From contig WASS01000020.1 of assembly GCA_009712635.1 (NCBI GenBank), positions 753,208-817,207 on the forward strand: a stretch of DNA of 64,000 nt, written 5' to 3'. The notes under the pieces were generated by a model. That model was not told the origin of the DNA. It did not search any database and saw only the letters and a program-made list of their open reading frames with translations. Position numbers and translations under genes: made by a program. Positions 1 through 64,000 of this stretch are shown one piece after another. This DNA is from Hungatella sp. (GTDB taxonomy: Bacteria > Bacillota > Clostridia > Lachnospirales > Lachnospiraceae). How positions within the stretch are numbered: the stretch's first letter is position 1; each line of letters begins with the position of its first letter.

Positions 1-40
1 AGATTCAACCAAAAATATAACAGAATTATGAGGTTTCGTT

Positions 41-1444
41 ATGAATCAAAATGATTATCGTAAATGGAATGTTGGAAAAGGGCCAAAACACTCAAAAAAC
101 ATGTTTGCAATTATCCTGACTGGTCTGCTGATTGTAATGGTTATGGTACTCTGTGGAATTGTTATCAATAAGAAGCTGCATCACAAGCTGATACCTGCTG
201 GCTCATCGGCTGCTGTTTCTTCTGAAAGCGAGGCACAGCCTTCTACTGAGGAAACTACCCCAGCCGATACATCGGAAGCAGATTTAAAGGCTATTTTATC
301 AAATGCGGAACAGCTTGCTTCCCAATACGATTATGACGGAGCCATTAATCTTTTAAAATCAGACACCAGATTTGTGGAAAAGGAAGAGGTAACGAAAGCG
401 GTTTCCGATTATGAGACAGCCAAAGCTGCTCTTGTCCGTATTAATCCACAGGAAGTCACCCATATATTTTTCCATTCACTGATTATGGATACCTCAAAGG
501 CTTTTGACGGCGATTCCAAGCAGGATGGCTATAACCAGATGATGACGACCAAAGATGAATTTATTAAGATGATGCAATCCATGTATGATAAAGGTTATGT
601 TCTTGTAAAAATTCATGATCTGGCATATGAAAAGAAGGATGAGAACGGTAATACAAAATTTGTATACGGAGACATTATGCTGCCTCCTGGAAAGAAGGCT
701 TTTGTACTATCACAGGATGATGTATGTTATTATGAATATATGAAAGGCGATGGCTTTGCAACCCGAATCATCATCGGAGAGGACGGTTATCCCACCTGTG
801 AGATGCAGATGGATGACGGAAGTGTATCTGTAGGCGATTATGATTTAGTACCAATCCTTGAGAATTTTATAAAAACCCATCCAGGTTTTTCTTATAAGGG
901 AGCAAGGGGAATTCTTGCTTTTACCGGATACAACGGAATTTTAGGCTATCGCACTGACGAAGCTTATAAAGATACCAACCCAAACTATGAAGCTGACCGT
1001 CAGGAGGCTGCAAAGGTTGCACAGGCATTAAAGGATCACGGCTGGGAACTGTCTTCTCACAGTTGGGGACACCGGAACATGGGTGAGATTTCTATGAATC
1101 ACTTTAAGACAGATACGGATAAATGGGAGCGAAATGTGGAATCCATTATCGGCCCTACTGATATCATCCTGTTTCCATTTGGAAGTGATATCGGAAGCTG
1201 GACTCCTTACACAGACAGCAACGAACGTTTTACATATTTAAAATCCAAGGGCTTCCGCTACTTCTGTAATGTAGACGCAAGCAAGCCTGTGTGGATGCAG
1301 CTTGGACCTGATTACTTCAGACAGGCCAGAAGAAATCTAGATGGTTATCGGATGTTTTACTATCCTGACAGCCTGAATGATTTATTTAATGTACCTGATG
1401 TATTTGATCCGGCAAGACCTACACCGGTTCCGCCGATGAAATAA
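41..1444 (+). CDS. Membrane-anchored polysaccharide deacetylase-like protein
   Basis: A 467-residue protein with one membrane segment at about residues 21-42 after a short basic stub, then a Ser/Thr/Glu-rich linker (about 55-80) and an extracytoplasmic NodB-type (CE4) domain from about 135 to 420. The metal-site motifs are visible: an Asp pair at 226-227 (SQDD where TFDD is usual) and the two His of HSWGH at 340 and 344. CE4 enzymes remove acetyl groups from peptidoglycan or surface glycans; the substrate here cannot be told from sequence. The ATG follows GAGG by 7 nt. A strong hairpin follows directly, so the gene is probably at the end of its transcript. The 40 bases before it show no gene. 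The deviant first motif means activity is likely but not certain. Confidence 0.85.
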   Translation: MNQNDYRKWNVGKGPKHSKNMFAIILTGLLIVMVMVLCGIVINKKLHHKLIPAGSSAAVSSESEAQPSTEETTPADTSEADLKAILSNAEQLASQYDYDGAINLLKSDTRFVEKEEVTKAVSDYETAKAALVRINPQEVTHIFFHSLIMDTSKAFDGDSKQDGYNQMMTTKDEFIKMMQSMYDKGYVLVKIHDLAYEKKDENGNTKFVYGDIMLPPGKKAFVLSQDDVCYYEYMKGDGFATRIIIGEDGYPTCEMQMDDGSVSVGDYDLVPILENFIKTHPGFSYKGARGILAFTGYNGILGYRTDEAYKDTNPNYEADRQEAAKVAQALKDHGWELSSHSWGHRNMGEISMNHFKTDTDKWERNVESIIGPTDIILFPFGSDIGSWTPYTDSNERFTYLKSKGFRYFCNVDASKPVWMQLGPDYFRQARRNLDGYRMFYYPDSLNDLFNVPDVFDPARPTPVPPMK

Positions 1445-1453
1445 CAGAACTTT

Positions 1454-1506
1454 AAAAGGACGAGTTGCTGTATAACCTTAACTGGTATACAGCAACTCGT
1501 CCTTTT
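1454..1506. terminator. Strong bidirectional rho-independent terminator
   Basis: A perfect stem of about 21 bp (1454-1474 with 1486-1506) and an 11-nt loop, flanked by A and T runs on both sides. It sits between the convergent deacetylase gene and the CobW-like fusion gene and can end both transcripts. Confidence 0.9.
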
Positions 1507-1529
1507 TATTACTCTGCACGTCTTTTCTA

Positions 1530-2483
1530 TTAAAATTGTACAAACCCTTTCACAGGCTTTGCAGGTTCCACAGACTCGGCATAAAGAACCGGCCCTTCCC
1601 CTTCATAATCTTTCCAGTATTCATATGCAATCCTGGCTTTCACCCGAACCCACTGTTTTGTCTCAAGATCTTTGGCCTCTCTGGATTTGGTGATAAAGCC
1701 CAGAAATGTCATATCATCCTCACAGCAGGTCATGGCCATGCGCCCCGGAACAAAGTAATTCTTTGGAAATTCGGGAGTTTTTAAAACCATTGCGGTAAAT
1801 TCCACCGTCTTTCCTTCATAGCGATCCCTCCGCTCCATACAATCCAGGTACCAGATTCCATAAGCTTCCGGTGATATCTCCACTAAATCAGCACTGATGT
1901 CATAAGGTAAGTCCTCTTCTGCAATTTCGTTTACTTCCCCTTCTGAATCCTCAAATACGATTTCTCCTCGTGGACACATGGACTTTAATGTACGCCGGTA
2001 GCCAGACAGATCTTCGATTCCATCACAGCGGTTGCAGATGATCATCTCAGAATTGCGTACCATTGCATATAAAAGGGACTTCATATTGGCGGCATACAGA
2101 TCAAAAGTGGACATATCAATCAGCGTTATCTGCTGGTAAACGTTCCAGTCATCCGGAAGCTTTAAATCATCTAAATTCCACATGCCATTCCATTCAATTA
2201 AGACTCTCTCCGGATTATATAAAAGTTCCAGTTCCAAAAGTCTCTCCTGGCTTAATTCCTCCAGACTGTCAATGTATACAGCTGCTGTCTTTGTTCTTTT
2301 CAGCAGCTCGTCACTGTACTCTGTTTCTCCTTCTTCGCAGACAATGAGAAGTGTCTTCCCTTCCGCCTTAAAATAATCCTGTTCCATAGTGAATTGAAGG
2401 AATTGGGTCTTTCCTGACTCCAAAAATCCATCGATCAGGAAAACCGGCATAAAATCATCTTCTATTTCGTCGATATTACTCAT
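1530..2483 (-). CDS. CobW/COG0523-like GTPase fused to a DUF1980-like C-terminal domain
   Basis: A 317-residue protein. Residues about 13-25 hold a P-loop (GFLESGKT) like that of COG0523 metallochaperone GTPases, and CNRCDG near 150 takes the place of the NKxD base-specificity motif. The CxCC metal motif of classical CobW proteins is not seen. The C-terminal part, about 220-317, contains MTCCEDD and resembles the C-terminal domain of the TIGR03943/DUF1980 (YcgQ) family, which in Firmicutes is encoded beside COG0523 genes. It lies 17 nt downstream of the His-rich COG0523 gene, so the two are cotranscribed and probably act together in metal (possibly zinc) homeostasis. The ATG follows GGAGG by 5 nt. 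The fold of the N-terminal half is fairly clear; the fusion and the function are inference. Confidence 0.7.
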   Translation of the reverse strand: MSNIDEIEDDFMPVFLIDGFLESGKTQFLQFTMEQDYFKAEGKTLLIVCEEGETEYSDELLKRTKTAAVYIDSLEELSQERLLELELLYNPERVLIEWNGMWNLDDLKLPDDWNVYQQITLIDMSTFDLYAANMKSLLYAMVRNSEMIICNRCDGIEDLSGYRRTLKSMCPRGEIVFEDSEGEVNEIAEEDLPYDISADLVEISPEAYGIWYLDCMERRDRYEGKTVEFTAMVLKTPEFPKNYFVPGRMAMTCCEDDMTFLGFITKSREAKDLETKQWVRVKARIAYEYWKDYEGEGPVLYAESVEPAKPVKGFVQF

Positions 2484-2500
2484 GATTTCCTCCAGTCCAA

Positions 2501-3652
2501 TTATTTGCCAAAGGCAAGTTTTAATTCTTCTTCTTTTAAATTAGCCCCGATTACACAAACTTTACCGGTGTACTCCGGGATACCATCTCTGATCTCATAT
2601 TGTTCCGGGACCAGATCAAAATAGAGCCATGTTCCCTTATCCATGCCAGGAATCATGCCTTTGGCACGAAGTACGTCTCCAAAACCATCTCCATAAGCAA
2701 GTTCGTCAAGAATCCGGTCAAGTGTTTCCTTACTCATAGCAGACACATTCTCAAGTCCCCAGCTGGTAAACACTTCATCAGCATGATGGTGGTCATGGTC
2801 ATGGCCGCAGCTGCAACCTTCTCCGTGATCATGATCATGGTCGTGGTCATGGTGATGGCCTCCGCAGCCACAGCTTCCCTCTTCATGGTCATGATCGTAG
2901 TGATCATGGTCATGGTGATGACCTCCGCAGCCACAGCTTCCCTCTTCATGGTCATGATCGTGGTCATGGTGATGGCCTCCGCAGCCACAACCGTCGTCGT
3001 CATGATCATGGTCATGATGCTCTTTCAGTTCCTTTAACAGGTCTTCTTCCATCGTATCTGGTTTTTCAATAATCTCAAGAAGCTGTTTTCCAGTTAACTC
3101 ATCACAGGGAGTTGTAACAACTGCTGCTTTTGGATTCAGTTCTCTGATTATTTCAACTGCAAGATCCACTTTGTCAGCGGGTGCAATATCGGTACGGCTT
3201 AATACCACTGTTCCGGCATTTTCAATCTGATTGTTAAAAAACTCACCAAAATTCTTCCGGTACATCTTACACTTCTGGGCATCTACAATGGTAACTGCAC
3301 TGTTAAGCGTTACCTGGATCTCAGCAGCCACATCCTTAACCGCTTTCATTACATCAGATAATTTACCCACGCCGGAAGGTTCAATGATAATACGGTCTGG
3401 ATGATAGGTTGTAAGTACCTCTTTTAAGGATTGTCCAAAATCACCAACCAGTGAACAGCAGATACAGCCGGAGTTCATTTCCCTGATTTCCACGCCGGAA
3501 TCCTTTAAAAATCCACCATCAATTCCGATCTCTCCAAATTCATTTTCAATCAGGATAACCTGCTCACCAGATACAGCCTCCTGAAGTAGTTTCTTAATAA
3601 AAGTCGTTTTTCCGGCTCCAAGAAAACCGGATATAATATCAATCTTTGTCAT
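2501..3652 (-). CDS. COG0523 (CobW/ZNG1-type) GTPase metallochaperone with His/Cys-rich repeat insert
   Basis: A 383-residue COG0523 protein: P-loop GFLGAGKTT near the N-terminus, the family metal motif CICC near residue 66, and SRTD in the NKxD position. Between the GTPase and the C-terminal CobW_C domain lies a long insert (about 212-292) of repeated HHHDHDHDH and GSCGCGG units, an obvious metal-binding region. COG0523 proteins use GTP hydrolysis to load metal, most often zinc, into client enzymes. The frame can be opened at a TTG at 3661, but that codon abuts the AGAGG, so the ATG at 3652 giving MTKIDIISGFLG is preferred. The gene starts the two-gene unit. No Zur box was recognised; an inverted repeat TTGTG-T-CACAA lies at 3706-3716. 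Confidence 0.88.
   Translation of the reverse strand: MTKIDIISGFLGAGKTTFIKKLLQEAVSGEQVILIENEFGEIGIDGGFLKDSGVEIREMNSGCICCSLVGDFGQSLKEVLTTYHPDRIIIEPSGVGKLSDVMKAVKDVAAEIQVTLNSAVTIVDAQKCKMYRKNFGEFFNNQIENAGTVVLSRTDIAPADKVDLAVEIIRELNPKAAVVTTPCDELTGKQLLEIIEKPDTMEEDLLKELKEHHDHDHDDDGCGCGGHHHDHDHDHEEGSCGCGGHHHDHDHYDHDHEEGSCGCGGHHHDHDHDHDHGEGCSCGHDHDHHHADEVFTSWGLENVSAMSKETLDRILDELAYGDGFGDVLRAKGMIPGMDKGTWLYFDLVPEQYEIRDGIPEYTGKVCVIGANLKEEELKLAFGK
2795..3015 (-). repeat. In-gene tandem repeat encoding His/Cys clusters
   Basis: Three near-identical units of about 60-66 bp, each encoding EEGSCGCGG followed by a run of His-Asp pairs, within the COG0523 gene. The nucleotide identity between units points to recent duplication or slippage. 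Units differ by insertion or loss of a few His-Asp codons, including one Tyr. Confidence 0.85.
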
Positions 3653-3805
3653 ACGAATCAATACCTCTTTTCTTTCCAGAGTTTAACAGGAACTACAACT
3701 ACTTATTGTGTCACAAACAAAGGACAAAGTCAAGCAGAGGCCCCATGGTTTTTCTCTGCATATTGTTATCGTTTTATCAATTTCATATATAATTATAAAA
3801 AAAAC

Positions 3806-3833
3806 TTGAATTTTGGTTATACTATGGTAAAAT
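3806..3833 (+). promoter_or_regulatory. Candidate sigma-A promoter for the PfoR-like gene
   Basis: TTGAAT at 3806-3811 and TAAAAT at 3828-3833 with a 16-nt spacer, 62 nt upstream of the ATG at 3896. The spacer is one base short of ideal. The rest of the 3653-3895 gap is AT-rich, with no other gene seen. Confidence 0.5.
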
Positions 3834-3895
3834 ACATGCAACTGCTTTGGCTTAAGGTCAAATGTGTGCACCAAACAAAAAGGAGATTTTTAACA

Positions 3896-4921
3896 ATGGA
3901 AAAACGCGGCGTAAAAGAATTCCTGAAAAGGAAGAACGTCACTATCACAGTCCAGACCTATCTCATTGACGCATTGGGTGCTATGGCATTTGGCCTTTTT
4001 GCGTCTCTGTTGATCGGAACCATCTTCGGGACCCTGGGCAAACAGTTCAACTTAGAACTGTTTAACGTGATCTCAGAATTTGCAAAAAGTGCCACAGGTG
4101 CAGCTTTGGGCGTGGCCATCGCCTATGCTCTTCACGCCCCGGCCCTGGTACTGTTCTCTGCAGCTACTGTAGGGATCGCGGGCAATGGGCTTGGCGGACC
4201 AGTTGGCGCACTGGCAGCAACAGTAATTGCAACGGAACTGGGGAAAATAGTTTCTAAGGAAACACGGCTGGATATCCTTGTAACACCGGGCGTTACGATT
4301 ATTTCCGGTGTTTTAGTGGCTCAGTTTGTAGGACCCGGTGTAGCCGGATTTATGAGCTGGTTCGGCAGCCTTGTAAAGACTGCCACCGAATTGCAGCCAT
4401 TCTACATGGGTATACTGGTATCCGCTCTCATCGGAATCGCTCTTACCCTTCCCATCAGCAGTGCTGCCATCTGTATTGCCCTTTCCCTGGACGGGTTGGC
4501 AGGCGGAGCTGCAACAGCCGGATGCTGTGCCCAGATGGTGGGATTCGCCGTTCTCTCCTTCCGGGAAAACGGAGTGGGCGGTCTTATGGCTCAGGGTCTT
4601 GGTACCAGCATGCTGCAGATGGGAAACATCGTGAAAAATCCAAAAATCTGGATTCCCCCTACTGTGGCATCCATGATTACCGGTCCTGTTGCAACCATGG
4701 TGTTCCAATTAAAAAACATACCAGCCGGCTCAGGAATGGGAACCTGCGGACTGGTGGGTCCCATTGGTGTTTATACAGCCATGGGCGGCGGAAAAAGCAT
4801 GTGGCTGGGTATTTTATTTGTCTGCTTTCTTCTGCCGGCAGCGATCACACTGCCCCTTGGAGAACTCCTTAGAAAAGCAGGCTGGATTAAATCTGGAGAC
4901 TTAAAACTGGACTTAAAATAA
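3896..4921 (+). CDS. PTS_EIIC_2 family membrane protein (PfoR-like)
   Basis: A 341-residue integral membrane protein with about eight to ten hydrophobic segments, rich in Gly and Ala. The stretch around GNGLGGPVGALAATVIATE is typical of the stand-alone PTS_EIIC_2 family, whose best-known member is Clostridium perfringens PfoR, named for effects on toxin expression. These proteins look like PTS IIC sugar channels but have no IIA or IIB partner here, so the substrate is unknown. The start is set at the ATG 3896 because AAGGAG lies 8-10 nt upstream; an open frame 30 codons longer has no ribosome site and overlaps the probable promoter. A hairpin follows. Confidence 0.85.
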   Translation: MEKRGVKEFLKRKNVTITVQTYLIDALGAMAFGLFASLLIGTIFGTLGKQFNLELFNVISEFAKSATGAALGVAIAYALHAPALVLFSAATVGIAGNGLGGPVGALAATVIATELGKIVSKETRLDILVTPGVTIISGVLVAQFVGPGVAGFMSWFGSLVKTATELQPFYMGILVSALIGIALTLPISSAAICIALSLDGLAGGAATAGCCAQMVGFAVLSFRENGVGGLMAQGLGTSMLQMGNIVKNPKIWIPPTVASMITGPVATMVFQLKNIPAGSGMGTCGLVGPIGVYTAMGGGKSMWLGILFVCFLLPAAITLPLGELLRKAGWIKSGDLKLDLK

Positions 4922-4928
4922 GAATACC

Positions 4929-4975
4929 AAAAAGGAAACGGCAGATCATAATCATTCTTCCCGTTTCCTTCTTTC
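4929..4975. terminator. Bidirectional terminator between PfoR-like gene and Cys-rich microprotein
   Basis: Stem AAGGAAACGG (4932-4941) with CCGTTTCCTT (4961-4970), preceded by an A run and followed by CTTTCT. It lies between convergent genes. Confidence 0.75.
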
Positions 4976-4984
4976 TATTCAGCC

Positions 4985-5164
4985 TTATTTCCTGTTCTTT
5001 TTATTCTTATTTCTGACCCCGTTGCAACCCATACAGTTTTCACAGCCACCGGATCCGCAGCCGCCTCTGTTGTTTCGTAAGCTGCGTACAGCCAAAAATA
5101 CCAGTATCAGAATTATGATCAATATTATAATAGTTACCCAGTTCTCAGACAGCCAAACAGACAT
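4985..5164 (-). CDS. FeoB-associated-type Cys-rich single-pass membrane microprotein
   Basis: A 59-residue protein: one membrane helix at about 9-27, then a Cys-rich tail (GGCGSGGCENCMGC) and a Lys/Asn-rich end. This matches the layout of the small FeoB-associated Cys-rich membrane proteins, normally found next to the ferrous iron transporter feoB. No feo gene is in the window. It starts 16 nt after ktrA and probably shares its transcript. The second ATG (5164) is preferred because GGAGG directly abuts the first. The role, perhaps metal binding at the membrane, is inferred. Confidence 0.65.
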   Translation of the reverse strand: MSVWLSENWVTIIILIIILILVFLAVRSLRNNRGGCGSGGCENCMGCNGVRNKNKKNRK

Positions 5165-5180
5165 CATACCTCCGAATATC

Positions 5181-5834
5181 CTATTTCATCTCTTTTAATA
5201 TACTGTCAATATGTTCTCTCCTGCCAATCACCATCAAATGCTCCTGCGCCTGAATAATATAGTCTGCCGGTGGCATAAGCTGTGCCCTTCCATCCCTCTT
5301 AATTCCAAGAACACTGATATGATACAGGTTTCGGATGTCCACTTCCCTGATGGATTTATGCACCCATTCCGGAAGAGGCGGGATCTCATAAATGGAATAC
5401 TCTGGAGTCAGTTCAATGTAATCAAAAACATGATCAGTGCTGTAACGAACCGCCGTCTTCTCAGCAATATCCCGGTCAGGATAGATTACTTCATCAGCAC
5501 CGTTTCTTAAAAGAAATTTCGCATGAATATCCCTGTTTGCCTTACTGATTACCCGTCTGCCTCCCAGTTCTTTCACCAGACTGGTGATTTCAAGACTGCT
5601 TTGGAAGTTGGTGCCGATACACACAAAGCAGATATCAAAGTTGGAAATACCAAGACTTCTTAACACGGTTTCATTGGTACAGTCACCAATCTTCGCGCTT
5701 GTTACGTAGGGGAGTAAATCCTCTAAGCACTCTTCCTTCTGATCTACGATCATAACATCATTGCCCAGACTTGCCATATTGATACAAAGATGATGCCCAA
5801 ACCTGCCAAGGCCAATAATTAAAATTGATTTCAT
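5181..5834 (-). CDS. ktrA: KtrA/TrkA-type potassium channel gating subunit
   Basis: A 217-residue cytoplasmic RCK protein. The N-terminal Rossmann domain shows GLGRFG (about 7-12) for dinucleotide binding and an acidic residue ending the second strand (VDQKEE). The C-terminal RCK_C domain covers about 135-217. Such octameric rings bind ATP/ADP or NAD(H), and often cyclic-di-AMP at RCK_C, to gate the KtrB or TrkH pore. It sits 17 nt downstream of the membrane subunit gene with its own AAGGAG, so the two form one uptake system. Confidence 0.92.
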   Translation of the reverse strand: MKSILIIGLGRFGHHLCINMASLGNDVMIVDQKEECLEDLLPYVTSAKIGDCTNETVLRSLGISNFDICFVCIGTNFQSSLEITSLVKELGGRRVISKANRDIHAKFLLRNGADEVIYPDRDIAEKTAVRYSTDHVFDYIELTPEYSIYEIPPLPEWVHKSIREVDIRNLYHISVLGIKRDGRAQLMPPADYIIQAQEHLMVIGRREHIDSILKEMK

Positions 5835-5851
5835 GAATATACTCCTTTTCT

Positions 5852-7207
5852 TTATCCTACGTTAATCGCTTCTGCGGGTTGTTCCACATGAGCTATTTTA
5901 TGATTTTGTACGAATGCAAGGGCAAACGAAAGACTGCCGATTCTACCGCAGTACATCAATAAAATGATAACAACTCTGGAAAATGTACTGAGATCTCTGG
6001 TGATTCCGGTGGTCATGCCAACAGTTCCTATGGCCGAAAATGTCTCAAACAGGATATCAGAAAAGCCCAGAGACTGATTTGCCATAATCGCCAGAGATGC
6101 GGTAAGTGCAAGAAACAGATTGATTGTTAAAATTGTTCCTGCCCTCTTTATAGCCTCCTCCTGCAGACGCCTTCCAAATACATTAACTCCATAAGACTGT
6201 TTGATATTGGAATGAACGCACATAAGAAGTACAAACAAGGTTGTAGTCTTAATACCTCCGGCAGTAGAGCCCGGGCTTCCTCCAATAAACATAAGTATGA
6301 TGGTAAGAAGCTTACTGCCATCAGTCAAAGCATGGGTATCTGTCGTATTAAAGCCTGCTGTTCTTGCTGTTACAGAGCTGAACAGGGAAGTCAGTATCTG
6401 ACCACTTGGGTTCATTCCCACTAAAAGATTGTTTCTTTCAAGCAAATAGAACAGAAGTCCTCCTCCAAATACAAGGGTGAACGTAGTAACCAGTACAATT
6501 TTGGTATGAAGCATATATTTATTGAAATGCAGCCGGTTCTTATAAATGTCGTCCCATACGATAAAACCAATACCGCCGATAACAATCAGGGACATAATAA
6601 CCAGGTTCACCAGCCAGTCATCGTAGTAAGAAACAAACGAATTATAAGGCTCTATATGTCCCATTACGTCAAATCCCGCATTGCAGAACGCAGATACGGA
6701 ATGAAAAATACCATAAAATACGCCTCTGAAAAATCCATACTGAGGAATAAACCGGATTGATAATAAAATTGCTCCGGCACCCTCAAATAAAAAGGTTCCT
6801 TTTATAATCCTTTTCGCCAGCCTTACCACTCCACCGATCTGAAGTGTATTCACACTTTCCTGCAAAAGTCCACGTTCCCTCAGACCGATTTTACGTCTCA
6901 GTACTATGGAGATAAACACTCCCACAGTTACAAAGCCAAGTCCCCCAATCTGTATCATGGTCATGATCACAATCTGTCCAAAAAGAGACCACTGGGTCCA
7001 TGTATCCCTGACGATCAGGCCGGTCACACAGGAAGCGCTGGTAGCTGTAAACAGACAATTAATAAAATTCTCCGACTGCCCGTCCTTACTGGAAAAAGGG
7101 AGCATTAAAAGAAGTGCCCCTGCCAATATAATTACTAAGAAACCATAAGCAAGATACTGAGTCTGGCTAATGTTCCACTTAAAACGTTTCTTTTGTTTTT
7201 TATCCAT
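5852..7207 (-). CDS. ktrB: KtrB/TrkH-type potassium uptake membrane subunit
   Basis: A 451-residue polytopic membrane protein of the Trk/Ktr/HKT family. It shows repeated selectivity-filter regions such as SASCVTGL near 58, SAFCNAGF near 170, TARTAGFN near 285 and a fourth near 400 (TVGMTTG). It moves potassium with ion-gradient coupling under control of KtrA, encoded next on the same strand. Length and motifs fit KtrB. The ATG has only a weak upstream purine stretch. The gap to the LCP gene is 84 nt with no clear terminator, so some cotranscription with LCP is possible. Confidence 0.92.
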   Translation of the reverse strand: MDKKQKKRFKWNISQTQYLAYGFLVIILAGALLLMLPFSSKDGQSENFINCLFTATSASCVTGLIVRDTWTQWSLFGQIVIMTMIQIGGLGFVTVGVFISIVLRRKIGLRERGLLQESVNTLQIGGVVRLAKRIIKGTFLFEGAGAILLSIRFIPQYGFFRGVFYGIFHSVSAFCNAGFDVMGHIEPYNSFVSYYDDWLVNLVIMSLIVIGGIGFIVWDDIYKNRLHFNKYMLHTKIVLVTTFTLVFGGGLLFYLLERNNLLVGMNPSGQILTSLFSSVTARTAGFNTTDTHALTDGSKLLTIILMFIGGSPGSTAGGIKTTTLFVLLMCVHSNIKQSYGVNVFGRRLQEEAIKRAGTILTINLFLALTASLAIMANQSLGFSDILFETFSAIGTVGMTTGITRDLSTFSRVVIILLMYCGRIGSLSFALAFVQNHKIAHVEQPAEAINVG

Positions 7208-7291
7208 GATTGTGTTGCTGCCTTTCCCTTTCTTGTGGCTAATTCCATCTGCCTAGTATAGCACATTTCCCACGGAAGGAAAAGATGAAAG

Positions 7292-8323
7292 TCATTTCTT
7301 ATTTTTAACATTTACCTGAATCTGCTTACTGGTCTTTTTCACTAGCTCCGAAGGCTCATACTGGTCCTCATCAAACAAAAACTGATGAAGGAGTTTCACG
7401 TTCTCTTCCAGTGTAACCGGTATGACACAATCCCTCTTATTAATTTTAGCATCAATCATTTTAGTGGGAAATCCCTGGTTTTCCGTTAAATGAAATCTCT
7501 TAATATTTTTCATAATTGGAATGATATCTTTCATTCCAATACTAGTAGAAATCTGGGGCAGTACAGCGTTGGCCAACCGGTTTAAAGTCGGTAAATCAGC
7601 CTCCCTGGCTTTTTTCAGTGCCAGATTGGCAACCTCTCTCTGCCGCTCTGTCCGTTTGAAATCCGTATCCATCTTTCGAAGTCTGGCATAAGCAACTGCC
7701 TGAACCCCATCTAAATGGTTGGGGCCCTCCTTCTTTAAATGATGAGATCCCACACCTGTTGATTCCACAGTCTCTGTGATAAACCCGTTGATGAGCCGGA
7801 ATTCATCGTGACTGATGTCCACATCGATTCCGCCCAGAATATTAATGGCATCAGCAACCGCTTTCCAGGTAAAAGATGCATAATCATCAATATTAATATC
7901 CAGATTATCCGTCAGTGCTTCCAGAGCCTGCGCGGGGCCTCCGCTGAAGTAGGCTTCATTAATCTTGTCAAACCGGCCCTTGTCATTTACTTTTAAATAA
8001 GTATCCCGGTAAACGGAAACCGCTCTTATTTCCCCTGTTCCCAGGTTTATATTAAACAGCATCTGCATGTCGGATCTGGTTCCTTTTCCCAATGTTCCAT
8101 CTCTGGAATCCACTCCAAATACGGCAACAGTCCAATATCCTTCCATCTTCTCCTGGGTCTCAATGCTGATATTGGTGTTTTGAATTTTAGGCATTTCCAC
8201 TTCCGGCAGTTTTTGAGGCATATGAGTGATGTTCCATGCATATCCAATCATTGTTCCGATTAAAGAAGCCCAGACCGAAGCTATGATAACCAATCCCCAC
8301 TTTAAATATTTTGAATTTGCCAT
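7292..8323 (-). CDS. LytR-CpsA-Psr (LCP) family glycopolymer ligase
   Basis: A 343-residue membrane-anchored protein. One helix at about 8-30 is followed by an extracytoplasmic LCP domain with the family signatures VFGVDSRDG, SDMQML and VSVYRDTY, which carry the Arg and Asp residues that bind the polyprenyl pyrophosphate substrate. LCP enzymes transfer teichoic acids or other secondary polymers onto peptidoglycan. Two starts are possible: ATG 8323 (GGAGG 4 nt upstream, giving MANSKYLKWG) and ATG 8362 (GGGGAG 8 nt upstream, 13 residues longer). I prefer 8323 because the longer form adds an acidic stub, but 8362 is not excluded. It follows the HAD gene with no terminator. Confidence 0.88.
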   Translation of the reverse strand: MANSKYLKWGLVIIASVWASLIGTMIGYAWNITHMPQKLPEVEMPKIQNTNISIETQEKMEGYWTVAVFGVDSRDGTLGKGTRSDMQMLFNINLGTGEIRAVSVYRDTYLKVNDKGRFDKINEAYFSGGPAQALEALTDNLDINIDDYASFTWKAVADAINILGGIDVDISHDEFRLINGFITETVESTGVGSHHLKKEGPNHLDGVQAVAYARLRKMDTDFKRTERQREVANLALKKAREADLPTLNRLANAVLPQISTSIGMKDIIPIMKNIKRFHLTENQGFPTKMIDAKINKRDCVIPVTLEENVKLLHQFLFDEDQYEPSELVKKTSKQIQVNVKNKK

Positions 8324-8400
8324 GTTTCCTCCATCCTCTTCACAAAAAAAGAAGAGATCCATTTACGTATCTCCCCTTAATTTTCCATCATTTCGGATTT

Positions 8401-9054
8401 TTATTCAAAAACATGTTGAATCTCTCTGGGATGACTGATGATATATTTAGGCTCAAATGCTTCCAGCTCCTGCCTGTCCCGAAATCCCCATGTCACTCCT
8501 ACCGTATCCATTCCTGCATTTCTGCCTGTCTTCATATCCGTATTGGTATCGCCAAAATACAGACAGGACGATGGCTGCAGCGAAAAACGTTCTGCCATTA
8601 AAAGTGCTCCCGCCGGATCAGGTTTTACCTTTATTCCATTTCCTTCTCCAATAATCTGATCAAAAAAGTTTTTTCCATAAACACTCTCCACACATTCAAC
8701 TGCCCGGTCGTGTCCTTTATTGGTCAGCACACCTAATTTAATCCCCTTTGCTTTTAAATCCTTTAATAATTCTGGCATACCGTCATATGCCTTCACCTGA
8801 TAAAGGCAGTTTTCCTGGAAGGTCTTGTCATAGATCACCAGTGCCTCCTCATAATGAACCAGTTGGTTATCGCCTGAATATAAAAGCGCCCGTTCCACCA
8901 GTTTGCGGTATCCATCTCCAACAAATTTTTTGGTATGAGCTTCATCAATGGGAGCATAGCCAAATTCTCCCATAGTCAGGCTGATGCTGTGAGTCATGGA
9001 CTGGATTGTGTCAATGATAGTTCCGTCTAAATCAAATATACAGCTTTTATACAT
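8401..9054 (-). CDS. HAD-superfamily phosphatase (phosphoglycolate phosphatase-like)
   Basis: A 217-residue soluble HAD hydrolase. It opens with the nucleophile motif FDLDGTIIDT (about 6-15), has motif II LTNKG near 114, a Lys in KPDPAG near 148, and the acidic motif FGDTNTD near 166. The helical cap between motifs I and II matches the PGP/beta-phosphoglucomutase subclass, so the substrate is probably a small phosphorylated metabolite. Its ATG follows AGGAGG. It is the first gene of a likely unit with the LCP gene and has a promoter at 9110-9138. Confidence 0.85.
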   Translation of the reverse strand: MYKSCIFDLDGTIIDTIQSMTHSISLTMGEFGYAPIDEAHTKKFVGDGYRKLVERALLYSGDNQLVHYEEALVIYDKTFQENCLYQVKAYDGMPELLKDLKAKGIKLGVLTNKGHDRAVECVESVYGKNFFDQIIGEGNGIKVKPDPAGALLMAERFSLQPSSCLYFGDTNTDMKTGRNAGMDTVGVTWGFRDRQELEAFEPKYIISHPREIQHVFE

Positions 9055-9109
9055 GTTATACCTCCTGGCTGCAGTACTTTGTTTGTCTTTTCCATTCTTC
9101 TATATAAAA

Positions 9110-9138
9110 ATTGTACTTCCTGTCCGGCTTTTAATCAA
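9110..9138 (-). promoter_or_regulatory. Candidate promoter for the HAD gene
   Basis: On the minus strand, TTGATT (9133-9138) and TACAAT (9110-9115) with a 17-nt spacer, about 55 nt upstream of the HAD start codon. Confidence 0.6.
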
Positions 9139-9219
9139 CACTTTTCGTACTTTTTCGTATATCAGGCCTTTATCCGTCCATACTTTCAATATCCCATATA
9201 AATAAAACAGGAGTCTATT

Positions 9220-9405
9220 ATGAATAAACATTACAGATACTGGGCAATCGGGTTAATCCTGGCATTTGCTTTTCTGATGATTGCCGTCTTTACAGCCGTA
9301 AACTGGTACAAGATCAGAAAAGCAGCTCCGGAAAGCCTTCCTGCTGTAGAGGTTAACCGTAATTTAGATAACGTTATGGCAGAAACTCAAATGCCCCCGT
9401 CGTGA
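9220..9405 (+). CDS. Small single-pass membrane protein, unrecognised
   Basis: A 61-residue protein with one strong membrane helix at about 8-29 (IGLILAFAFLMIAVFTAVNW) and a short polar tail. I do not recognise a family. An AGGAG lies 7 nt before the ATG, and the stop codon falls within a terminator hairpin, as is usual for a real short gene. It is divergent from the HAD gene and convergent with fruA. The function is unknown. Confidence 0.6.
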   Translation: MNKHYRYWAIGLILAFAFLMIAVFTAVNWYKIRKAAPESLPAVEVNRNLDNVMAETQMPPS

Positions 9406-9422
9406 CTGACAGGGGCATTTGA
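9387..9422. terminator. Terminator between the small membrane protein gene and fruA
   Basis: Stem TCAAATGCCCC (9387-9397) with GGGGCATTTGA (9412-9422). It overlaps the stop codon of the small gene and lies just past the end of fruA on the other strand. The T-run is weak on both sides. Confidence 0.6.
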
Positions 9423-9428
9423 TTCCTA

Positions 9429-11330
9429 TTATAATTCAGACTGAAGATTTTTCTTTAATGCTGCAAGAACCAGACAGCCTGCAAAAGAGCCGACAATAAT
9501 TGCAATCAGATAACCAAATGGATTGCCGATTGTTGGAAGAACAAAGATTCCGCCGTGAGGTGCTCTTAAGGTACATCCAAGTGCCATGGAAAGTCCGCCT
9601 GCTATTGCAGAACCGATCATACAGGAGGGGATCACACGAAGAGGATCCGCTGCTGCGAAAGGAATTGCACCCTCAGAGATAAAGGACAGTCCCATGATAT
9701 AGTTTACAAGACCAGACTGACGCTCTTTATCTGTAAATTTCTTTTTAAAGAATGTGGTGCACAGCGCGATTGCAATAGGAGGAACCATACCGCCTGCCAT
9801 AACTGCTGCCATAATATCGAAGTTTCCTTCAGCCAGCTGTGCCGTACCAAAGACGTAAGCTGCCTTATTAACCGGACCGCCCATATCCACTGACATCATG
9901 CCGCCAACAACTGCTCCAAGTATAATTTTACTTGTTCCGCCCATACCGTTTAACAGACTGGTCAGTCCGTCATTAATTGCTCCCACAAACGGATTGATAA
10001 ATGTAGTCACTACGGAAACAAGGAGGATACCAATTAACGGATAAAGAAGAACCGGTTTAATTCCCTCTAAGGATTTTGGAAGTTTTTTAAATGCACCCTT
10101 TAAAAACAGAACAATATAACCACCGATAAAACCAGCAAGCAATGCTCCCAGGAATCCGGAGTTTACGCTTCCGCCGCCAGGATTTGCAAAGGTGGCTCCC
10201 ATTTTAGCAATCAAACCGCCGACAAAACCAACTGCCAGACCAGGGCGGTCAGCAATACTCATGGCAATATATCCTGCCAGAACCGGGAGCATCATTCCAA
10301 ATGCCTGCTCTCCGATTGTTTTTAAATAAGCCGCAAGCGGTGTGTTTTTACCGAAATTGGAAGGATCAATGGAATAATCATCAAACAGGAATGCAAGTGC
10401 AATTAAGATACCGCCGCCTATAACAAAGGGAAGCATATGAGAAACGCCGTTCATTAAATGCTTGTAAATAGAACGACCGACACCCTCTTGCCTGGTATCT
10501 TCTCCGGAAGATACAGAACCACTATAGTGGTAAACCGGAGTTTCACTGCTCACTGCACGTTTGATCAGTTCCTCACCTTTTTGAATTCCTTCAGAAACGG
10601 TGGCTACAACTACCCGTTTTCCATCAAAACGGGACATATCCACATTCTTATCTGCTGCAATAATAATACCGTCAGCTGCAGCGATTTCGTCCTTTGTCAG
10701 TGCATTTCCAATCCCCTCTGCGCCGTTTGTTTCTGCTTTAAGAGGAATTCCTAACTTTTTACCCTTCTGTTCCAGGTTTTCAGCTGCCATAAAGGTATGT
10801 GTAATTCCGGTGGGGCAGGCTGTTACTGCCAGAACACGGTAGCCGCTCTTTACTTCTTTTGGTTTTGCTGTTCTGCCAGCTTCTTTTTCATCAATCAGAC
10901 GTAAAAACTCTTCCTTGGAACCTGCATGAATCAAAGATTCCTTAAAATCAGGATCCATTAACAGAGTCGATAATTTAGAAAGTGCCTCAAGATGAACATC
11001 TGCTTCTCCATCTGGTGCTGCAATCATAAAAATGATCGTGGACAGTGAACCGTCATAGGCATCATAATCCACTCCGTCCGGTACTACAATTGCTGCAAGA
11101 CCAGGCTCTTTTACTGCAGCTACCTTTGCATGGGGAATGGCAATTCCATCTCCCACCGCTGTACTGCCAAGTGCCTCTCTTGCCAGAATGCCTTCCTTAT
11201 AGGCTGCTTTGTCCCCCAGTCTTCCGGCAGCATCCATCAAATCCACCAAACGATCGATGGCCTCTTCCTTACTGGAAACACGAACCCCAAGCTCCACACT
11301 TTCTTTTTTCAGTAAGTCTGTAATCTTCAT
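9429..11330 (-). CDS. fruA: Fructose-specific PTS enzyme IIABC
   Basis: A 633-residue three-domain PTS permease. The IIA domain (1-150) carries phosphorylated His67 in IPHAKV; IIB (about 164-260) carries Cys172 in ACPTGITHTF; IIC (about 290-633) is the membrane channel. It imports fructose and delivers it as fructose 1-phosphate to the adjacent kinase. The domain order A-B-C is typical of Firmicutes FruA. The frame can be read from a TTG at 11333, but the ATG at 11330, overlapping the fruK stop as TGATG and preceded by AGGAGGGG, is the likely start. It is the last gene of the operon driven from 12297-12325. Confidence 0.95.
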   Translation of the reverse strand: MKITDLLKKESVELGVRVSSKEEAIDRLVDLMDAAGRLGDKAAYKEGILAREALGSTAVGDGIAIPHAKVAAVKEPGLAAIVVPDGVDYDAYDGSLSTIIFMIAAPDGEADVHLEALSKLSTLLMDPDFKESLIHAGSKEEFLRLIDEKEAGRTAKPKEVKSGYRVLAVTACPTGITHTFMAAENLEQKGKKLGIPLKAETNGAEGIGNALTKDEIAAADGIIIAADKNVDMSRFDGKRVVVATVSEGIQKGEELIKRAVSSETPVYHYSGSVSSGEDTRQEGVGRSIYKHLMNGVSHMLPFVIGGGILIALAFLFDDYSIDPSNFGKNTPLAAYLKTIGEQAFGMMLPVLAGYIAMSIADRPGLAVGFVGGLIAKMGATFANPGGGSVNSGFLGALLAGFIGGYIVLFLKGAFKKLPKSLEGIKPVLLYPLIGILLVSVVTTFINPFVGAINDGLTSLLNGMGGTSKIILGAVVGGMMSVDMGGPVNKAAYVFGTAQLAEGNFDIMAAVMAGGMVPPIAIALCTTFFKKKFTDKERQSGLVNYIMGLSFISEGAIPFAAADPLRVIPSCMIGSAIAGGLSMALGCTLRAPHGGIFVLPTIGNPFGYLIAIIVGSFAGCLVLAALKKNLQSEL

Positions 11331-12247
11331 CAAAACCCCTCCTTTAATAATTCATTGTAAAGCTTCCTGATATCTTCTTTCCCTGCAAGGCCGTCGGAAA
11401 ATGCGGTGGCACTTCCAGCGGCGCTTCCAAGACGCAGAGCATGTTCATAACTGCCGTTTTCCAAGTAACCTGCAACAAAGCCTGCTACCATGGAATCTCC
11501 GGCTCCAACAGAGTTTTTCACGGTTCCGGAGGGCACTCCCATAGTAAAGACCTCTCCCTTTTCCGTAATCAGAACTGCACCGTCTCCTGCCATGGAAACC
11601 AGTACATTTTCAGCACCCTTTTCCTGAAGGAGTTTTCCATAATGGATAATCTCATCAACACTTTTAAGCGTTACACCGAACATCTCCCCTAGTTCATGAT
11701 TGTTGGGTTTTATCAGAAACGGATGATAATAAAGCACATTTGAAAGTAAATCCCGGGTCGCATCCACCACAATGCGGATTCCTCTTTTATCCAAAAACTC
11801 CATAATCCGTTCATAAATATCATCATTCAGTGATGCTGGAATACTTCCTGATAAAATCAGGACGTCCCCTTTTGAAAGGCAGTCAAGCTTTTCATAAAGC
11901 TTTTCCACATCTTTTTTCGTAATCTTTGGTCCGCTTCCGTTAATTTCTGTCTCTTCACCGGATTTAAGCTTTACATTAATTCTTGACATTCCTTGTTCAA
12001 CATGAATAAAATCACTTCGAAATCCCAGATTTTTCACTCTGTGTTCAATCTCGTCTCCGGTAAATCCAGCGACAAAGCCTAACGCAGTATTCCCGTATCC
12101 CAGAGTAGCCAGAACGGTTGATACGTTCAGCCCTTTCCCTCCGCAGTAAATGTCTTCCTGCTCGGTTCTGTTAACGGTTCCCAGTGTGAAGTGATCTACT
12201 TTTACGACATAATCGAGAGCCGGATTAAATGTTACTGTGTAAATCAT
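11330..12247 (-). CDS. fruK: 1-phosphofructokinase
   Basis: A 305-residue PfkB-family kinase. It opens with the 1-phosphofructokinase/tagatose-6-phosphate kinase signature TVTFNPALDY, has a GGKGLNVS motif near 37, and the C-terminal catalytic motif SVGAGDSMVAGF near 248. It converts fructose 1-phosphate to fructose 1,6-bisphosphate. It is the first gene of the fruKA operon, with AAGGAG before the ATG, and its stop overlaps the fruA start. Tagatose-6-phosphate kinase is the main alternative, but the coupling to fruA favours FruK. Confidence 0.94.
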   Translation of the reverse strand: MIYTVTFNPALDYVVKVDHFTLGTVNRTEQEDIYCGGKGLNVSTVLATLGYGNTALGFVAGFTGDEIEHRVKNLGFRSDFIHVEQGMSRINVKLKSGEETEINGSGPKITKKDVEKLYEKLDCLSKGDVLILSGSIPASLNDDIYERIMEFLDKRGIRIVVDATRDLLSNVLYYHPFLIKPNNHELGEMFGVTLKSVDEIIHYGKLLQEKGAENVLVSMAGDGAVLITEKGEVFTMGVPSGTVKNSVGAGDSMVAGFVAGYLENGSYEHALRLGSAAGSATAFSDGLAGKEDIRKLYNELLKEGF

Positions 12248-12268
12248 ATATCACTGCTCCTTCTTTAT

Positions 12269-12285
12269 ATAAAATTTTATTTCAT
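12269..12285 (-). promoter_or_regulatory. Putative RpiR-type operator in the fruK leader
   Basis: On the minus strand the sequence ATGAAATAAAATTTTAT lies between the -10 element and the fruK start. It shares ATGAAATAAA with the two arms found at the promoter of the RpiR gene. A further GAAATA-A-TATTTC inverted repeat is at 12339-12351, upstream of the -35. Recognition by the adjacent regulator is inferred. Confidence 0.5.
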
Positions 12286-12296
12286 CCCTCGTCTAT

Positions 12297-12325
12297 ACTA
12301 TAATACGATTGTTTTATTTCGTCAA
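12297..12325 (-). promoter_or_regulatory. fruKA promoter
   Basis: TTGACG (12320-12325) and TATAGT (12297-12302) on the minus strand with a 17-nt spacer. It lies 50 nt upstream of fruK and is flanked by AT-rich GAAATAA motifs. Confidence 0.8.
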
Positions 12326-12473
12326 TAAGTTTATGCAAGAAATATTATTTCTCCAATCATTTCGTCGCTTTGCACAATTTGTAATAAAACGACCCTTATA
12401 GCACCCCTGTTTTTTGTGCTATTTCTCCATATACCATTGTTCCCCAAAGAAACTGCTAAGATTCATCCCTTTG

Positions 12474-12503
12474 AATCAAAAAAAGAGAACCTTACGGCTC
12501 TCC
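12474..12503 (-). terminator. Terminator of the RpiR-family regulator gene
   Basis: Immediately after the regulator stop codon the minus strand reads GAGAGCC-GTAA-GGTTCTC followed by TTTTTTT. This separates the regulator transcript from fruKA. Confidence 0.85.
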
Positions 12504-13358
12504 TTATTTTTTATCATCGGATATTGCAATTTCGTGACGTCTGATATGATCATGTGAATTCTTCTTACTGACCGATAAAAAGAGATATAAAATCTCCATT
12601 ACGGTTGTGGCGGATACTCTGGAAAAACAAAATTCACCCAGAAGAAGCTTCTCCCTGGTTGCCGTAGTGATGTGAAGATCGCAGGCCTGTCCCAGAGGCG
12701 AAGACGGATTATTGGTGATTGCAATGGTAGGAACGTGGTTTTCCTTGGCTACTGCCACCAGAGTCATAAGCCGTTTGGAAAAACCGGAATTGGATATGAT
12801 AATGACTGCATCCTCGGGTCCCATATTGCATGTATATGCCATCTGGGTCTCCCAAATGGTTCCAGATACAGTGGCAATTCCCAGTTGATTAAATTTAAAA
12901 GCGCCGTCAAGTGCTACAGGAATGGTATTGCCCACTGCCACCAGCTGGACTGTTCTGGCTTTTTCTATCATGGTTAAGATCTGATCAAGCTCTTTCGGTT
13001 CCATCATGGAAATGGTCTGGGTCAGTTCCGCCACCTTATTGGCAAGGATATTCTGAAGAGACTGACCGATATTATCACGGCTGATGTCATTGGAAACTTC
13101 AATGGAATTGCCCCGTTCCTCCGCCACCTCTTTAGCCAGATTAATCTTTAGATGATGAAAGCCATTAAATCCGCATCTTCTGCAGAATCTGGATACTGTG
13201 GCATCGCTTGTTCCGCTTGCCAGAGCCAGCTCTGCTACTGTCATGTCTATGATATCACTTTTATTTGAGAGTATGAAATCCGCAATCTTTTTCTCTGCTT
13301 CAAAAAAAGAATCATAGGATGAGCAGAGAACTCCGGACACACTTATGTTTTCCTGCAT
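12504..13358 (-). CDS. MurR/RpiR-family transcriptional regulator
   Basis: A 284-residue regulator with an N-terminal HTH_6 domain (about 1-80, with GTSDATVSRFCRRCGF as the recognition region) and a C-terminal SIS phosphosugar-binding domain (about 110-250, containing ISNSGFSKRLMTL). Family members sense a sugar phosphate and control nearby sugar genes. It lies directly upstream of fruKA with its own terminator. Its promoter and the fruKA promoter carry the same AT-rich motif, so autoregulation and control of fructose uptake are likely, with a fructose phosphate as the probable signal. DeoR-type FruR is the more usual fru regulator, which makes this pairing notable. Confidence 0.88.
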   Translation of the reverse strand: MQENISVSGVLCSSYDSFFEAEKKIADFILSNKSDIIDMTVAELALASGTSDATVSRFCRRCGFNGFHHLKINLAKEVAEERGNSIEVSNDISRDNIGQSLQNILANKVAELTQTISMMEPKELDQILTMIEKARTVQLVAVGNTIPVALDGAFKFNQLGIATVSGTIWETQMAYTCNMGPEDAVIIISNSGFSKRLMTLVAVAKENHVPTIAITNNPSSPLGQACDLHITTATREKLLLGEFCFSRVSATTVMEILYLFLSVSKKNSHDHIRRHEIAISDDKK

Positions 13359-13379
13359 ATATGGTTTACCTCTAATTCA

Positions 13380-13425
13380 TGTAATTTTATTTCATCATTA
13401 TATATGATATGAAATAAATTGTAAA
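13380..13425 (-). promoter_or_regulatory. RpiR gene promoter overlapped by paired operator arms
   Basis: On the minus strand, TTTACA (13420-13425) and TATAAT (13397-13402) are 17 nt apart. Two mirror-image arms bracket the -10: ATGAAATAAATTGTA at 13409-13423 (plus-strand reading) and TGTAATTTTATTTCAT at 13380-13395. The arrangement suggests repression by a dimeric regulator, probably the RpiR protein itself. Confidence 0.7.
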
Positions 13426-13432
13426 GCATGGA

Positions 13433-14335
13433 CTAATCTTTCCCCGACGTCAGAAGAAATACCGTGGAGAGAATGCACACAAACCCCACAAAGTCCATAA
13501 GTCCAAAGTTAACTCCCATAAAAATCACAGAAAACACAGTGGCTGACACTGGCTCTAACGATGCCAGAAGACTCCCTTTTTTAGGTCCCACACAGTTGAC
13601 GCCTTCCATATAGCAGGCAAATGCAATGATTGTGCCAAACACAATAATAAGTGCCATTGCCGTAACGGCCGCCCCATCAAGGAGCACATTCTTCTCCCAT
13701 GGTCTGAAAATCAGACCAAGTAAAACTCCGCCGATGAGCATACCCCATGCCGTTATTACCATGGAGCCATACTTACTTAAAAGTCTTCCCGGCTGGGTGG
13801 TGTAAACTGCAAGGGCTCCCGCAGAGCACAATCCCCAAAATAGTGCACGGTCTGAAATCGCAAGACTTCCCGGTTTTCCATGGGTTGCCAGTAAAAAAGT
13901 TCCTGCCATGGCAAGGGCTGCCGCAAGCAGTTCGTGTTTCTCAGGAATTTTTCCCGCCCGTGCGGAAACATAAAGCATAATCAGAACAGGACCTATGTAC
14001 TGAAGTACCGTTGCGGTTCCTGCATTGGAATAACCAATGGCGGTGAAATAAGTATACTGGCACATGGACATGCCAACCATGCCAAATATGAATAAATCTC
14101 TCATATCCCTTCCATTTTTAAACGGTGCAAAGATCTGCTTTCCCTGTTTCATAAAGCAGATAACCAACAGCAGAATTCCTGCACAAAGTAATCGCACCGG
14201 AACCAGCCAGTCGGAAGCCATTCCTTTCACCTGCAATAGATACTGCCCGCAGGTTCCCGATATTCCCCATAATATTCCGCCAGTTATGGTCAGAACACTT
14301 CCCCGCTTAAGGCGTTTGTTCTCTGTCATCTTCAT
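13433..14335 (-). CDS. EamA/DMT-family transporter
   Basis: A 300-residue polytopic membrane protein with about ten helices in two EamA repeats (about 14-135 and 160-298), typical of drug/metabolite exporters. The opening LTITGGILWGISGTCGQYL fits the family. The substrate is unknown; amino acids or other metabolites are common. Its start overlaps the end of the metallophosphoesterase gene by 29 nt, which points to translational coupling, although a second in-frame ATG at 14329 is possible. Its 3' end stops 7 nt from the RpiR promoter. Confidence 0.85.
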   Translation of the reverse strand: MKMTENKRLKRGSVLTITGGILWGISGTCGQYLLQVKGMASDWLVPVRLLCAGILLLVICFMKQGKQIFAPFKNGRDMRDLFIFGMVGMSMCQYTYFTAIGYSNAGTATVLQYIGPVLIMLYVSARAGKIPEKHELLAAALAMAGTFLLATHGKPGSLAISDRALFWGLCSAGALAVYTTQPGRLLSKYGSMVITAWGMLIGGVLLGLIFRPWEKNVLLDGAAVTAMALIIVFGTIIAFACYMEGVNCVGPKKGSLLASLEPVSATVFSVIFMGVNFGLMDFVGFVCILSTVFLLTSGKD

Positions 14336-15881
14336 CGCTGTCTTCCTCTTTCGTTTCTTCTGTCCTGCCCTCCCATGTATTATGGTCTGAAGCCGTATCT
14401 CTTAATATCTGGTCAATCTGGGCAAACAGCCGGCTGTCCGGCAGATTCCTCTGCCATAAGCGAAATGCTGCGGTGGATTTAATCTCTCTGGCATCGATGG
14501 GTCTTCCGGCGCAATAATCACTGTTTAAATCCCCATACAGCTTTGCCATTTCCTCAATCTGCTCTTTTGGAAGATTTTTAATCTGGCTGCTCACCTGCTC
14601 ATACACCACTTCTTTTAAGCTTTTTTCTGCATAACCGTTAAAACTTAAAAGATTTTCATCCGTAGTTCCGGTTTTCTTACCCCAGTCCTCCACATCGGTT
14701 CGTTCCGTAGTATAAACCAGACGATTATCGCCGGTCCAGGTGAGGACACCATACTGATTGGGACTGATGGCAAAGGAATTTGCAACCACTTCACTGATGT
14801 GGTAATCTGCCCCCTTTTCGCCCGGTTCCTGTTTGTAAGTCTTTGTTTTCTGCAAATGCAGGTGACCGCTTATGTAAAGAGGAATCCGGTAGCTCTCCAA
14901 TAAACGGACCACATCCTGACTGTTTTCCAGGGTACAGTCCTCCGGATATAAAATACTCTCTTTTAAAAGGTTATGGTGGGCAATTACCACAACCGTTACA
15001 CCCAGCTTTTTCGCTTCTTCCAGCTGTATTCTCATCCAGTCAAGAGTCTTCTCTTTAATTCTTCCCCCTACTTTGTTATAAGGTTCATACTGGGCAGAAT
15101 CCACCATAAGAAGCCAGTTTTTCTCGTCCAGTTCATAGACATAACTAAGAGAGTTCTGATCCAGACTTCTGGCCTGATCGTATCCGAATCTGCGGTATAT
15201 ATCATAAAAATCCTTTTCGTTTGCTTCCTGTATGGGTTCCTTTTCCTTACCAAAATAAGATGCTGCCGCATGATTATTAATATCGTGGTTCCCAGGTATT
15301 ACAAGAACCTTTACTCCCTTTTTTTCCAGAACCGCTAGTTTTTCAGCCAGTGCTTCATGTCCCTTTTTCTCTCCATTTAAAGTTAAATCACCGCTTAAAA
15401 TCACCGCGGCAGGCTTCTTTTTCTCCATCTGATCTGTGAATGCATCCATAATCTGTGGAATATAGCGGACTACCTTACCATCGTCCAGCTTCTCCAACCC
15501 ATCAAAAGCTTCCCCGTAATCCGTCAGCTCCGGTGAAAAATAATGAACGTCCGATGCAATTACAATAACCGGAGGCTGGTACGGTTTTTCCTCTTCTTTC
15601 GTTTCTTCCACTGCCATTTCAGAGCGGCGGGGAAGAGAAGGGCGTATGGCCTCTTTCGTACATTGTTCTGTCTCAGCTGCAGAAAACGTTTCCCTGTTGT
15701 CTTTTGTCTCCGGTTCTTCCTCTGTATAAGGTACTGCTGTGCTTTCCGTCGCCTTGTTATCATCTCCGTCCTTTGTTTGAGGAGAGTGAACTTTCTGCAG
15801 CAACAGGACAATGAGAAAGCACAGCAGAAGCATAACTGCATAGATACAAACCAGAAGTATATTCTTCTTTCGCTTATTCAT
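14307..15881 (-). CDS. Membrane-anchored calcineurin-like metallophosphoesterase
   Basis: A 524-residue protein: signal-anchor helix at about 8-29, a Glu/Thr-rich linker (about 35-100), then an extracytoplasmic metallophosphoesterase domain. All five metal motifs are visible in order: SDVHYF, SGDLTLNGEK, GNHDIN, AHHNL and SGHLHLQK. The C-terminal extension ends in an acidic tail. Related anchored enzymes act on nucleotides, phospholipid head groups or wall precursors; the substrate is unknown. A ribosome site before the ATG is weak. It lies 82 nt after cfa and overlaps the EamA gene, suggesting one transcript. Confidence 0.85.
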   Translation of the reverse strand: MNKRKKNILLVCIYAVMLLLCFLIVLLLQKVHSPQTKDGDDNKATESTAVPYTEEEPETKDNRETFSAAETEQCTKEAIRPSLPRRSEMAVEETKEEEKPYQPPVIVIASDVHYFSPELTDYGEAFDGLEKLDDGKVVRYIPQIMDAFTDQMEKKKPAAVILSGDLTLNGEKKGHEALAEKLAVLEKKGVKVLVIPGNHDINNHAAASYFGKEKEPIQEANEKDFYDIYRRFGYDQARSLDQNSLSYVYELDEKNWLLMVDSAQYEPYNKVGGRIKEKTLDWMRIQLEEAKKLGVTVVVIAHHNLLKESILYPEDCTLENSQDVVRLLESYRIPLYISGHLHLQKTKTYKQEPGEKGADYHISEVVANSFAISPNQYGVLTWTGDNRLVYTTERTDVEDWGKKTGTTDENLLSFNGYAEKSLKEVVYEQVSSQIKNLPKEQIEEMAKLYGDLNSDYCAGRPIDAREIKSTAAFRLWQRNLPDSRLFAQIDQILRDTASDHNTWEGRTEETKEEDSDEDDREQTP

Positions 15882-15963
15882 CTGATTCCATAAAGATCCT
15901 TTCTGGTTCTTCCCATGGAATCATACCATGTTTTTTATGCAGGAGCAACCCTGGTGTTTCACG

Positions 15964-17133
15964 TTAGTACCACCTTGTAAGAGGGAGCTCATTATTAATT
16001 CCCTTTGATATAAGAATCTGGTGCAGATCGATGATTCCGTTATGAAATGTTGCAGCACAGGCATTTAAATACAAGTCCCACATTCTCACAAATTCAGTTC
16101 CCATCTTTTTTTCGATCTGATCCCTGTTTTCGTTAAAGTTCTGATCCCAGTGACGCAGAGTTTTATAATAATGGCGTCTGAGACTTTCTACATCCAAAAC
16201 ATAAAATTTATGCTCACTTAAAAGATTTATCATTTCTCTGAGACTGGGTACCATGCCTCCCGGGAAAATATATTTTTTCATCCATGGATCTCCCGGATAC
16301 TCCCTCAGTGCGCTGATAAAATGTAACAGGAACAGCCCTCCCGGCTTTAGAACAGACTCAGCGCTTTTAATAAAGAGATCATAATTCTCTCTCCCAACGT
16401 GCTCCACCATTCCCACACTGACTACCCGGTCAAAGGTTCTTCCGCTTTTAGGCAGATCCCTGTAATCCATTAATTCTACCGTAATACGATCAGACAGACC
16501 CAGAACCTCAATCCGCCTTTCAAATTCCTTTTTCTGCTCTGCACTTAAGGTAATCCCCAGACCTTTTACACCATATTCCTCTGCCGCCCTTATTAACAGA
16601 TAACCCCAGCCGCAGCCAATATCCAAAAGGGTCATGTCCTCCTTTAAACAAAGCTTCTTTAAAATGCGTTCCACTTTATTGCACTGAGCCTCATAAAGGG
16701 TATCATTTTCTGTCTTAAAATAACCACAGGAATAGCTCATGGTATCATCAAGCCAGAGACTGTAAAAATCATTTCCGATGTCATAATGAGAAGCGACTTC
16801 CTTTTCCTGATTTTTCTTGGAAAGAGAAGTAAAAAAAAGGTTTTTCAGTTTTTTCTGATCTGCTGTAAAAGCAGCCATTTGTCCCATAAAATGATCCAGT
16901 GCCTGGAATAAATCTCCCTCGATATCCAGATTTCCCTTCATATAGGCTTCTCCCAGTGCAAGGGATGTACTTGACAGCAGCTCACTGTTGTCAATCTCAT
17001 CTTTCATACTGACTGTAAATACTGGATTCCCCTCACCGATTAAATGGGTTTTTCCGTGAATTTTTACTTCAAACGGATATTGGTCAAATCTTTGAAGATA
17101 CGTAATTAAATATTGATCCGATACAAGTTTCAT
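15964..17133 (-). CDS. cfa: Cyclopropane-fatty-acyl-phospholipid synthase
   Basis: A 389-residue SAM-dependent enzyme of the CFA/mycolic acid synthase family. An N-terminal lipid-binding region (1-110) is followed by a Rossmann methyltransferase domain with SAM motif LLDIGCGWGYL near 170. VGMVEHVGRENY, typical of the family, follows near 242. It converts unsaturated acyl chains of membrane phospholipids to cyclopropane chains, usually on entry to stationary phase or under acid stress. AGGAAGG precedes the ATG. Neighbours (PPTase, MBL hydrolase, metallophosphoesterase) suggest a lipid/envelope unit. Confidence 0.93.
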   Translation of the reverse strand: MKLVSDQYLITYLQRFDQYPFEVKIHGKTHLIGEGNPVFTVSMKDEIDNSELLSSTSLALGEAYMKGNLDIEGDLFQALDHFMGQMAAFTADQKKLKNLFFTSLSKKNQEKEVASHYDIGNDFYSLWLDDTMSYSCGYFKTENDTLYEAQCNKVERILKKLCLKEDMTLLDIGCGWGYLLIRAAEEYGVKGLGITLSAEQKKEFERRIEVLGLSDRITVELMDYRDLPKSGRTFDRVVSVGMVEHVGRENYDLFIKSAESVLKPGGLFLLHFISALREYPGDPWMKKYIFPGGMVPSLREMINLLSEHKFYVLDVESLRRHYYKTLRHWDQNFNENRDQIEKKMGTEFVRMWDLYLNACAATFHNGIIDLHQILISKGINNELPLTRWY

Positions 17134-17193
17134 GGGCCTTCCTCCATTTCAGTGATAACCACTTACATAGATTCTTGCCCATTTATTTCCATC

Positions 17194-17778
17194 TTATAAT
17201 AATTCGTCAAAACAGATCTCCGATTTCTCAAACGCACACAGAGATAACATATATCTTTCCTTCAGACAATACTGGACTAACTGCACTCCGGGAACAGAGC
17301 ATGTAATACCATCCGGCCCCAGTTCAAAGGAAAACTCCGTAAGAGGAATGGTAATTCCCCATCCCCCGGCTTTTACATAACTCTCCTTCAGTGTCCAGAT
17401 CTTAAAAAAGAAGGCATTCTGTTCCTCTCCCTTAAGCTTATAAAACTGCTCCTTTTCCTGTTCTGACATCACTTTGCGGATAATATTCTCTGAAAAAGGG
17501 CGGATTTCTTCTACGTCAATCCCCATGGGTGCATCTCCAATTGCGCACGCGGCCAGTCCTGATGTATGACTGATGTTATGAAAGATATGGGGATATTCCT
17601 TTAATTGAGGTTTGCCATGTTCTCCCTTTATAACCGGAACAGGATGGTTCTCACCATAATCGATTCCATAATCCCTCTTTAATCCCTTCCGAAGGAGCAG
17701 CTCCCCCTTAAGATGTTCTGTTTCCCGTTTACTCTCTCCCGCTGCTAAATTAAATTCTTCCGCGTAAATTTTTATCAT
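17194..17778 (-). CDS. Sfp-type 4'-phosphopantetheinyl transferase
   Basis: A 194-residue member of the Sfp/AcpT family. It shows the two signature motifs GIDVEEI (Mg2+ and CoA site) and FKIWTLKESYVKAGG (catalytic Glu/Lys). The enzyme moves phosphopantetheine from CoA to a carrier protein. No carrier protein or synthase gene is nearby, so the target is elsewhere. An open frame 13 codons longer (from 17817) overlaps the MBL gene; the ATG at 17778, with AAAGGA 9 nt upstream, gives a family-like N-terminus and is preferred. Confidence 0.88.
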   Translation of the reverse strand: MIKIYAEEFNLAAGESKRETEHLKGELLLRKGLKRDYGIDYGENHPVPVIKGEHGKPQLKEYPHIFHNISHTSGLAACAIGDAPMGIDVEEIRPFSENIIRKVMSEQEKEQFYKLKGEEQNAFFFKIWTLKESYVKAGGWGITIPLTEFSFELGPDGITCSVPGVQLVQYCLKERYMLSLCAFEKSEICFDELL

Positions 17779-17795
17779 ACTGAAATTTCCTTTGT

Positions 17796-18443
17796 TTATT
17801 TTTCTATCTGGCTCCACGTTCTGTTTTCTGCTGGATTTCCGTGACAGAAATAAATTTTTCTCGCCCCAAGAGCACTGATTTTTTCCGCACTTCTGATCAT
17901 GGCTTCCCGGTCACAGTAAATCATGGGAAGTCCGGGATAAAATAAGTTCATCAGGGCATCTCCCACAAAGACTGCCCGTTTCTCCAGTTCCAGCCCGACG
18001 GAGCCCCTGGTATGACCAGGCAGTTCCAGTATTGTCCCGTCAATGCCGTATTCATCCAACCTGTCTCCCTCTTTCAAAAAAATATCAGGTGTAAAATCAA
18101 AAATAACAGATTCTTCAAAGTTTTTTGCAGCAACATCGGCCACAACCATCCCTAAAAGGCCCTGATAAGAGACAGGTTCCTTAAAATTATCCTTAAGAAT
18201 CCCCAGATCATCTCTGTGGATTGCCAGAGGGGCTTTTAACTCTTTGGATAAATGGGCCGCATTCTGTACCTGTTCTATATGACCATGAGTCAGAATAATG
18301 AGTTCTACCCTGCTCTTTTTACAATGATTAAGAATCTTTTCTTCAAAGCCTTTTCTACCGGTGTCAATCAGAATGGCTCTCTCTTTTTTTTCTATCAGAT
18401 AACAGTTTTCACTTCCGCACCTGATCCTCTTTATTTCCGCCAT
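17796..18443 (-). CDS. MBL-fold hydrolase with altered metal motif
   Basis: A 215-residue metallo-beta-lactamase-fold protein. The canonical THxHxDH motif is degenerate (THGHIEQV near residue 53), with Asp and His of the second metal site replaced by Glu and Gln. Later ligands look intact: GHTRGSVG near 142, VGDAL near 158 and FCHGNP near 200. It may be a glyoxalase II-like thioesterase with one metal or a changed site. The start codon directly abuts the stop of a 36-codon reading frame (TAGATG). The gene stops 17 nt before the PPTase start. Confidence 0.8.
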   Translation of the reverse strand: MAEIKRIRCGSENCYLIEKKERAILIDTGRKGFEEKILNHCKKSRVELIILTHGHIEQVQNAAHLSKELKAPLAIHRDDLGILKDNFKEPVSYQGLLGMVVADVAAKNFEESVIFDFTPDIFLKEGDRLDEYGIDGTILELPGHTRGSVGLELEKRAVFVGDALMNLFYPGLPMIYCDREAMIRSAEKISALGARKIYFCHGNPAENRTWSQIEK

Positions 18444-18554
18444 CTATCCTTCTCCCACTTTCTCATACATTCCCCTTACTGCTCTTTTATAACGGGTATC
18501 ACTGTTTATTTTATTGAGAAAGTATCTCGGATATTCCACCAATTTCTTAAGCAT
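18444..18554 (-). CDS. Candidate 36-residue basic peptide upstream of the MBL gene
   Basis: A short frame beginning MLKKLVEYPRYFLNK and ending YEKVGEG, rich in Lys, Arg and Tyr. Its stop codon TAG is immediately followed by the ATG of the MBL gene, and that gene's ribosome site lies within its last codons. The upstream GAGAAG is weak and distant (about 11 nt). It could be a real microprotein, a leader peptide coupling translation of the MBL gene, or chance. No family is recognised. Confidence 0.35.
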   Translation of the reverse strand: MLKKLVEYPRYFLNKINSDTRYKRAVRGMYEKVGEG

Positions 18555-18597
18555 ATCATTTATTTCTTCTCACATCAAACATTTTCGCAAAATACAA

Positions 18598-18638
18598 AAA
18601 AAGACCTGCAAGTCTTATCTTCGACTGCAGGTCTTACT
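18598..18638 (-). terminator. Enolase terminator
   Basis: Stem AAGACCTGCA (18601-18610) with TGCAGGTCTT (18626-18635), then a run of seven T on the minus strand (18594-18600 reading as TTTTTTT). It closes the ahpC-ahpF-eno run. Confidence 0.9.
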
Positions 18639-18647
18639 CACTCTTAA

Positions 18648-21606
<2,959 letters not shown>

Positions 21607-21618
21607 AGGATCCCGCCT

Positions 21619-22182
21619 TTACAGAAGCCCTACTAAATCCAGACTGGGCTTTAATGTCTTTTCACCTGGTTTCCATTTTGCAGGACAAACCTCATCTCCG
21701 TGTTTGGCAACAAACTGGGAAGCCTCCACTCTTCGAAACAGTTCTTCTGCATTTCTTCCGACGTTTCCGGCAATCACTTCATAAGCTACGATGACTCCTT
21801 CCGGATTCACAACAAAGGTTGCCCGCTCCGCCATGCCGGATTCCTCAATCAGAACATCAAAGCTTCTTGCCAGTGCGCCTGTAGGATCCGCAAGCATGGG
21901 ATACTGAATCTTTTTTATTGTCTTTGAAGCATCATGCCAGGCCTTGTGTACAAAATGGGTATCACAGGATACACTGTAAATTTCACAGCCCGCCTTTTTA
22001 AAATCCTCATATTTATCTGCAAGATCTTCCAGTTCCGTGGGGCAGACAAACGTAAAATCCGCCGGATAAAAAAAGAATACGGACCACTTACCCAGAACAT
22101 CCTTTTTAACAACTTCCTTAAATTCTCCATTTATAAAACTCTGTACTTTAAAATCACTGATCTCTTTTCCAATGAATGACAT
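21619..22182 (-). CDS. ahpC: AhpC-type 2-Cys peroxiredoxin
   Basis: A 187-residue peroxiredoxin. The peroxidatic Cys47 is in FYPADFTFVCPTE and the resolving Cys166 in EVCPAKW; Thr44 also fits the active site. It reduces hydrogen peroxide and alkyl hydroperoxides in the cytoplasm, recycled by the reductase encoded next. AAGGAG precedes the ATG. The promoter at 22274-22302 and a Fur/PerR-like box just upstream suggest induction by peroxide or metal limitation. Confidence 0.95.
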   Translation of the reverse strand: MSFIGKEISDFKVQSFINGEFKEVVKKDVLGKWSVFFFYPADFTFVCPTELEDLADKYEDFKKAGCEIYSVSCDTHFVHKAWHDASKTIKKIQYPMLADPTGALARSFDVLIEESGMAERATFVVNPEGVIVAYEVIAGNVGRNAEELFRRVEASQFVAKHGDEVCPAKWKPGEKTLKPSLDLVGLL

Positions 22183-22273
22183 ACAATATATCTCCTTTCC
22201 TGATGGCTATACTAAATTAATATGGCTTGTTTCGATTAAATTTATGAGTTAGTTGTTACTAATTCATGGTATA

Positions 22274-22302
22274 ATCATAGCATAGATTCCCAGAAAATTC
22301 AA
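22274..22302 (-). promoter_or_regulatory. ahpC promoter
   Basis: TTGAAT (22297-22302) and TATGAT (22274-22279) on the minus strand with a 17-nt spacer, about 92 nt upstream of the ahpC ATG. Confidence 0.7.
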
Positions 22303-22312
22303 TAAATAATAT

Positions 22313-22327
22313 TGATAATAATTATTA
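22313..22327. promoter_or_regulatory. Fur/PerR-like box upstream of ahpC
   Basis: TGATAATAATTATTA matches the 7-1-7 Fur-family palindrome TGATAATnATTATCA at all but one position. It lies 11 bp upstream of the -35 element. The surrounding sequence is very AT-rich, so chance is possible; PerR control of ahpC is common in Firmicutes. Confidence 0.5.
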
Positions 22328-22342
22328 TTTTATTATTAAGTT

Positions 22343-22372
22343 AAAAAAACCGGAGAAGCGCAACGGTTTTTT
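22343..22372 (-). terminator. Terminator after the RDAC-type small gene
   Basis: On the minus strand AAAACCG and CGGTTTT enclose a short loop and are followed by a T run. A second GC-rich hairpin (CTCCGG/CCGGAG) at 22387-22409 lies immediately after the stop codon without a T run. Confidence 0.65.
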
Positions 22373-22409
22373 CTCCTTTGCAGCCACTCCGGCATTCCAG
22401 TTTCCGGAG

Positions 22410-22652
22410 CTAAATCATCCAGAAGTTTGTCTTATCTTCATTATACTCCAGCTGAAAACGCAGTTTCTTAAAGTACGCTTCCAGTATCTCATAAAGTGCC
22501 TGATACTCTGCTGTTCCATTGCTTTCACTAAGGGATTCCACAAAGCAGGATTGTTTCCCGCAGGCATCTCTTAAATGAAGCTTAAATTCCAATCCGCTTT
22601 CTTTTAAAAGCTGATTGCATTCCAGTATCTCATGAATGGACACGATCTTCAT
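22410..22652 (-). CDS. Small RDAC-motif protein, function unknown
   Basis: An 80-residue acidic protein with a central [10 protein letters not shown] motif; the name RDAC family is used for similar small Clostridia proteins, as far as I can recall. It looks like a compact alpha/beta domain with two close Cys residues and no signal or membrane segment. It starts 8 nt after trpS with a GGGG site and is followed by a terminator, so it is the last gene of the trpS transcript. No function can be assigned. Confidence 0.65.
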
Positions 22653-22660
22653 GACAACCC

Positions 22661-23752
22661 CTATTCCTGGCCTTTAAACCGCTTTGCCTGTTCTCCGATC
22701 AGTTCCACATCGTCAAAATAGTTGATCTTCATCGCTTCCTTCACCTCTTTTAAGGTAGCGGCAGCTGCTGCTTCTGCTTTCTGGCTTCCCTCTTTTAAGA
22801 TCTGATATACGTAAGGGATATCTGCTTCGTATTCTTTTCTTCTTTTTCTGATGGGTTCTAACTCTGCCTGCAGCACACTGTTTAAAAATCTCTTTACTTT
22901 AACGTCTCCAAGTCCGCCTCTCTGGTAGTGCTCTTTTAACTCATCGAGGTTCTTGTAATCCGGTAAATATTCATTAAAATCCTCTTCCTTGCAAAATGCA
23001 TCCAGATAGGTAAATACAGTATTGCCTTCCACCTGTCCGGGATCGGAAACCATCAGGTGATTGGGATCGGTGTACATGCTCATAACCTTTTTCTTAACCT
23101 CATCTTCTGAATCCGATAAGTAGATGCAGTTGCCAAGGGATTTGCTCATCTTTGCCTTGCCGTCTGTTCCCGGAAGCCGTAAGCACGCCTGATTATCCGG
23201 AAGCAGGATGTCTGGCTCTACTAAAGCCTCCCCGTAAACGGAATTGAACTTCCGTACAATCTCCCTGGTCTGTTCAATCATAGGCTCCTGATCTTCACCC
23301 ACGGGAACCGTAGTGGCCTTAAATGCCGTAATATCAGCTGCCTGGCTGATTGGATAGGTAAAGAAGCCCACGGGTATGCTGGTTTCGAAGTTTCTCATGG
23401 CAATCTCAGATTTTACAGTAGGATTGCGCTGCAGCCTGGAAACGGTAACCAGATTCATATAATAGAAGCTAAGCTCTGTAAGCTGTGGTATCTGAGACTG
23501 GATGAACAACGTACTCTTACTGGGTTCCAGTCCGCATGCGAGATAATCCAGCGCTACCTCAATAATGTTCTGACGAACCTTTTCCGGATTGTCTGCATTA
23601 TCCGTTAATGCCTGGGCATCCGCTATCATAATAAAAATCTCGTCAAATTCGCCGGAATTCTGCAATTCCACCCTGCGCCTCAGCGAACCCACGTAATGTC
23701 CGATGTGAAGCTTTCCGGTGGGTCTGTCCCCCGTTAAAATTATCTTTCCCAT
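22661..23752 (-). CDS. trpS: Tryptophanyl-tRNA synthetase
   Basis: A 363-residue class I aminoacyl-tRNA synthetase. It has the HIGH-type motif HIGHYVGS (about 16-23, preceded by GDRPTGKL), the catalytic-domain stretch DAQALTDN, and KMSKS near 203 ([11 protein letters not shown]). It charges tRNA-Trp. GGAGG precedes the ATG by 6 nt, and its own near-consensus promoter lies at 23783-23810. I looked for a T-box leader, but the gap to metH is only 67 nt and too short. Confidence 0.96.
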
Positions 23753-23782
23753 TTTGTACCTCCAGATATATTATCAAGTTTT

Positions 23783-23810
23783 ATTGTACCATTCATTCGT
23801 TATTTGTCAA
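23783..23810 (-). promoter_or_regulatory. trpS promoter
   Basis: TTGACA (23805-23810) and TACAAT (23783-23788) on the minus strand with a 16-nt spacer, in the gap between metH and trpS. Confidence 0.7.
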
Positions 23811-23819
23811 TGAGGCACC

Positions 23820-26258
23820 TTATTTTACTTCAAATATATCCTCGGCATAATTTACGGATGCCATTGCGTCCCGGCAATACTGGTCTGCACCGATTGTCAT
23901 TGCATACTCTTTTGTGAGAACTGCGCCTCCGACCATAACCTTTGCAAAAGGCGCCTGGGTCCGAAGCTGGCGTATGGTCTCTTCCATGCTGGGAACTGTG
24001 GTTGTCATAAGAGCGCTTAACCCCACCAGCTTCACATTCCGTTCAATTGCCGTTTTTACAATGGTTTCAGGCGGAACATCTTTTCCAAGATCCAGTACTT
24101 CATAGCTGTAATTTTCTAAAAGCACCTTAACAATGTTTTTGCCGATGTCGTGAATGTCTCCCTTTACGGTGGCAAGTATGACAGTTCCCTTTTTCTTTTC
24201 CTCTGCACCGCTTTGTGCCAGTTTCTCCTTAATAACCTCAAAAGCTGCCTTTGCCGCCTCTGCGCTCATCAGGAGCTGGGGAAGAAATACCGTTCCCTTC
24301 TCAAAACCTTTTCCAACCTCATTGAGGGCGGGAATCATCTCTTCATTAATAATGGTAAGAGGTTCCCTGTTTTCCAGAAGTTCAGAAACTGCAGCATACG
24401 CTCTGTCCTTTAATCCTTTTTTTATACTCTCCCCTAAGGATAAATCCGTTCCGCTTACCCCGGCAGCTTTCTGATCCCCTGACTGTCTTTTCACCTCACC
24501 AAGAACAGCCACATTCCCGCTGTAGATGCTGATATAATTGCTGCACTGAGGATCTAAGTCTGCAAGCACACGGAAGCTGTAGTAAGAGCGCATCATGGCC
24601 TCTGAGTTTGGATTTATAATGGCGGCGCTTAACCCGTTTTGCAAAGCCATGGTAAAGAATGCTGCATTGACAATCTCTCTCTGGGGAAGACCAAAGGAAA
24701 TATTGGATACTCCAAGTATGGTTTTTCCCTGTAATTCATCCCTTACCCGTCTTACGGTCTCAAGGGTTGTAATGGCACCTTTGCTGTCAGAGCTCACTGT
24801 CATACACAAAGCGTCAATGATGATATCTTCTTTGCCGATTCCATATCCTGCTGCGGTATCATAGATCTTTTTCGATACTGCAATTCTTCCCTCAGCTGTT
24901 TCCGGAATACCGTCTTCGTCAAGAGCAAGAGCAACCACCACTCCTCCGTACCGTTTTACAAGAGGGAAAATGGCTTCCATCACTTCTTTCTTTCCGTTGA
25001 CGGAATTTATGAGCGGCTTACCGTTATAGATTCTCATGGCACGTTCCATGGCAGTCATATTGGAGGTGTCAATCTGTAAAGGCAGGTCAATGATACTTTG
25101 CAGTTCTTTCACTACTTCTACCATCATGGCTGGTTCATCAATCTCAGGAAGTCCCACATTCACGTCAAGCACATGAGCTCCGTTATCCTGCTGGAGAACG
25201 CCCTCTTTTAAGATATACTCCAGATTGTGATCCTTTAACGCCTGCTTAAATTTAGCTTTTCCCGTTGGGTTAATCCGTTCTCCAATAATAACCGGATCCT
25301 GATCTATAACAACAGCCTGGGCATAGGAGGAAATCACCGTCCGATTCTTTCTTTCCGGAAGTCTGACCGGCAGATCCTTACACAGAGCTGCCATTTTTTC
25401 AATATGCTCCGGCGTGGTTCCGCAGCAGCCGCCGATGATACAGGCTCCCGCCTCCACGATCTCCTTCATGACTCTGGCAAATTCATCGGCATCAATGTCA
25501 TAAACCGTCTTTCCGCCCTCACTTCTTGGAAGTCCGGCATTGGGGTTTACAATGACAGGAAGAGAAACCACCTTCATAATGTCTTCCAGAATGCCTTTCA
25601 TCTGAACAGGGCCAAGACCGCAGTTAATTCCCAGGGCATCCACTCCCAGCCCTTCTAAAAGAGCTACCGTAGACTCCACATTTCCCCCGGTTAAAAGCTT
25701 TCCTTTGTCATCAAAAATCATTGTAACGAAAACAGGCAGGCTGCTGTTTTCTTTTGCAGCCAGAACCGCTGCTTTTGCTTCATAGCTGTCGCTCATGGTT
25801 TCAATAAGAATAAGGTCTGCCCCTTCCCGTTCACCAATTCTAACCACCTGGGAAAACAACTCATAGGCATCTTCAAAATCAAGATCTCCCAGAGGCTTTA
25901 GAAGTTTGCCCGTAGGACCGATATCAAGGGCTATTGCTCCTTTTGACCTTCCAGAGGTATATGCGGCGGTATCCACCGCCTCCCTGGCATTCTTCATGGC
26001 AGCAGTCACAATCTGCTCTAAATCAAATTCCTTGTCCTTATTATATTTTAAACCATTCGCACCAAAGGTATTGGTTTTAATCATATCTGCACCGGCTTCC
26101 AGATATTCTCTGTGAAGCTTTACGATTAAATCTGAATGGGTTACATTCCAGGTTTCCGGCAGCTCACCGGGTTTTAAGCCATTGGCCTGTAAAAGGCTGC
26201 CCATGCCGCCGTCAAAAAAAAGGATTCTTTCTTTCAATTTCTCTAGTATCGCTGTCAT
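23820..26258 (-). CDS. metH: B12-dependent methionine synthase lacking the reactivation domain
   Basis: An 812-residue MetH. The homocysteine domain (1-300) has zinc Cys residues in NCGLG and GGCCGT; the methyltetrahydrofolate pterin domain (about 310-590) opens with GERINPTG; the cap and cobalamin domain (about 630-812) has GDIHDIGKNIV with the cobalt-binding His. The C-terminal SAM-binding reactivation domain of E. coli MetH is absent; a separate gene 30 nt upstream encodes it. The enzyme methylates homocysteine to methionine. The frame opens 6 codons earlier, but the ATG at 26258, with GGAGG 5 nt upstream, is preferred. Confidence 0.94.
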   Translation of the reverse strand: MTAILEKLKERILFFDGGMGSLLQANGLKPGELPETWNVTHSDLIVKLHREYLEAGADMIKTNTFGANGLKYNKDKEFDLEQIVTAAMKNAREAVDTAAYTSGRSKGAIALDIGPTGKLLKPLGDLDFEDAYELFSQVVRIGEREGADLILIETMSDSYEAKAAVLAAKENSSLPVFVTMIFDDKGKLLTGGNVESTVALLEGLGVDALGINCGLGPVQMKGILEDIMKVVSLPVIVNPNAGLPRSEGGKTVYDIDADEFARVMKEIVEAGACIIGGCCGTTPEHIEKMAALCKDLPVRLPERKNRTVISSYAQAVVIDQDPVIIGERINPTGKAKFKQALKDHNLEYILKEGVLQQDNGAHVLDVNVGLPEIDEPAMMVEVVKELQSIIDLPLQIDTSNMTAMERAMRIYNGKPLINSVNGKKEVMEAIFPLVKRYGGVVVALALDEDGIPETAEGRIAVSKKIYDTAAGYGIGKEDIIIDALCMTVSSDSKGAITTLETVRRVRDELQGKTILGVSNISFGLPQREIVNAAFFTMALQNGLSAAIINPNSEAMMRSYYSFRVLADLDPQCSNYISIYSGNVAVLGEVKRQSGDQKAAGVSGTDLSLGESIKKGLKDRAYAAVSELLENREPLTIINEEMIPALNEVGKGFEKGTVFLPQLLMSAEAAKAAFEVIKEKLAQSGAEEKKKGTVILATVKGDIHDIGKNIVKVLLENYSYEVLDLGKDVPPETIVKTAIERNVKLVGLSALMTTTVPSMEETIRQLRTQAPFAKVMVGGAVLTKEYAMTIGADQYCRDAMASVNYAEDIFEVK

Positions 26259-26288
26259 ACATTCCTCCATCTCCACTCAGTTTCTATC

Positions 26289-26930
26289 TTATCTCCGGTA
26301 TGCACAGTCCTTTTTCCCGCAGGATTCACACCCTTTTATCTCACACCGGTAAGGCTTCTTACTGACTCCCATCACTGCTGTCACGGATTTGGAGGGAGTC
26401 ATAAGCAGGCTTTCCGTAAGCATAATGCCAATTCGCTTGGGTGTTTCCAAAACTGTTGTTATATCTTTTTGACATTCCAGGGAAAAATCACCGTAGCCGG
26501 GACTGAATCTGGGTCTTAAATAAAAGCCCCTGGCCTCATATTCCTGTTTCAGTCTGCGGTTTTCCTGGTCACAGTATTCTTCAATCACTGCAGCCGCAGC
26601 TGCCTGCATAATGACAGCCCTGCTCATCTGCAGTCTGGTGTATTTGTGAAGCAGCACATCCACCCCGGTTCCCAGTGTTGCCGCAAATAACAGAACTTCT
26701 TCACAATCCGCCAGATTTTTACTTAAATTCCGGCTTTTTGTTCGAAAGACCGTAAAATCAATCTCATTCTCAGGAAGCAGTGTTAACGGAAATGCCCTGT
26801 ATATACATTTGGGTGATGCTGCAGCCAGAAGTTCTTCCAATACTTCCTCGACCAGAGCACTGATCTGTTCATCGCTTTCCTTATTTCCATATCCTAAATA
26901 TCTAAGAATCTCCTTCCGGCTGATCTCCAT
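26289..26930 (-). CDS. Stand-alone methionine synthase activation-domain protein
   Basis: A 213-residue protein matching the vitamin B12-dependent methionine synthase activation domain. The stretch RPRFSPGYGDFSLECQ corresponds to the SAM-binding RxxxGYpACPd region of full-length MetH, and a Cys-rich tail (CEIKGCESCGKKDC) may bind metal. It likely supplies in trans the reductive methylation that rescues oxidised cobalamin. It lies 30 nt before metH on the same strand. GGAGGG precedes its ATG by 6 nt. Confidence 0.87.
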   Translation of the reverse strand: MEISRKEILRYLGYGNKESDEQISALVEEVLEELLAAASPKCIYRAFPLTLLPENEIDFTVFRTKSRNLSKNLADCEEVLLFAATLGTGVDVLLHKYTRLQMSRAVIMQAAAAAVIEEYCDQENRRLKQEYEARGFYLRPRFSPGYGDFSLECQKDITTVLETPKRIGIMLTESLLMTPSKSVTAVMGVSKKPYRCEIKGCESCGKKDCAYRR

Positions 26931-26952
26931 CCTTATCCCTCCGATTTTTCCT

Positions 26953-26990
26953 GATAAAACAGGTCCGCTCTTTTCAGAAACGGACCTGCT
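26953..26990 (-). terminator. Hairpin after metF
   Basis: CAGGTCCG (26960-26967 in plus reading) pairs with CGGACCTG (26981-26988), followed on the minus strand by TTTT. It may attenuate rather than fully end transcription into the metH pair, because little room is left for another promoter. Confidence 0.75.
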
Positions 26991-27000
26991 GCTTTACGGA

Positions 27001-27858
27001 TTACAGTATCTGAGAAAGATTTTCCTTGATCTTTAATGCCACATCAGGCTTATTCATAGAATAAACATGAATGGCATTGACACCGTTTGCAATTAAATCA
27101 ATGATCTGCTCCGTTGCATAGGCGATTCCTGCCTGCTTCATGGCTGCCGGATCTTCCCCAAACCGGTCAACGATCGCTTTAAACCGGGTGGGCAGATATG
27201 TTCCGGACAGCTGGCAGCTGCGTATGATCTGCCTCACATTGGTTACAGGCATAATTCCTGCAACAACCGGGACTGTAATTCCCTTTTCCCGTATCCGGTA
27301 TAAGTAATTATATAAGATGTTATTATCGAAAAACATCTGGGTGGTTACGAAATCGCATCCTGCTTCCACCTTCTGCTTTAAGTAATCCATATCAATGGTT
27401 TTGTTTGCTGATTCCACATGACCTTCCGGATAACAGGCAGCTCCGATACAGAAATCACCGGTTTCCTTAATTTCCCTGATCAGCTCTGATGCATAGTTGT
27501 ATTCCCGCTTATCCGGGGCATCTGCCGGGATATCACCTCTTAATGCCAGCACGTTCTCTATCCCTGCTTCCTTTAGCTCACCTAACACCTGACCCACCTT
27601 TTCCTTCGTTGAAGATACACAGGTCAAATGGGCCAAAGCCGTAACATGATATTCATGATGGAGGGCAGAAGCAATGTCTACGGTATACTTACTGGTTCCT
27701 CCGCCGGCGCCGTATGTGACGCTCATAAAGGCAGGCTTCAGCTTTGCTATCTCAGCAGCCGCCTTTTCAACAGAATCGTACTTGTCCTCTGTCTTAGGCG
27801 GAAACACTTCAAAAGATAAGGTCGGCTTTCCCTGGCTCAATATATCTGTAATCTTCAT
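27001..27858 (-). CDS. metF: Methylenetetrahydrofolate reductase
   Basis: A 285-residue MetF, a FAD-dependent TIM barrel reducing 5,10-methylene- to 5-methyl-tetrahydrofolate, the methyl donor for MetH encoded next. It shows SFEVFPPKT near the start, SVTYGAGG near 46, LRGDIP near 105 and TQMFFDN near 173. AGGAG lies 9 nt before the ATG. A weak promoter-like pair (TTGCGG and TAAAGT, 17 nt apart) is visible just upstream; no SAM riboswitch is seen in the 86-nt gap. Confidence 0.94.
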   Translation of the reverse strand: MKITDILSQGKPTLSFEVFPPKTEDKYDSVEKAAAEIAKLKPAFMSVTYGAGGGTSKYTVDIASALHHEYHVTALAHLTCVSSTKEKVGQVLGELKEAGIENVLALRGDIPADAPDKREYNYASELIREIKETGDFCIGAACYPEGHVESANKTIDMDYLKQKVEAGCDFVTTQMFFDNNILYNYLYRIREKGITVPVVAGIMPVTNVRQIIRSCQLSGTYLPTRFKAIVDRFGEDPAAMKQAGIAYATEQIIDLIANGVNAIHVYSMNKPDVALKIKENLSQIL

Positions 27859-27944
27859 TCTGTCAATCTCCTATCCTCTGCTTCTTTTTATTTTAACACT
27901 TTACCATAAAAAACTTTTTCCCGCAACAGGTAGTATTCCAAATT

Positions 27945-28814
27945 TTACTGGCCGGTAAAAATCCTGGCAAGGGGAGAGCCTCCTGGAAGGATTAAGGTAT
28001 TCCCATTTCCTGCAAGTGATGTCTTAGCTGCTTCCAACGACCGCACAAAGGAATAGAAATCTGATCTTTGGGGATCATGATAAGCTTCCGCCATAATTCT
28101 CATATACTCTCCTTCTCCCTCTGATGTGATTGATGCTGCCTTTGCCTGAGCATCAGAAATACTGATTGCTATTTCACGGTCTGTTGTATTTTGTATCTTT
28201 TTCGCCTCTGCCTGGCCTTCTGCTGTAAATGTTGCAGCTATTTTGGCACGCTCTGAAATCATTCTTTCATATACGGCTGTTTTATTATCTGCCGGAAGAT
28301 CCAGGCGCTTTGTTTCCACTGCCAGAAGACGGATTCCATACTGGCCCATGTTTTCTCCTACATTATCCATGATCGCCTGAGAAAGCTCCCCATCACGGCT
28401 GCTTATGACTTCATTCTGTGCCATACTGCTGATCACATTCTTTACTGAATTATAAACCACCGTATCAATTCTGCTCTCTGCACCAGAAAGGGATGAATTC
28501 AGTGACTGGGCAAATTTCAGAGGATCCTCAATCCGCCAGAGCACGTAGCTGTCACTGAGCATGGTTTTTTTATCCATTGTAATCACGTCAGAAGCTGCAA
28601 GATCGTAAATTAAGATCTGCTTTGGAAGGGTATCTGCTGTCTGGATAAATGGTATCTTGTAAGAGATGCCCGGGGAATCAATGACTCTCTCCACTCTTCC
28701 AAACTGTCTGATCAGCTTAAATTCATTTTCCTTTGTTACCACTACCCCTCCGAAAAGCACCGTTACAGCAGCTGCCGCAATCACAATTCCTATGGCTGTT
28801 TTTATCTTCTTCAT
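27945..28814 (-). CDS. hflC: HflC-like SPFH protease-regulator subunit
   Basis: A 289-residue SPFH/band-7 protein with an N-terminal membrane segment (about 7-25), an SPFH domain (about 25-190) including a KTMLSDSYVLWRI core, and an Ala/Glu-rich coiled coil (about 190-250). With HflK it forms a large membrane cage around the FtsH protease, modulating turnover of membrane proteins. The ATG overlaps the hflK stop (ATGA), so translation is coupled. Confidence 0.9.
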   Translation of the reverse strand: MKKIKTAIGIVIAAAAVTVLFGGVVVTKENEFKLIRQFGRVERVIDSPGISYKIPFIQTADTLPKQILIYDLAASDVITMDKKTMLSDSYVLWRIEDPLKFAQSLNSSLSGAESRIDTVVYNSVKNVISSMAQNEVISSRDGELSQAIMDNVGENMGQYGIRLLAVETKRLDLPADNKTAVYERMISERAKIAATFTAEGQAEAKKIQNTTDREIAISISDAQAKAASITSEGEGEYMRIMAEAYHDPQRSDFYSFVRSLEAAKTSLAGNGNTLILPGGSPLARIFTGQ

Positions 28815-29788
28815 TCCTGATTCTCCTTCTTATCACTGGCCGCTCCTCCTGTAAAGCTGTCAAGGGGGAGGATGGTACTGGTCTGATCCGTACCGTCAAT
28901 AATCACTTTCATGTTTGGAAGCACATCTTCCATTGTTTCATAAAACATTCTTTTTTTAGTCACTTCCGGGTTTTTCACATATTCCTCGTACATGGCATTG
29001 AATTTCGCTACCTCTGCACTGGCTTCATTAATCCTTTTTGCCTTGGAAGACTCCGCTTCCTGAAGAATCTGATCTGTCTGGGCGGTTGCCTCCGGAAGCT
29101 TTTCATTGCGGTACTTATTTGCATTGTTGATGGCAGTCTCTTTTCCCTGTTTGGCTGTCTCCACTGCCTTAAAGGCTTCCATTACCTCCTTTGTCGGCGG
29201 TTCTGAATCCTGTATGGTGACATTGATCACTGTAAGGCCTACATTGTGTTCTGCCAGTTTTGACGTGATCATTTCCTTTACTTTGGACTGAATCTCATTT
29301 TTTCCATTGGTCAGCACAGAGTCCACATCGTAGCTGCCGATGACTGTTCGGATACTGCTTCTTGATACATTCTGCAGGATGATAAGGGGATCCCTGGAAG
29401 CATAGATTGCCTTTACCGGATCTGTGACTTTATACTCCACAAAAAAGTCCACGTTTACAAAATTATAATCCTTTGTAATCATCAGGGAATCTTCTTCCTT
29501 GCTCTCATTGTCACTGGGATCGTAGCCGACGGCAAATCCCTGTATGGTGGTATTTACCTTATGCACATTCTGTACAAAGGGGATCTTAAAATGCAGTCCC
29601 GGCTCTGCAACCGTTCTTGGAATCCCTAACGTGGTCACTACCGCCTGTTCCTGCTCCTGCACATTATAGACAGAGCCAAATGCAATCACAGGAACCGCAA
29701 CAGCGAGTAAAACCGCTATTCCGGATTTCTTTATCACTTTCCGGATTTTTCTTAATTGCTCCGTTCCTTTTGGGTTAACTGTTTCCAT
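28811..29788 (-). CDS. hflK: HflK-like SPFH protease-regulator subunit
   Basis: A 325-residue SPFH/band-7 protein: short basic N-terminus, membrane helix at about 22-42, SPFH domain (about 43-215) with VDFFVEYKVTDP, then a coiled coil with NKYRNEKLPEATAQTDQILQ. It pairs with HflC and FtsH. AGGAAATAAAGG precedes the ATG. The gene lies directly downstream of a consensus promoter and a yybP-ykoY riboswitch with terminator, so expression is probably switched on by manganese. Confidence 0.9.
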   Translation of the reverse strand: METVNPKGTEQLRKIRKVIKKSGIAVLLAVAVPVIAFGSVYNVQEQEQAVVTTLGIPRTVAEPGLHFKIPFVQNVHKVNTTIQGFAVGYDPSDNESKEEDSLMITKDYNFVNVDFFVEYKVTDPVKAIYASRDPLIILQNVSRSSIRTVIGSYDVDSVLTNGKNEIQSKVKEMITSKLAEHNVGLTVINVTIQDSEPPTKEVMEAFKAVETAKQGKETAINNANKYRNEKLPEATAQTDQILQEAESSKAKRINEASAEVAKFNAMYEEYVKNPEVTKKRMFYETMEDVLPNMKVIIDGTDQTSTILPLDSFTGGAASDKKENQE

Positions 29789-29834
29789 CCTTTATTTCCT
29801 CTCTTTCTTTTGGGGGTCTCTCGCAAAAAAGGAT

Positions 29835-29880
29835 ATAAAAAAAGACCTTTGCCGGTACCTGACGGTATCAGTAAAAGTCT
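29835..29880 (-). terminator. Riboswitch-controlled terminator upstream of hflK
   Basis: On the minus strand a 17-bp stem with two mismatches (29864-29880 with 29843-29859, loop 29860-29863) is followed by seven T. The 5' strand of the stem contains AGACTTTTAC, which is also the 3' strand of the aptamer base helix, so the two structures exclude each other. Confidence 0.85.
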
Positions 29881-29966
29881 TGACATTTCATAAGAATGCG
29901 GATAAATCTCTTTATCGTTCTGACGCACGCTTATCCAGCCTTTCGGTGGAAGCTACTCCCTTTTGC
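29871..29966 (-). promoter_or_regulatory. yybP-ykoY family (manganese) riboswitch aptamer
   Basis: The minus strand carries the family hallmarks: AAAAGGGAGTAGC at the 5' end and TCAAGACTTTTAC at the 3' end, which pair to form P1. Between them are a GAAA-capped hairpin (TCCACC/GGCTGGA), a helix GTGCG/CGCAT with the internal loop TCAGAAC, and GATAAA-GAGA-TTTATC. In known members Mn2+ binding stabilises P1 and prevents terminator formation, giving an ON switch. The assignment rests on matching the remembered family consensus. Confidence 0.85.
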
Positions 29967-29976
29967 GATTGGGACT

Positions 29977-30005
29977 ATTATATCAGAACGATTATTTTCT
30001 GTCAA
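29977..30005 (-). promoter_or_regulatory. Perfect consensus promoter for the riboswitch-hflKC unit
   Basis: TTGACA (30000-30005) and TATAAT (29977-29982) on the minus strand with a 17-nt spacer; transcription would start about 10 nt before the aptamer. Confidence 0.9.
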
Positions 30006-30021
30006 TAGCAGGTTTTAGCGG

Positions 30022-30960
30022 TTAAGTTTCCTGATTTATTACAGTCTCAGGATTGTTATAGGATACATAAACCTGTATCCGGTCTTCATAGATATAGATG
30101 TTTACATTAAAGATACCTTCCAGGATGTAGGCTCCTTCCCGCTGGTTAATCCTTGCCTGTGCCTGTTCTATAATCGAGTCAACGCTGCTTTGATCTGCCT
30201 CAGCCTTACACCCTGCTTCTGTATCCAGTAAAAACTGTTTCAGATATGCCAGAGTCGCTTCCTGATCCTCCAGATAGGAAACATACCGGTGGAGTTCTCC
30301 CGTAGCTGTATCATAGTTTATATCCACGTACTCATACGAATCCACATCAGAACCAGCTTCTTGGGCTGCTTTAGGAATTAAATAAACGCTTTCCACAGTC
30401 TCATAAAAAGTCAGCGGATCGCCATCCTGTTTAAACTCATAATTATCCCCATAAGTCTCCTGGGAAATAATGGTGTAGCCGTACTCCTCTTTTTCCAAAA
30501 ACTGGATCATAGAACTGGAAATTTCTCTTCCATCCGTATCAAAGTGATCGAATCCGCTGCAATGATCCCCTGCCGCTACTACCTCGGCTTCATCTATATC
30601 CCGATATCCATAGTCATCATATCCCACCGCTGTGTCATACTTGCTTTCCAAAGAGGTGGCGTTCACAGCACAGCTGATAATCACACTGGCCAGAGTCGTG
30701 ATCACAATAAACAGAATTACAGCAAACAGCAACACATTGGATCTTCCCTTTCCAGGCAATGGAGTATGGACAGTCGGCTGATTTACGGTTGTTGCGGCGG
30801 CAGACGGCTGACTTACAGGAATAACTGTCTCGCTTCTCTTCTCATTTAATAAATAATCTGCATCCCAGTAAACAGGCTTCTTAACAACACGCCTGCATCT
30901 GGGACAGTAATTGATCTCATTCACCGGCAGATCACAAACCGGACAAATCTTTCTCATCAT
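30022..30960 (-). CDS. Zinc-ribbon membrane protein, function unknown
   Basis: A 312-residue protein. The N-terminus has a zinc ribbon (CPVCD and CPRCRR, about residues 5-23), then a linker, one membrane helix at about 75-98, and a C-terminal acidic, Tyr-rich domain (about 100-312) predicted outside the cell. I do not recognise the outer domain. It ends 17 nt before the consensus promoter of hflKC and starts 18 nt after the 108-residue gene, so it probably shares that transcript. The start is the first of two adjacent ATGs behind GGGGG. Confidence 0.7.
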   Translation of the reverse strand: MMRKICPVCDLPVNEINYCPRCRRVVKKPVYWDADYLLNEKRSETVIPVSQPSAAATTVNQPTVHTPLPGKGRSNVLLFAVILFIVITTLASVIISCAVNATSLESKYDTAVGYDDYGYRDIDEAEVVAAGDHCSGFDHFDTDGREISSSMIQFLEKEEYGYTIISQETYGDNYEFKQDGDPLTFYETVESVYLIPKAAQEAGSDVDSYEYVDINYDTATGELHRYVSYLEDQEATLAYLKQFLLDTEAGCKAEADQSSVDSIIEQAQARINQREGAYILEGIFNVNIYIYEDRIQVYVSYNNPETVINQET

Positions 30961-30978
30961 CTTTTGTTTCCCCCTAAT

Positions 30979-31305
30979 TTAACCAAGAACCAGATGAGCC
31001 ACTGCGATCTCGTCATCCTCCCTGAAGCCCTGTGCGCAAACCTGGATGTCATAAATGTACTTTTCATCCAAACCTGTTAATTCAGCGATTTTTTCAATGC
31101 TCATTCCATCTTTTGCAAGTACCAGAACCTGATGCACGTCTTCAATGGTCTTTTTAAGTAGTTCGTCAGACTGAGGGGAAATATTAAGTGAATTTCCCTC
31201 TAAATCTGGTTCCGTAATGAAATCCTCCAAAGAAAGCTTTTTCTCGCTGTCCTGTTCCGTATAATAATCTTCTGATAATTCCCAGTCTTTATCCTCTTTT
31301 AACAT
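30979..31305 (-). CDS. Small acidic protein with HTH-like C-terminus
   Basis: A 108-residue, strongly acidic protein. The C-terminal half contains MSIEKIAELTGLDEKYIYDI, which has the look of a helix-turn-helix. No family is recognised. AAAGGAG precedes the ATG. Only about 14 nt separate the ftsZ terminator from its start, so transcription must come from read-through or from a promoter inside ftsZ. It is followed closely by the zinc-ribbon protein gene. Confidence 0.6.
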   Translation of the reverse strand: MLKEDKDWELSEDYYTEQDSEKKLSLEDFITEPDLEGNSLNISPQSDELLKKTIEDVHQVLVLAKDGMSIEKIAELTGLDEKYIYDIQVCAQGFREDDEIAVAHLVLG

Positions 31306-31318
31306 AAGGCGCTCCTTT

Positions 31319-31352
31319 CAAAAAGAGGCAGGTTCATGAGAACCTGCCTGCT
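31319..31352 (-). terminator. ftsZ terminator
   Basis: AGGCAGGTTC-TCAT-GAACCTGCCT followed by CTTTTTG on the minus strand (stem 31340-31349 with 31326-31335). It is a strong hairpin ending the division cluster. Confidence 0.88.
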
Positions 31353-31361
31353 ATGTATCTA

Positions 31362-32678
31362 TTATCTTTTATTTCTTAAAAAGTCAGGAATATTGATCTG
31401 TACTTCTTTGTTCACAGTCGGACGGTAAGGCTGACCATTCCCCTGTGGTGCATTCTGGGGAGTTCCCTGTCCATAATTAGGCTGTTTATTATAATTTGGA
31501 TTGTTATAATTAGGATTGCTGTAATTTCCGGCATTCTGGTTATTGGGATAAGGCTGTCCGGAGTAGTTATTGGCATTGTTATAATTCTGGTTAAAGTTCT
31601 GGTTGTATGAAGGATTAGCTGCAGTTGTAGCTGCTGCTTCCTGGCTTGCTGCCTGTGGTGCTGCTTTTGGCTGCTTATAGTTTGGATTGGAGAAGTTGGT
31701 CATAACCTTGGCTACCGGTGTTTCATGCTGCATATCAAGTCCGGTTGCAATTACTGTAATGCTTGCTTCATCCTGTGCATTCTCATCATACATGGCACCG
31801 AAAATAATATTGGCATCATCTCCTGCCATCTCCTGAACATAGCTTGCTGCCTCATTGGCTTCAATCAGGCTGATATCTCCGGAAATATTAATGATTACAT
31901 GAGTTGCTCCTTCAATGGTTGTCTCAAGAAGCGGGCTGGAAACTGCCTGTTTCACTGCTTCTAAAGCCTTCTCATCGCCCTTTGCGTGACCGATACCAAT
32001 ATGAGCTATGCCTTTGTCCGTCATAACGGTCTGAACATCAGCAAAATCCAGGTTAATCAGTCCTGGTACATTAATTAAATCCGTAATACCCTGAACTGCC
32101 TGCTGAAGTACTTCATCTGCTTTCTTTAAAGCATCAGGCATGGTGGTACGCCTGTCCACAATTTCAAGAAGACGGTCGTTAGGGATTACAATCAGTGTAT
32201 CAACACTTTCTTTTAAACGTTCAATACCGTTCACTGCATTGGACATACGTGTTTTGGCTTCAAAACGGAATGGCTTTGTTACAACACCAACAGTTAAGAT
32301 TCCCATATCTTTCGCAATCTTAGCCACAACAGGAGCTGCACCAGTTCCTGTTCCGCCTCCCATACCGCATGTAACGAATACCATATCGGCACCCTTCATG
32401 ACCTGAGCCAGCTCGTCCGCATTCTCTTCCGCTGCCTTTTCGCCAATTTCAGGTTTCGCACCTGCACCAAGTCCCTTGGTCAGTTTCTCACCGATCTGCA
32501 TAGCTGTAGGAGCCTTGCAAAACTGCAACGCCTGCTTGTCCGTATTGATTCCAAAAAATTCCACGCCAGCTATATTCTCATCAATCATGCGGTTCACTGC
32601 ATTGTTTCCGGCACCGCCTACACCGATTACCAGAATTCTAGCAGCGTTATCCGCCTCATTTATTTTAATCTCTAACAA
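31362..32678 (-). CDS. ftsZ: Cell division tubulin FtsZ
   Basis: A 438-residue FtsZ. The GTPase domain (about 12-315) has [13 protein letters not shown], the tubulin signature [10 protein letters not shown] and the T7-loop NLDFADV. A long Asn/Gln/Gly/Pro-rich linker (about 330-420) leads to the C-terminal peptide [10 protein letters not shown], used by partner proteins. It polymerises into the division ring. The start codon is TTG at 32678 with AAAGGAGG 8 nt upstream; no suitable ATG lies nearby. It is the last gene of the dcw cluster, 118 nt after ftsQ, and ftsA is not adjacent. Confidence 0.96.
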
Positions 32679-32796
32679 GATTATATCCTCCTTTAACCAT
32701 ATACAGCTTACTGTATAAACCTATTTAATATAATATTTTATTTTGTAAAAAATATCAACCATTTTTTTAACAAAATTCCAGACAAATTATGTAAAT

Positions 32797-33525
32797 TCAC
32801 TTATCCTTCACAAACCGATAAGAAGTGACAGTTTCCGCCTCGTCATATGTATCCAGATACAGAGTGCCAGCCAGACCGCCTAAAACCGGAAGCTGATCAT
32901 TCAGTTCTGAGATTTTTCCGTTCATCTGATCATTGCTTCCAAGGTACACTTTGATGGTCCCCATAACAAGAGTTGCATTCCCGCCGGAATCATAACGGAT
33001 CTCATCCACTGGGATTTTATGGGTTGATAAAAGCTGGGTTAGTGTTAAGATCTGGCCAAATACTTTGGAATCCTCCACGGGGAGGGGCTGGTGCAGAGCG
33101 ATATGCCCATACTTAAGCCCCGTAATCCATGGAATTCCTGTCAGTTTTCCGCTGGAACTTTCCACAATAATCCCGTCTTTATCAAAATACATGTAGCTGC
33201 CCATATAGGAAACATAACCGACCACGGATTTTTCATATACAATCACTTCTATGCTGACCGGGCTTAGGAATACGATTTTGTAATCTTCCACAAAAGGGAT
33301 CTGTTCGTGTTCTCGAAAACGGTCCTTATAAAAACAGGTAATCGCATTCCGGTCCCAGCCATCTTTAAATAATAAGTCTATGATCTGATCTGAAGTATAT
33401 TTCTTGTTGCCGGTTACAGTAATGTTTCTGATCTGCAATGACAAAAAAGCTGCCGATCCGGCCAGAAGGAATACTGCTATGATTGCAACGATCACTTTTC
33501 TTCTGCTTTTTTTGAAGTTTCTCAT
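32797..33525 (-). CDS. ftsQ: Cell division protein FtsQ/DivIB
   Basis: A 242-residue bitopic membrane protein: basic cytoplasmic stub, helix at about 12-30, then a POTRA domain (NITVTGNKKYTSDQI, about 33-100) and a beta domain. FtsQ/DivIB links FtsL and partners at the division septum. It follows murA with an ATGA overlap, matching the Firmicutes dcw order. Divergent sequence is normal for this family. Confidence 0.88.
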   Translation of the reverse strand: MRNFKKSRRKVIVAIIAVFLLAGSAAFLSLQIRNITVTGNKKYTSDQIIDLLFKDGWDRNAITCFYKDRFREHEQIPFVEDYKIVFLSPVSIEVIVYEKSVVGYVSYMGSYMYFDKDGIIVESSSGKLTGIPWITGLKYGHIALHQPLPVEDSKVFGQILTLTQLLSTHKIPVDEIRYDSGGNATLVMGTIKVYLGSNDQMNGKISELNDQLPVLGGLAGTLYLDTYDEAETVTSYRFVKDK

Positions 33526-34772
33526 TCCTTACCTCTGATTGCAGCTCCAAGACTGCTTAAATCCCGGCAAATGTCCTCATACCCCCGTTCGATATGGTGG
33601 CATTCAGAAATCTCCGTCACGCCTTCGCCTGCAAGCCCTGCTACCACAAGGGCAGCTCCGCCTCTTAGATCAGGAGCAGTTACACAGTTTCCTTTCAGAG
33701 GATACAGTCCGTGCACAATGGCCCGTTTGCCCTCTATGACGATATCTGCTCCCAGTTTCTTAAGCTCATTTGCTGCTCCGAACCTGCCTTCAAAAATCGT
33801 TTCCTCCACTCTTCCCCAGCCGGATCCCGATGCCATCACTGCCATCACCTGAGATTGAAGATCGGTTGGAAAACCCGGGTAAGGTTCGGTTACAACATTC
33901 ACACAGTCAGGACGGCCTCTCATGGAAACCTCCAGCTGATTTTTATATAGCTTTAATTCAGCTCCCATCCGTTCTGCCAGAGAGAGAGCTGCAGTCAGAT
34001 GACCCGGACGGATTCCATCCAGAAGCACATTTCCTTCCGCTGCCATCACTGCCGTTAAATAAGTACCTGCCACAATCCGGTCTCCTGCGACAATAAATTC
34101 AGAATCGTGTAAACCTGTCACACCGGTCACAACAAGTCTGGAGGTTCCAGCCCCGTGAATAATTGCTCCCATGTTATTTAGGAATTCACAGAGAGAAGTG
34201 ATCTCCGGTTCTTTTGCTGCTCCATGTATGACAGTGGATCCTTTCGCATAAACAGCTGCCATCAGGGCATTCTCCGTAGCTCCCACACTGGGAAACGGGA
34301 AGTAAATATCGGCGCCCACAAGTGCCTTCGCAGATGCACACAGTTTCTCATCCTTTTCCTCTATCACTGCGCCAAGGGTGCGGAATGCAGCCAGATGCAG
34401 GTCAATGGGTCTCTGCCCGATGGAGCAGCCTCCGGGAAAGCTGGTAACTGCATCACCCAGCCGCCCTAACAGGGGACCTGATAATATAATAGAAGAACGC
34501 ATGCTCTTTATATACTCTTCCGGAATCTCTGCACATTTGATGTCAGAAGCATCAATGGTCAGCGTATGTCCGTCAAGACTGTAAATACACCCGATACGCT
34601 CAAGTATCCCCAGCATACAGAACACATCCTGTATCCTGGGGACATTATGAATCACTGTAGTACCTTTATGGAGAACCGCCGCTGCCATTATCGGCAGAAC
34701 AGCATTTTTGGAACCCTGAATTTTTATCTCACCTTTTAAGGATCGTAACCCCTGGACCTGTATGACTGACAA
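33522..34772 (-). CDS. murA: UDP-N-acetylglucosamine 1-carboxyvinyltransferase
   Basis: A 416-residue EPSP-synthase-fold enzyme that makes enolpyruvyl-UDP-GlcNAc, the first committed step of peptidoglycan synthesis. IKIQGSKNAVLP near the start and the fosfomycin-target Cys in FPGGCSIGQRPIDLHL near 112 are diagnostic. The start is best placed at TTG 34772, with GGGAGG 7 nt upstream; the ATG 15 nt earlier has no ribosome site, and GGGAGG would fall inside the coding sequence. It sits between ftsW and ftsQ. Confidence 0.94.
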   Translation of the reverse strand: MSVIQVQGLRSLKGEIKIQGSKNAVLPIMAAAVLHKGTTVIHNVPRIQDVFCMLGILERIGCIYSLDGHTLTIDASDIKCAEIPEEYIKSMRSSIILSGPLLGRLGDAVTSFPGGCSIGQRPIDLHLAAFRTLGAVIEEKDEKLCASAKALVGADIYFPFPSVGATENALMAAVYAKGSTVIHGAAKEPEITSLCEFLNNMGAIIHGAGTSRLVVTGVTGLHDSEFIVAGDRIVAGTYLTAVMAAEGNVLLDGIRPGHLTAALSLAERMGAELKLYKNQLEVSMRGRPDCVNVVTEPYPGFPTDLQSQVMAVMASGSGWGRVEETIFEGRFGAANELKKLGADIVIEGKRAIVHGLYPLKGNCVTAPDLRGGAALVVAGLAGEGVTEISECHHIERGYEDICRDLSSLGAAIRGKE

Positions 34773-34840
34773 ACCGGTACCTCCCATGGTTTCTTATATA
34801 CTATCCTATGTTATAAGTGAGAGAATGGTTTCATATCCAG

Positions 34841-35992
34841 CTATTTTTCCAGTTTAATCTGATTGGAAACACTTAGAACCATGCCCATTTCAGCCATAAG
34901 AAACAGGACCGAGGTTCCCCCGTAACTGATAAAGGGCAGTGTGATTCCGGTATTAGGAATGGTATTGGTTACAACAGCGATGTTTAGGATAACCTGTATG
35001 GCTATGTGTCCCATAACGCCTACCACTAAAAGTGCGCCGAACAGATCCGGTGCATTGTCTGCAATCAGCATGAAACGGTATATCATGAAAAGAAAAATAA
35101 GAATCACGGATACCGCCCCAAAAAGTCCAAGTTCCTCACAGATTATGGAAAAAATCATATCATTCTGTGCCTCAGGCACAAATCCCATCTTCTGTATGCT
35201 CTCTCCCAGGCCTCTTCCTACCAGGCCCCCGGAGCCAATGGCATAAAGTCCCTGCAAAACCTGATACCCTCCCGTAGAAGGATAAGCCTCCGGCTCCAGC
35301 CAGACAAGGATTCGTCCCAGCTGATAATCATGAAGAATGTTTAACTTCTCAAGAACCGTGGCAATGGGGCCGGCAAACGCCAGAAGCCCTACTCCTGCAA
35401 ACCCGCAGGCAAAAAACGGCCATTTCTTTTTACACGCCACAAACAGCATGACAAACGCAATTCCTACAATGATGATACCGGAGCTTAAGTTGTTGGCAGC
35501 AACAATCCCCGCAATAGGCAGGGTTGTTATAATGATCAGCGCCACACCATTTTTCGTATTGATGTTTTTGCCCATCTGTACAATCATAACAGCCAGCATA
35601 ACAATGAGAGCTATTTTTACAAACTCCGTAGGTTGAAATGTCAGGCTTCCTACTCCCAGCCATCTTCGTTTACCGTTAAACTTTTTACCAAACAGAGAGA
35701 CGGCGATCATCAAAATATAAGAAAGCACGTAGGCAAACACCGCAAATTTCCCATACCAGTGGTAATCCATCTTCGAAATAATGATCATCAGGATAAATCC
35801 GCCCAAAGCGATCTTTGCCTGCTTCATCATAAAAAATGAGGCGCTGCCAAACTTTAACTGAGCGGCATAAGAGCTGGAACTGTATATCATAATCAAACCG
35901 AAAACAGACAGAAATATAACCGTGAACAGCAGACTGTAGTCATAAAAACGGCGCGGCCTGTTTTTTTTCACTACTGGCCTTTTTTCCGCCAT
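34841..35992 (-). CDS. ftsW: FtsW/SpoVE-type peptidoglycan glycosyltransferase
   Basis: A 383-residue SEDS-family protein with about ten membrane helices. It shows YQVLQGLYAIGSGGLVGRGLG-type loops and the ending TLPFISYGGTS, both family landmarks. SEDS proteins polymerise lipid II with a partner class B PBP; two such PBPs are encoded just upstream. FtsW, SpoVE and RodA cannot be told apart by sequence alone; position in dcw favours FtsW or SpoVE. The start at ATG 35992 is chosen because GGAGG lies 6 nt upstream, within an extended frame that begins at 36010. Confidence 0.92.
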   Translation of the reverse strand: MAEKRPVVKKNRPRRFYDYSLLFTVIFLSVFGLIMIYSSSSYAAQLKFGSASFFMMKQAKIALGGFILMIIISKMDYHWYGKFAVFAYVLSYILMIAVSLFGKKFNGKRRWLGVGSLTFQPTEFVKIALIVMLAVMIVQMGKNINTKNGVALIIITTLPIAGIVAANNLSSGIIIVGIAFVMLFVACKKKWPFFACGFAGVGLLAFAGPIATVLEKLNILHDYQLGRILVWLEPEAYPSTGGYQVLQGLYAIGSGGLVGRGLGESIQKMGFVPEAQNDMIFSIICEELGLFGAVSVILIFLFMIYRFMLIADNAPDLFGALLVVGVMGHIAIQVILNIAVVTNTIPNTGITLPFISYGGTSVLFLMAEMGMVLSVSNQIKLEK

Positions 35993-36033
35993 ACCATTCC
36001 TCCTCGCCATTCAAATTACAATGCCCGTTCAGC

Positions 36034-37380
36034 TTAAAGGCTGCGGACACATTCTTTAAAAATCTCTCCCCGCTCTTCGTAACACCGAAACATACCCCAG
36101 CTTGCGCATGCCGGTGAGAGTAGTACGTAATCTCCTATGTTTGCATAGGAGGCACAGACTTTTACTGCTTCCTGCATATCCTCCGCATACATCACATTGG
36201 TAAAGCCATGTTTTGCCGCGCATTCCGCGATTTTCTCCCTGGTCTGGCCAAGAAGCACCATATGTTTTACTTTTCCGTCAAAGGATTCAATCCACTCATC
36301 GTATTCGGAATTTTTGTCATATCCGCCTGCTATTAAAATGGTGGGGCCGGGCATGGCTTTCACCGCCTGGATTGCCGCATCGGGATTGGTCCCCTTGGAA
36401 TCATTGTAATACTTCACTCCTGCTTTCTCAGCGACAAACTCAATTCTGTGTTCCACTGCCTGAAACTCACAGACAGCCTTTTTAATTACTTCCATTGGAA
36501 CATTGAGTTCGGAAGCTATGGCAATGGCGGCCATCACATTCTCATGGTTATGGCGCCCCAGAAGATTTAATTCGTTAATATTTACAATTTCTTCCCGATT
36601 TCCCCTGTGATTGCGTATAATGACATCTCCATCAATACAATAGCCCTCAGCCAGAGAATTCCTGCTGCTGAAATAGATTGCGCGGGGTTTCATGGACTCT
36701 CCGAACTCTCGTAACACAAGGTCATCATAGTTTAAAACACAGCAATCCTTCTCTGTCTGGTTTACGGTGATGCTTTCTTTCACTTTTATGTAGCATTCCA
36801 TGGTTTTATGACGGTTTAAATGATCCGGCGTAATGTTTAAAATCGCGCTGACATCCGGGTGGAAATCAGTGATGGTTTCTAACTGAAAGCTGCTGACCTC
36901 CGCTACCGTAACGGAATCTTCCGTGGTTTTCAGCGCCTCCTGGGTGTAAGGAATTCCAATATTTCCCACCACATAGACATGCTCATAAAATGCTTTCATG
37001 ATTTCGCCTGTCAGTGCCGTGGTAGTGGTCTTTCCGTTGGTTCCAGTAATAGCAGCCAGCTTCCCTTTTGCATGATGATATGCCAGCTGTATCTCACTCC
37101 AGACAGGAATATCCGCTTCCTTTAAAACAGATACAAACGGTGCATCCAGTCCGATGCCCGGACTGATCACACAAATTGATATATCTTTTAAATCTTCTTT
37201 TTTCAGTTCTCCAAGAATTACGGAGATTTTATCTGTTTCACCAAACTGAATTAACAGCTCATCCTTTTTTAAAGCATCATTGCTGTCATATAAAACAGCT
37301 TCATCGCCGGTTTTTAAAATCATCCTGGAGGCGGCGATCCCACTTTTTCCACTTCCTGCAACTAAAATTTTCTGACTCAT
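36034..37380 (-). CDS. murD: UDP-N-acetylmuramoylalanine-D-glutamate ligase
   Basis: A 448-residue Mur ligase. The N-terminal UDP-binding domain opens with ILVAGSGKSGIA; the ATPase P-loop is ITGTNGKTTTTAL near 116, with NITPDHLNRH near 182 and KGTNPDAA near 325 in the C-terminal part. It adds D-glutamate to UDP-MurNAc-L-Ala. GGAGAG precedes the ATG, and it lies 12 nt after mraY. The other three amino-acid ligases (murC, E, F) are not in this cluster. Confidence 0.95.
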   Translation of the reverse strand: MSQKILVAGSGKSGIAASRMILKTGDEAVLYDSNDALKKDELLIQFGETDKISVILGELKKEDLKDISICVISPGIGLDAPFVSVLKEADIPVWSEIQLAYHHAKGKLAAITGTNGKTTTTALTGEIMKAFYEHVYVVGNIGIPYTQEALKTTEDSVTVAEVSSFQLETITDFHPDVSAILNITPDHLNRHKTMECYIKVKESITVNQTEKDCCVLNYDDLVLREFGESMKPRAIYFSSRNSLAEGYCIDGDVIIRNHRGNREEIVNINELNLLGRHNHENVMAAIAIASELNVPMEVIKKAVCEFQAVEHRIEFVAEKAGVKYYNDSKGTNPDAAIQAVKAMPGPTILIAGGYDKNSEYDEWIESFDGKVKHMVLLGQTREKIAECAAKHGFTNVMYAEDMQEAVKVCASYANIGDYVLLSPACASWGMFRCYEERGEIFKECVRSL

Positions 37381-37392
37381 ATGGTTTCTCTC

Positions 37393-38361
37393 CTATAATC
37401 CAATGTATGCAAGCAGACAAAGAACTGTTGTTACAATGGCAAATACAGCCACCACACGTGTTTCTGACCAGCCACAAAGCTCGAAATGGTGATGGATTGG
37501 AGCCATTTTAAAAAATCTCTTGCCGCCTGTTTTCTTAAAGTATGCGATCTGGATGATATCAGATAAAACCTCCAGTAAATAAATAAATCCTATAATTGCT
37601 ATAAAAATTGGAATCTGCATCATAAATGCACTGGAAGCAACAAAACCTCCAAGTGCAAGAGATCCTGTATCTCCCATAAAAACTCTTGCCGGATAAACAT
37701 TAAAAAGCAAAAATCCCAAAAGGCTTCCGACCACCGCGCCAGTAATTGGGCTGATCCCAGCCTTCTCACCAATGGCTACTACCGTCAGGAATGTTGCAAC
37801 CAGAATGGTTACACTGGTACATAATCCATCTAAGCCATCTGTAAAATTGACACCATTATCTGTCCCGATCACAATGAAAAACACAGCAGGGACAAAGAAT
37901 ATACCCAGATTTAAATACAGTCCCTTATCAAATCCGCCAGTAAAAGGAATCAGCATGCCGGTACCTACATCTTTTGAATGCATCAGATAATAGGCGAATA
38001 TTCCTGTTATGATTAACTGCCCTATTATTTTCTGAAAAGGTTTAAGACCTTCGGAACGCTTCATCACAATCTTGATATAATCATCAAGAAATCCAACAAT
38101 ACCAAAACCGACTGTCATGAAAAGCACAGGAAGGATCTTCGGATAATCCCTGATATAAAACAAGGATGTGACAATAACGCTGGTCAGGATAATCAATCCC
38201 CCCATAGTCGGAGTTCCCTGTTTTTTTAGATGACTCTCAGGTCCTTCTCTTCGGACCTCCTGGCCAAATTTCAGTCTGTGGAGAAATGGTATTACAATGG
38301 GGCATAGCATAGCGCTAATTGCAAAAGCTATGATAATTGCCAGAATCGTTTCGTTTATCAT
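37393..38361 (-). CDS. mraY: Phospho-N-acetylmuramoyl-pentapeptide transferase
   Basis: A 322-residue polytopic enzyme that attaches phospho-MurNAc-pentapeptide to undecaprenyl phosphate, making lipid I. Motifs: GTPTMGG near 46, FLDDYIK near 90, NFTDGLDGL near 170, DTGSLALGG near 225 and MAPIHHHFE near 285. The ATG at 38361 has GAGG 6 nt upstream; a TTG four codons earlier is inside that ribosome site and is rejected. Confidence 0.96.
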   Translation of the reverse strand: MINETILAIIIAFAISAMLCPIVIPFLHRLKFGQEVRREGPESHLKKQGTPTMGGLIILTSVIVTSLFYIRDYPKILPVLFMTVGFGIVGFLDDYIKIVMKRSEGLKPFQKIIGQLIITGIFAYYLMHSKDVGTGMLIPFTGGFDKGLYLNLGIFFVPAVFFIVIGTDNGVNFTDGLDGLCTSVTILVATFLTVVAIGEKAGISPITGAVVGSLLGFLLFNVYPARVFMGDTGSLALGGFVASSAFMMQIPIFIAIIGFIYLLEVLSDIIQIAYFKKTGGKRFFKMAPIHHHFELCGWSETRVVAVFAIVTTVLCLLAYIGL

Positions 38362-38436
38362 GTCACACCTCAATATTTTATGTATTTGTATATCAAAAGT
38401 ACACAGTTAGTAGTATACGTCTTTTTGCCTGAATAA

Positions 38437-40197
38437 TCAACCACTGATTCGAAACGTAGAAACAGTTTTTTCCTCTTCTGGCTCTATTCCCAGATAAGGA
38501 AAAATGTTCTTAAAAATATCAGCAATCACTGGTGCGGCAATGGTTCCGCCATAGTAAATGCCCTGCGGTTCATCAATGGTAATAAGGGCAATTACTTTTG
38601 GATTATCGGCGGGAGCGAATCCGACAAAGGATGAAATATACTTTTTTAAACTTCGTGGAAGTTTTTCAGAGGTTGCAGTTTTTCCTCCGATCCGGTATCC
38701 TTCAATCTTTGCTTTTTTTCCGCTTCCCTCGGAAACTACCTGCTCTAAAATATAACGCATGGTTTCACTGGTTTCTTTTGATACAATCCCCTCCTTTACC
38801 GGGTAGTTAAACGTATGCACAGATTTTCCATCCGAACTTACTGTACTCACGCCAAAATGAGGAGTAATGCGGTTTCCCCCGTTTACAATAGAAGAAGCCG
38901 TCGTAATTAACTGCATGGGGGTGATCTGAAATGACTGTCCAAAGGATACGGTTGCCAGTTCTACCAGTCCCATATCTTCTTTTTTATGCATGATCGTGGA
39001 GGCCTCTCCAGGCAGATCGATTCCGGTTTTTCCTTTCAGACCAAACTGCTCAAAATATTTGTAGTAATTATCCACTCCAAGCCTCTGCCCCACATCGATG
39101 AGTACAGGGTTGCAGGAATTCATCATGCCCTGAAGGAAGGTTTCTGATCCATGACCGCCCACTTTATGGCATCTGATTTTTCTGTCCTCTACTACCCGGA
39201 ATCCGGGACAGGAAAACTGATCCGTAAGCTTTACAACTCCAGCCTCCAGTCCGGCTGCAGCTGTTACAATCTTAAAAGTAGATCCTGGCTCGTAAGTGTC
39301 GTTGATGCATGGATTTCTCCACATCTTATTTAACAGATCCTGCTTTTCCTTCTCATTTGCAGGAACTTCTGTTGTGGTATTTAGTGTAAACGGATCATTT
39401 AAGTTAAATTCAGGTGCATTAACCATTGCCATAATTTCCCCGTTTTGAGGATTCATTATAATGATGGACACTCTCTTTGCACCTTTTTTCTCCATTACCT
39501 GATAGGCCGCCTGCTCACAGTAACGCTGAATATTTACATCCAGACTGATATGCAGATCCTGTCCTGCAATTGGTTCTATCCGGTCTTCCGCCTCATTTTC
39601 AATTTCTATTCCTGCAGCGTCTGACATGGTTAAAATCTTACCGTTCAGTCCTTTTAAGTACTGCTCGTATTTTACCTCCAGGCCGATGATTCCCTGGTTG
39701 TCTCCTCCTGTAAATCCAAGTACGGTGGATGCAAGGGTATCATAAGGGTAATACCGTTTGTAATCTTCATCTACCTTGACTCCTGCCAGATGATAGGACC
39801 TTATCTGGTCTCCCATAGCCTTGTCTACATTCGTTTTAATAATTTCCCTGGAACTGTACTTTTCCACTTTCTTGCGGATCTCTGCTTCATTCAGCCCTAA
39901 CTCCTTAGACAGAACCGCAACCACCTCATCCGGCTTTTTTACCTGATTGTGGATGACCGATATGGTGCAGACGGTGCGGTTTGTAGCAATGACAGTCCCA
40001 CTGGCGTCAATAATATTGCCTCTTGCAGCTTTAATGGTCCTCTCTCTCTCATGAAGATCAGAGGCCATGGCGCTGTAGTGCTCAGAGCGAAAAATCATTA
40101 GAAAAATAAGCCGTCCCATTAATCCTGTCATGGCAAGAAACAACAGGAAAAACAGGAGGGCTATTTTCTCTCTGTGATGTGTTTTATTCGAATTCAT
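38437..40197 (-). CDS. Class B penicillin-binding protein, SpoVD/FtsI-like
   Basis: A 586-residue class B transpeptidase: membrane helix at about 12-32, PBP dimerisation domain (about 45-220), and transpeptidase domain with STFKI (active Ser), SCN, and KTATSEK where KTGT is usual. It forms peptide cross-links with an SEDS partner. No PASTA domain is present. It follows another class B PBP gene, so the pair probably covers vegetative division and sporulation; SpoVD is the likelier identity for this one. The ATG at 40197 has GGAG 6 nt upstream; the frame opens 7 codons earlier. Confidence 0.88.
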   Translation of the reverse strand: MNSNKTHHREKIALLFFLLFLAMTGLMGRLIFLMIFRSEHYSAMASDLHERERTIKAARGNIIDASGTVIATNRTVCTISVIHNQVKKPDEVVAVLSKELGLNEAEIRKKVEKYSSREIIKTNVDKAMGDQIRSYHLAGVKVDEDYKRYYPYDTLASTVLGFTGGDNQGIIGLEVKYEQYLKGLNGKILTMSDAAGIEIENEAEDRIEPIAGQDLHISLDVNIQRYCEQAAYQVMEKKGAKRVSIIIMNPQNGEIMAMVNAPEFNLNDPFTLNTTTEVPANEKEKQDLLNKMWRNPCINDTYEPGSTFKIVTAAAGLEAGVVKLTDQFSCPGFRVVEDRKIRCHKVGGHGSETFLQGMMNSCNPVLIDVGQRLGVDNYYKYFEQFGLKGKTGIDLPGEASTIMHKKEDMGLVELATVSFGQSFQITPMQLITTASSIVNGGNRITPHFGVSTVSSDGKSVHTFNYPVKEGIVSKETSETMRYILEQVVSEGSGKKAKIEGYRIGGKTATSEKLPRSLKKYISSFVGFAPADNPKVIALITIDEPQGIYYGGTIAAPVIADIFKNIFPYLGIEPEEEKTVSTFRISG

Positions 40198-40270
40198 AAG
40201 CTGCTCCATCGTCATCATTGTTACAGTATATGAAATTCGGTTTTTTTTATGAGTCAGTTTGCCTTAAAGT

Positions 40271-42526
40271 TTATTCTGAAGCCTGGGTTTCATCCCCTTC
40301 TGTTGTATCCTGAGAGGCTCCACCGGTATCTCCCGGAAGGGCTGCCGGTAAATCCGCGCCTTCTCCTTCCTGCCGGTTTACGTATTCTTCAGTGGGATTC
40401 AGTAATTCATCCGGAACTTTTTCTCCATTTTCCATGGTTGGTGCTTCTTTTGAAGGCTCTTGTTCCGTCGTCTCTGCTCCAGCCTCACTACTTTCAGAAG
40501 ATGGCTGTGTCTCAGTGGTAATGCCCTCCTGCTGGGGAAGGGTAGCTGCATCTTCGGAAGAAAGTGACCCTTGAGTCTCTGTATCTGGGAATACATTTAA
40601 ATAAGGAAGAATCTCCGCCATAATTTTTTCAAAAATCTGGCTGGCGTATGTGCTGTGAGGCTGATCCTCAACATGAGGTTCATCAACAACCACATAAACC
40701 AGTACCTGTGGATTATCGGATGGTGCATATCCGCAGAAGGATACTACATAGTTTGTTTTATCTCTTGGAATCTTCTCCGCTGTACCAGTTTTTCCGGCAA
40801 CCTTATATCCGGCAATTCTGGCAGCGCCGCCTGTTCCGCCCTCAGCATTGACAGTCTTAAATAATGCCTCATTGATATACTTGGTGGTAGACTCAGAAAC
40901 AGTCTCACGCACCAGTACGGGGTCAACTTTTTTCATGACAGATCCCTGTTCATTTAATATCTGTTTTACTACATGGGGCTCGTAATAGGATCCCCCGTTT
41001 ATAACGGAACAGTAAGCTGCTGCCATCTGAATCATGGTACAGTTAAAGTTCTGTCCGAAGGAGTTAGTTGCAAGATCCGTAGGACCTGCGGTATCTGCCG
41101 TATACATAACGGTTTTATTATCCGCTTCTCCTGGCAGATCGATACCGGTCTTTGAACCGAATCCAAAGATCTGCTGGTATTTATAGAATTTCTCTTTTCC
41201 CATCTGCTGGGCAATCCGCATCATAACTACGTTGCAGGACTTCATAAGACCTTCTTGTACAGTAATGAGTCCGTGTCCGTATCTGCTGACACAGTTGATC
41301 TTATGTCCGCCTACTTCCAGAAACTTATTGCATTCATAGGTTTCATTTCCTGTAATGGCGCCTTCCTCTAATGCTGCAGAGACCGTAAATATTTTTTCTG
41401 TAGATCCTGGCTCATAGCCGTCACTGATGCAGAAATTACGCCAGGTCTGATTCCACGCTACCTGAGTGCCAAGAGATATGATCTGTTCATCGGAATAGTG
41501 CTGGGATACTGTCTCCGGTGTGAGAGGCTGGGCATCCTTATTCTTCCTTTTATAATCATCCATGGCTTCTTTTATCCCCAGCTGTCTGAGTACATCTGCG
41601 GTAAACTCAGGACGCAGATCACGGGGGTTATTTAAATCAAAGGTCTTGTCATCTGCCATGGCAAGAACTTCCCCGTTATTGGGATCCATTACAACTACAC
41701 CCACCCGCTTGCTTCCGGTCTGTGCTTCCCACTCAGCTATGTATTTTTCCACGATCTTTTGTACATTGACATCTACCGTAGATACAACTGTATTACCGTT
41801 TGAAGCCGGTTTTATTACCCTCTCTAAATTGGAATCATCATTTAAATAACCGTATTCTCTTCCGTTGACTCCCATGAGAGTGGTATTGTAAAACTGTTCA
41901 ATTCCTCCGGTTCCATCCATACCGTCCCCGTTGGCGAAACCGACCAGCTTGCTTGCAAGGGAATTATAAGGGTATACACGCTTATATTCATCTTCAAACC
42001 AGATTCCTTTTATGTCTTTTCTGGATTTTTTCAATTCCTCTGCTTTTTCTGCTTTGTACTTCTCGTATTTATCCTTGTCATCATAAGTCAGCTGCTTCGC
42101 ATAACGGATATACTGCTTGTCCTTTTTCTCCTGAATGAGATTGGTGATTTCAGTTTTGTCATATCCAAAGCATTCAGTCAGAGCATTGATGGTTGGTTCC
42201 AGATAGGCTTCCGGATCACTCATGATCTGCTTTGGATCAAGAATTAAATTATATACTTTCTCACTGGTTGCCAGATAGGTGCCGTTTCGGTCCAGTACAT
42301 CCCCTCTCTTAAAAGGAATCACTCTGCTGTCATACTCCTGCTGGGACAGTACAATCTGGTTATAATCTTCTTTTTTCTTCGTCATCATATTATAAAGAAC
42401 CATGACCAATGCAAACAAAGCCAGCGTTATCACCAAAACCGTAATCGCCAGCTTTTCCTGCATATAACGAGGAAATACTTTATTTCTTTTGCTCCTGTTT
42501 TTATTATTGTTTCGGAATGTCCTCAT
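40271..42526 (-). CDS. Class B penicillin-binding protein with long acidic tail (FtsI/PbpB-like)
   Basis: A 751-residue class B PBP. A basic N-terminus (NKNRSKRNK) precedes a helix at about 28-48, the dimerisation domain with ERVIKPASNGNTVVSTVD, and a transpeptidase domain with STEKI, SCN and KTGTAEK. The last 110 residues or so are a low-complexity Ser/Thr/Glu/Pro tail of unknown role in place of PASTA repeats. Placement right after ftsL marks it as the likely septal transpeptidase FtsI. It overlaps the ftsL-like gene by 23 nt. Confidence 0.9.
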   Translation of the reverse strand: MRTFRNNNKNRSKRNKVFPRYMQEKLAITVLVITLALFALVMVLYNMMTKKKEDYNQIVLSQQEYDSRVIPFKRGDVLDRNGTYLATSEKVYNLILDPKQIMSDPEAYLEPTINALTECFGYDKTEITNLIQEKKDKQYIRYAKQLTYDDKDKYEKYKAEKAEELKKSRKDIKGIWFEDEYKRVYPYNSLASKLVGFANGDGMDGTGGIEQFYNTTLMGVNGREYGYLNDDSNLERVIKPASNGNTVVSTVDVNVQKIVEKYIAEWEAQTGSKRVGVVVMDPNNGEVLAMADDKTFDLNNPRDLRPEFTADVLRQLGIKEAMDDYKRKNKDAQPLTPETVSQHYSDEQIISLGTQVAWNQTWRNFCISDGYEPGSTEKIFTVSAALEEGAITGNETYECNKFLEVGGHKINCVSRYGHGLITVQEGLMKSCNVVMMRIAQQMGKEKFYKYQQIFGFGSKTGIDLPGEADNKTVMYTADTAGPTDLATNSFGQNFNCTMIQMAAAYCSVINGGSYYEPHVVKQILNEQGSVMKKVDPVLVRETVSESTTKYINEALFKTVNAEGGTGGAARIAGYKVAGKTGTAEKIPRDKTNYVVSFCGYAPSDNPQVLVYVVVDEPHVEDQPHSTYASQIFEKIMAEILPYLNVFPDTETQGSLSSEDAATLPQQEGITTETQPSSESSEAGAETTEQEPSKEAPTMENGEKVPDELLNPTEEYVNRQEGEGADLPAALPGDTGGASQDTTEGDETQASE

Positions 42527-42983
42527 TCTGCCTTACATACTCACTTTCCGTTTTATCATAGTGAAGGATCTGATCTTTGTTAGCATAGACCATACCCAGT
42601 TCCTCAGTGGCAACTTTATACACATGATCAAGATCAACGGAAGTGTTAATGCTCATTTCCAATGCATCGTTTTCGGTTTTCAGTTTCTCCAGCTGTACTT
42701 CCCGGGTTTCAATCTCATGAATGCTGGTTGTTATTGAGGACTGTAAATGCAAATAATTCACACACAAACAAAGGGTAATGACTGCAGCAATCGTCAGCAT
42801 AATTACATAAGGTAAATCCATCTGTAATGCTTTCTCGCGGTTCCGTCTTACATGATGGGGCACGGGACGGCGAATTTCATCCGGTGTAGAAACCGGTCTG
42901 CTGACCGGCATGGTTTTACGAACCGTATTCCCCTGCACATAGGCAGAGTTCCGATAGGAATGCACATTTCTTCTTGCAGCCAC
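42504..42983 (-). CDS. ftsL: FtsL-like cell division protein
   Basis: A 159-residue bitopic protein: about 55 cytoplasmic residues rich in Arg and Pro, a helix at about 57-75, then a leucine-zipper-like coiled coil (about 80-110) ending in a short outer tail. This layout and its place between rsmH and the PBP gene identify it as FtsL, which recruits DivIC and FtsQ to the septum. Start codon is GTG at 42983 with GGGAGG upstream. Sequence conservation of the family is low. Confidence 0.82.
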   Translation of the reverse strand: MAARRNVHSYRNSAYVQGNTVRKTMPVSRPVSTPDEIRRPVPHHVRRNREKALQMDLPYVIMLTIAAVITLCLCVNYLHLQSSITTSIHEIETREVQLEKLKTENDALEMSINTSVDLDHVYKVATEELGMVYANKDQILHYDKTESEYVRQNEDIPKQ

Positions 42984-43001
42984 TCTTATTTTCCTCCCTT
43001 T

Positions 43002-43940
43002 TTAGATTCGTTCAAACACACGAAGCTTTGAACTCTTTGAGCGTTTGTTTTCTGATAATTCTTCTTCTGATGGTAAAATGGGCTTTCTTGTGATGACTTT
43101 ACCCATACTTTTTCTTCCGCATACGCAGACCGGAAAGTTAGGCGGGCAGATACATGGATCTTCATTATCCTTGAATCTGGTCTTTACAATTCGGTCTTCC
43201 AGTGAGTGGAAGGTAATGATGGAAAGCCTTCCTCCAGGATTTAAAAGCCCGATCATGGTATCAAGAGAGTTTTTCAACACATCCAGCTCATGATTGAGTT
43301 CGATTCTGATTGCCTGAAAGGTTCGCTTAGAAGGGTGGCCTCCTACCGCTCTTATCTTTGCAGGAATTGCGTTTTTTATGATCTCTGACAATTCTCCCGT
43401 TGTTTCAACTGGCTTCACAGCCCTGGCTCTTACAATGTGTTTTGCAATATTCTTTGCAAATTTATCTTCTCCGTAATCCCGTATAATCCGATATAAATCA
43501 AATTCGCTGTACTGATTGATAATATCGGCGGCTGTCTGTGGATTTCTCTGATCCATTCTCATATCAAGAGGAGCATCCTCCTCCCGGTAGGTAAATCCTC
43601 TCTCCGGCATGTCCAGCTGATAGGAGGAAACACCAAGATCCAGATAAATTCCATCCACTTTATCAATTCCAAGTTCCGTTAAAACCCCATGTATATTTTC
43701 GTAATTGCTTCTGACTACGGTTACCTTGTCTTTATATTCTTTCAGCCGCTCAGTTGCAGCAGCAATGGCATCCGCATCCTGGTCAATTCCGATTAATCTT
43801 CCGTGTTCCCCCAGGCGCCTGCATACTTCTAAAGCATGTCCTCCGCCTCCTAAGGTTCCATCAACATAAATCCCGTCTGGTTTTATATTCAGGCTGTCGA
43901 TGGTTTCATAAAGCAGCACCGATTTGTGTTCAAACATCAT
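43002..43940 (-). CDS. rsmH: 16S rRNA m4C1402 methyltransferase
   Basis: A 312-residue SAM-dependent methyltransferase. [11 protein letters not shown] at the start, [13 protein letters not shown] near 26 (SAM site), [10 protein letters not shown] near 100 and the ending KSKLRV-like [11 protein letters not shown] are typical of RsmH (MraW). It N4-methylates C1402 of 16S rRNA in the decoding centre. The ATG overlaps the mraZ stop (ATGA). Confidence 0.95.
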
Positions 43941-44362
43941 ATACCTAGTCCTTCCATAGCTTCCGCGATTTCTTCCATATCATCATAGGTATTGGCTGCC
44001 ATCCATGCATCCTTGCTCCAGATCTCAATCCTGCTTCCAACTCCTACTAATACTGCGTCTTTATCGATTCCGGCGTGTTCTCTTAATACCGCCGGAAGCA
44101 GAATTCTTCCCTGCTTGTCCACTTCACAGGAACTGGCTCCTGCCAGAAAAAATCTGGAAAACTTTCTGGCATTGGTGTTAGTCAGCGGCAGGCTTTTTAA
44201 TTTTTCTTCCAGGGCTCTCCACTCATCATTGTCATACACAAATAAACAGCCGTCCAAGCCCTTCGTCACGACGAATTCTTCTCCTAGCTGCTCTCTGAAT
44301 TTGGATGGGACAATAAGACGTCCCTTCGCATCGACCGTATGATTGTATTCGCCCATGAACAT
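43937..44362 (-). CDS. mraZ: Transcriptional regulator MraZ
   Basis: A 141-residue protein of two AbrB-like swapped-hairpin repeats, [13 protein letters not shown] (about 10-22) and [13 protein letters not shown] (about 82-94). MraZ binds direct repeats upstream of its own gene and controls the dcw cluster. The start is set at ATG 44362 ([13 protein letters not shown] 6 nt upstream), matching other MraZ proteins. An open frame reaching 44416 would run into the operator repeats and is rejected. Confidence 0.94.
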
Positions 44363-44400
44363 ACTAATCACCTGCTTGTACTTCGGTTTGGGAAAATCAG

Positions 44401-44448
44401 ACCACTTTTCCTCCATTTCCTACCACTTCGTACCACTTTCCACCACTT
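44401..44448 (-). repeat. MraZ-box direct repeats (dcw operator)
   Basis: Minus-strand AAGTGGT occurs at 44442-44448, 44432-44438, 44422-44428 and 44401-44407, with a degenerate AAATGGA at 44412-44418: five units with a spacing of 10, 10, 10 and 11 bp, one helical turn each. This is the arrangement MraZ binds. It lies just downstream of the -10 element and 39 nt before the mraZ start. Confidence 0.88.
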
Positions 44449-44456
44449 GTACTCTA

Positions 44457-44485
44457 ATTCTAGTACATTTGATTCAAAAACGCAA
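44457..44485 (-). promoter_or_regulatory. mraZ/dcw promoter
   Basis: TTGCGT (44480-44485) and TAGAAT (44457-44462) on the minus strand with a 17-nt spacer; the start point would fall at the first MraZ box. Confidence 0.7.
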
Positions 44486-44565
44486 GGATATTTTAGAATT
44501 AATTTCAATTTAATTTGGCTTATTTACTGGGGTTTGCAGACATTTTCCAATATTTTCCATAATCC

Positions 44566-44618
44566 GACAAAAATCGAAATCACCCCAGACACTGCTGGGA
44601 TACAGGGCTGGGGTGATT
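44566..44618 (-). terminator. Terminator downstream of the XRE-cupin gene
   Basis: AATCACCCCAG (44578-44588) pairs with CTGGGGTGATT (44608-44618). On the minus strand the hairpin is followed by ATTTTTG; on the plus strand it is followed by CTCTTTTTC, so it may also act rightward. Confidence 0.75.
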
Positions 44619-44728
44619 ACTCTTTTTCATTACAAACTGATTTTATGCTGATTTTTGCTACGTTTTGCCGTAACTTTTTTTATGACTTTAAGTAGGGATT
44701 TCACTATCCGATCCCCCCCCCAAAAAAT

Positions 44729-45283
44729 CTAATCCGGATAGAAAATAACCAGATTAAGCTTACAATTTTCCCCTCCTGTATTTTCATAACTATGGAACTC
44801 GTCGGCTTTGAAACGTATAGCTTTTCCTGCATTGACAACAAAACTTTTTTCACCTACAGTGACTGTCACTTCCCCGCTAAATACGGTTAAAAACTCTTGT
44901 GTTCCTTGTAAATGGGGCTCTGTTGATAAATACCCATTGGTTTGAAATTCCAAAGAATATATTTCAAACCGACGAGTGCTGTCAAAAGAAAACGTCGGGT
45001 AAATTTTCACCCTCCCTTCATCCTCAAGCAATGGTTCACGACTGTTAATGTCTATCAATTCGATATTCGTTTCCACTTGATTGATCAATTGTGAAAAAGA
45101 TACTTTTAGACCATTGGCAATTTTCCACATCGTTGATACGGTTGGGTTCACTTCACAACGTTCAATTTGACCCAGCATACTTTTACTAACGCCCGAAAGC
45201 TTTGCCACGGTATCAAGGCTCAGCTTTTTTTCTTCTCTTACTCTCTTCAGGTTTTCAGAAATTATACGGCTAAGATCATCCAA
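44729..45283 (-). CDS. XRE-family regulator with cupin sensor domain
   Basis: A 184-residue regulator: HTH_3 domain at about 5-62 (LSLDTVAKLSGVSKSMLGQIE as the HTH core) and a C-terminal cupin at about 105-180 (FSGEVTVTVGEKSFVVNAG and FHSYENTGG). Such proteins often control an adjacent transporter or amino-acid gene and sense a small ligand in the cupin. It is divergent from a LysE exporter gene with a perfect palindrome between. The frame is open to 45382, but the TTG at 45283, with GGGAGGTG 5 nt upstream, is clearly the start, since the upstream part covers the palindrome. Confidence 0.87.
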   Translation of the reverse strand: MDDLSRIISENLKRVREEKKLSLDTVAKLSGVSKSMLGQIERCEVNPTVSTMWKIANGLKVSFSQLINQVETNIELIDINSREPLLEDEGRVKIYPTFSFDSTRRFEIYSLEFQTNGYLSTEPHLQGTQEFLTVFSGEVTVTVGEKSFVVNAGKAIRFKADEFHSYENTGGENCKLNLVIFYPD

Positions 45284-45363
45284 AAAAACACCTCCCAATA
45301 GTTGACAGTATGCTGCACATATGATAGCATTATCCTGCACAGGCAGTATAATACACATATTGT

Positions 45364-45382
45364 ATGATATACAGTATATCAT
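45364..45382. promoter_or_regulatory. Perfect 19-bp palindrome, putative operator
   Basis: ATGATATACAGTATATCAT is a perfect inverted repeat of 9 bp around one central base, lying 36 nt upstream of the LysE start and 81 nt upstream of the regulator start. It is the likely binding site of the XRE-cupin protein. A TTGACA is present at 45302-45307 on the plus strand and a TATAAT at 45347-45352, but their pairing is uncertain. Confidence 0.65.
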
Positions 45383-45417
45383 TCTGTAATTTCAAAGTAA
45401 AGAGAGGTACGTTTATC

Positions 45418-46014
45418 ATGGCAAATCTGCTGCAATTTTTATCATATGTTTTTGTATCAAATATTTCCCCAGGGCCAAATGCAATCATATCAATGTCCAA
45501 CGCCGGGAAGTTCGGATTGAAAAAAAGTATTCTGTTTAATTTGGGCGTAACTGTGGGAGCGTTCCTTGTATTATCCGTGAGCAGCCTTTTTAGCAGGATT
45601 ATATTTGATATTTTCCCTGCCTTTCAGATGATCATGGTTTGGGTTGGTGCCGCATATATATTGTGGTTAGCCTGGAATACACTCCTAAGCAAGCCTGCCG
45701 GAGAAAATAAGTACCATAAAGACAGTGGTAATTTATTTTTGCAAGGTGTTGTTTTGCAGTTTTTAAATCCCAATACGATTTTATACGGGATAACTGCTTT
45801 TTCAACCTTTATTCTGCCACAATATCAATCACCTTTGATTTTAATCCTGTTTTGTATTTTACTTTCTTTCGTTTCCTTGTTTTGTACAGTATGCTGGACT
45901 GTATTTGGTGCAGTATTTCAGATATTCATTGTAAAGCACTCGAAAATTGTAACTGTTATTTTAGCAGCATTACTGGGATATTGTGCTGTTTCCTTAGTGA
46001 TACAAACGTTTTAA
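45418..46014 (+). CDS. LysE/RhtB-family exporter
   Basis: A 198-residue membrane protein with about six helices. The N-terminal signature SNISPGPNAIISMSNAGKFG is that of the LysE/RhtB amino-acid exporter family, with FLNPNTILYG near 117. It probably exports an amino acid or related metabolite; the substrate is not predictable. AGAGAGG lies upstream of ATG 45418; an open frame 18 codons longer starts inside the palindrome and is rejected. It is the only plus-strand gene between 4.9 and 59 kb apart from the small one at 9.2 kb. Confidence 0.88.
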   Translation: MANLLQFLSYVFVSNISPGPNAIISMSNAGKFGLKKSILFNLGVTVGAFLVLSVSSLFSRIIFDIFPAFQMIMVWVGAAYILWLAWNTLLSKPAGENKYHKDSGNLFLQGVVLQFLNPNTILYGITAFSTFILPQYQSPLILILFCILLSFVSLFCTVCWTVFGAVFQIFIVKHSKIVTVILAALLGYCAVSLVIQTF

Positions 46015-46025
46015 CACATTGAATC

Positions 46026-46071
46026 ATCAAAAGCCCTCCAATGGCAGTTATGTCATTGGAGGGCTTTTGAT
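46026..46071. terminator. Strong bidirectional terminator
   Basis: An 18-bp perfect stem (46026-46043 with 46054-46071) and a 10-nt loop between the LysE gene and the last gene of the mannosidase operon. Confidence 0.9.
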
Positions 46072-46109
46072 ACGTAATAGACCTGATTGTATGCCAGTTT
46101 TGATTCACA

Positions 46110-47699
46110 TTATTGTGATTCTGGCTTTAGCATAAGATTATAATTCCACTGTCTTATGGTAACAGTATGATTCATAAAATGAAAAATAAACCGGACTACA
46201 GTATTATCATTTAATACGGAAAAATATCCTTTATTCGATGACCCGCTTCTGGGATAAGTGTCATGGCTATATGTAGAAGATAACGTTCCATAAGTAGAAA
46301 CCCCATAATCATATTCTCCGGCAAAGGGAATCACAACGCTGAGTGCATAGGTGTTGTTTCCTATATAATACATCCGGGTAACTTCGCTGTTGGAATCATT
46401 TTTTACCGCTCCCACATACGGCTGAAAGCTTCCATAAACAACCACTCTCTCTGGAAGTTTTATTCCGGTCTCCTCATCGTAAACATCTTTTGCACCATAG
46501 TCAGCGGAATTTTCCGGGTTCGTTTCCACCTCTTTTAAGGCTTCCTCCGATTCCCATATCCTTTTTATGGTCTCCTCCTGACTAAATCCCATGGGGCAGT
46601 CCGGACTTTTCTCATTGATCTTATAATAATCCTGCACGTCCATCTGATCGTTGTCGCCCCGCTTCATGGTTACGGCCGCCGCATCTAAGGTACGGCGGAA
46701 GGGTATTTCAAAAAAAGCGTGATTAACAGCTGACCATAAAGCGGTATATTCCAGAAACTTACCCTGGGCTTCCCGGGATTGGTTGGCAAACCAGCCAATC
46801 TGATCATATCCCCACCAGTCGCTCCATGCACGTTCCTCTTTTGTCACACTGGCAAAGTCGTCTATCACCTTTCCTCCCCAGTTATCATACTCCATGAGAT
46901 ATGGCATGGATTTTACTTCAAATCCATTGGGATTTAATCCGCCTTCACTAAACCCTTCCTTTACCAGTACCAGTCTGTCCCCCTCCCGGTCTGTCACCGG
47001 ATATCTGGTGTAGGGCATGGCGTGATAATCCAGCAGTAGTTTCCCTCTTATGCTGATGCCATGGCTGTGTGCATCCATCAACACCAGGTGTCTCCTGGCA
47101 TTTTTTCTGGCGTAATCCCGAATCATTTCCATTACTTCACCCATTTTCACCATTCCCCGGTCATCTGCTGTGTATAAATGAATCTGACCCATATGAAGTG
47201 CCTCATAGCCCGCGTCAATATACCGGACTGCACGGTAATAAAACCACAGCCTTGTTTCCAGCTGGGTAATATCCGGAAGCGCACCATCATCTTCCCACCA
47301 GAACCCCTGGGGGGCCTTTGGGAAACGCATCTGCTCGAAAGAAAAGCATCTGTTTTCAGGTTTCAATCTAAAAGCCTTAAAAACACAGGCTGGGATGGGA
47401 ATGGTTTCTAAAGGTCTGTATACTGCCTCAAAAATGCAGGCCTGCAGAATGATCTCCGGATCAATCTCATGAACCTTTTCCGCCAGTTCCTCTGACTTTC
47501 TGAAATGCTCTTCTTCATCCGAATCCGGATACCAGTAACCAGATGCCCTTCCCAGAAACTTGATACCCAGATTTTTAATGGCTCTTAAATCATCATTCCG
47601 TGTTTTGGTATGAATAAAAAAGGCTGCCGATGCCGCTCTGGAAAGATAGTTTCTAAGCACTTCCAGTTCAATTACCGTATCAAAGGTGTAGTTCTTCAT
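46110..47699 (-). CDS. Unrecognised protein of the mannosidase operon, possible TIM-barrel glycosidase
   Basis: A 529-residue soluble protein with no signal peptide. I do not recognise the family. The first 340 residues alternate hydrophobic strands and helices, with acidic or His-rich strand ends such as [22 protein letters not shown] and [10 protein letters not shown], a pattern seen in TIM-barrel glycosidases. The last 100 or so residues look all-beta, Tyr/Ser-rich, like an accessory sandwich domain. The ATG at 47699 overlaps the GH125 stop (ATGA) and has GGGGTGG upstream; the frame opens 18 codons earlier. It is the last gene before a strong terminator. Company with GH38, GH125 and GH4 suggests carbohydrate hydrolysis, but no catalytic residue can be named with confidence. 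Confidence 0.6.
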
Positions 47700-48991
47700 A
47701 ATTCCACCCCGTAGTTCTTCATCACCAACAACGCAAAAAGTGAATCGGCCCACGCAAACCAGTCTCTGGTATATTCAGACGGATCGTCACAAAAAAAGCT
47801 TTCATGCATGACTCTGGTTCCGCCGCGGGTATTTAAAATATCGGACAGGAGTTCTTCTCTTTTTATGGGATCCTTTTCCGTCAGACCTTCCATAATTAGT
47901 GCGATATGCCAGATATAGCGGTCCGGCGTATGAGGACTTCCTACTCCCTGTCCATACATTCCTTTAAAATAGTAGGGATTCCTGCTGCTTAACAGAAATC
48001 TTCTTGTATTCTCATAGATCTCACTCTCTCCTGTTTCATAATCCAGCCACGGAATGGAGAGTAGGCTGGGAACATTGGCATCATCCATCAGGTTATAATT
48101 ACCATACCCGTCTGTCTCATATGCATAAATGTCTCCGTATTCAGAGTCTTTAACAATACCAAACTTGCGTATTCCCTCTTCTATTTCATTTCTCAGTCCG
48201 CGGGCAGAATCTGCTAGGTCTAAATCCTGATATATATTTATGGAATACTCCTCTATATGTTTTAGTACCACTGAAGCAAACATATTAGAAGGGATTAAAA
48301 AACCGTATCTGCATGCATCATCACTGGGGCGAAAACCGGACCAGGTCATACCTGTATATGCCGTTGGCGTACCTTTTCCGCCTTCCGGGAGTGTGTCCGA
48401 CGGCGGGCAGTTTCTTCGTTCAAAGCGGTACGTGGAGTCTTTGTCGTGATTCTGTTCTCTCTTCCATAAGGAAACAATCTGCAAGAGCCCCTGCTTCACC
48501 TCATTTGAAAATATCTCCTGATCCCCAGTCATTTTAAAATACTCATGAAGCAGCCACACCGGATAACAGAGGGAATCCACTTCGTATTTTCTTTCCCAGT
48601 TCCAGGGTGTGGAGTCGGTAATATCCTCATCCCAGCAGTTCCCGTTTGCTTCCTCATTAAACGCATTGGCATATGGATCGATGAGAATATAACGGAACTG
48701 TCTTTTAATCAGCCCTCGTACCAGTTCTGCCAGTATGGGGTATTTCTTTAAAAATGGCAGATAATGGATCACCTGAGCAGAGGAATCCCGAAGCCACATT
48801 GCATGGATGTCCCCGGTAACTACAAACACCTCTCCATTCTCCAGAAATCGGACTGTTGTTTTGGCTGTGGTCTGAAAACATTTTTCGAAAGTCTGAAGTA
48901 AATCCTCATTCACTGGCAGCTTGTTTTTAATAGTTTCGGCAATCTCTTCCACCGCTTGGTTTAATAATCTCTGTTTTTCTTCCAGCTTCAT
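47696..48991 (-). CDS. GH125 exo-alpha-1,6-mannosidase
   Basis: A 431-residue GH125 (formerly DUF1237) enzyme, an alpha/alpha barrel that releases alpha-1,6-linked mannose by inversion. Landmarks: [18 protein letters not shown] near 60, [15 protein letters not shown] near 115, [15 protein letters not shown] near 220 and [19 protein letters not shown] near 355. There is no signal peptide, so it acts inside the cell on imported oligosaccharides. AGGAGG precedes the ATG. It lies 22 nt after the GH38 gene and overlaps the next gene by 4 nt. Confidence 0.93.
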
Positions 48992-49013
48992 ACTGCCTCC
49001 TGTCCTATCGTTG

Positions 49014-52000
49014 TTAATTAAATCTGACTAAAATAGTTTTTATCTCGTAAGGCGTAAATTCCAGGCTGACCGGTCCGCGTTTAAAATCTTCTGTGGGCCG
49101 TTCCATTAAATCACACTGGCACCAGGAAGAGATATTGAGTGCGCTTGTCAGTGCTGCACTCACTCTTGCCCCTGCAAATTCATGGAACCGTAAGACGATA
49201 TCAGAAGAATGCTCTGCCTGTTTGATACAGTCTGCAACAACATAGTCACTATCAAGATGAAACAGACTTCCTGCCGTGATCTTTGGTGCACCAGAGACTG
49301 CTGTAATGGGATTATTTAGATCAAAGGACTCCTGTTCCAGTCCGGAATCATACCACTCCTCTTTATGTGGATAGAGAGAATAGGTAAATTCATGCAGTCC
49401 TAAATCTGCGGCATAATCTGGATCTGTTGCCGATTTAATTAAAGTTAAGCGCATAGTGTCCTCATAGATATCGTGACCATACTTGCAGTCGTTTAATAGT
49501 GCCACTCCGTATCCCGTTTCACAGAAATCCATCCACTTATGGGCGACCACTTCAAATCTGGCGGCTTCCCAGCTGTCATTTCTTGTTATTCTGCGCCTGA
49601 TGTTTCCATACTGAATATCAAATCTGGCATCAATGCTTCTGATGCTTACAGGAAATGCCGTCTTTAACAGTTTCTGGCGCTCTTCCCACATAATCCTGGT
49701 TTTAAAGTCAATCCTTTTCTTTTCATGGTAAAGACACATGGTTTGTGAGATTGTGGATTTGTGATAGTCCCAGGAGAATGTAATCCAGATACCAAGCGGA
49801 TTTACTTCTGTACGAACCTCTTTTAGATCCGTGACCTCTTCCATCTTATTTCCATACGTCGGTTCCAGCTCCCATGCGTCAAAGCATCTTGGCTTGTCTT
49901 CAAACACCTGTAAGACATTGCCCCTCTTCCCTTTTGAAAGAATATCTCTGCCTGATTCTTTATCATAAATTTCCGTCAGCTGCCCCCACTCATTCCAGGC
50001 AACGCGGTAATATCTGGTTTCAGCCTGACGAAAACTTTCTTGCGTGCTAATACGACTGGAATCCTGGCTGGTATGATCCGCTTCCAAAGAAGCCGTATCC
50101 CGGTACAGTGTCACAAAAGAAAACGGAGCCATGTCCTTAACCAGAACCTGTGAGACCCCATCCTTTGTATAGCTGTCAAGAAGCTGTCCATTTTCATCCC
50201 GGAAGCGGTCACTGTCCGAAGTTTCAGAAATCCTGACAACAGAGGTTCTCTTCCAGTTTGAATTATTCCATACCGTATAAACCCCTGTCTTTTCTACATA
50301 CAGCGCCTGGGTGATTTCGTCTTCTACCTCAGCAAGAAGCTGACAGGCCTTTTCGTATTCCACATGGCTGTCCTCATACACCTCCCTGATAGATGAACCA
50401 GGCAGAATATCATGAAATTGCTGGCAAAGAACGATTTTCCAGGCTTTTTGCAGCCTGTCTCTGTCATAGGCAATTCCGCCCCACTCCTTTGCCAGAACAG
50501 AACGCATCTCTGTGTCCCGAAGGTAAAATTCCATCTTCCGGTTCATTTTCTTATTGTATGCCTGGGAGGTGTAGGTTCCTCTGTGAAACTCCAGATAAAG
50601 TTCCCCATCCCAGACCGGGAGGTTTCCTTCCATTTCATTTCGTTCTACAGTTTCTCTCAGCCTTCTGAAATACTCCGTTGCACTCTCAAACTGTACTTGG
50701 GGAAGTCCGGGAATTTTATTTAAATGTTTCAGTGTCTCTATCATATCACGGTTTGGTCCGCCGCCGCCATCTCCATATCCATATGATATAAGAAGATCCC
50801 GGTTTAAATCTTTATTTTTATAGTTATCCCATACTCCTTTGACAGCGTAGGGTCTGGTATCTCCATTGTACGTATAGGAATCGGAATCCTGATCGGTCGT
50901 GGTGACGAAATGAGCCGTAATCTCCGTCCCGTCAATTCCCTTCCAAAGAAAGGTGTCAAAGGGCAGCCGGTTGGTATCATTCCAGCTGATCTTGGTAGTC
51001 ATGAATGCATCCACTCCTGCCTTTTTGAGAATCTGAGGAAGTGCCCAGGAGTACCCGAAGACATCCGGAAGCCAGAGGAATTCACTCTCATATTCAAATT
51101 CTTCCTGAAAGAAATTTTTACCCACAAGGATCTGTCTTACAATAGACTCGCCGCTTACCAGGTTACAGTCGCATTCCACCCACATGGCTCCGGCAGGTTC
51201 CCATTTGCCTTCTTTCACTCGCTTTTTGATGGAGCCATATATATCCGGATAATCCTCTTTGATAAATTCATAAAGCTGGGCCTGGGACTGGAGAAAATGA
51301 TAATGGTCATAGCGATCCATCATCCGATTTACCGTGGAAAAGGAACGGGCTGCCTTTTCTCTTGTATGGCGAAGCCTCCACAGCCACGCCACATCAATGT
51401 GGGTATGTCCCAGCATACTGACCTGTATGTCCGGTTTTCCCTGCCCTATCATCTTCCCGTTTAAGTATTCATATGCTTTCCTGATGCTTTCATAAAAGCG
51501 TTCCGTACCCGGTTCTGTATAGTCAACGAAACCAAAGGCTTTTACAAGCATATTCAGCATCCATTCTCTATACTCGTTGCCCGAATCTAAAATATCATAA
51601 GTTTCCAGCACATTTCTCGCCAGAAAGTAGAAATCATCGGTATCATGGTCAAGCACCCCATATTGGGCACGAACCAGTTCCATAACCATATCCTTTGGAA
51701 CTCCGCCTCCGTTTAAGCCTGACCAAAGGCGGAATTTTAAATCCAGTAAAGCCCCGTTTTCTTTTACCTGAAAAAAGACCTCTTTGTGATTTCCATCCAC
51801 TCCCTGATATGGTTTGCCATTTAAATAAAGAAGACTTTCAAAATGGCTGTTATTACCGGTTCCTTCTGGAACTCCAAAATCAAAAATGCCGACAACCTCT
51901 TCCTCCATAAGCTCTGCTGGCACAGTAAGTCTGGTACAAAGCCAGTTATACTGATCCCAGCCTTTCCAGCGAAAGCCCTGTTCAATTTCCACCGGTTCAC

Positions 52001-52142
52001 CAGCCGGCGTTCTGTTTCCGGTTGCGCCGTTGTCCTCATACCAGAAAATATGGTCAAAACTCTTCAAATTTTTATAACGTAACTCTGCCAGTTCTTCAAT
52101 GAGATGGCAGATCCTGTCTCTGTTGTGTAAATCAAATGGCAT
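49014..52142 (-). CDS. GH38 alpha-mannosidase
   Basis: A 1042-residue GH38 enzyme. A long N-terminal region precedes the catalytic domain with zinc ligands in [16 protein letters not shown] (about 247-262) and the nucleophile Asp in [16 protein letters not shown] (about 362). The middle three-helix domain and a large C-terminal beta domain follow (FELEPT-like [10 protein letters not shown] near 745). It cleaves terminal alpha-1,2/1,3/1,6-mannose with retention. No signal peptide, so it is cytoplasmic. AGGAGG precedes the ATG, and it overlaps the GH4 gene by 11 nt. Confidence 0.94.
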
Positions 52143-53505
52143 GGCAGCCTCCTAAAATTCCTCCGTATGCTAAGTCGTATTGCTCCACCAGAATCTTTGC
52201 CAGTGAGTAAGAATTAACCAGCGGATGTAATGTGAGCGCCCTGACTGCAGTTTCCTTTGAATGGTTTTTAATTGCTTCTACAGTCAGTTTTTCATACATC
52301 TTAATCAGTCTGATCAGTAAGTAGCAATGCTCCGGCACTTTACCTACAGGCACTGGTATGATCCCATTTTTTGATACATGACAGGTCACCTCAATGACGT
52401 CCTGATCCTCCAGTCCCTCAATGCAGCCATTATTCTGGACAGACAGTACCAGTTCCCGCCCTTCTTCGCTTTGAAGACCTTCAATACAGTCCAGCATGAC
52501 TCCGGCATACCCCATACCATCCGGCACTTCCAGTTCCCCCTTTTTAATGGGTTCCTTTTTATCGTGTCCGGTTTCAATGCTCATATAGGATTCTTCCCTC
52601 AGTGCCATGTAATACAGAAATACCTGAAGCGCTGACTCCGGGGACTTTTCTATATCCATTTGTTTGAGTTCCTCCATCATCCGGCAATTTACCGATTCAA
52701 TGGACTTTCCTCTGGTTTCATCAGACTTTTTGATGTTATTAAGAGCCTTTTCCCTATGATAATAATAGTAGAGATACTCATTCGGCAGATATCCCATTGA
52801 TCTTAAAAGTTCAGGATCAAAGATAGAAAATTCCTGCACACTCTTTAAAAAGGAATCATCAGACAAAAGTTCCTGCAAAACCTCCCGTCCGTCCACTTTC
52901 ACACTCTGTATCCATGATAAATGATTCAGTCCAAAAAATTCCACAGAAAGCTGATCCTGAGTCACACCCAGCTGCTTAGCCATCCGGAATTTGGTGCTGC
53001 TGGGAGCATCGCAGATTCCTATGATCCGCTCATACCCTGCATTTTTTAAAGCCTGTGTCACCAGCCCGGAAGGATTGGTAAAATTAAAGATCCAGGCATG
53101 GGGAGCATGGACTTTGATTAATTCGCAGTATTCCATTAAAACAGGAATGGTGCGCACAGCCATGGAAAAACCTCCGGCTCCTGTTGTTTCCTGACCGATG
53201 ACTCCGGCATTTAAGGCTATTTCTTCATCAACCACTCTGGAATGATCTCCCCCTGCCCGGATTGTGGTTACGATATAATCCGCTCCCGAAATTGCTTCAA
53301 CCGCATCAAAAGAAGTACTGACTTTTAACCCCTGTCCCCGTCTGACCACAACATGGCGGCACAGACGGCTTATGATCTCCAGTTTTTCCCTGTCAGTATC
53401 ATATAACACCACTTCATCTATATTTAATTTCTTATAACGGTCAAGAAGACCATTAATAAAAATGACTGTTCTTACTCCTGCTCCACCGATTACTGTGATC
53501 TTCAT
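52132..53505 (-). CDS. GH4 family NAD-dependent glycosidase
   Basis: A 457-residue GH4 protein. The N-terminal Rossmann fold shows ITVIGGAGVRT; the family features GADYIVTTIRAGG, GQETTGAGGFSMAVRTIP and NFTNPSGLVTQAL follow. The metal-site motif reads CDAP (near 171), where phospho-glycosidases have CN(I/V)P and galactosidases CHS. GH4 enzymes use NAD+ and a divalent metal to oxidise the sugar C3 before cleavage. The CDAP form points to a phosphoglycoside-like or uncharacterised specificity. The ATG is directly after the PfkB stop. Its substrate in a mannoside operon is unclear. Confidence 0.88.
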   Translation of the reverse strand: MKITVIGGAGVRTVIFINGLLDRYKKLNIDEVVLYDTDREKLEIISRLCRHVVVRRGQGLKVSTSFDAVEAISGADYIVTTIRAGGDHSRVVDEEIALNAGVIGQETTGAGGFSMAVRTIPVLMEYCELIKVHAPHAWIFNFTNPSGLVTQALKNAGYERIIGICDAPSSTKFRMAKQLGVTQDQLSVEFFGLNHLSWIQSVKVDGREVLQELLSDDSFLKSVQEFSIFDPELLRSMGYLPNEYLYYYYHREKALNNIKKSDETRGKSIESVNCRMMEELKQMDIEKSPESALQVFLYYMALREESYMSIETGHDKKEPIKKGELEVPDGMGYAGVMLDCIEGLQSEEGRELVLSVQNNGCIEGLEDQDVIEVTCHVSKNGIIPVPVGKVPEHCYLLIRLIKMYEKLTVEAIKNHSKETAVRALTLHPLVNSYSLAKILVEQYDLAYGGILGGCHAI

Positions 53506-54456
53506 TTAGTCATCCTGCCTTTCATCCTGTTGTTTTATAAAATGATACAGCTCCTCTTTCGTCGGAAAGGCTGTATTACCTCCATATGCAGTGACCGACA
53601 TGGCACCGCAGGCATTGGCAATTTTCAAACATTCTTCCATAGTCCCGCCCTTTAAAAATCCATAAACAAAGCCTGCATTAAAGGAATCACCGGCTCCGGT
53701 GGTATCAACTGCATTTACCCTATAGGGATGAGATTTTGTGAGCACACCATTCTTCGCACCAATAGACCCGCTCTTTCCCAGCTTGATTACTGCCGTATCG
53801 CATTGCTTTGAAAACTCCAAAGCGGCCTCTGTGGCATTCAGCCCACTTGTATAATGTAATGCTTCCGTTTCATTCATAAACAAGATATCTATGAAAGGAA
53901 GCAGTTCATAAATCCCCTCATACCACTCCCCTGTTTCATCCCAGCCCACATCAAAACTGACTGTGGCAGAACTGATTTCCCTGATCTTTTTAAGCAGCAT
54001 TTTAAATTGATGGTGATTGCGGCTACCAGCATAAGAAGTCAGGTGAACATGCCCCGCATTTTTTACTCCATCAAAATCAATGGCCCCTAAGTTCCATTCC
54101 TCATTGGTTCCCCTGTAGGTGAGAAAGGAACGATCCTTTTCATTGGTAAAACTTAAAGAAATTCCTGTTTTATACTTCTGTGATGTACCCAAAAAAGTAC
54201 AGTCTACGTGACTGCGTTTCAGCTCCTCACGAAGCCAGTCTCCATGGCAGTCAGATCCCACACTTCCCTGAAAAGCCGGGGTTAACCCCAGCTTCCCAAG
54301 TCCTAAAGCAAACAGTGCTGCTCCGCCGCCCGGATAAACATTCATGTCTTCTACAACATGCTCCTGACCGGCGCCGGGAAACTGCTCCACTCCCGGTATT
54401 ACTATATCCACATTAATATCTCCATAAATAAATACGTCCCACTTTTTTCCTGTCAT
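53506..54456 (-). CDS. PfkB-family sugar kinase
   Basis: A 316-residue ribokinase-fold kinase. GDINVDIV at the start, NVYPGGGAALFALGLGKLG near 37, and the catalytic VDTTGAGDSFNAGFVYG near 248 with the general-base Asp are typical. It probably phosphorylates a sugar released by the operon's glycosidases; fructose or a mannose-derived sugar is possible. GGAGG precedes the ATG. It sits between the permease gene and GH4. Confidence 0.88.
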   Translation of the reverse strand: MTGKKWDVFIYGDINVDIVIPGVEQFPGAGQEHVVEDMNVYPGGGAALFALGLGKLGLTPAFQGSVGSDCHGDWLREELKRSHVDCTFLGTSQKYKTGISLSFTNEKDRSFLTYRGTNEEWNLGAIDFDGVKNAGHVHLTSYAGSRNHHQFKMLLKKIREISSATVSFDVGWDETGEWYEGIYELLPFIDILFMNETEALHYTSGLNATEAALEFSKQCDTAVIKLGKSGSIGAKNGVLTKSHPYRVNAVDTTGAGDSFNAGFVYGFLKGGTMEECLKIANACGAMSVTAYGGNTAFPTKEELYHFIKQQDERQDD

Positions 54457-54480
54457 GGAATCCTCCGTCTGTCAGCCTGA

Positions 54481-55401
54481 TTACTCTTTTACAGCTCCGA
54501 TCATGGCTCCTTTTGTGAAATACTTCTGTGCAAAGGGATACACACATAAAATAGGAACTGTTGTTATGATAACTGCCGCCATCTTAAGAGAATCCGAGGT
54601 GACAGAATTGGTATTCTGGGCAATTGCCTGAGCCACCGAAGTTATCTCTTTATTTGCCATGGCCCTTGTCAGCATTTGCTGTAAAACGGTCTGTACCGGC
54701 CACAGCCGGCTGCTTCTCATGTAAAATGCGCCGGAGAACCAGTCATTCCAGTGATTAACTGCCGTATATAGCCCCACGACCGCAATGACCGGCTTGCTTA
54801 AAGGCAGTACGATTCTGGTAAAAATCCCAAAATATCCACAGCCGTCAAGCTTTGCTGATTCTTCCAGACTCTCCGGTATGCTTTCAAAAAAGGTTCTCAT
54901 CATCAACAGGTAGGTAACGCTTACCAGACCAGGAACAACATAAACACTGAAATGGTCCACCAGTCCAAGTCTATTGTACTGAATATAGGTGGGAATCATA
55001 CCTCCTCCAAACAGCATGGTAAAGGTAATCAGCATAGTAAGGATTTTTCTGCCCGGCAGTTCCTTCTCCTTTAACGCATAGGCGGCAAAGGAGGTCACGG
55101 TTAAACTGGCAGCTGTTCCAATCACAGTTCTTGCTATGGTAATCATATAAGCCTTGGTTATGGTTCCATCCTTAAATACCTGTTTATAATTATCCAGGGT
55201 AAACATTCTGGGCCAGAAATAAATGCCTCCTTTTGCCGCATCCTTTCCGTCATTAAAAGACAGAGCGGCAATATTTAAACAGGGCAGGATGATGGCAAGG
55301 CACAGCCCTATGACCACGCAATAGATTAAAACCTGAATCACCTGTTCCGATCTGCCTGATTTTATTTTACTGCGTCTGTTCACAGCCTCTTTTGCTTTCA
55401 T
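54481..55401 (-). CDS. Sugar ABC transporter permease, LplC/YtcP-like
   Basis: A 306-residue inner-membrane permease with six helices and the binding-protein-dependent permease EAA motif (SLEESAKLDGCGYFGIFTRIVLPLSKP). The N-terminus (QVLIYCVVIGLCLAIILPCLNIAALSFND) and length match the LplC/YtcP group that pairs with large solute-binding lipoproteins. Transport needs an ATPase that is not encoded here. The ribosome site is weak. Confidence 0.92.
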   Translation of the reverse strand: MKAKEAVNRRSKIKSGRSEQVIQVLIYCVVIGLCLAIILPCLNIAALSFNDGKDAAKGGIYFWPRMFTLDNYKQVFKDGTITKAYMITIARTVIGTAASLTVTSFAAYALKEKELPGRKILTMLITFTMLFGGGMIPTYIQYNRLGLVDHFSVYVVPGLVSVTYLLMMRTFFESIPESLEESAKLDGCGYFGIFTRIVLPLSKPVIAVVGLYTAVNHWNDWFSGAFYMRSSRLWPVQTVLQQMLTRAMANKEITSVAQAIAQNTNSVTSDSLKMAAVIITTVPILCVYPFAQKYFTKGAMIGAVKE

Positions 55402-55436
55402 GTCTGAGCACCCTGCCCTTTCTTTCTCACTGCATT

Positions 55437-57185
55437 TTATTTTTTGTCAAAGTCAATGGATGAAGGATCTTTTTTGTAAAGCTCTGTTAAATACTCCACA
55501 AACTTGTCATTACCAGCTGCTTTTAACTGCTGGCGGAACGATTCCACAATCTTTTTTGCCTCGTCGTCTGTTCCTGCATAAACTGCCTGAACGATCATTT
55601 CCTTATAGTTAAGAAGAGACATCTGTGCTTTTACTTCTGTCATGGAATCGGCTGATAAATATCCGGTTGCATCCAGTCCCGGAACCAGTCTGTAGGTAAT
55701 GGGATAATCCTTTGCTACCTCTACCGCACGCTTAAAGGTTGTGCTGGAATTGGAACCTGGCCGGTTTTCGCCGAAATTATTCATGTTGTCCAAATTGGTC
55801 AAAGCAAAGCTGAAGAATACGCAGCCTGTATATCCAAAGCCGGCACCGATGTTATTAACCAGGTAATCCTTGTCTCCATCATTTAATTTCTTTAATGCCT
55901 CATCAGTCAGTACGGGTTTTCCATCCTTCATCTCATAGCTTTTTCCCTCTACGCCATACTGGCAGAGAAGCTGGCCTTCCGGAGTGGATAAATAATCAAA
56001 GAATTTTAATATTTCTTCCGGTTTCTTTGCATCTGCAGAAATAGCCCACACGCCGTTCTGTTTTTTTCCATGAACTACTTTCGCATTATTACCAGTAATA
56101 TCATCTAACGGTCCAAGGGGAACCCAGTCTTCGGAAGCGTATATAATATCCTGATAATTGTGTACATCTGCCATAATTGCGGAATTATGAGATCTGGACA
56201 CTTCTTCCGCTCTGGTGCCATCCATGGTGAAGAACTCCGGATTCATCAGGCCTTCTGCCAGCAGTTTTCTTAAGTAATTGATTTTTTCAAATACGTAATC
56301 CGTATCTGCCTCGTGCTTAATCACGCCGTTACTGTCTAAGTTGTAGCCATCACTGACACCCCAGGTAAAGCCAGGTACAATGTACTGCAATGTATCCGGA
56401 GACCCACCCCAGTATTTCGGTCCAAGTGGATAAACAGGATTTCCGTTGTCATCTTTAAAATCTCCGTTTTTAATCTGTACCAGCAGGTCATAGAACTGAT
56501 CCTGTGTTCTGATCTTAGATGGATCAATTCCAAGCTTATCTACAATTGCTTTTTGGATGTACATCCCGCCTCTGTATGCAGTCTGCGGATCATAAAGTAA
56601 AGATCTGTCCTCGGAATCAACCGACAAAGGCAGAATATAAGCAGCACCTTTAAAATCTTCCCGGAAAGTAATGTTTTTCTTTGAATCATCAGGTAAATAT
56701 TTATCTTCCAGGTAATGGCTGTAAACTTTTGTGTCCTTTAACAATCCGGATACATCAGCAAACATACCTTCCTTTGCTGCCTTTAAAAGAATAGGGAATT
56801 CTTTTCTCGTGGAATCGTCCATATAAGAGAAAATCACATCCGGAATGGTTCCAGATGCCAGCTGGGCTGCCATAACATTGGAATCTTTATCGCCAGGAGT
56901 ATACTGGATATCCAGCTTAATACCCGTGCGCTTTGTCAGCTCCTTCATAACCTCTGTATTGGCCAGATCCTTTGGCAGACTGTTACCGATATCGTCAACA
57001 TAAGCCTGCACCGTAATGGTCCTGTCTGCAATCCACGTATCCGGTTTCCCGGAATTGTCAGAAGTTTTGCTCTCCTCGCCTTTTGCCCCCTCATTTGCTT
57101 TAGAGCTGCAGCCTGTCACTCCCGCTGCGCCCATTGCGACCACTAATGCTCCCGCAAGCAGCCGCTTTCCAATACTTTTCCTCAT
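55437..57185 (-). CDS. Extracellular solute-binding lipoprotein (LplA/YtcQ-like)
   Basis: A 582-residue ABC solute-binding protein. A signal peptide with lipobox (AGVTGCSSK, Cys near 26) anchors it to the outer face of the membrane, followed by a Glu/Ser/Asn-rich linker. The mature part is of the large family-1 type used for oligosaccharides. It sits between the two permease genes and probably captures mannose-containing oligosaccharides. AGGAGG precedes the ATG. Confidence 0.92.
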   Translation of the reverse strand: MRKSIGKRLLAGALVVAMGAAGVTGCSSKANEGAKGEESKTSDNSGKPDTWIADRTITVQAYVDDIGNSLPKDLANTEVMKELTKRTGIKLDIQYTPGDKDSNVMAAQLASGTIPDVIFSYMDDSTRKEFPILLKAAKEGMFADVSGLLKDTKVYSHYLEDKYLPDDSKKNITFREDFKGAAYILPLSVDSEDRSLLYDPQTAYRGGMYIQKAIVDKLGIDPSKIRTQDQFYDLLVQIKNGDFKDDNGNPVYPLGPKYWGGSPDTLQYIVPGFTWGVSDGYNLDSNGVIKHEADTDYVFEKINYLRKLLAEGLMNPEFFTMDGTRAEEVSRSHNSAIMADVHNYQDIIYASEDWVPLGPLDDITGNNAKVVHGKKQNGVWAISADAKKPEEILKFFDYLSTPEGQLLCQYGVEGKSYEMKDGKPVLTDEALKKLNDGDKDYLVNNIGAGFGYTGCVFFSFALTNLDNMNNFGENRPGSNSSTTFKRAVEVAKDYPITYRLVPGLDATGYLSADSMTEVKAQMSLLNYKEMIVQAVYAGTDDEAKKIVESFRQQLKAAGNDKFVEYLTELYKKDPSSIDFDKK

Positions 57186-57212
57186 AAAAATACCTCCTCT
57201 TTCATCTTTTAT

Positions 57213-58118
57213 TTACCAGAGACTGACTCCTGTAAATCGTTTTGATAACCGGTTGCACACAATTACCAGAATAAGCCCTACAATACCCTGAATGAGTCCC
57301 ACTGCTGTTGCATAGCCAAACTGTCCATTCATAAGTCCCATCTGCAGAACAAAAGTATCAAGTGTATCTGCAACCGACATGTTTCCGGGGGTCCGCAGTA
57401 AATAAATCTGTTCAAAACCGCTGGATAAAAGTCCTCCTACTCCCATAATGAAAAGCAGGCCGATGGTTCCCCGAATTCCCGGCAATGTAATATGCCAGAT
57501 TTTTTTTAACTTGGAACAGCCGTCAATGCTTGCTGCCTCATAAAGAGCCGCATCTACGCCGCTGATTGCTGCCAGATATATGATGGAATCCCAGCCGATA
57601 TTTCTCCATAAATCCATGGAGAACAACAGCTGAAAGAAATACTTTGGTTCCATTAAGAAAAATGTACTGGAATCCCCTCCCAGTTTGCCGATAAACTGAT
57701 TTAACACACCGATGTTAGGTGCCAGGATCCTCTGAAGCATGGTCACAATAATAACTGTGGATAAAAAGTGAGGCAGATACGTAATGGTCTGGCTGATCTT
57801 TTTGAATTTCTCATTCTTAAACTCATTAAGCAGAAGCGCAAGAATAATTGCAAAAGGAAATTCCAGGATACATTTAATCACTCCCACAATCAGTGTGTTT
57901 CTCAATAATCTGGGAAAATCATAGCTGCTAAAAAACATGCGGAAATAACGCAGACCCACCCAGGGGCTTCCCCATATCCCCTTTCGGAAGGAATAGTCCT
58001 TAAAAGCCAGTAAGACACCTCCCATTGGTACGTAACAGATGAGTACATAATAAATGATACAGGGCACCAGCATAAGATACAAAGGCCAGAACCGGATCAT
58101 CTTTCTTGCAATGGACAT
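57213..58118 (-). CDS. Sugar ABC transporter permease, LplB/YteP-like
   Basis: A 301-residue six-helix permease with the EAA loop (ALYEAASIDGCSKLKKIWHITLPGI, near 190). FWPLYLMLVPCIIYYVLICYVPMGG at the start is typical of LplB/YteP proteins, partner of LplC. The ATG at 58118 lies one base after the stop of the EEP gene and has AAGGAG upstream; the frame is open 10 codons further, inside that gene. Confidence 0.93.
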   Translation of the reverse strand: MSIARKMIRFWPLYLMLVPCIIYYVLICYVPMGGVLLAFKDYSFRKGIWGSPWVGLRYFRMFFSSYDFPRLLRNTLIVGVIKCILEFPFAIILALLLNEFKNEKFKKISQTITYLPHFLSTVIIVTMLQRILAPNIGVLNQFIGKLGGDSSTFFLMEPKYFFQLLFSMDLWRNIGWDSIIYLAAISGVDAALYEAASIDGCSKLKKIWHITLPGIRGTIGLLFIMGVGGLLSSGFEQIYLLRTPGNMSVADTLDTFVLQMGLMNGQFGYATAVGLIQGIVGLILVIVCNRLSKRFTGVSLW

Positions 58119-58119
58119 A

Positions 58120-58896
58120 TTAACTCTCTCCTTTTCCTTCTGCCGCAAATTTAAGCCTTACACAAACCGGGTAATGATCGGAAAGATAAACACCTCCCCA
58201 TGATTCATCCCAGATTGTTACCTCCTGACAGATAACTTCTCTGTCCCCGAAAATATAGTCGATTTTCTCCAGTTCCTGTCTTCCGTAATCATGAAAGGTT
58301 CCATCGATCTGCGCCGTTAAATCTGTAAATTCCCTGGCATTTTTCATGACCTCCATTTCCGGAGAATCCGGACAGGCGTTAAAATCTCCTGTAATGACAG
58401 CGGGGGCATCCTGATCCCAATTGTCATCCCGGATTTTTTTCAGTATCTGAGATAACGCTTCCTCTCTTGCTTCTTTGCCTTCATGATCCAGATGGGTATT
58501 ATAAATGCGAATCAGCTTTCTTTCCTCAAGACTCCACAGTAAAACTTTTGTGCAGGTTCTTGGACACATGCTTTGATTTTCATAACGGGAGCCAAAAACC
58601 TCAGGCGTATTTGATAGCCAGAAAACTTCCAGTCCCAGAATATCAAATTTCATTTTCCGATAGGCAACTGCAGTCTGCTCATCCTCTAAGTCTTTCCCTC
58701 TCCCGCAGCCTACGATGTTGTAATCGGTTAAATTTTCTTTCAGCCACAGCGCCACATGAGGCAGAACTTCCTGAAAACAAATTACATCAGGAGACTCTTT
58801 TTTAATTTTTTGTAATATATACGGTTTGCGGAAACAGAAGCTGTTTTCCCCGTCCTGACCATAATCGCACCGGATATTAAATGTAACCAGTTTCAC
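58120..58896 (-). CDS. Endonuclease/exonuclease/phosphatase-fold hydrolase
   Basis: A 258-residue EEP-superfamily protein. LVTFNIRCDYGQDGENSF at the start, CFQEV near 42 (metal Glu), TGDFNACPDSPE near 168 and LSDHYPVCVRL near 242 are the catalytic landmarks. Bacterial members near sugar loci often remove phosphate from sugar or lipid phosphates; a nuclease role is less likely. Start codon is GTG at 58896 with GGGAG upstream. It is the first gene of the mannosidase operon. Confidence 0.85.
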   Translation of the reverse strand: MKLVTFNIRCDYGQDGENSFCFRKPYILQKIKKESPDVICFQEVLPHVALWLKENLTDYNIVGCGRGKDLEDEQTAVAYRKMKFDILGLEVFWLSNTPEVFGSRYENQSMCPRTCTKVLLWSLEERKLIRIYNTHLDHEGKEAREEALSQILKKIRDDNWDQDAPAVITGDFNACPDSPEMEVMKNAREFTDLTAQIDGTFHDYGRQELEKIDYIFGDREVICQEVTIWDESWGGVYLSDHYPVCVRLKFAAEGKGES

Positions 58897-58944
58897 TTAT
58901 AAACACTCCCTTCCTGGTTTCTGATATAAGGATATCGGAAAATT

Positions 58945-58970
58945 CATTTCTCCACAATGGACATTTCTCC
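58945..58970 (-). repeat. Direct repeat upstream of the mannosidase operon
   Basis: CATTTCTCC occurs at 58945-58953 and 58962-58970, 17 bp apart (GGAGAAATG twice on the operon strand), 49-74 nt upstream of the GTG start. AraC-type regulators such as YesN bind such tandem sites, so this is a candidate activator site. Confidence 0.4.
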
Positions 58971-58988
58971 GCTTATTAGTGGATAATT

Positions 58989-59001
58989 GTTAAACTTTAA
59001 C
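58989..59001. promoter_or_regulatory. Small palindrome in the divergent intergenic region
   Basis: GTTAAACTTTAAC is a perfect 6-bp inverted repeat around C, just upstream of the plus-strand promoter. It may be an operator; no regulator can be named. Confidence 0.35.
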
Positions 59002-59009
59002 TACCTGTA

Positions 59010-59038
59010 TTGCTTCCTGATTGCAGCAGTAGTATAGT
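59010..59038 (+). promoter_or_regulatory. Candidate promoter for the 163-residue gene and PHP gene
   Basis: TTGCTT (59010-59015) and TATAGT (59033-59038) with a 17-nt spacer, 33 nt upstream of the ATG at 59071. Confidence 0.6.
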
Positions 59039-59070
59039 GTGCTTAACACAGAAGAGAATGGAGGTTTTTT

Positions 59071-59562
59071 ATGGAATTAATCTATGAAACAGGGGGAATT
59101 TTAAACGAAGGTTTCGTAGGACAGATCTCATATACTGTCTGCCTGGACAAAGTTTACGATGCTATGGACATTGAATTTACCTTTGACAAACAGCATTATC
59201 AGACTATCACAGAAGAAATGGGGAAAAAAACCAGAGAGTCCTGCCGTGGCACTGAATACGAACATGCTTCGGAGGAGGAACTTATGGATGCCATGAGAGG
59301 AATGAAGACTGAAATACATACCATTGTAACCATGAATGATACCTTTATCGGGGGCGTACACAAACAGCTCACTACAAGACACATGGTTTATTCAAAGGAT
59401 TTCACCAGCGACGGCTGCATCCCCCAGGAGCGCATTTCCGGAGTAGTTAAGGTAACTCTGGCAGTCTTTAATGTGCTTCTTGACGGAACAAACTATCGCC
59501 TGAAGTTATCCGCAGGAAATGAGGAAAAGCAGATTTCCCCAGATGGAGGTGCCTATGTATAA
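59071..59562 (+). CDS. Unrecognised beta-rich protein paired with a PHP phosphoesterase
   Basis: A 163-residue soluble protein with no signal peptide. I do not recognise a family with certainty. It appears to alternate strands with one acidic helix (EEELMDAMRGMKTE). Its last 8 nt overlap the PHP gene, so the two products probably act together. AATGGAGG lies upstream of the ATG. Its promoter region is shared with the divergent mannosidase operon, hinting at common control. Confidence 0.6.
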   Translation: MELIYETGGILNEGFVGQISYTVCLDKVYDAMDIEFTFDKQHYQTITEEMGKKTRESCRGTEYEHASEEELMDAMRGMKTEIHTIVTMNDTFIGGVHKQLTTRHMVYSKDFTSDGCIPQERISGVVKVTLAVFNVLLDGTNYRLKLSAGNEEKQISPDGGAYV

Positions 59563-60499
59563 GCGACTGGAACTTCACAATCACACCACAGAATCAGACG
59601 GTACACTGACCCCCTCCCAGCTGATCCAGTTTATGGAGGAGAAACTTGTAGATGGGTTTGCCATTACAGACCACAATACCATTTCCGGTCACAGTAAAAT
59701 CAAAGGGCTGCTGGAACAGAAAAAAAGCAGTATCTCTTCCATTTACGGAATGGAGTATACCACCTATTACGGACACATCCTGTGCCTGAATTTAAAAGAA
59801 TACCTTTCCTGGGAATCCATAGATTACCATCGACCGGAGCGATTGTTTCACAGTCTGAAAGAAAAAGGAGCCCTGGTTGGAGTTGCCCATCCATTTTCCT
59901 ATGGACATCCATTTGCCAGAGGCTGCCGGTTTGATATGACAATTACAGATTTTAATTCCTTTGATTTCATTGAAATATTTAATAATCCGGAACCCCTTCA
60001 CCAGGTAAATGAACCCGCACTTTTGTGGTGGGAAGATCTTGTTTTAAAAGGGTTTCCGCTGTCCGCCACCTGCGGTATGGATTTACACGGCAGGTGGGAC
60101 ATGAATAATCAGTATGCCACCTTCATAGAAGGCGTAAACGGCGGCAATATTGAAAAAGAACTGGAAGATGCCATCAGACATCAAAAAACCTGGGTTTCCA
60201 GAGGTCCGATTTTAGAATCTCAATATAACTCCCAGAAGCAGACAATGTTATTCACCATCTGTGATACAAAAAAACCGGGATTCCTTCACTCAGACAGTGA
60301 CCGTTATATCCTTACCCTGCGAAGTATGACAGGAACTGTTGTAAAAGAATTCCCGGACTGCCAGTCTTTGGAAATCCCGATCAATGAGCTGTATCCGGAT
60401 TCCAATACCCGGTCCGTTCTCATTCCGAAGCTGTATCAAAATAATACAGCCATTGAAAATCTGGTTGCAGTGGCACCTGTCATTGTAACCGTCTGTTAA
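59555..60499 (+). CDS. PHP-domain metal-dependent phosphoesterase
   Basis: A 314-residue protein. The N-terminal PHP domain has HNHTTESDG (about 7-15), ITDHNT near 41, VAHPFSYGH near 110 and GMDLHG near 186, giving the metal-binding His and Asp residues. Such proteins hydrolyse phosphoesters of small molecules or nucleotides. A beta-rich C-terminal part (about 230-314) is not recognised. ATG 59555 has GGAGGT 4-5 nt upstream and overlaps the previous stop; the frame opens 12 codons earlier. It is convergent with yesN, 7 nt apart, with no clear terminator. Confidence 0.85.
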   Translation: MYKRLELHNHTTESDGTLTPSQLIQFMEEKLVDGFAITDHNTISGHSKIKGLLEQKKSSISSIYGMEYTTYYGHILCLNLKEYLSWESIDYHRPERLFHSLKEKGALVGVAHPFSYGHPFARGCRFDMTITDFNSFDFIEIFNNPEPLHQVNEPALLWWEDLVLKGFPLSATCGMDLHGRWDMNNQYATFIEGVNGGNIEKELEDAIRHQKTWVSRGPILESQYNSQKQTMLFTICDTKKPGFLHSDSDRYILTLRSMTGTVVKEFPDCQSLEIPINELYPDSNTRSVLIPKLYQNNTAIENLVAVAPVIVTVC

Positions 60500-60506
60500 T
60501 TCGTAA

Positions 60507-62111
60507 TTATCTGCGGTGGGCTTTGCGGTACTCCAAAGGAGTCAGGCCAGTGGTCTTTTTAAAGACACGAAAGAAATACTGGCTGTCCTCATAGCCCACC
60601 TCTTTGGATATATCAGCGATACTTTTTCCCGAATTCACCAGATAATCACAAGCTTTATTTAAACGCAGCTCCTTAATGTAATTAACCGTCGTCTGCCCGG
60701 TCTCCCGCTTAAATATGGTGGAATAGTAATTGGGACTTAAGGAATACTTTTCAGCCAGCTCATTTACTGAAATATCCCTGTTATAATTATCCCTGATGTA
60801 TTTAATGCTTAATTTCACCTTGTTTTTTGCATTGCCATCCGGGTCGGCATCTGCATTCATACAGTCCATGATCAGCAGATAAAGATGTCTTCGTAAATCC
60901 TCTAATGAGTGAAAGGAAGCGAAAAGTTCCGGCTTCATTACCAGCTTTTCTATCTTATCCGGATCTACGGCTGCGGTATTAGAAAGGCTTAAAATCATAT
61001 TTGTAATTCTGGTCCATAGAATCCGCACATAAGAAGTATTGTATTTCTTTATGTTCTCATCTGAAAATATATCCTGTATCATCACTTCAATATGCTCTGG
61101 ATCATGACGTTCAATATACCGGCGCAGCATGTTCAGTTCCGATACAGGAAACTGGTCTGCAGACAGAACCCTGATATCATCATAAAAATACAGATTGGAA
61201 TTTCCGTGAATGACTCTTTGAGTCAGGCTTTCTCTCGCCTCTTCCACCCCGTTTTTCACTGTTTCCAAAAGAGCTGTGCTGACACCAACCGTAAGAGAAA
61301 TCCGAAGCCTTTTACGCATGACATTAGAAAATATAGTAAGGAGCCGTTCTGTTTCCAGGCGAAGCTGATTTTTATTTTCATGACTGGTCAACGCGTAAAG
61401 CTGGTTGCTATTGCCCAGATTGCTTACGATCAGTTTCCCGCAGGGGGAAGAAAGCTCCATGAATACATTTTTAATGGAAAACTGGATTAAATCAATGTCT
61501 TTACATTCAAAATAATTTTGGTCATAGCTGTCTCCGTCAATATGAATGATCATCACCATCACATAACGGTTAAGAATAGGAAACTTCTGAAACACTGCTG
61601 TTTCCAGGGAAGTGCCTGCCACTTTGGTCTCCTGGTTTATGAGCAGATCATTCACTGTCTTTTCAAACAGATAAGTCCGGTTCTCCTCCATAGAGCGGAT
61701 GCCCTTTTGTATCATCTGCCTTTCCTTCTTCTTCTCATCAATCCGATCTGCCGCTTCTTCTACCGCTTTTTTTAAGGCATCATTGGATATTGGCTTTAAC
61801 AGATAAGCTGTCACCCCCAGCCGGATCGCCTGTTCCGCATATTCAAATTCCGCGTAGCCGCTTATAATAATAAAATGGATATCAGGTAAAAATGATTTCA
61901 CCGTTCGAATCAGGGTCAAACCATCCATATCCGCCATACGGATATCTGTAATTACAATATCCACTGGCTGATTTTTAAGTATTTCAATTGCCGCAAGTCC
62001 GCTTTCCGCCTCATACAATTGCACAGGCTTCAGATTCAAATACTGAAGTCTGGCAATCATCCCCTGTCTGATTAAGTCTTCATCGTCTACAATTAAAACC
62101 CTTTTATCCAT
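60507..62111 (-). CDS. YesN-type response regulator with AraC output domain
   Basis: A 534-residue regulator. The receiver domain (1-120) has the phosphoacceptor Asp in IVITDIRMADMDG and Lys in LLKPIS. A middle region (130-420) links to an AraC HTH domain (about 430-530) with VNELAEKYSLSPNYYSTIFKR and a second HTH IADISKEVGYEDSQYFFRVF. It is encoded 11 nt after its sensor kinase and likely activates the adjacent sugar operon when phosphorylated. AGGAGGGG precedes the ATG. Confidence 0.93.
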   Translation of the reverse strand: MDKRVLIVDDEDLIRQGMIARLQYLNLKPVQLYEAESGLAAIEILKNQPVDIVITDIRMADMDGLTLIRTVKSFLPDIHFIIISGYAEFEYAEQAIRLGVTAYLLKPISNDALKKAVEEAADRIDEKKKERQMIQKGIRSMEENRTYLFEKTVNDLLINQETKVAGTSLETAVFQKFPILNRYVMVMIIHIDGDSYDQNYFECKDIDLIQFSIKNVFMELSSPCGKLIVSNLGNSNQLYALTSHENKNQLRLETERLLTIFSNVMRKRLRISLTVGVSTALLETVKNGVEEARESLTQRVIHGNSNLYFYDDIRVLSADQFPVSELNMLRRYIERHDPEHIEVMIQDIFSDENIKKYNTSYVRILWTRITNMILSLSNTAAVDPDKIEKLVMKPELFASFHSLEDLRRHLYLLIMDCMNADADPDGNAKNKVKLSIKYIRDNYNRDISVNELAEKYSLSPNYYSTIFKRETGQTTVNYIKELRLNKACDYLVNSGKSIADISKEVGYEDSQYFFRVFKKTTGLTPLEYRKAHRR

Positions 62112-62122
62112 TTATGCCCCTC

Positions 62123-63889
62123 CTATTGCATGAAAGGCAGACATATGGTGAAAATGCTGCCCTTATTCTCCCCACTTTCAATGGTGATTCCATATTCCTC
62201 ACCATAAGTAAGCTTAATTCTTTGATTTACATTCTGTATTCCGATACTCTGCTTTTTCCTCTCCTCATCGCCCCTGGTCTCAATATGATCCCTGATCTCC
62301 TCCACCATCTCTTCTGACATGCCGATTCCATCATCTGCAATCTTAATCATCAGATAGTCATCTTCCTGGTAAATGGAGATTTCCAAAGTTCCTGTCTGTT
62401 CCATCACACTCAGACCATGAACAATAGCATTTTCCACAATGGGCTGCAGAATAAACCTTAAGACCAGATTTTTCTCCAGTCCCGGTTCCACATTGTAATA
62501 CGCTTCAAATTTATTCCCAAAGCGGGTTTTTTGTATATAAATATAATTTTGAGTATGAGAAAGCTCCTGTTCCACAGTAACAAATTCCCCGTAATTTCTG
62601 CCCAGACTATAGCGGAAATTCTCACCCAGTTTTTCGCAAAGATCACAGATAAGAAAAACTCCGTTTACGGCAGCGATAGAGCTGATGGTTTCCAGCGTGT
62701 TGTATAAAAAATGGGGATTAATCTGCAGCTGAAGATTGCGCACCTGGCTTTCCTTGTTTTCCAGCTGCTGAACGTAATTTTTCTTAATCAGACGGTCCAG
62801 TTTTAAAAGCATCTGATTAAACTGTTTATCAAGGACTGCAATCTCGTCACTGCCCCTGATCTCCTCATTAATGGTAAGATCTCCGGTTTCCGCAATTTTT
62901 ATCTTATCAATTAATCTGGATACCCTTTTTGCAAAGCTTCTGGTAAATAAAAAAGCTGTCAGTGCAATTATCAGCATAACCAGTACCAGTACCGGCAATA
63001 TGGAGTTTTGTATTTCCTGCCGTTTGTGATCCAGCTGGCTGTTGTTGAAGAGAAAAATCAGCTTCAGCCCGTAATACTCCTCTGTGCTGGTACCGATCAT
63101 GGTATTCTTCCCATAATTCCCCTTCTGTTTCAGCTCTTCAAAAGATTGTTCCTGTAGGATGTCATTGTACGATGGATTCGAAGAATATACAATCTGATTT
63201 TTCCGGTCCAGCACAATCACGTCATAGGCATAAGAATAATCTTCTCCGATTGCCGGTTCAAACAGCTTTTTCGTATACAAGTCCAGTTTTACAAAACCCA
63301 CATAATTGCTCTCATAACTGTTGACATCTACATCCACAATATTTTTAATCAGAGACAGTACCTTGCTTTTCTTACCGTCTCCAGTGGCATAAATAAAATA
63401 ATACTGATTGGCTGCTTCCTTGCTTATATACCAGATCTCCCTGCTGGCCTCTGTAATCATCGCAACTCTGGTTCCATAAATTTTATTATCCAGATTATTT
63501 GAATAGATCATACAATTCCGGACTTCATATCCATCCAGATGAAAGGATTTATTCACCTCAATGCTTACATCATTTCCCATGACGTAGGGGTTTTTCTCCC
63601 CGGTTCTCCCCTGGAGGGTATTTAAAACAATGGTATTATTGGACAGCTGCTTTAAGCTGTACTGATACTGATTTAATTTACTTTCAAGAGACGTTGTGTA
63701 CTGAGCAACCAGCTGGTTATGGGAGGCAATCAGCTCCTCTGTTATCATATGGCTGATCTTTCGAAGCATCAGAGAACTGATAAAAAGGATGGGGACGATA
63801 CTTACAACAGCTGTAAAGGTAACAAGCTGGGTAAATATGGTACCGGAATGAAATAAATGTCGAATAACGCTTTTTAGTCTGTTTTTCAT
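62123..63889 (-). CDS. YesM-type sensor histidine kinase
   Basis: A 588-residue sensor kinase: helix at about 20-42, an extracellular sensor domain (about 43-280), a second helix at about 295-315, HAMP (about 318-370), then a His_kinase domain with INPHFLYNTLETISS (phospho-His, near 400) and an ATPase domain with VENAIVHGL and IADDGIGMS. This is the YesM layout, sensing extracellular carbohydrate and signalling to YesN. The ATG at 63889 with AGAGGTGG upstream is preferred; the frame opens 29 codons earlier, within a terminator hairpin. Confidence 0.92.
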   Translation of the reverse strand: MKNRLKSVIRHLFHSGTIFTQLVTFTAVVSIVPILFISSLMLRKISHMITEELIASHNQLVAQYTTSLESKLNQYQYSLKQLSNNTIVLNTLQGRTGEKNPYVMGNDVSIEVNKSFHLDGYEVRNCMIYSNNLDNKIYGTRVAMITEASREIWYISKEAANQYYFIYATGDGKKSKVLSLIKNIVDVDVNSYESNYVGFVKLDLYTKKLFEPAIGEDYSYAYDVIVLDRKNQIVYSSNPSYNDILQEQSFEELKQKGNYGKNTMIGTSTEEYYGLKLIFLFNNSQLDHKRQEIQNSILPVLVLVMLIIALTAFLFTRSFAKRVSRLIDKIKIAETGDLTINEEIRGSDEIAVLDKQFNQMLLKLDRLIKKNYVQQLENKESQVRNLQLQINPHFLYNTLETISSIAAVNGVFLICDLCEKLGENFRYSLGRNYGEFVTVEQELSHTQNYIYIQKTRFGNKFEAYYNVEPGLEKNLVLRFILQPIVENAIVHGLSVMEQTGTLEISIYQEDDYLMIKIADDGIGMSEEMVEEIRDHIETRGDEERKKQSIGIQNVNQRIKLTYGEEYGITIESGENKGSIFTICLPFMQ

Positions 63890-63924
63890 AATCCACCTCT
63901 TTAAATTGATGAAAAGTAATAAGC

Positions 63925-63965
63925 CAAAAAAGAACAGGATATGTATCTCTACACATTCTGTTCTT
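63925..63965 (-). terminator. Hairpin upstream of the yesM-like gene
   Basis: AGAACAG (63931-63937 in plus reading) pairs with CTGTTCT (63958-63964), with a second inner helix, and is followed on the minus strand by six T. It probably ends a transcript from beyond the window edge. The last 35 bases show no gene. Confidence 0.65.
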
Positions 63966-64000
63966 CGAAAAAACACGATTTAAAACAATTGCTTTCTATT

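Follow-up and report, generated by a model that had tools for sequence, protein, structure and literature searches.

A P4-less metal riboswitch of the yybP-ykoY type probably controls hflK-hflC in Hungatella and recurs across the Lachnospiraceae

The protein pair HflK-HflC is a modulator of FtsH, and the question raised by its genes in Hungatella sp. is what signal sets their expression. In the window (the whole 64,000-nt stretch analysed here, WASS01000020.1 753,208-817,207, whose positions are used throughout), both genes lie on the minus strand, as does a leader of ~90 nt upstream of hflK, held between a promoter and an intrinsic terminator. The initial annotation read this leader as a manganese-sensing yybP-ykoY riboswitch. 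We find that it is probably a transcription-ON metal riboswitch of that type, in a three-way-junction form without helix P4, which would raise hflK-hflC. Both gene names held up, each protein scoring over its curated cut-off (TIGR01933, TIGR01932), and hflC and the end of hflK have 4 bases in common. The perfect sigma-70-type TTGACA-17-TATAAT promoter was found at 30005-29977, the single 12/12 match between 23700 and 31400, and the sequence pair said to frame the helices, 5' AAAAGGGAGTAGC and 3' TCAAGACTTTTAC, was located at 29964-29952 and 29883-29871. The locus comprises the following features:

29977..30005 (-), promoter TTGACA-17-TATAAT, with TTGACA at 30005-30000 and TATAAT at 29982-29977 (12/12 match)
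29960..29964 (-), 5' strand of the P1.1 switch helix, AAAAG, from pairing across 129 leaders
29954..29959 (-), loop L1, GGAGUA, from sequence, with 29957 the counterpart of A10 (role of L1 after the available part of PMC6754395)
29952..29953 (-), 5' strand of P1.2, GC, in which a C-U mismatch with 29883 takes the place of the second pair
29934..29950 (-), P2 hairpin, UCCA-CC-GAAA-GG-C-UGGA, from sequence, with two-sided changes at 4/4 pairs
29891..29933 (-), P3 arm, with P3.1 pairing 29933-29924 to 29900-29891 and the P3.2 hairpin at 29916-29901
29923-29917 (-), loop L3, UCAGAAC, with 29921 the counterpart of the Mn2+-sensing A41
29884..29890 (-), short linker of 7 nt replacing helix P4, giving a three-way junction
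29873..29883 (-), P1.2, L1' (AAGA) and the P1.1 3' strand (CUUUU), common to the terminator
29837..29881 (-), intrinsic terminator overlapping the P1.1 3' strand, from fold prediction and comparison of leaders
28811..29788 (-), hflK, FtsH modulator with an SPFH domain (TIGR01933 233.7 bits, cut-off 159.4; Band_7)
27945..28814 (-), hflC (TIGR01932 166.9 bits, cut-off 134.4)
27001-27858, metF, downstream of hflC
26289-26930, small ORF with a B12-dependent activation domain (Met_synt_B12 match)

In the minimum-energy fold the terminator hairpin spans 29881-29842, followed by a U-tract; the hairpin described earlier is thus present, with 16 pairs rather than 17, and, as had been proposed, it shares a strand with the base helix, namely the 3' one. 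Judged by one set of criteria, this re-use of the P1.1 strand recurs in 126 of 129 related leaders, compared with 46 of 129 when the downstream part is shuffled, and the 75 nt upstream hold a promoter with no more than one mismatch in 72/129 leaders and in none of the 129 shuffled controls. Folding of the 130-nt leader is weak evidence when taken alone (z -2.19; 6/200 shuffles equally good). For the bare aptamer, an energy model without tertiary and metal contacts predicts a best fold of -18.3 kcal/mol, stabler than the drawn three-way junction at -12.1 kcal/mol.

Comparison with relatives was more informative. The leader, used as a DNA query against 200 genomes of the family, retrieved clear relatives from other genera, which share its core and precede different genes. 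From 13 relatives, the window leader among them, we built a covariance model (R1) with a hand-set structure. An RNAalifold consensus from a MAFFT alignment (A1) was discarded for this purpose: it was poor because P2 and P3 were misaligned in A1, and the structure was therefore set by hand. The anatomy was then read from 132 loci (30 from the R1 scan, 100 more among the matches it listed, and also L007 and L001), which gave 129 distinct leaders once identical ones were removed. The anchors demand GGAGTA and RGAC, so the constancy of both is built in. The first five positions of P1.1 pair in 129, 129, 127, 126 and 125 of the 129 leaders. P1.2, whose pairing is no anchor requirement, shows clean covariation across the set: its first pair is GC in 97 and AU in 32, and its second CG in 116, UA in 8, UG in 4 and mismatched in 1, with the qualification that two P1.2 pairs sit in model R1, so that the choice of loci leans towards pairing. 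Among 62 distinct rows of the 65 relatives in a second alignment (A2), 92.2% of pair cells were paired, compared with 78.5% in shuffled controls and 29.0-45.9% when the structure was slid along the alignment; two-sided changes occurred at 17 of 24 pairs (shuffled mean 12.1), and the covariation score of 0.378 (shuffled 0.136) was reached in 0/500 shuffles. A2 was fitted to the model structure, which favours these statistics. Comparative support for the leader structure is strong.

The junction itself is the distinctive part. From the 3' start of P3.1 to P1.2 there are 17-18 nt in 99/129 leaders, which leaves no space for P4 and therefore implies a three-way junction. The window leader has P2 and P3 only, as in the three-way-junction sub-type, and does not form the four-way junction with P4. 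It carries an L3 loop with the UCA adenosine between P3.1 and P3.2, as well as the features of the wider yybP-ykoY class: L1 GGAGUA with its 3' partner strand and P1.2, and, from sequence and prediction, a P1.1 strand that competes with the expression platform. By a loose test, in which any place in the middle part counts, G[UA]CA is present in 126/129 leaders; counts for L3 are rough, as the P3 parser misplaced this loop in several rows, including L035, L051, L061, L068, L007 and L120 and further L124, L128, L143, L145, L159 and L162. In form the leader is a three-way junction lacking P4, and its L3 loop resembles that of Lactococcus lactis.

The standard Rfam model does not recognize it. A scan of the window returned no family at its gathering score, and RF00080 gave no match to the leader in a 401-base slice even at E<=10; a score below the family's threshold of 45 bits had been named beforehand as grounds for rejecting the yybP-ykoY assignment, and the leader did fall below it. 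In its own genome the best RF00080 score was 19.7 bits, at another place. The model also detected the L. lactis RNA, whose aptamer has been crystallised, in one loose control and not in the other. In RF00080 alignments the model spans L1, P2, P3 with L3, and P4 and then ends, without the 3' strand of P1 (GCAAGAC), which suggests that P4-less RNAs score low because the last helix is unfilled and that strand is missing from the model. Core sequence, helices, covariation, the design of the switch and the target genes place the leader in the yybP-ykoY type; the Rfam model does not.

With R1, the picture of abundance changes. It matched at least 132 of the 299 family genomes scanned (E<=0.01), a lower bound since at most 13 candidates per genome were scored, whereas RF00080 found 9 of the 299 at the same E-value and none over its cut-off. 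In the wider phylum, R1 matched 38/398 genomes at E<=0.001 and RF00080 43/199, 6 of them over cut-off. Several phylum loci were matched by both models (for example G352:C49, G425:C129, G305:C77 and G385:C36), so the two look like one continuum. An exact 23-base pattern occurred in at least 119 stretches of named GTDB genomes, where rough arithmetic with equal base frequencies predicts fewer than one by chance. The P4-less riboswitch of the Mn2+ type is thus real and widespread, and hflK-hflC is a recurrent target. In a wider sample, one leader (L223) lies in an assembly labelled Geobacter (UBA4057), which may reflect a mis-sorted contig or a transfer.

How closely does the leader track hflK? 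The initial annotation suggested looking for the same aptamer upstream of hflK in other Lachnospiraceae, and the pairing does recur in other genera. A leader was present in the fetched stretch at 5 of the 30 best hflK loci, drawn from 39 genomes with hflK among 120; the other 25 had none. In a tree of 45 HflK rows (20 of which have a leader, one of them from an assembly labelled Faecalibacterium, L306), the leader label needs 9 changes, at least 7 of them forced by well-supported branches, compared with a shuffled mean of 15.0 and 0/500 shuffles as low. The leader is clustered on the tree, yet was gained or lost repeatedly. Of the 20 loci with a leader, 19 have hflC behind hflK; the 20th stretch ends too early. 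As for the suggestion that the unit might extend to metF, in the window metF lies 86 nt behind hflC (27859-27944), with no listed terminator on that strand in between; among the hflK loci checked, some of whose stretches end too early to tell, this arrangement was otherwise seen only in L110, a close relative. The interval 23820-26930 also holds an ORF of 818 aa that by eye resembles methionine synthase; the separate small Met_synt_B12 ORF precedes it, and metF precedes that.

The window's own copy has one blemish. Its P1.2 forms one of two pairs, and as the other 128 leaders compared all lack the C-U mismatch, the window's switch could be a weak one. The mismatch would fit a leader decayed into a fixed attenuator of hflK, and there is a possible parallel: in G033 (L009, G033:C27, ~1500-1545; the same place as L343), an hflK 77% identical to the window's has a riboswitch-type terminator directly behind the upstream gene. 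A search of this locus for the aptamer found none, and L343 gave no match, so in L009 the sensor seems to have been lost in nature. We nevertheless hold decay in the window to be quite improbable, as the leader there keeps L1, L3, P1.1, P3 and its perfect promoter undamaged and scores 88.6 bits with R1, albeit as one of the 13 sequences used to build it. Taken together, the RF00080 score, the P1.2 mismatch, the stabler alternative fold and the 25/30 hflK loci without a leader speak against the metal-riboswitch reading.

The Hungatella genome offers further copies. Exact-core pattern searches, which miss leaders with a changed core, returned 10 places, 3 of which we judged to be leaders by their helices; they precede hflK, a P-type ATPase and mntP. 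The ATPase leader on C9 (L001), which the R1 scan missed, has a UCAACA loop and no P4, and the incomplete ATPase has a PMCA-type best match below cut-off. The mntP leader on C13 (L394) has a UCAACA loop and a P4-like hairpin (by eye). The other seven places look like chance, as a reversed control pattern was commoner (14 and 24 places).

Which genes do these leaders precede? First ORFs were called heuristically and named from one representative per cluster; 2 of the 132 loci gave none, leaving 130. P-type ATPases lead with 44, followed by a small protein without a Pfam match (22, with YccF in the fetched DNA at 18 of them), Na+/Ca2+ exchangers (19), HflK (12), oxaloacetate decarboxylase beta (OadB, 7), flotillin-like proteins (4), CNNM/CorC (3), YccF (2) and 19 others, including one further SPFH protein. 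A second, named sample of 121 sites among the matches listed, labelled by BLASTP to the first and overlapping it (some contigs are shared, and the HflK pair L258/L361 is identical), gave 56 P-ATPases, 18 OadB, 9 of the small protein, 8 HflK, 7 exchangers, 5 flotillins, 4 CitMHS and one each of CNNM, Na/Pi, YccF and a penicillin-binding protein, with 6 unlabelled and 4 without an ORF. The small protein (~140-155 aa, e.g. L094:521-982) bears a GGG motif and is often near YccF; one representative had no Pfam or NCBIfam match. In L067 and L094, both of which precede it, L3 reads UCU rather than UCA by eye, a change at the Mn2+-sensing adenosine. Wider samples placed leaders before an M48 peptidase (L197, L223), an NfeD protease (L208), LemA (L183 by Pfam, L201 by eye), GDT1 (L203) and MntP (L166, L169).

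Carriers of other ions raise the thought that the fold has switched ligand, for instance to Na+, H+ or Mg2+. OadB at 7/130 and at 18 of the 121 named-sample sites among the matches listed, CitMHS at 4 of the latter, and Na/Pi, sodium-alanine and CitMHS carriers, single or few among first ORFs, fit such a change. However, the leaders retain the bases seen in contact with the metal in the crystal structures, and OadB also stands behind leaders with the UCAACA loop (L164, L167, by eye), so we consider a switched ligand extremely improbable. OadB is a frequent target of both L3 types (L060 and L045 by cluster; L164, L167, L187 and L191 by eye).

A harder question is whether the metal is manganese. 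At 30 mntP loci we found 18 real leaders, all with a UCAACA L3 by eye, and 11 loci had none; automatic labels for the 18 (11 M, 5 C, 2 unknown) came from a pattern that was too narrow. Two matches, L375 and L427, were rejected as false, lying inside the mntP frame. At 30 exchanger loci there were 4 CGUCA-type leaders, 2 of the UCAACA/GCAACA type (L410, L418), 1 belonging to an adjoining mntP (L422), 1 false match and 22 without. As exchanger loci carry both types, the split of L3 by target is not strict. TerC stands behind leaders with a CGUCA-type L3 (L202 by Pfam; L193, L198, L204 and L218 by eye), and neither MntP nor GDT1 was seen behind such leaders in the samples examined. In five places (G122:C77, G083:C72, G017:C13, G066:C97 and G056:C4), mntP adjoins a Na+/Ca2+-type exchanger on the same strand, an adjacency which suggests that the exchanger handles Mn2+ too.

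The same switch might therefore answer mainly to Ca2+ in this L3 sub-type, with HflKC responding to calcium load. Many targets are transporters of Ca2+ type: the exchanger representative is over the TIGR00367 cut-off, and the P-ATPase representative scores best with subtype models of Ca2+ pumps, PMR1-type on top, although all fall below cut-offs and only the general P-type model is passed. PMR1-type ATPases transport Mn2+ as well, however, and the TerC genes behind CGUCA-type leaders also weigh the other way; the UCAACA loop of all 18 mntP leaders found at the 30 loci (by eye) sides with calcium. The three-way-junction aptamer of Streptococcus pneumoniae mgtA, in the available part of PMC9495176, has a higher affinity for Ca2+ than for Mn2+, but in transcription in vitro Mn2+ activates it more than Ca2+ does; PMC11434433, as far as available, terms this riboswitch Mn/Ca2+-sensing. 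Against calcium, too, crystals of the L. lactis aptamer, whose L3 is almost identical, contain bound Mn2+ (PMC6754395, available part). On balance we think calcium unlikely as the main signal. The manganese sensing first proposed for the hflK leader is likely from its core and L3, tempered by the Ca2+ binding of the relative with this junction; because mgtA binds Ca2+ besides Mn2+, and because Ca2+-type targets and UCAACA mntP leaders stand against TerC behind the CGUCA type, the ligand is no more than likely to be Mn2+.

A bolder reading, unlikely in our estimation, would give Clostridia two RNA metal sensors per cell: a UCAACA form on MntP, and a P4-less CGUCAnnnC form, sensing Ca2+ or the sum of Ca2+ and Mn2+, on Ca2+-type pumps and a membrane quality-control set (HflKC, flotillin, YccF, M48/HtpX-like peptidase, LemA and NfeD). 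If this were so, an RNA that senses metal load directly would govern hflKC, whose product manages FtsH, and the CGUCAnnnC form would be a calcium riboswitch.

Under the preferred reading, a metal riboswitch that turns hflK-hflC on, L1' and the P1.1 3' strand would pair into the terminator at low metal and transcription would stop before hflK. Mn2+, and perhaps Ca2+ too, would bridge L1 and L3 and stabilise P1.1, and P1.1 so held would block the terminator and let hflK-hflC be transcribed. HflKC might then, by modulating FtsH, help to deal with membrane and translocon proteins that metal load has damaged or supplied with the wrong metal; as HflK-HflC modulates FtsH, raising it with metal load would be sensible. 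The leader's architecture, its covariation, the shared strand, its spread and the genes behind it are shown here, whereas ligand, direction of switching and benefit are inferred. On the regulatory side, this picture fits work in Bacillus subtilis: in the available text of PMC10550928, TerC genes are Mn exporters, and of the Mn exporters MeeF and MeeY (meeY under a Mn riboswitch), MeeF co-purifies with FtsH, HtpX, FloT and FloA and MeeY with FtsH and FloA, and FtsH is essential when both exporters are missing, placing Mn exporters beside FtsH, HtpX and flotillins. More generally, a known riboswitch type appears far commoner in Lachnospiraceae than RF00080 indicates, and beyond metal exporters it also serves genes of membrane protein quality control, which suggests that these bacteria tie metal load to the upkeep of membrane proteins. 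Whether metal load turns on an FtsH modulator through RNA alone is now a directly testable question. In the open-licence literature we found no report of a yybP-ykoY riboswitch with hflK or of one in Lachnospiraceae, matches for a riboswitch with hflK and hflC were unrelated by title, and for a yybP-ykoY riboswitch with htpX the match listed was the TerC paper; the aptamer type is already known, and its extent here and its membrane quality-control targets are what we did not find there.

How, finally, does the leader compare with characterised metal riboswitches? In the L. lactis and Xanthomonas oryzae aptamers, as described in the available parts of PMC6754395 and PMC11087558, Mn2+ bridges L1 and L3 through the N7 of an invariant adenosine (A41 and A48, respectively), this bridging stabilises P1.1 and blocks the terminator, and an A-to-U change at the sensing adenosine abolishes the Mn2+ effect. 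The L. lactis yoaB and X. oryzae riboswitches, so far as these sources describe them, resemble the window leader in L1, L3 and P1.1, and in L. lactis the terminator is likewise common to P1.1. The window's GGAGUA, AAGA, UCA and P1.1 correspond to the metal-binding parts of the crystal structures, with an L3 of UCAGAAC here, UCAAUUC in L. lactis (PMC6754395, available part) and ACAUACU in X. oryzae. Unlike the window leader, which lacks P4, both of these RNAs form a four-way junction, and their targets are exporters.

The closer precedent is streptococcal. Martin et al. reportedly described the S. pneumoniae mgtA riboswitch in 2019 as a yybP-ykoY RNA with a three-way junction, and given that precedent this junction type is not new. 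RF00080 shares L1 and the P3/L3 region with the leaders here and differs in P4 and the P1 3' strand. The consensus of RF02617 (SSRC10, Streptococcus) has the same core letters as these leaders, and SSRC10 may be the mgtA leader. In Amedibacillus dolichus, a sub-threshold SSRC10 match (L371, 34.2 bits) has a UCAACAU loop and precedes an apparent P-type ATPase (both by eye). Compared by description rather than by sequence, and as far as the available accounts go, mgtA shares with the leaders here a three-way junction and a P-type ATPase target; it differs in that the target here is hflK-hflC, and the leaders here belong to Lachnospiraceae and other Clostridia.
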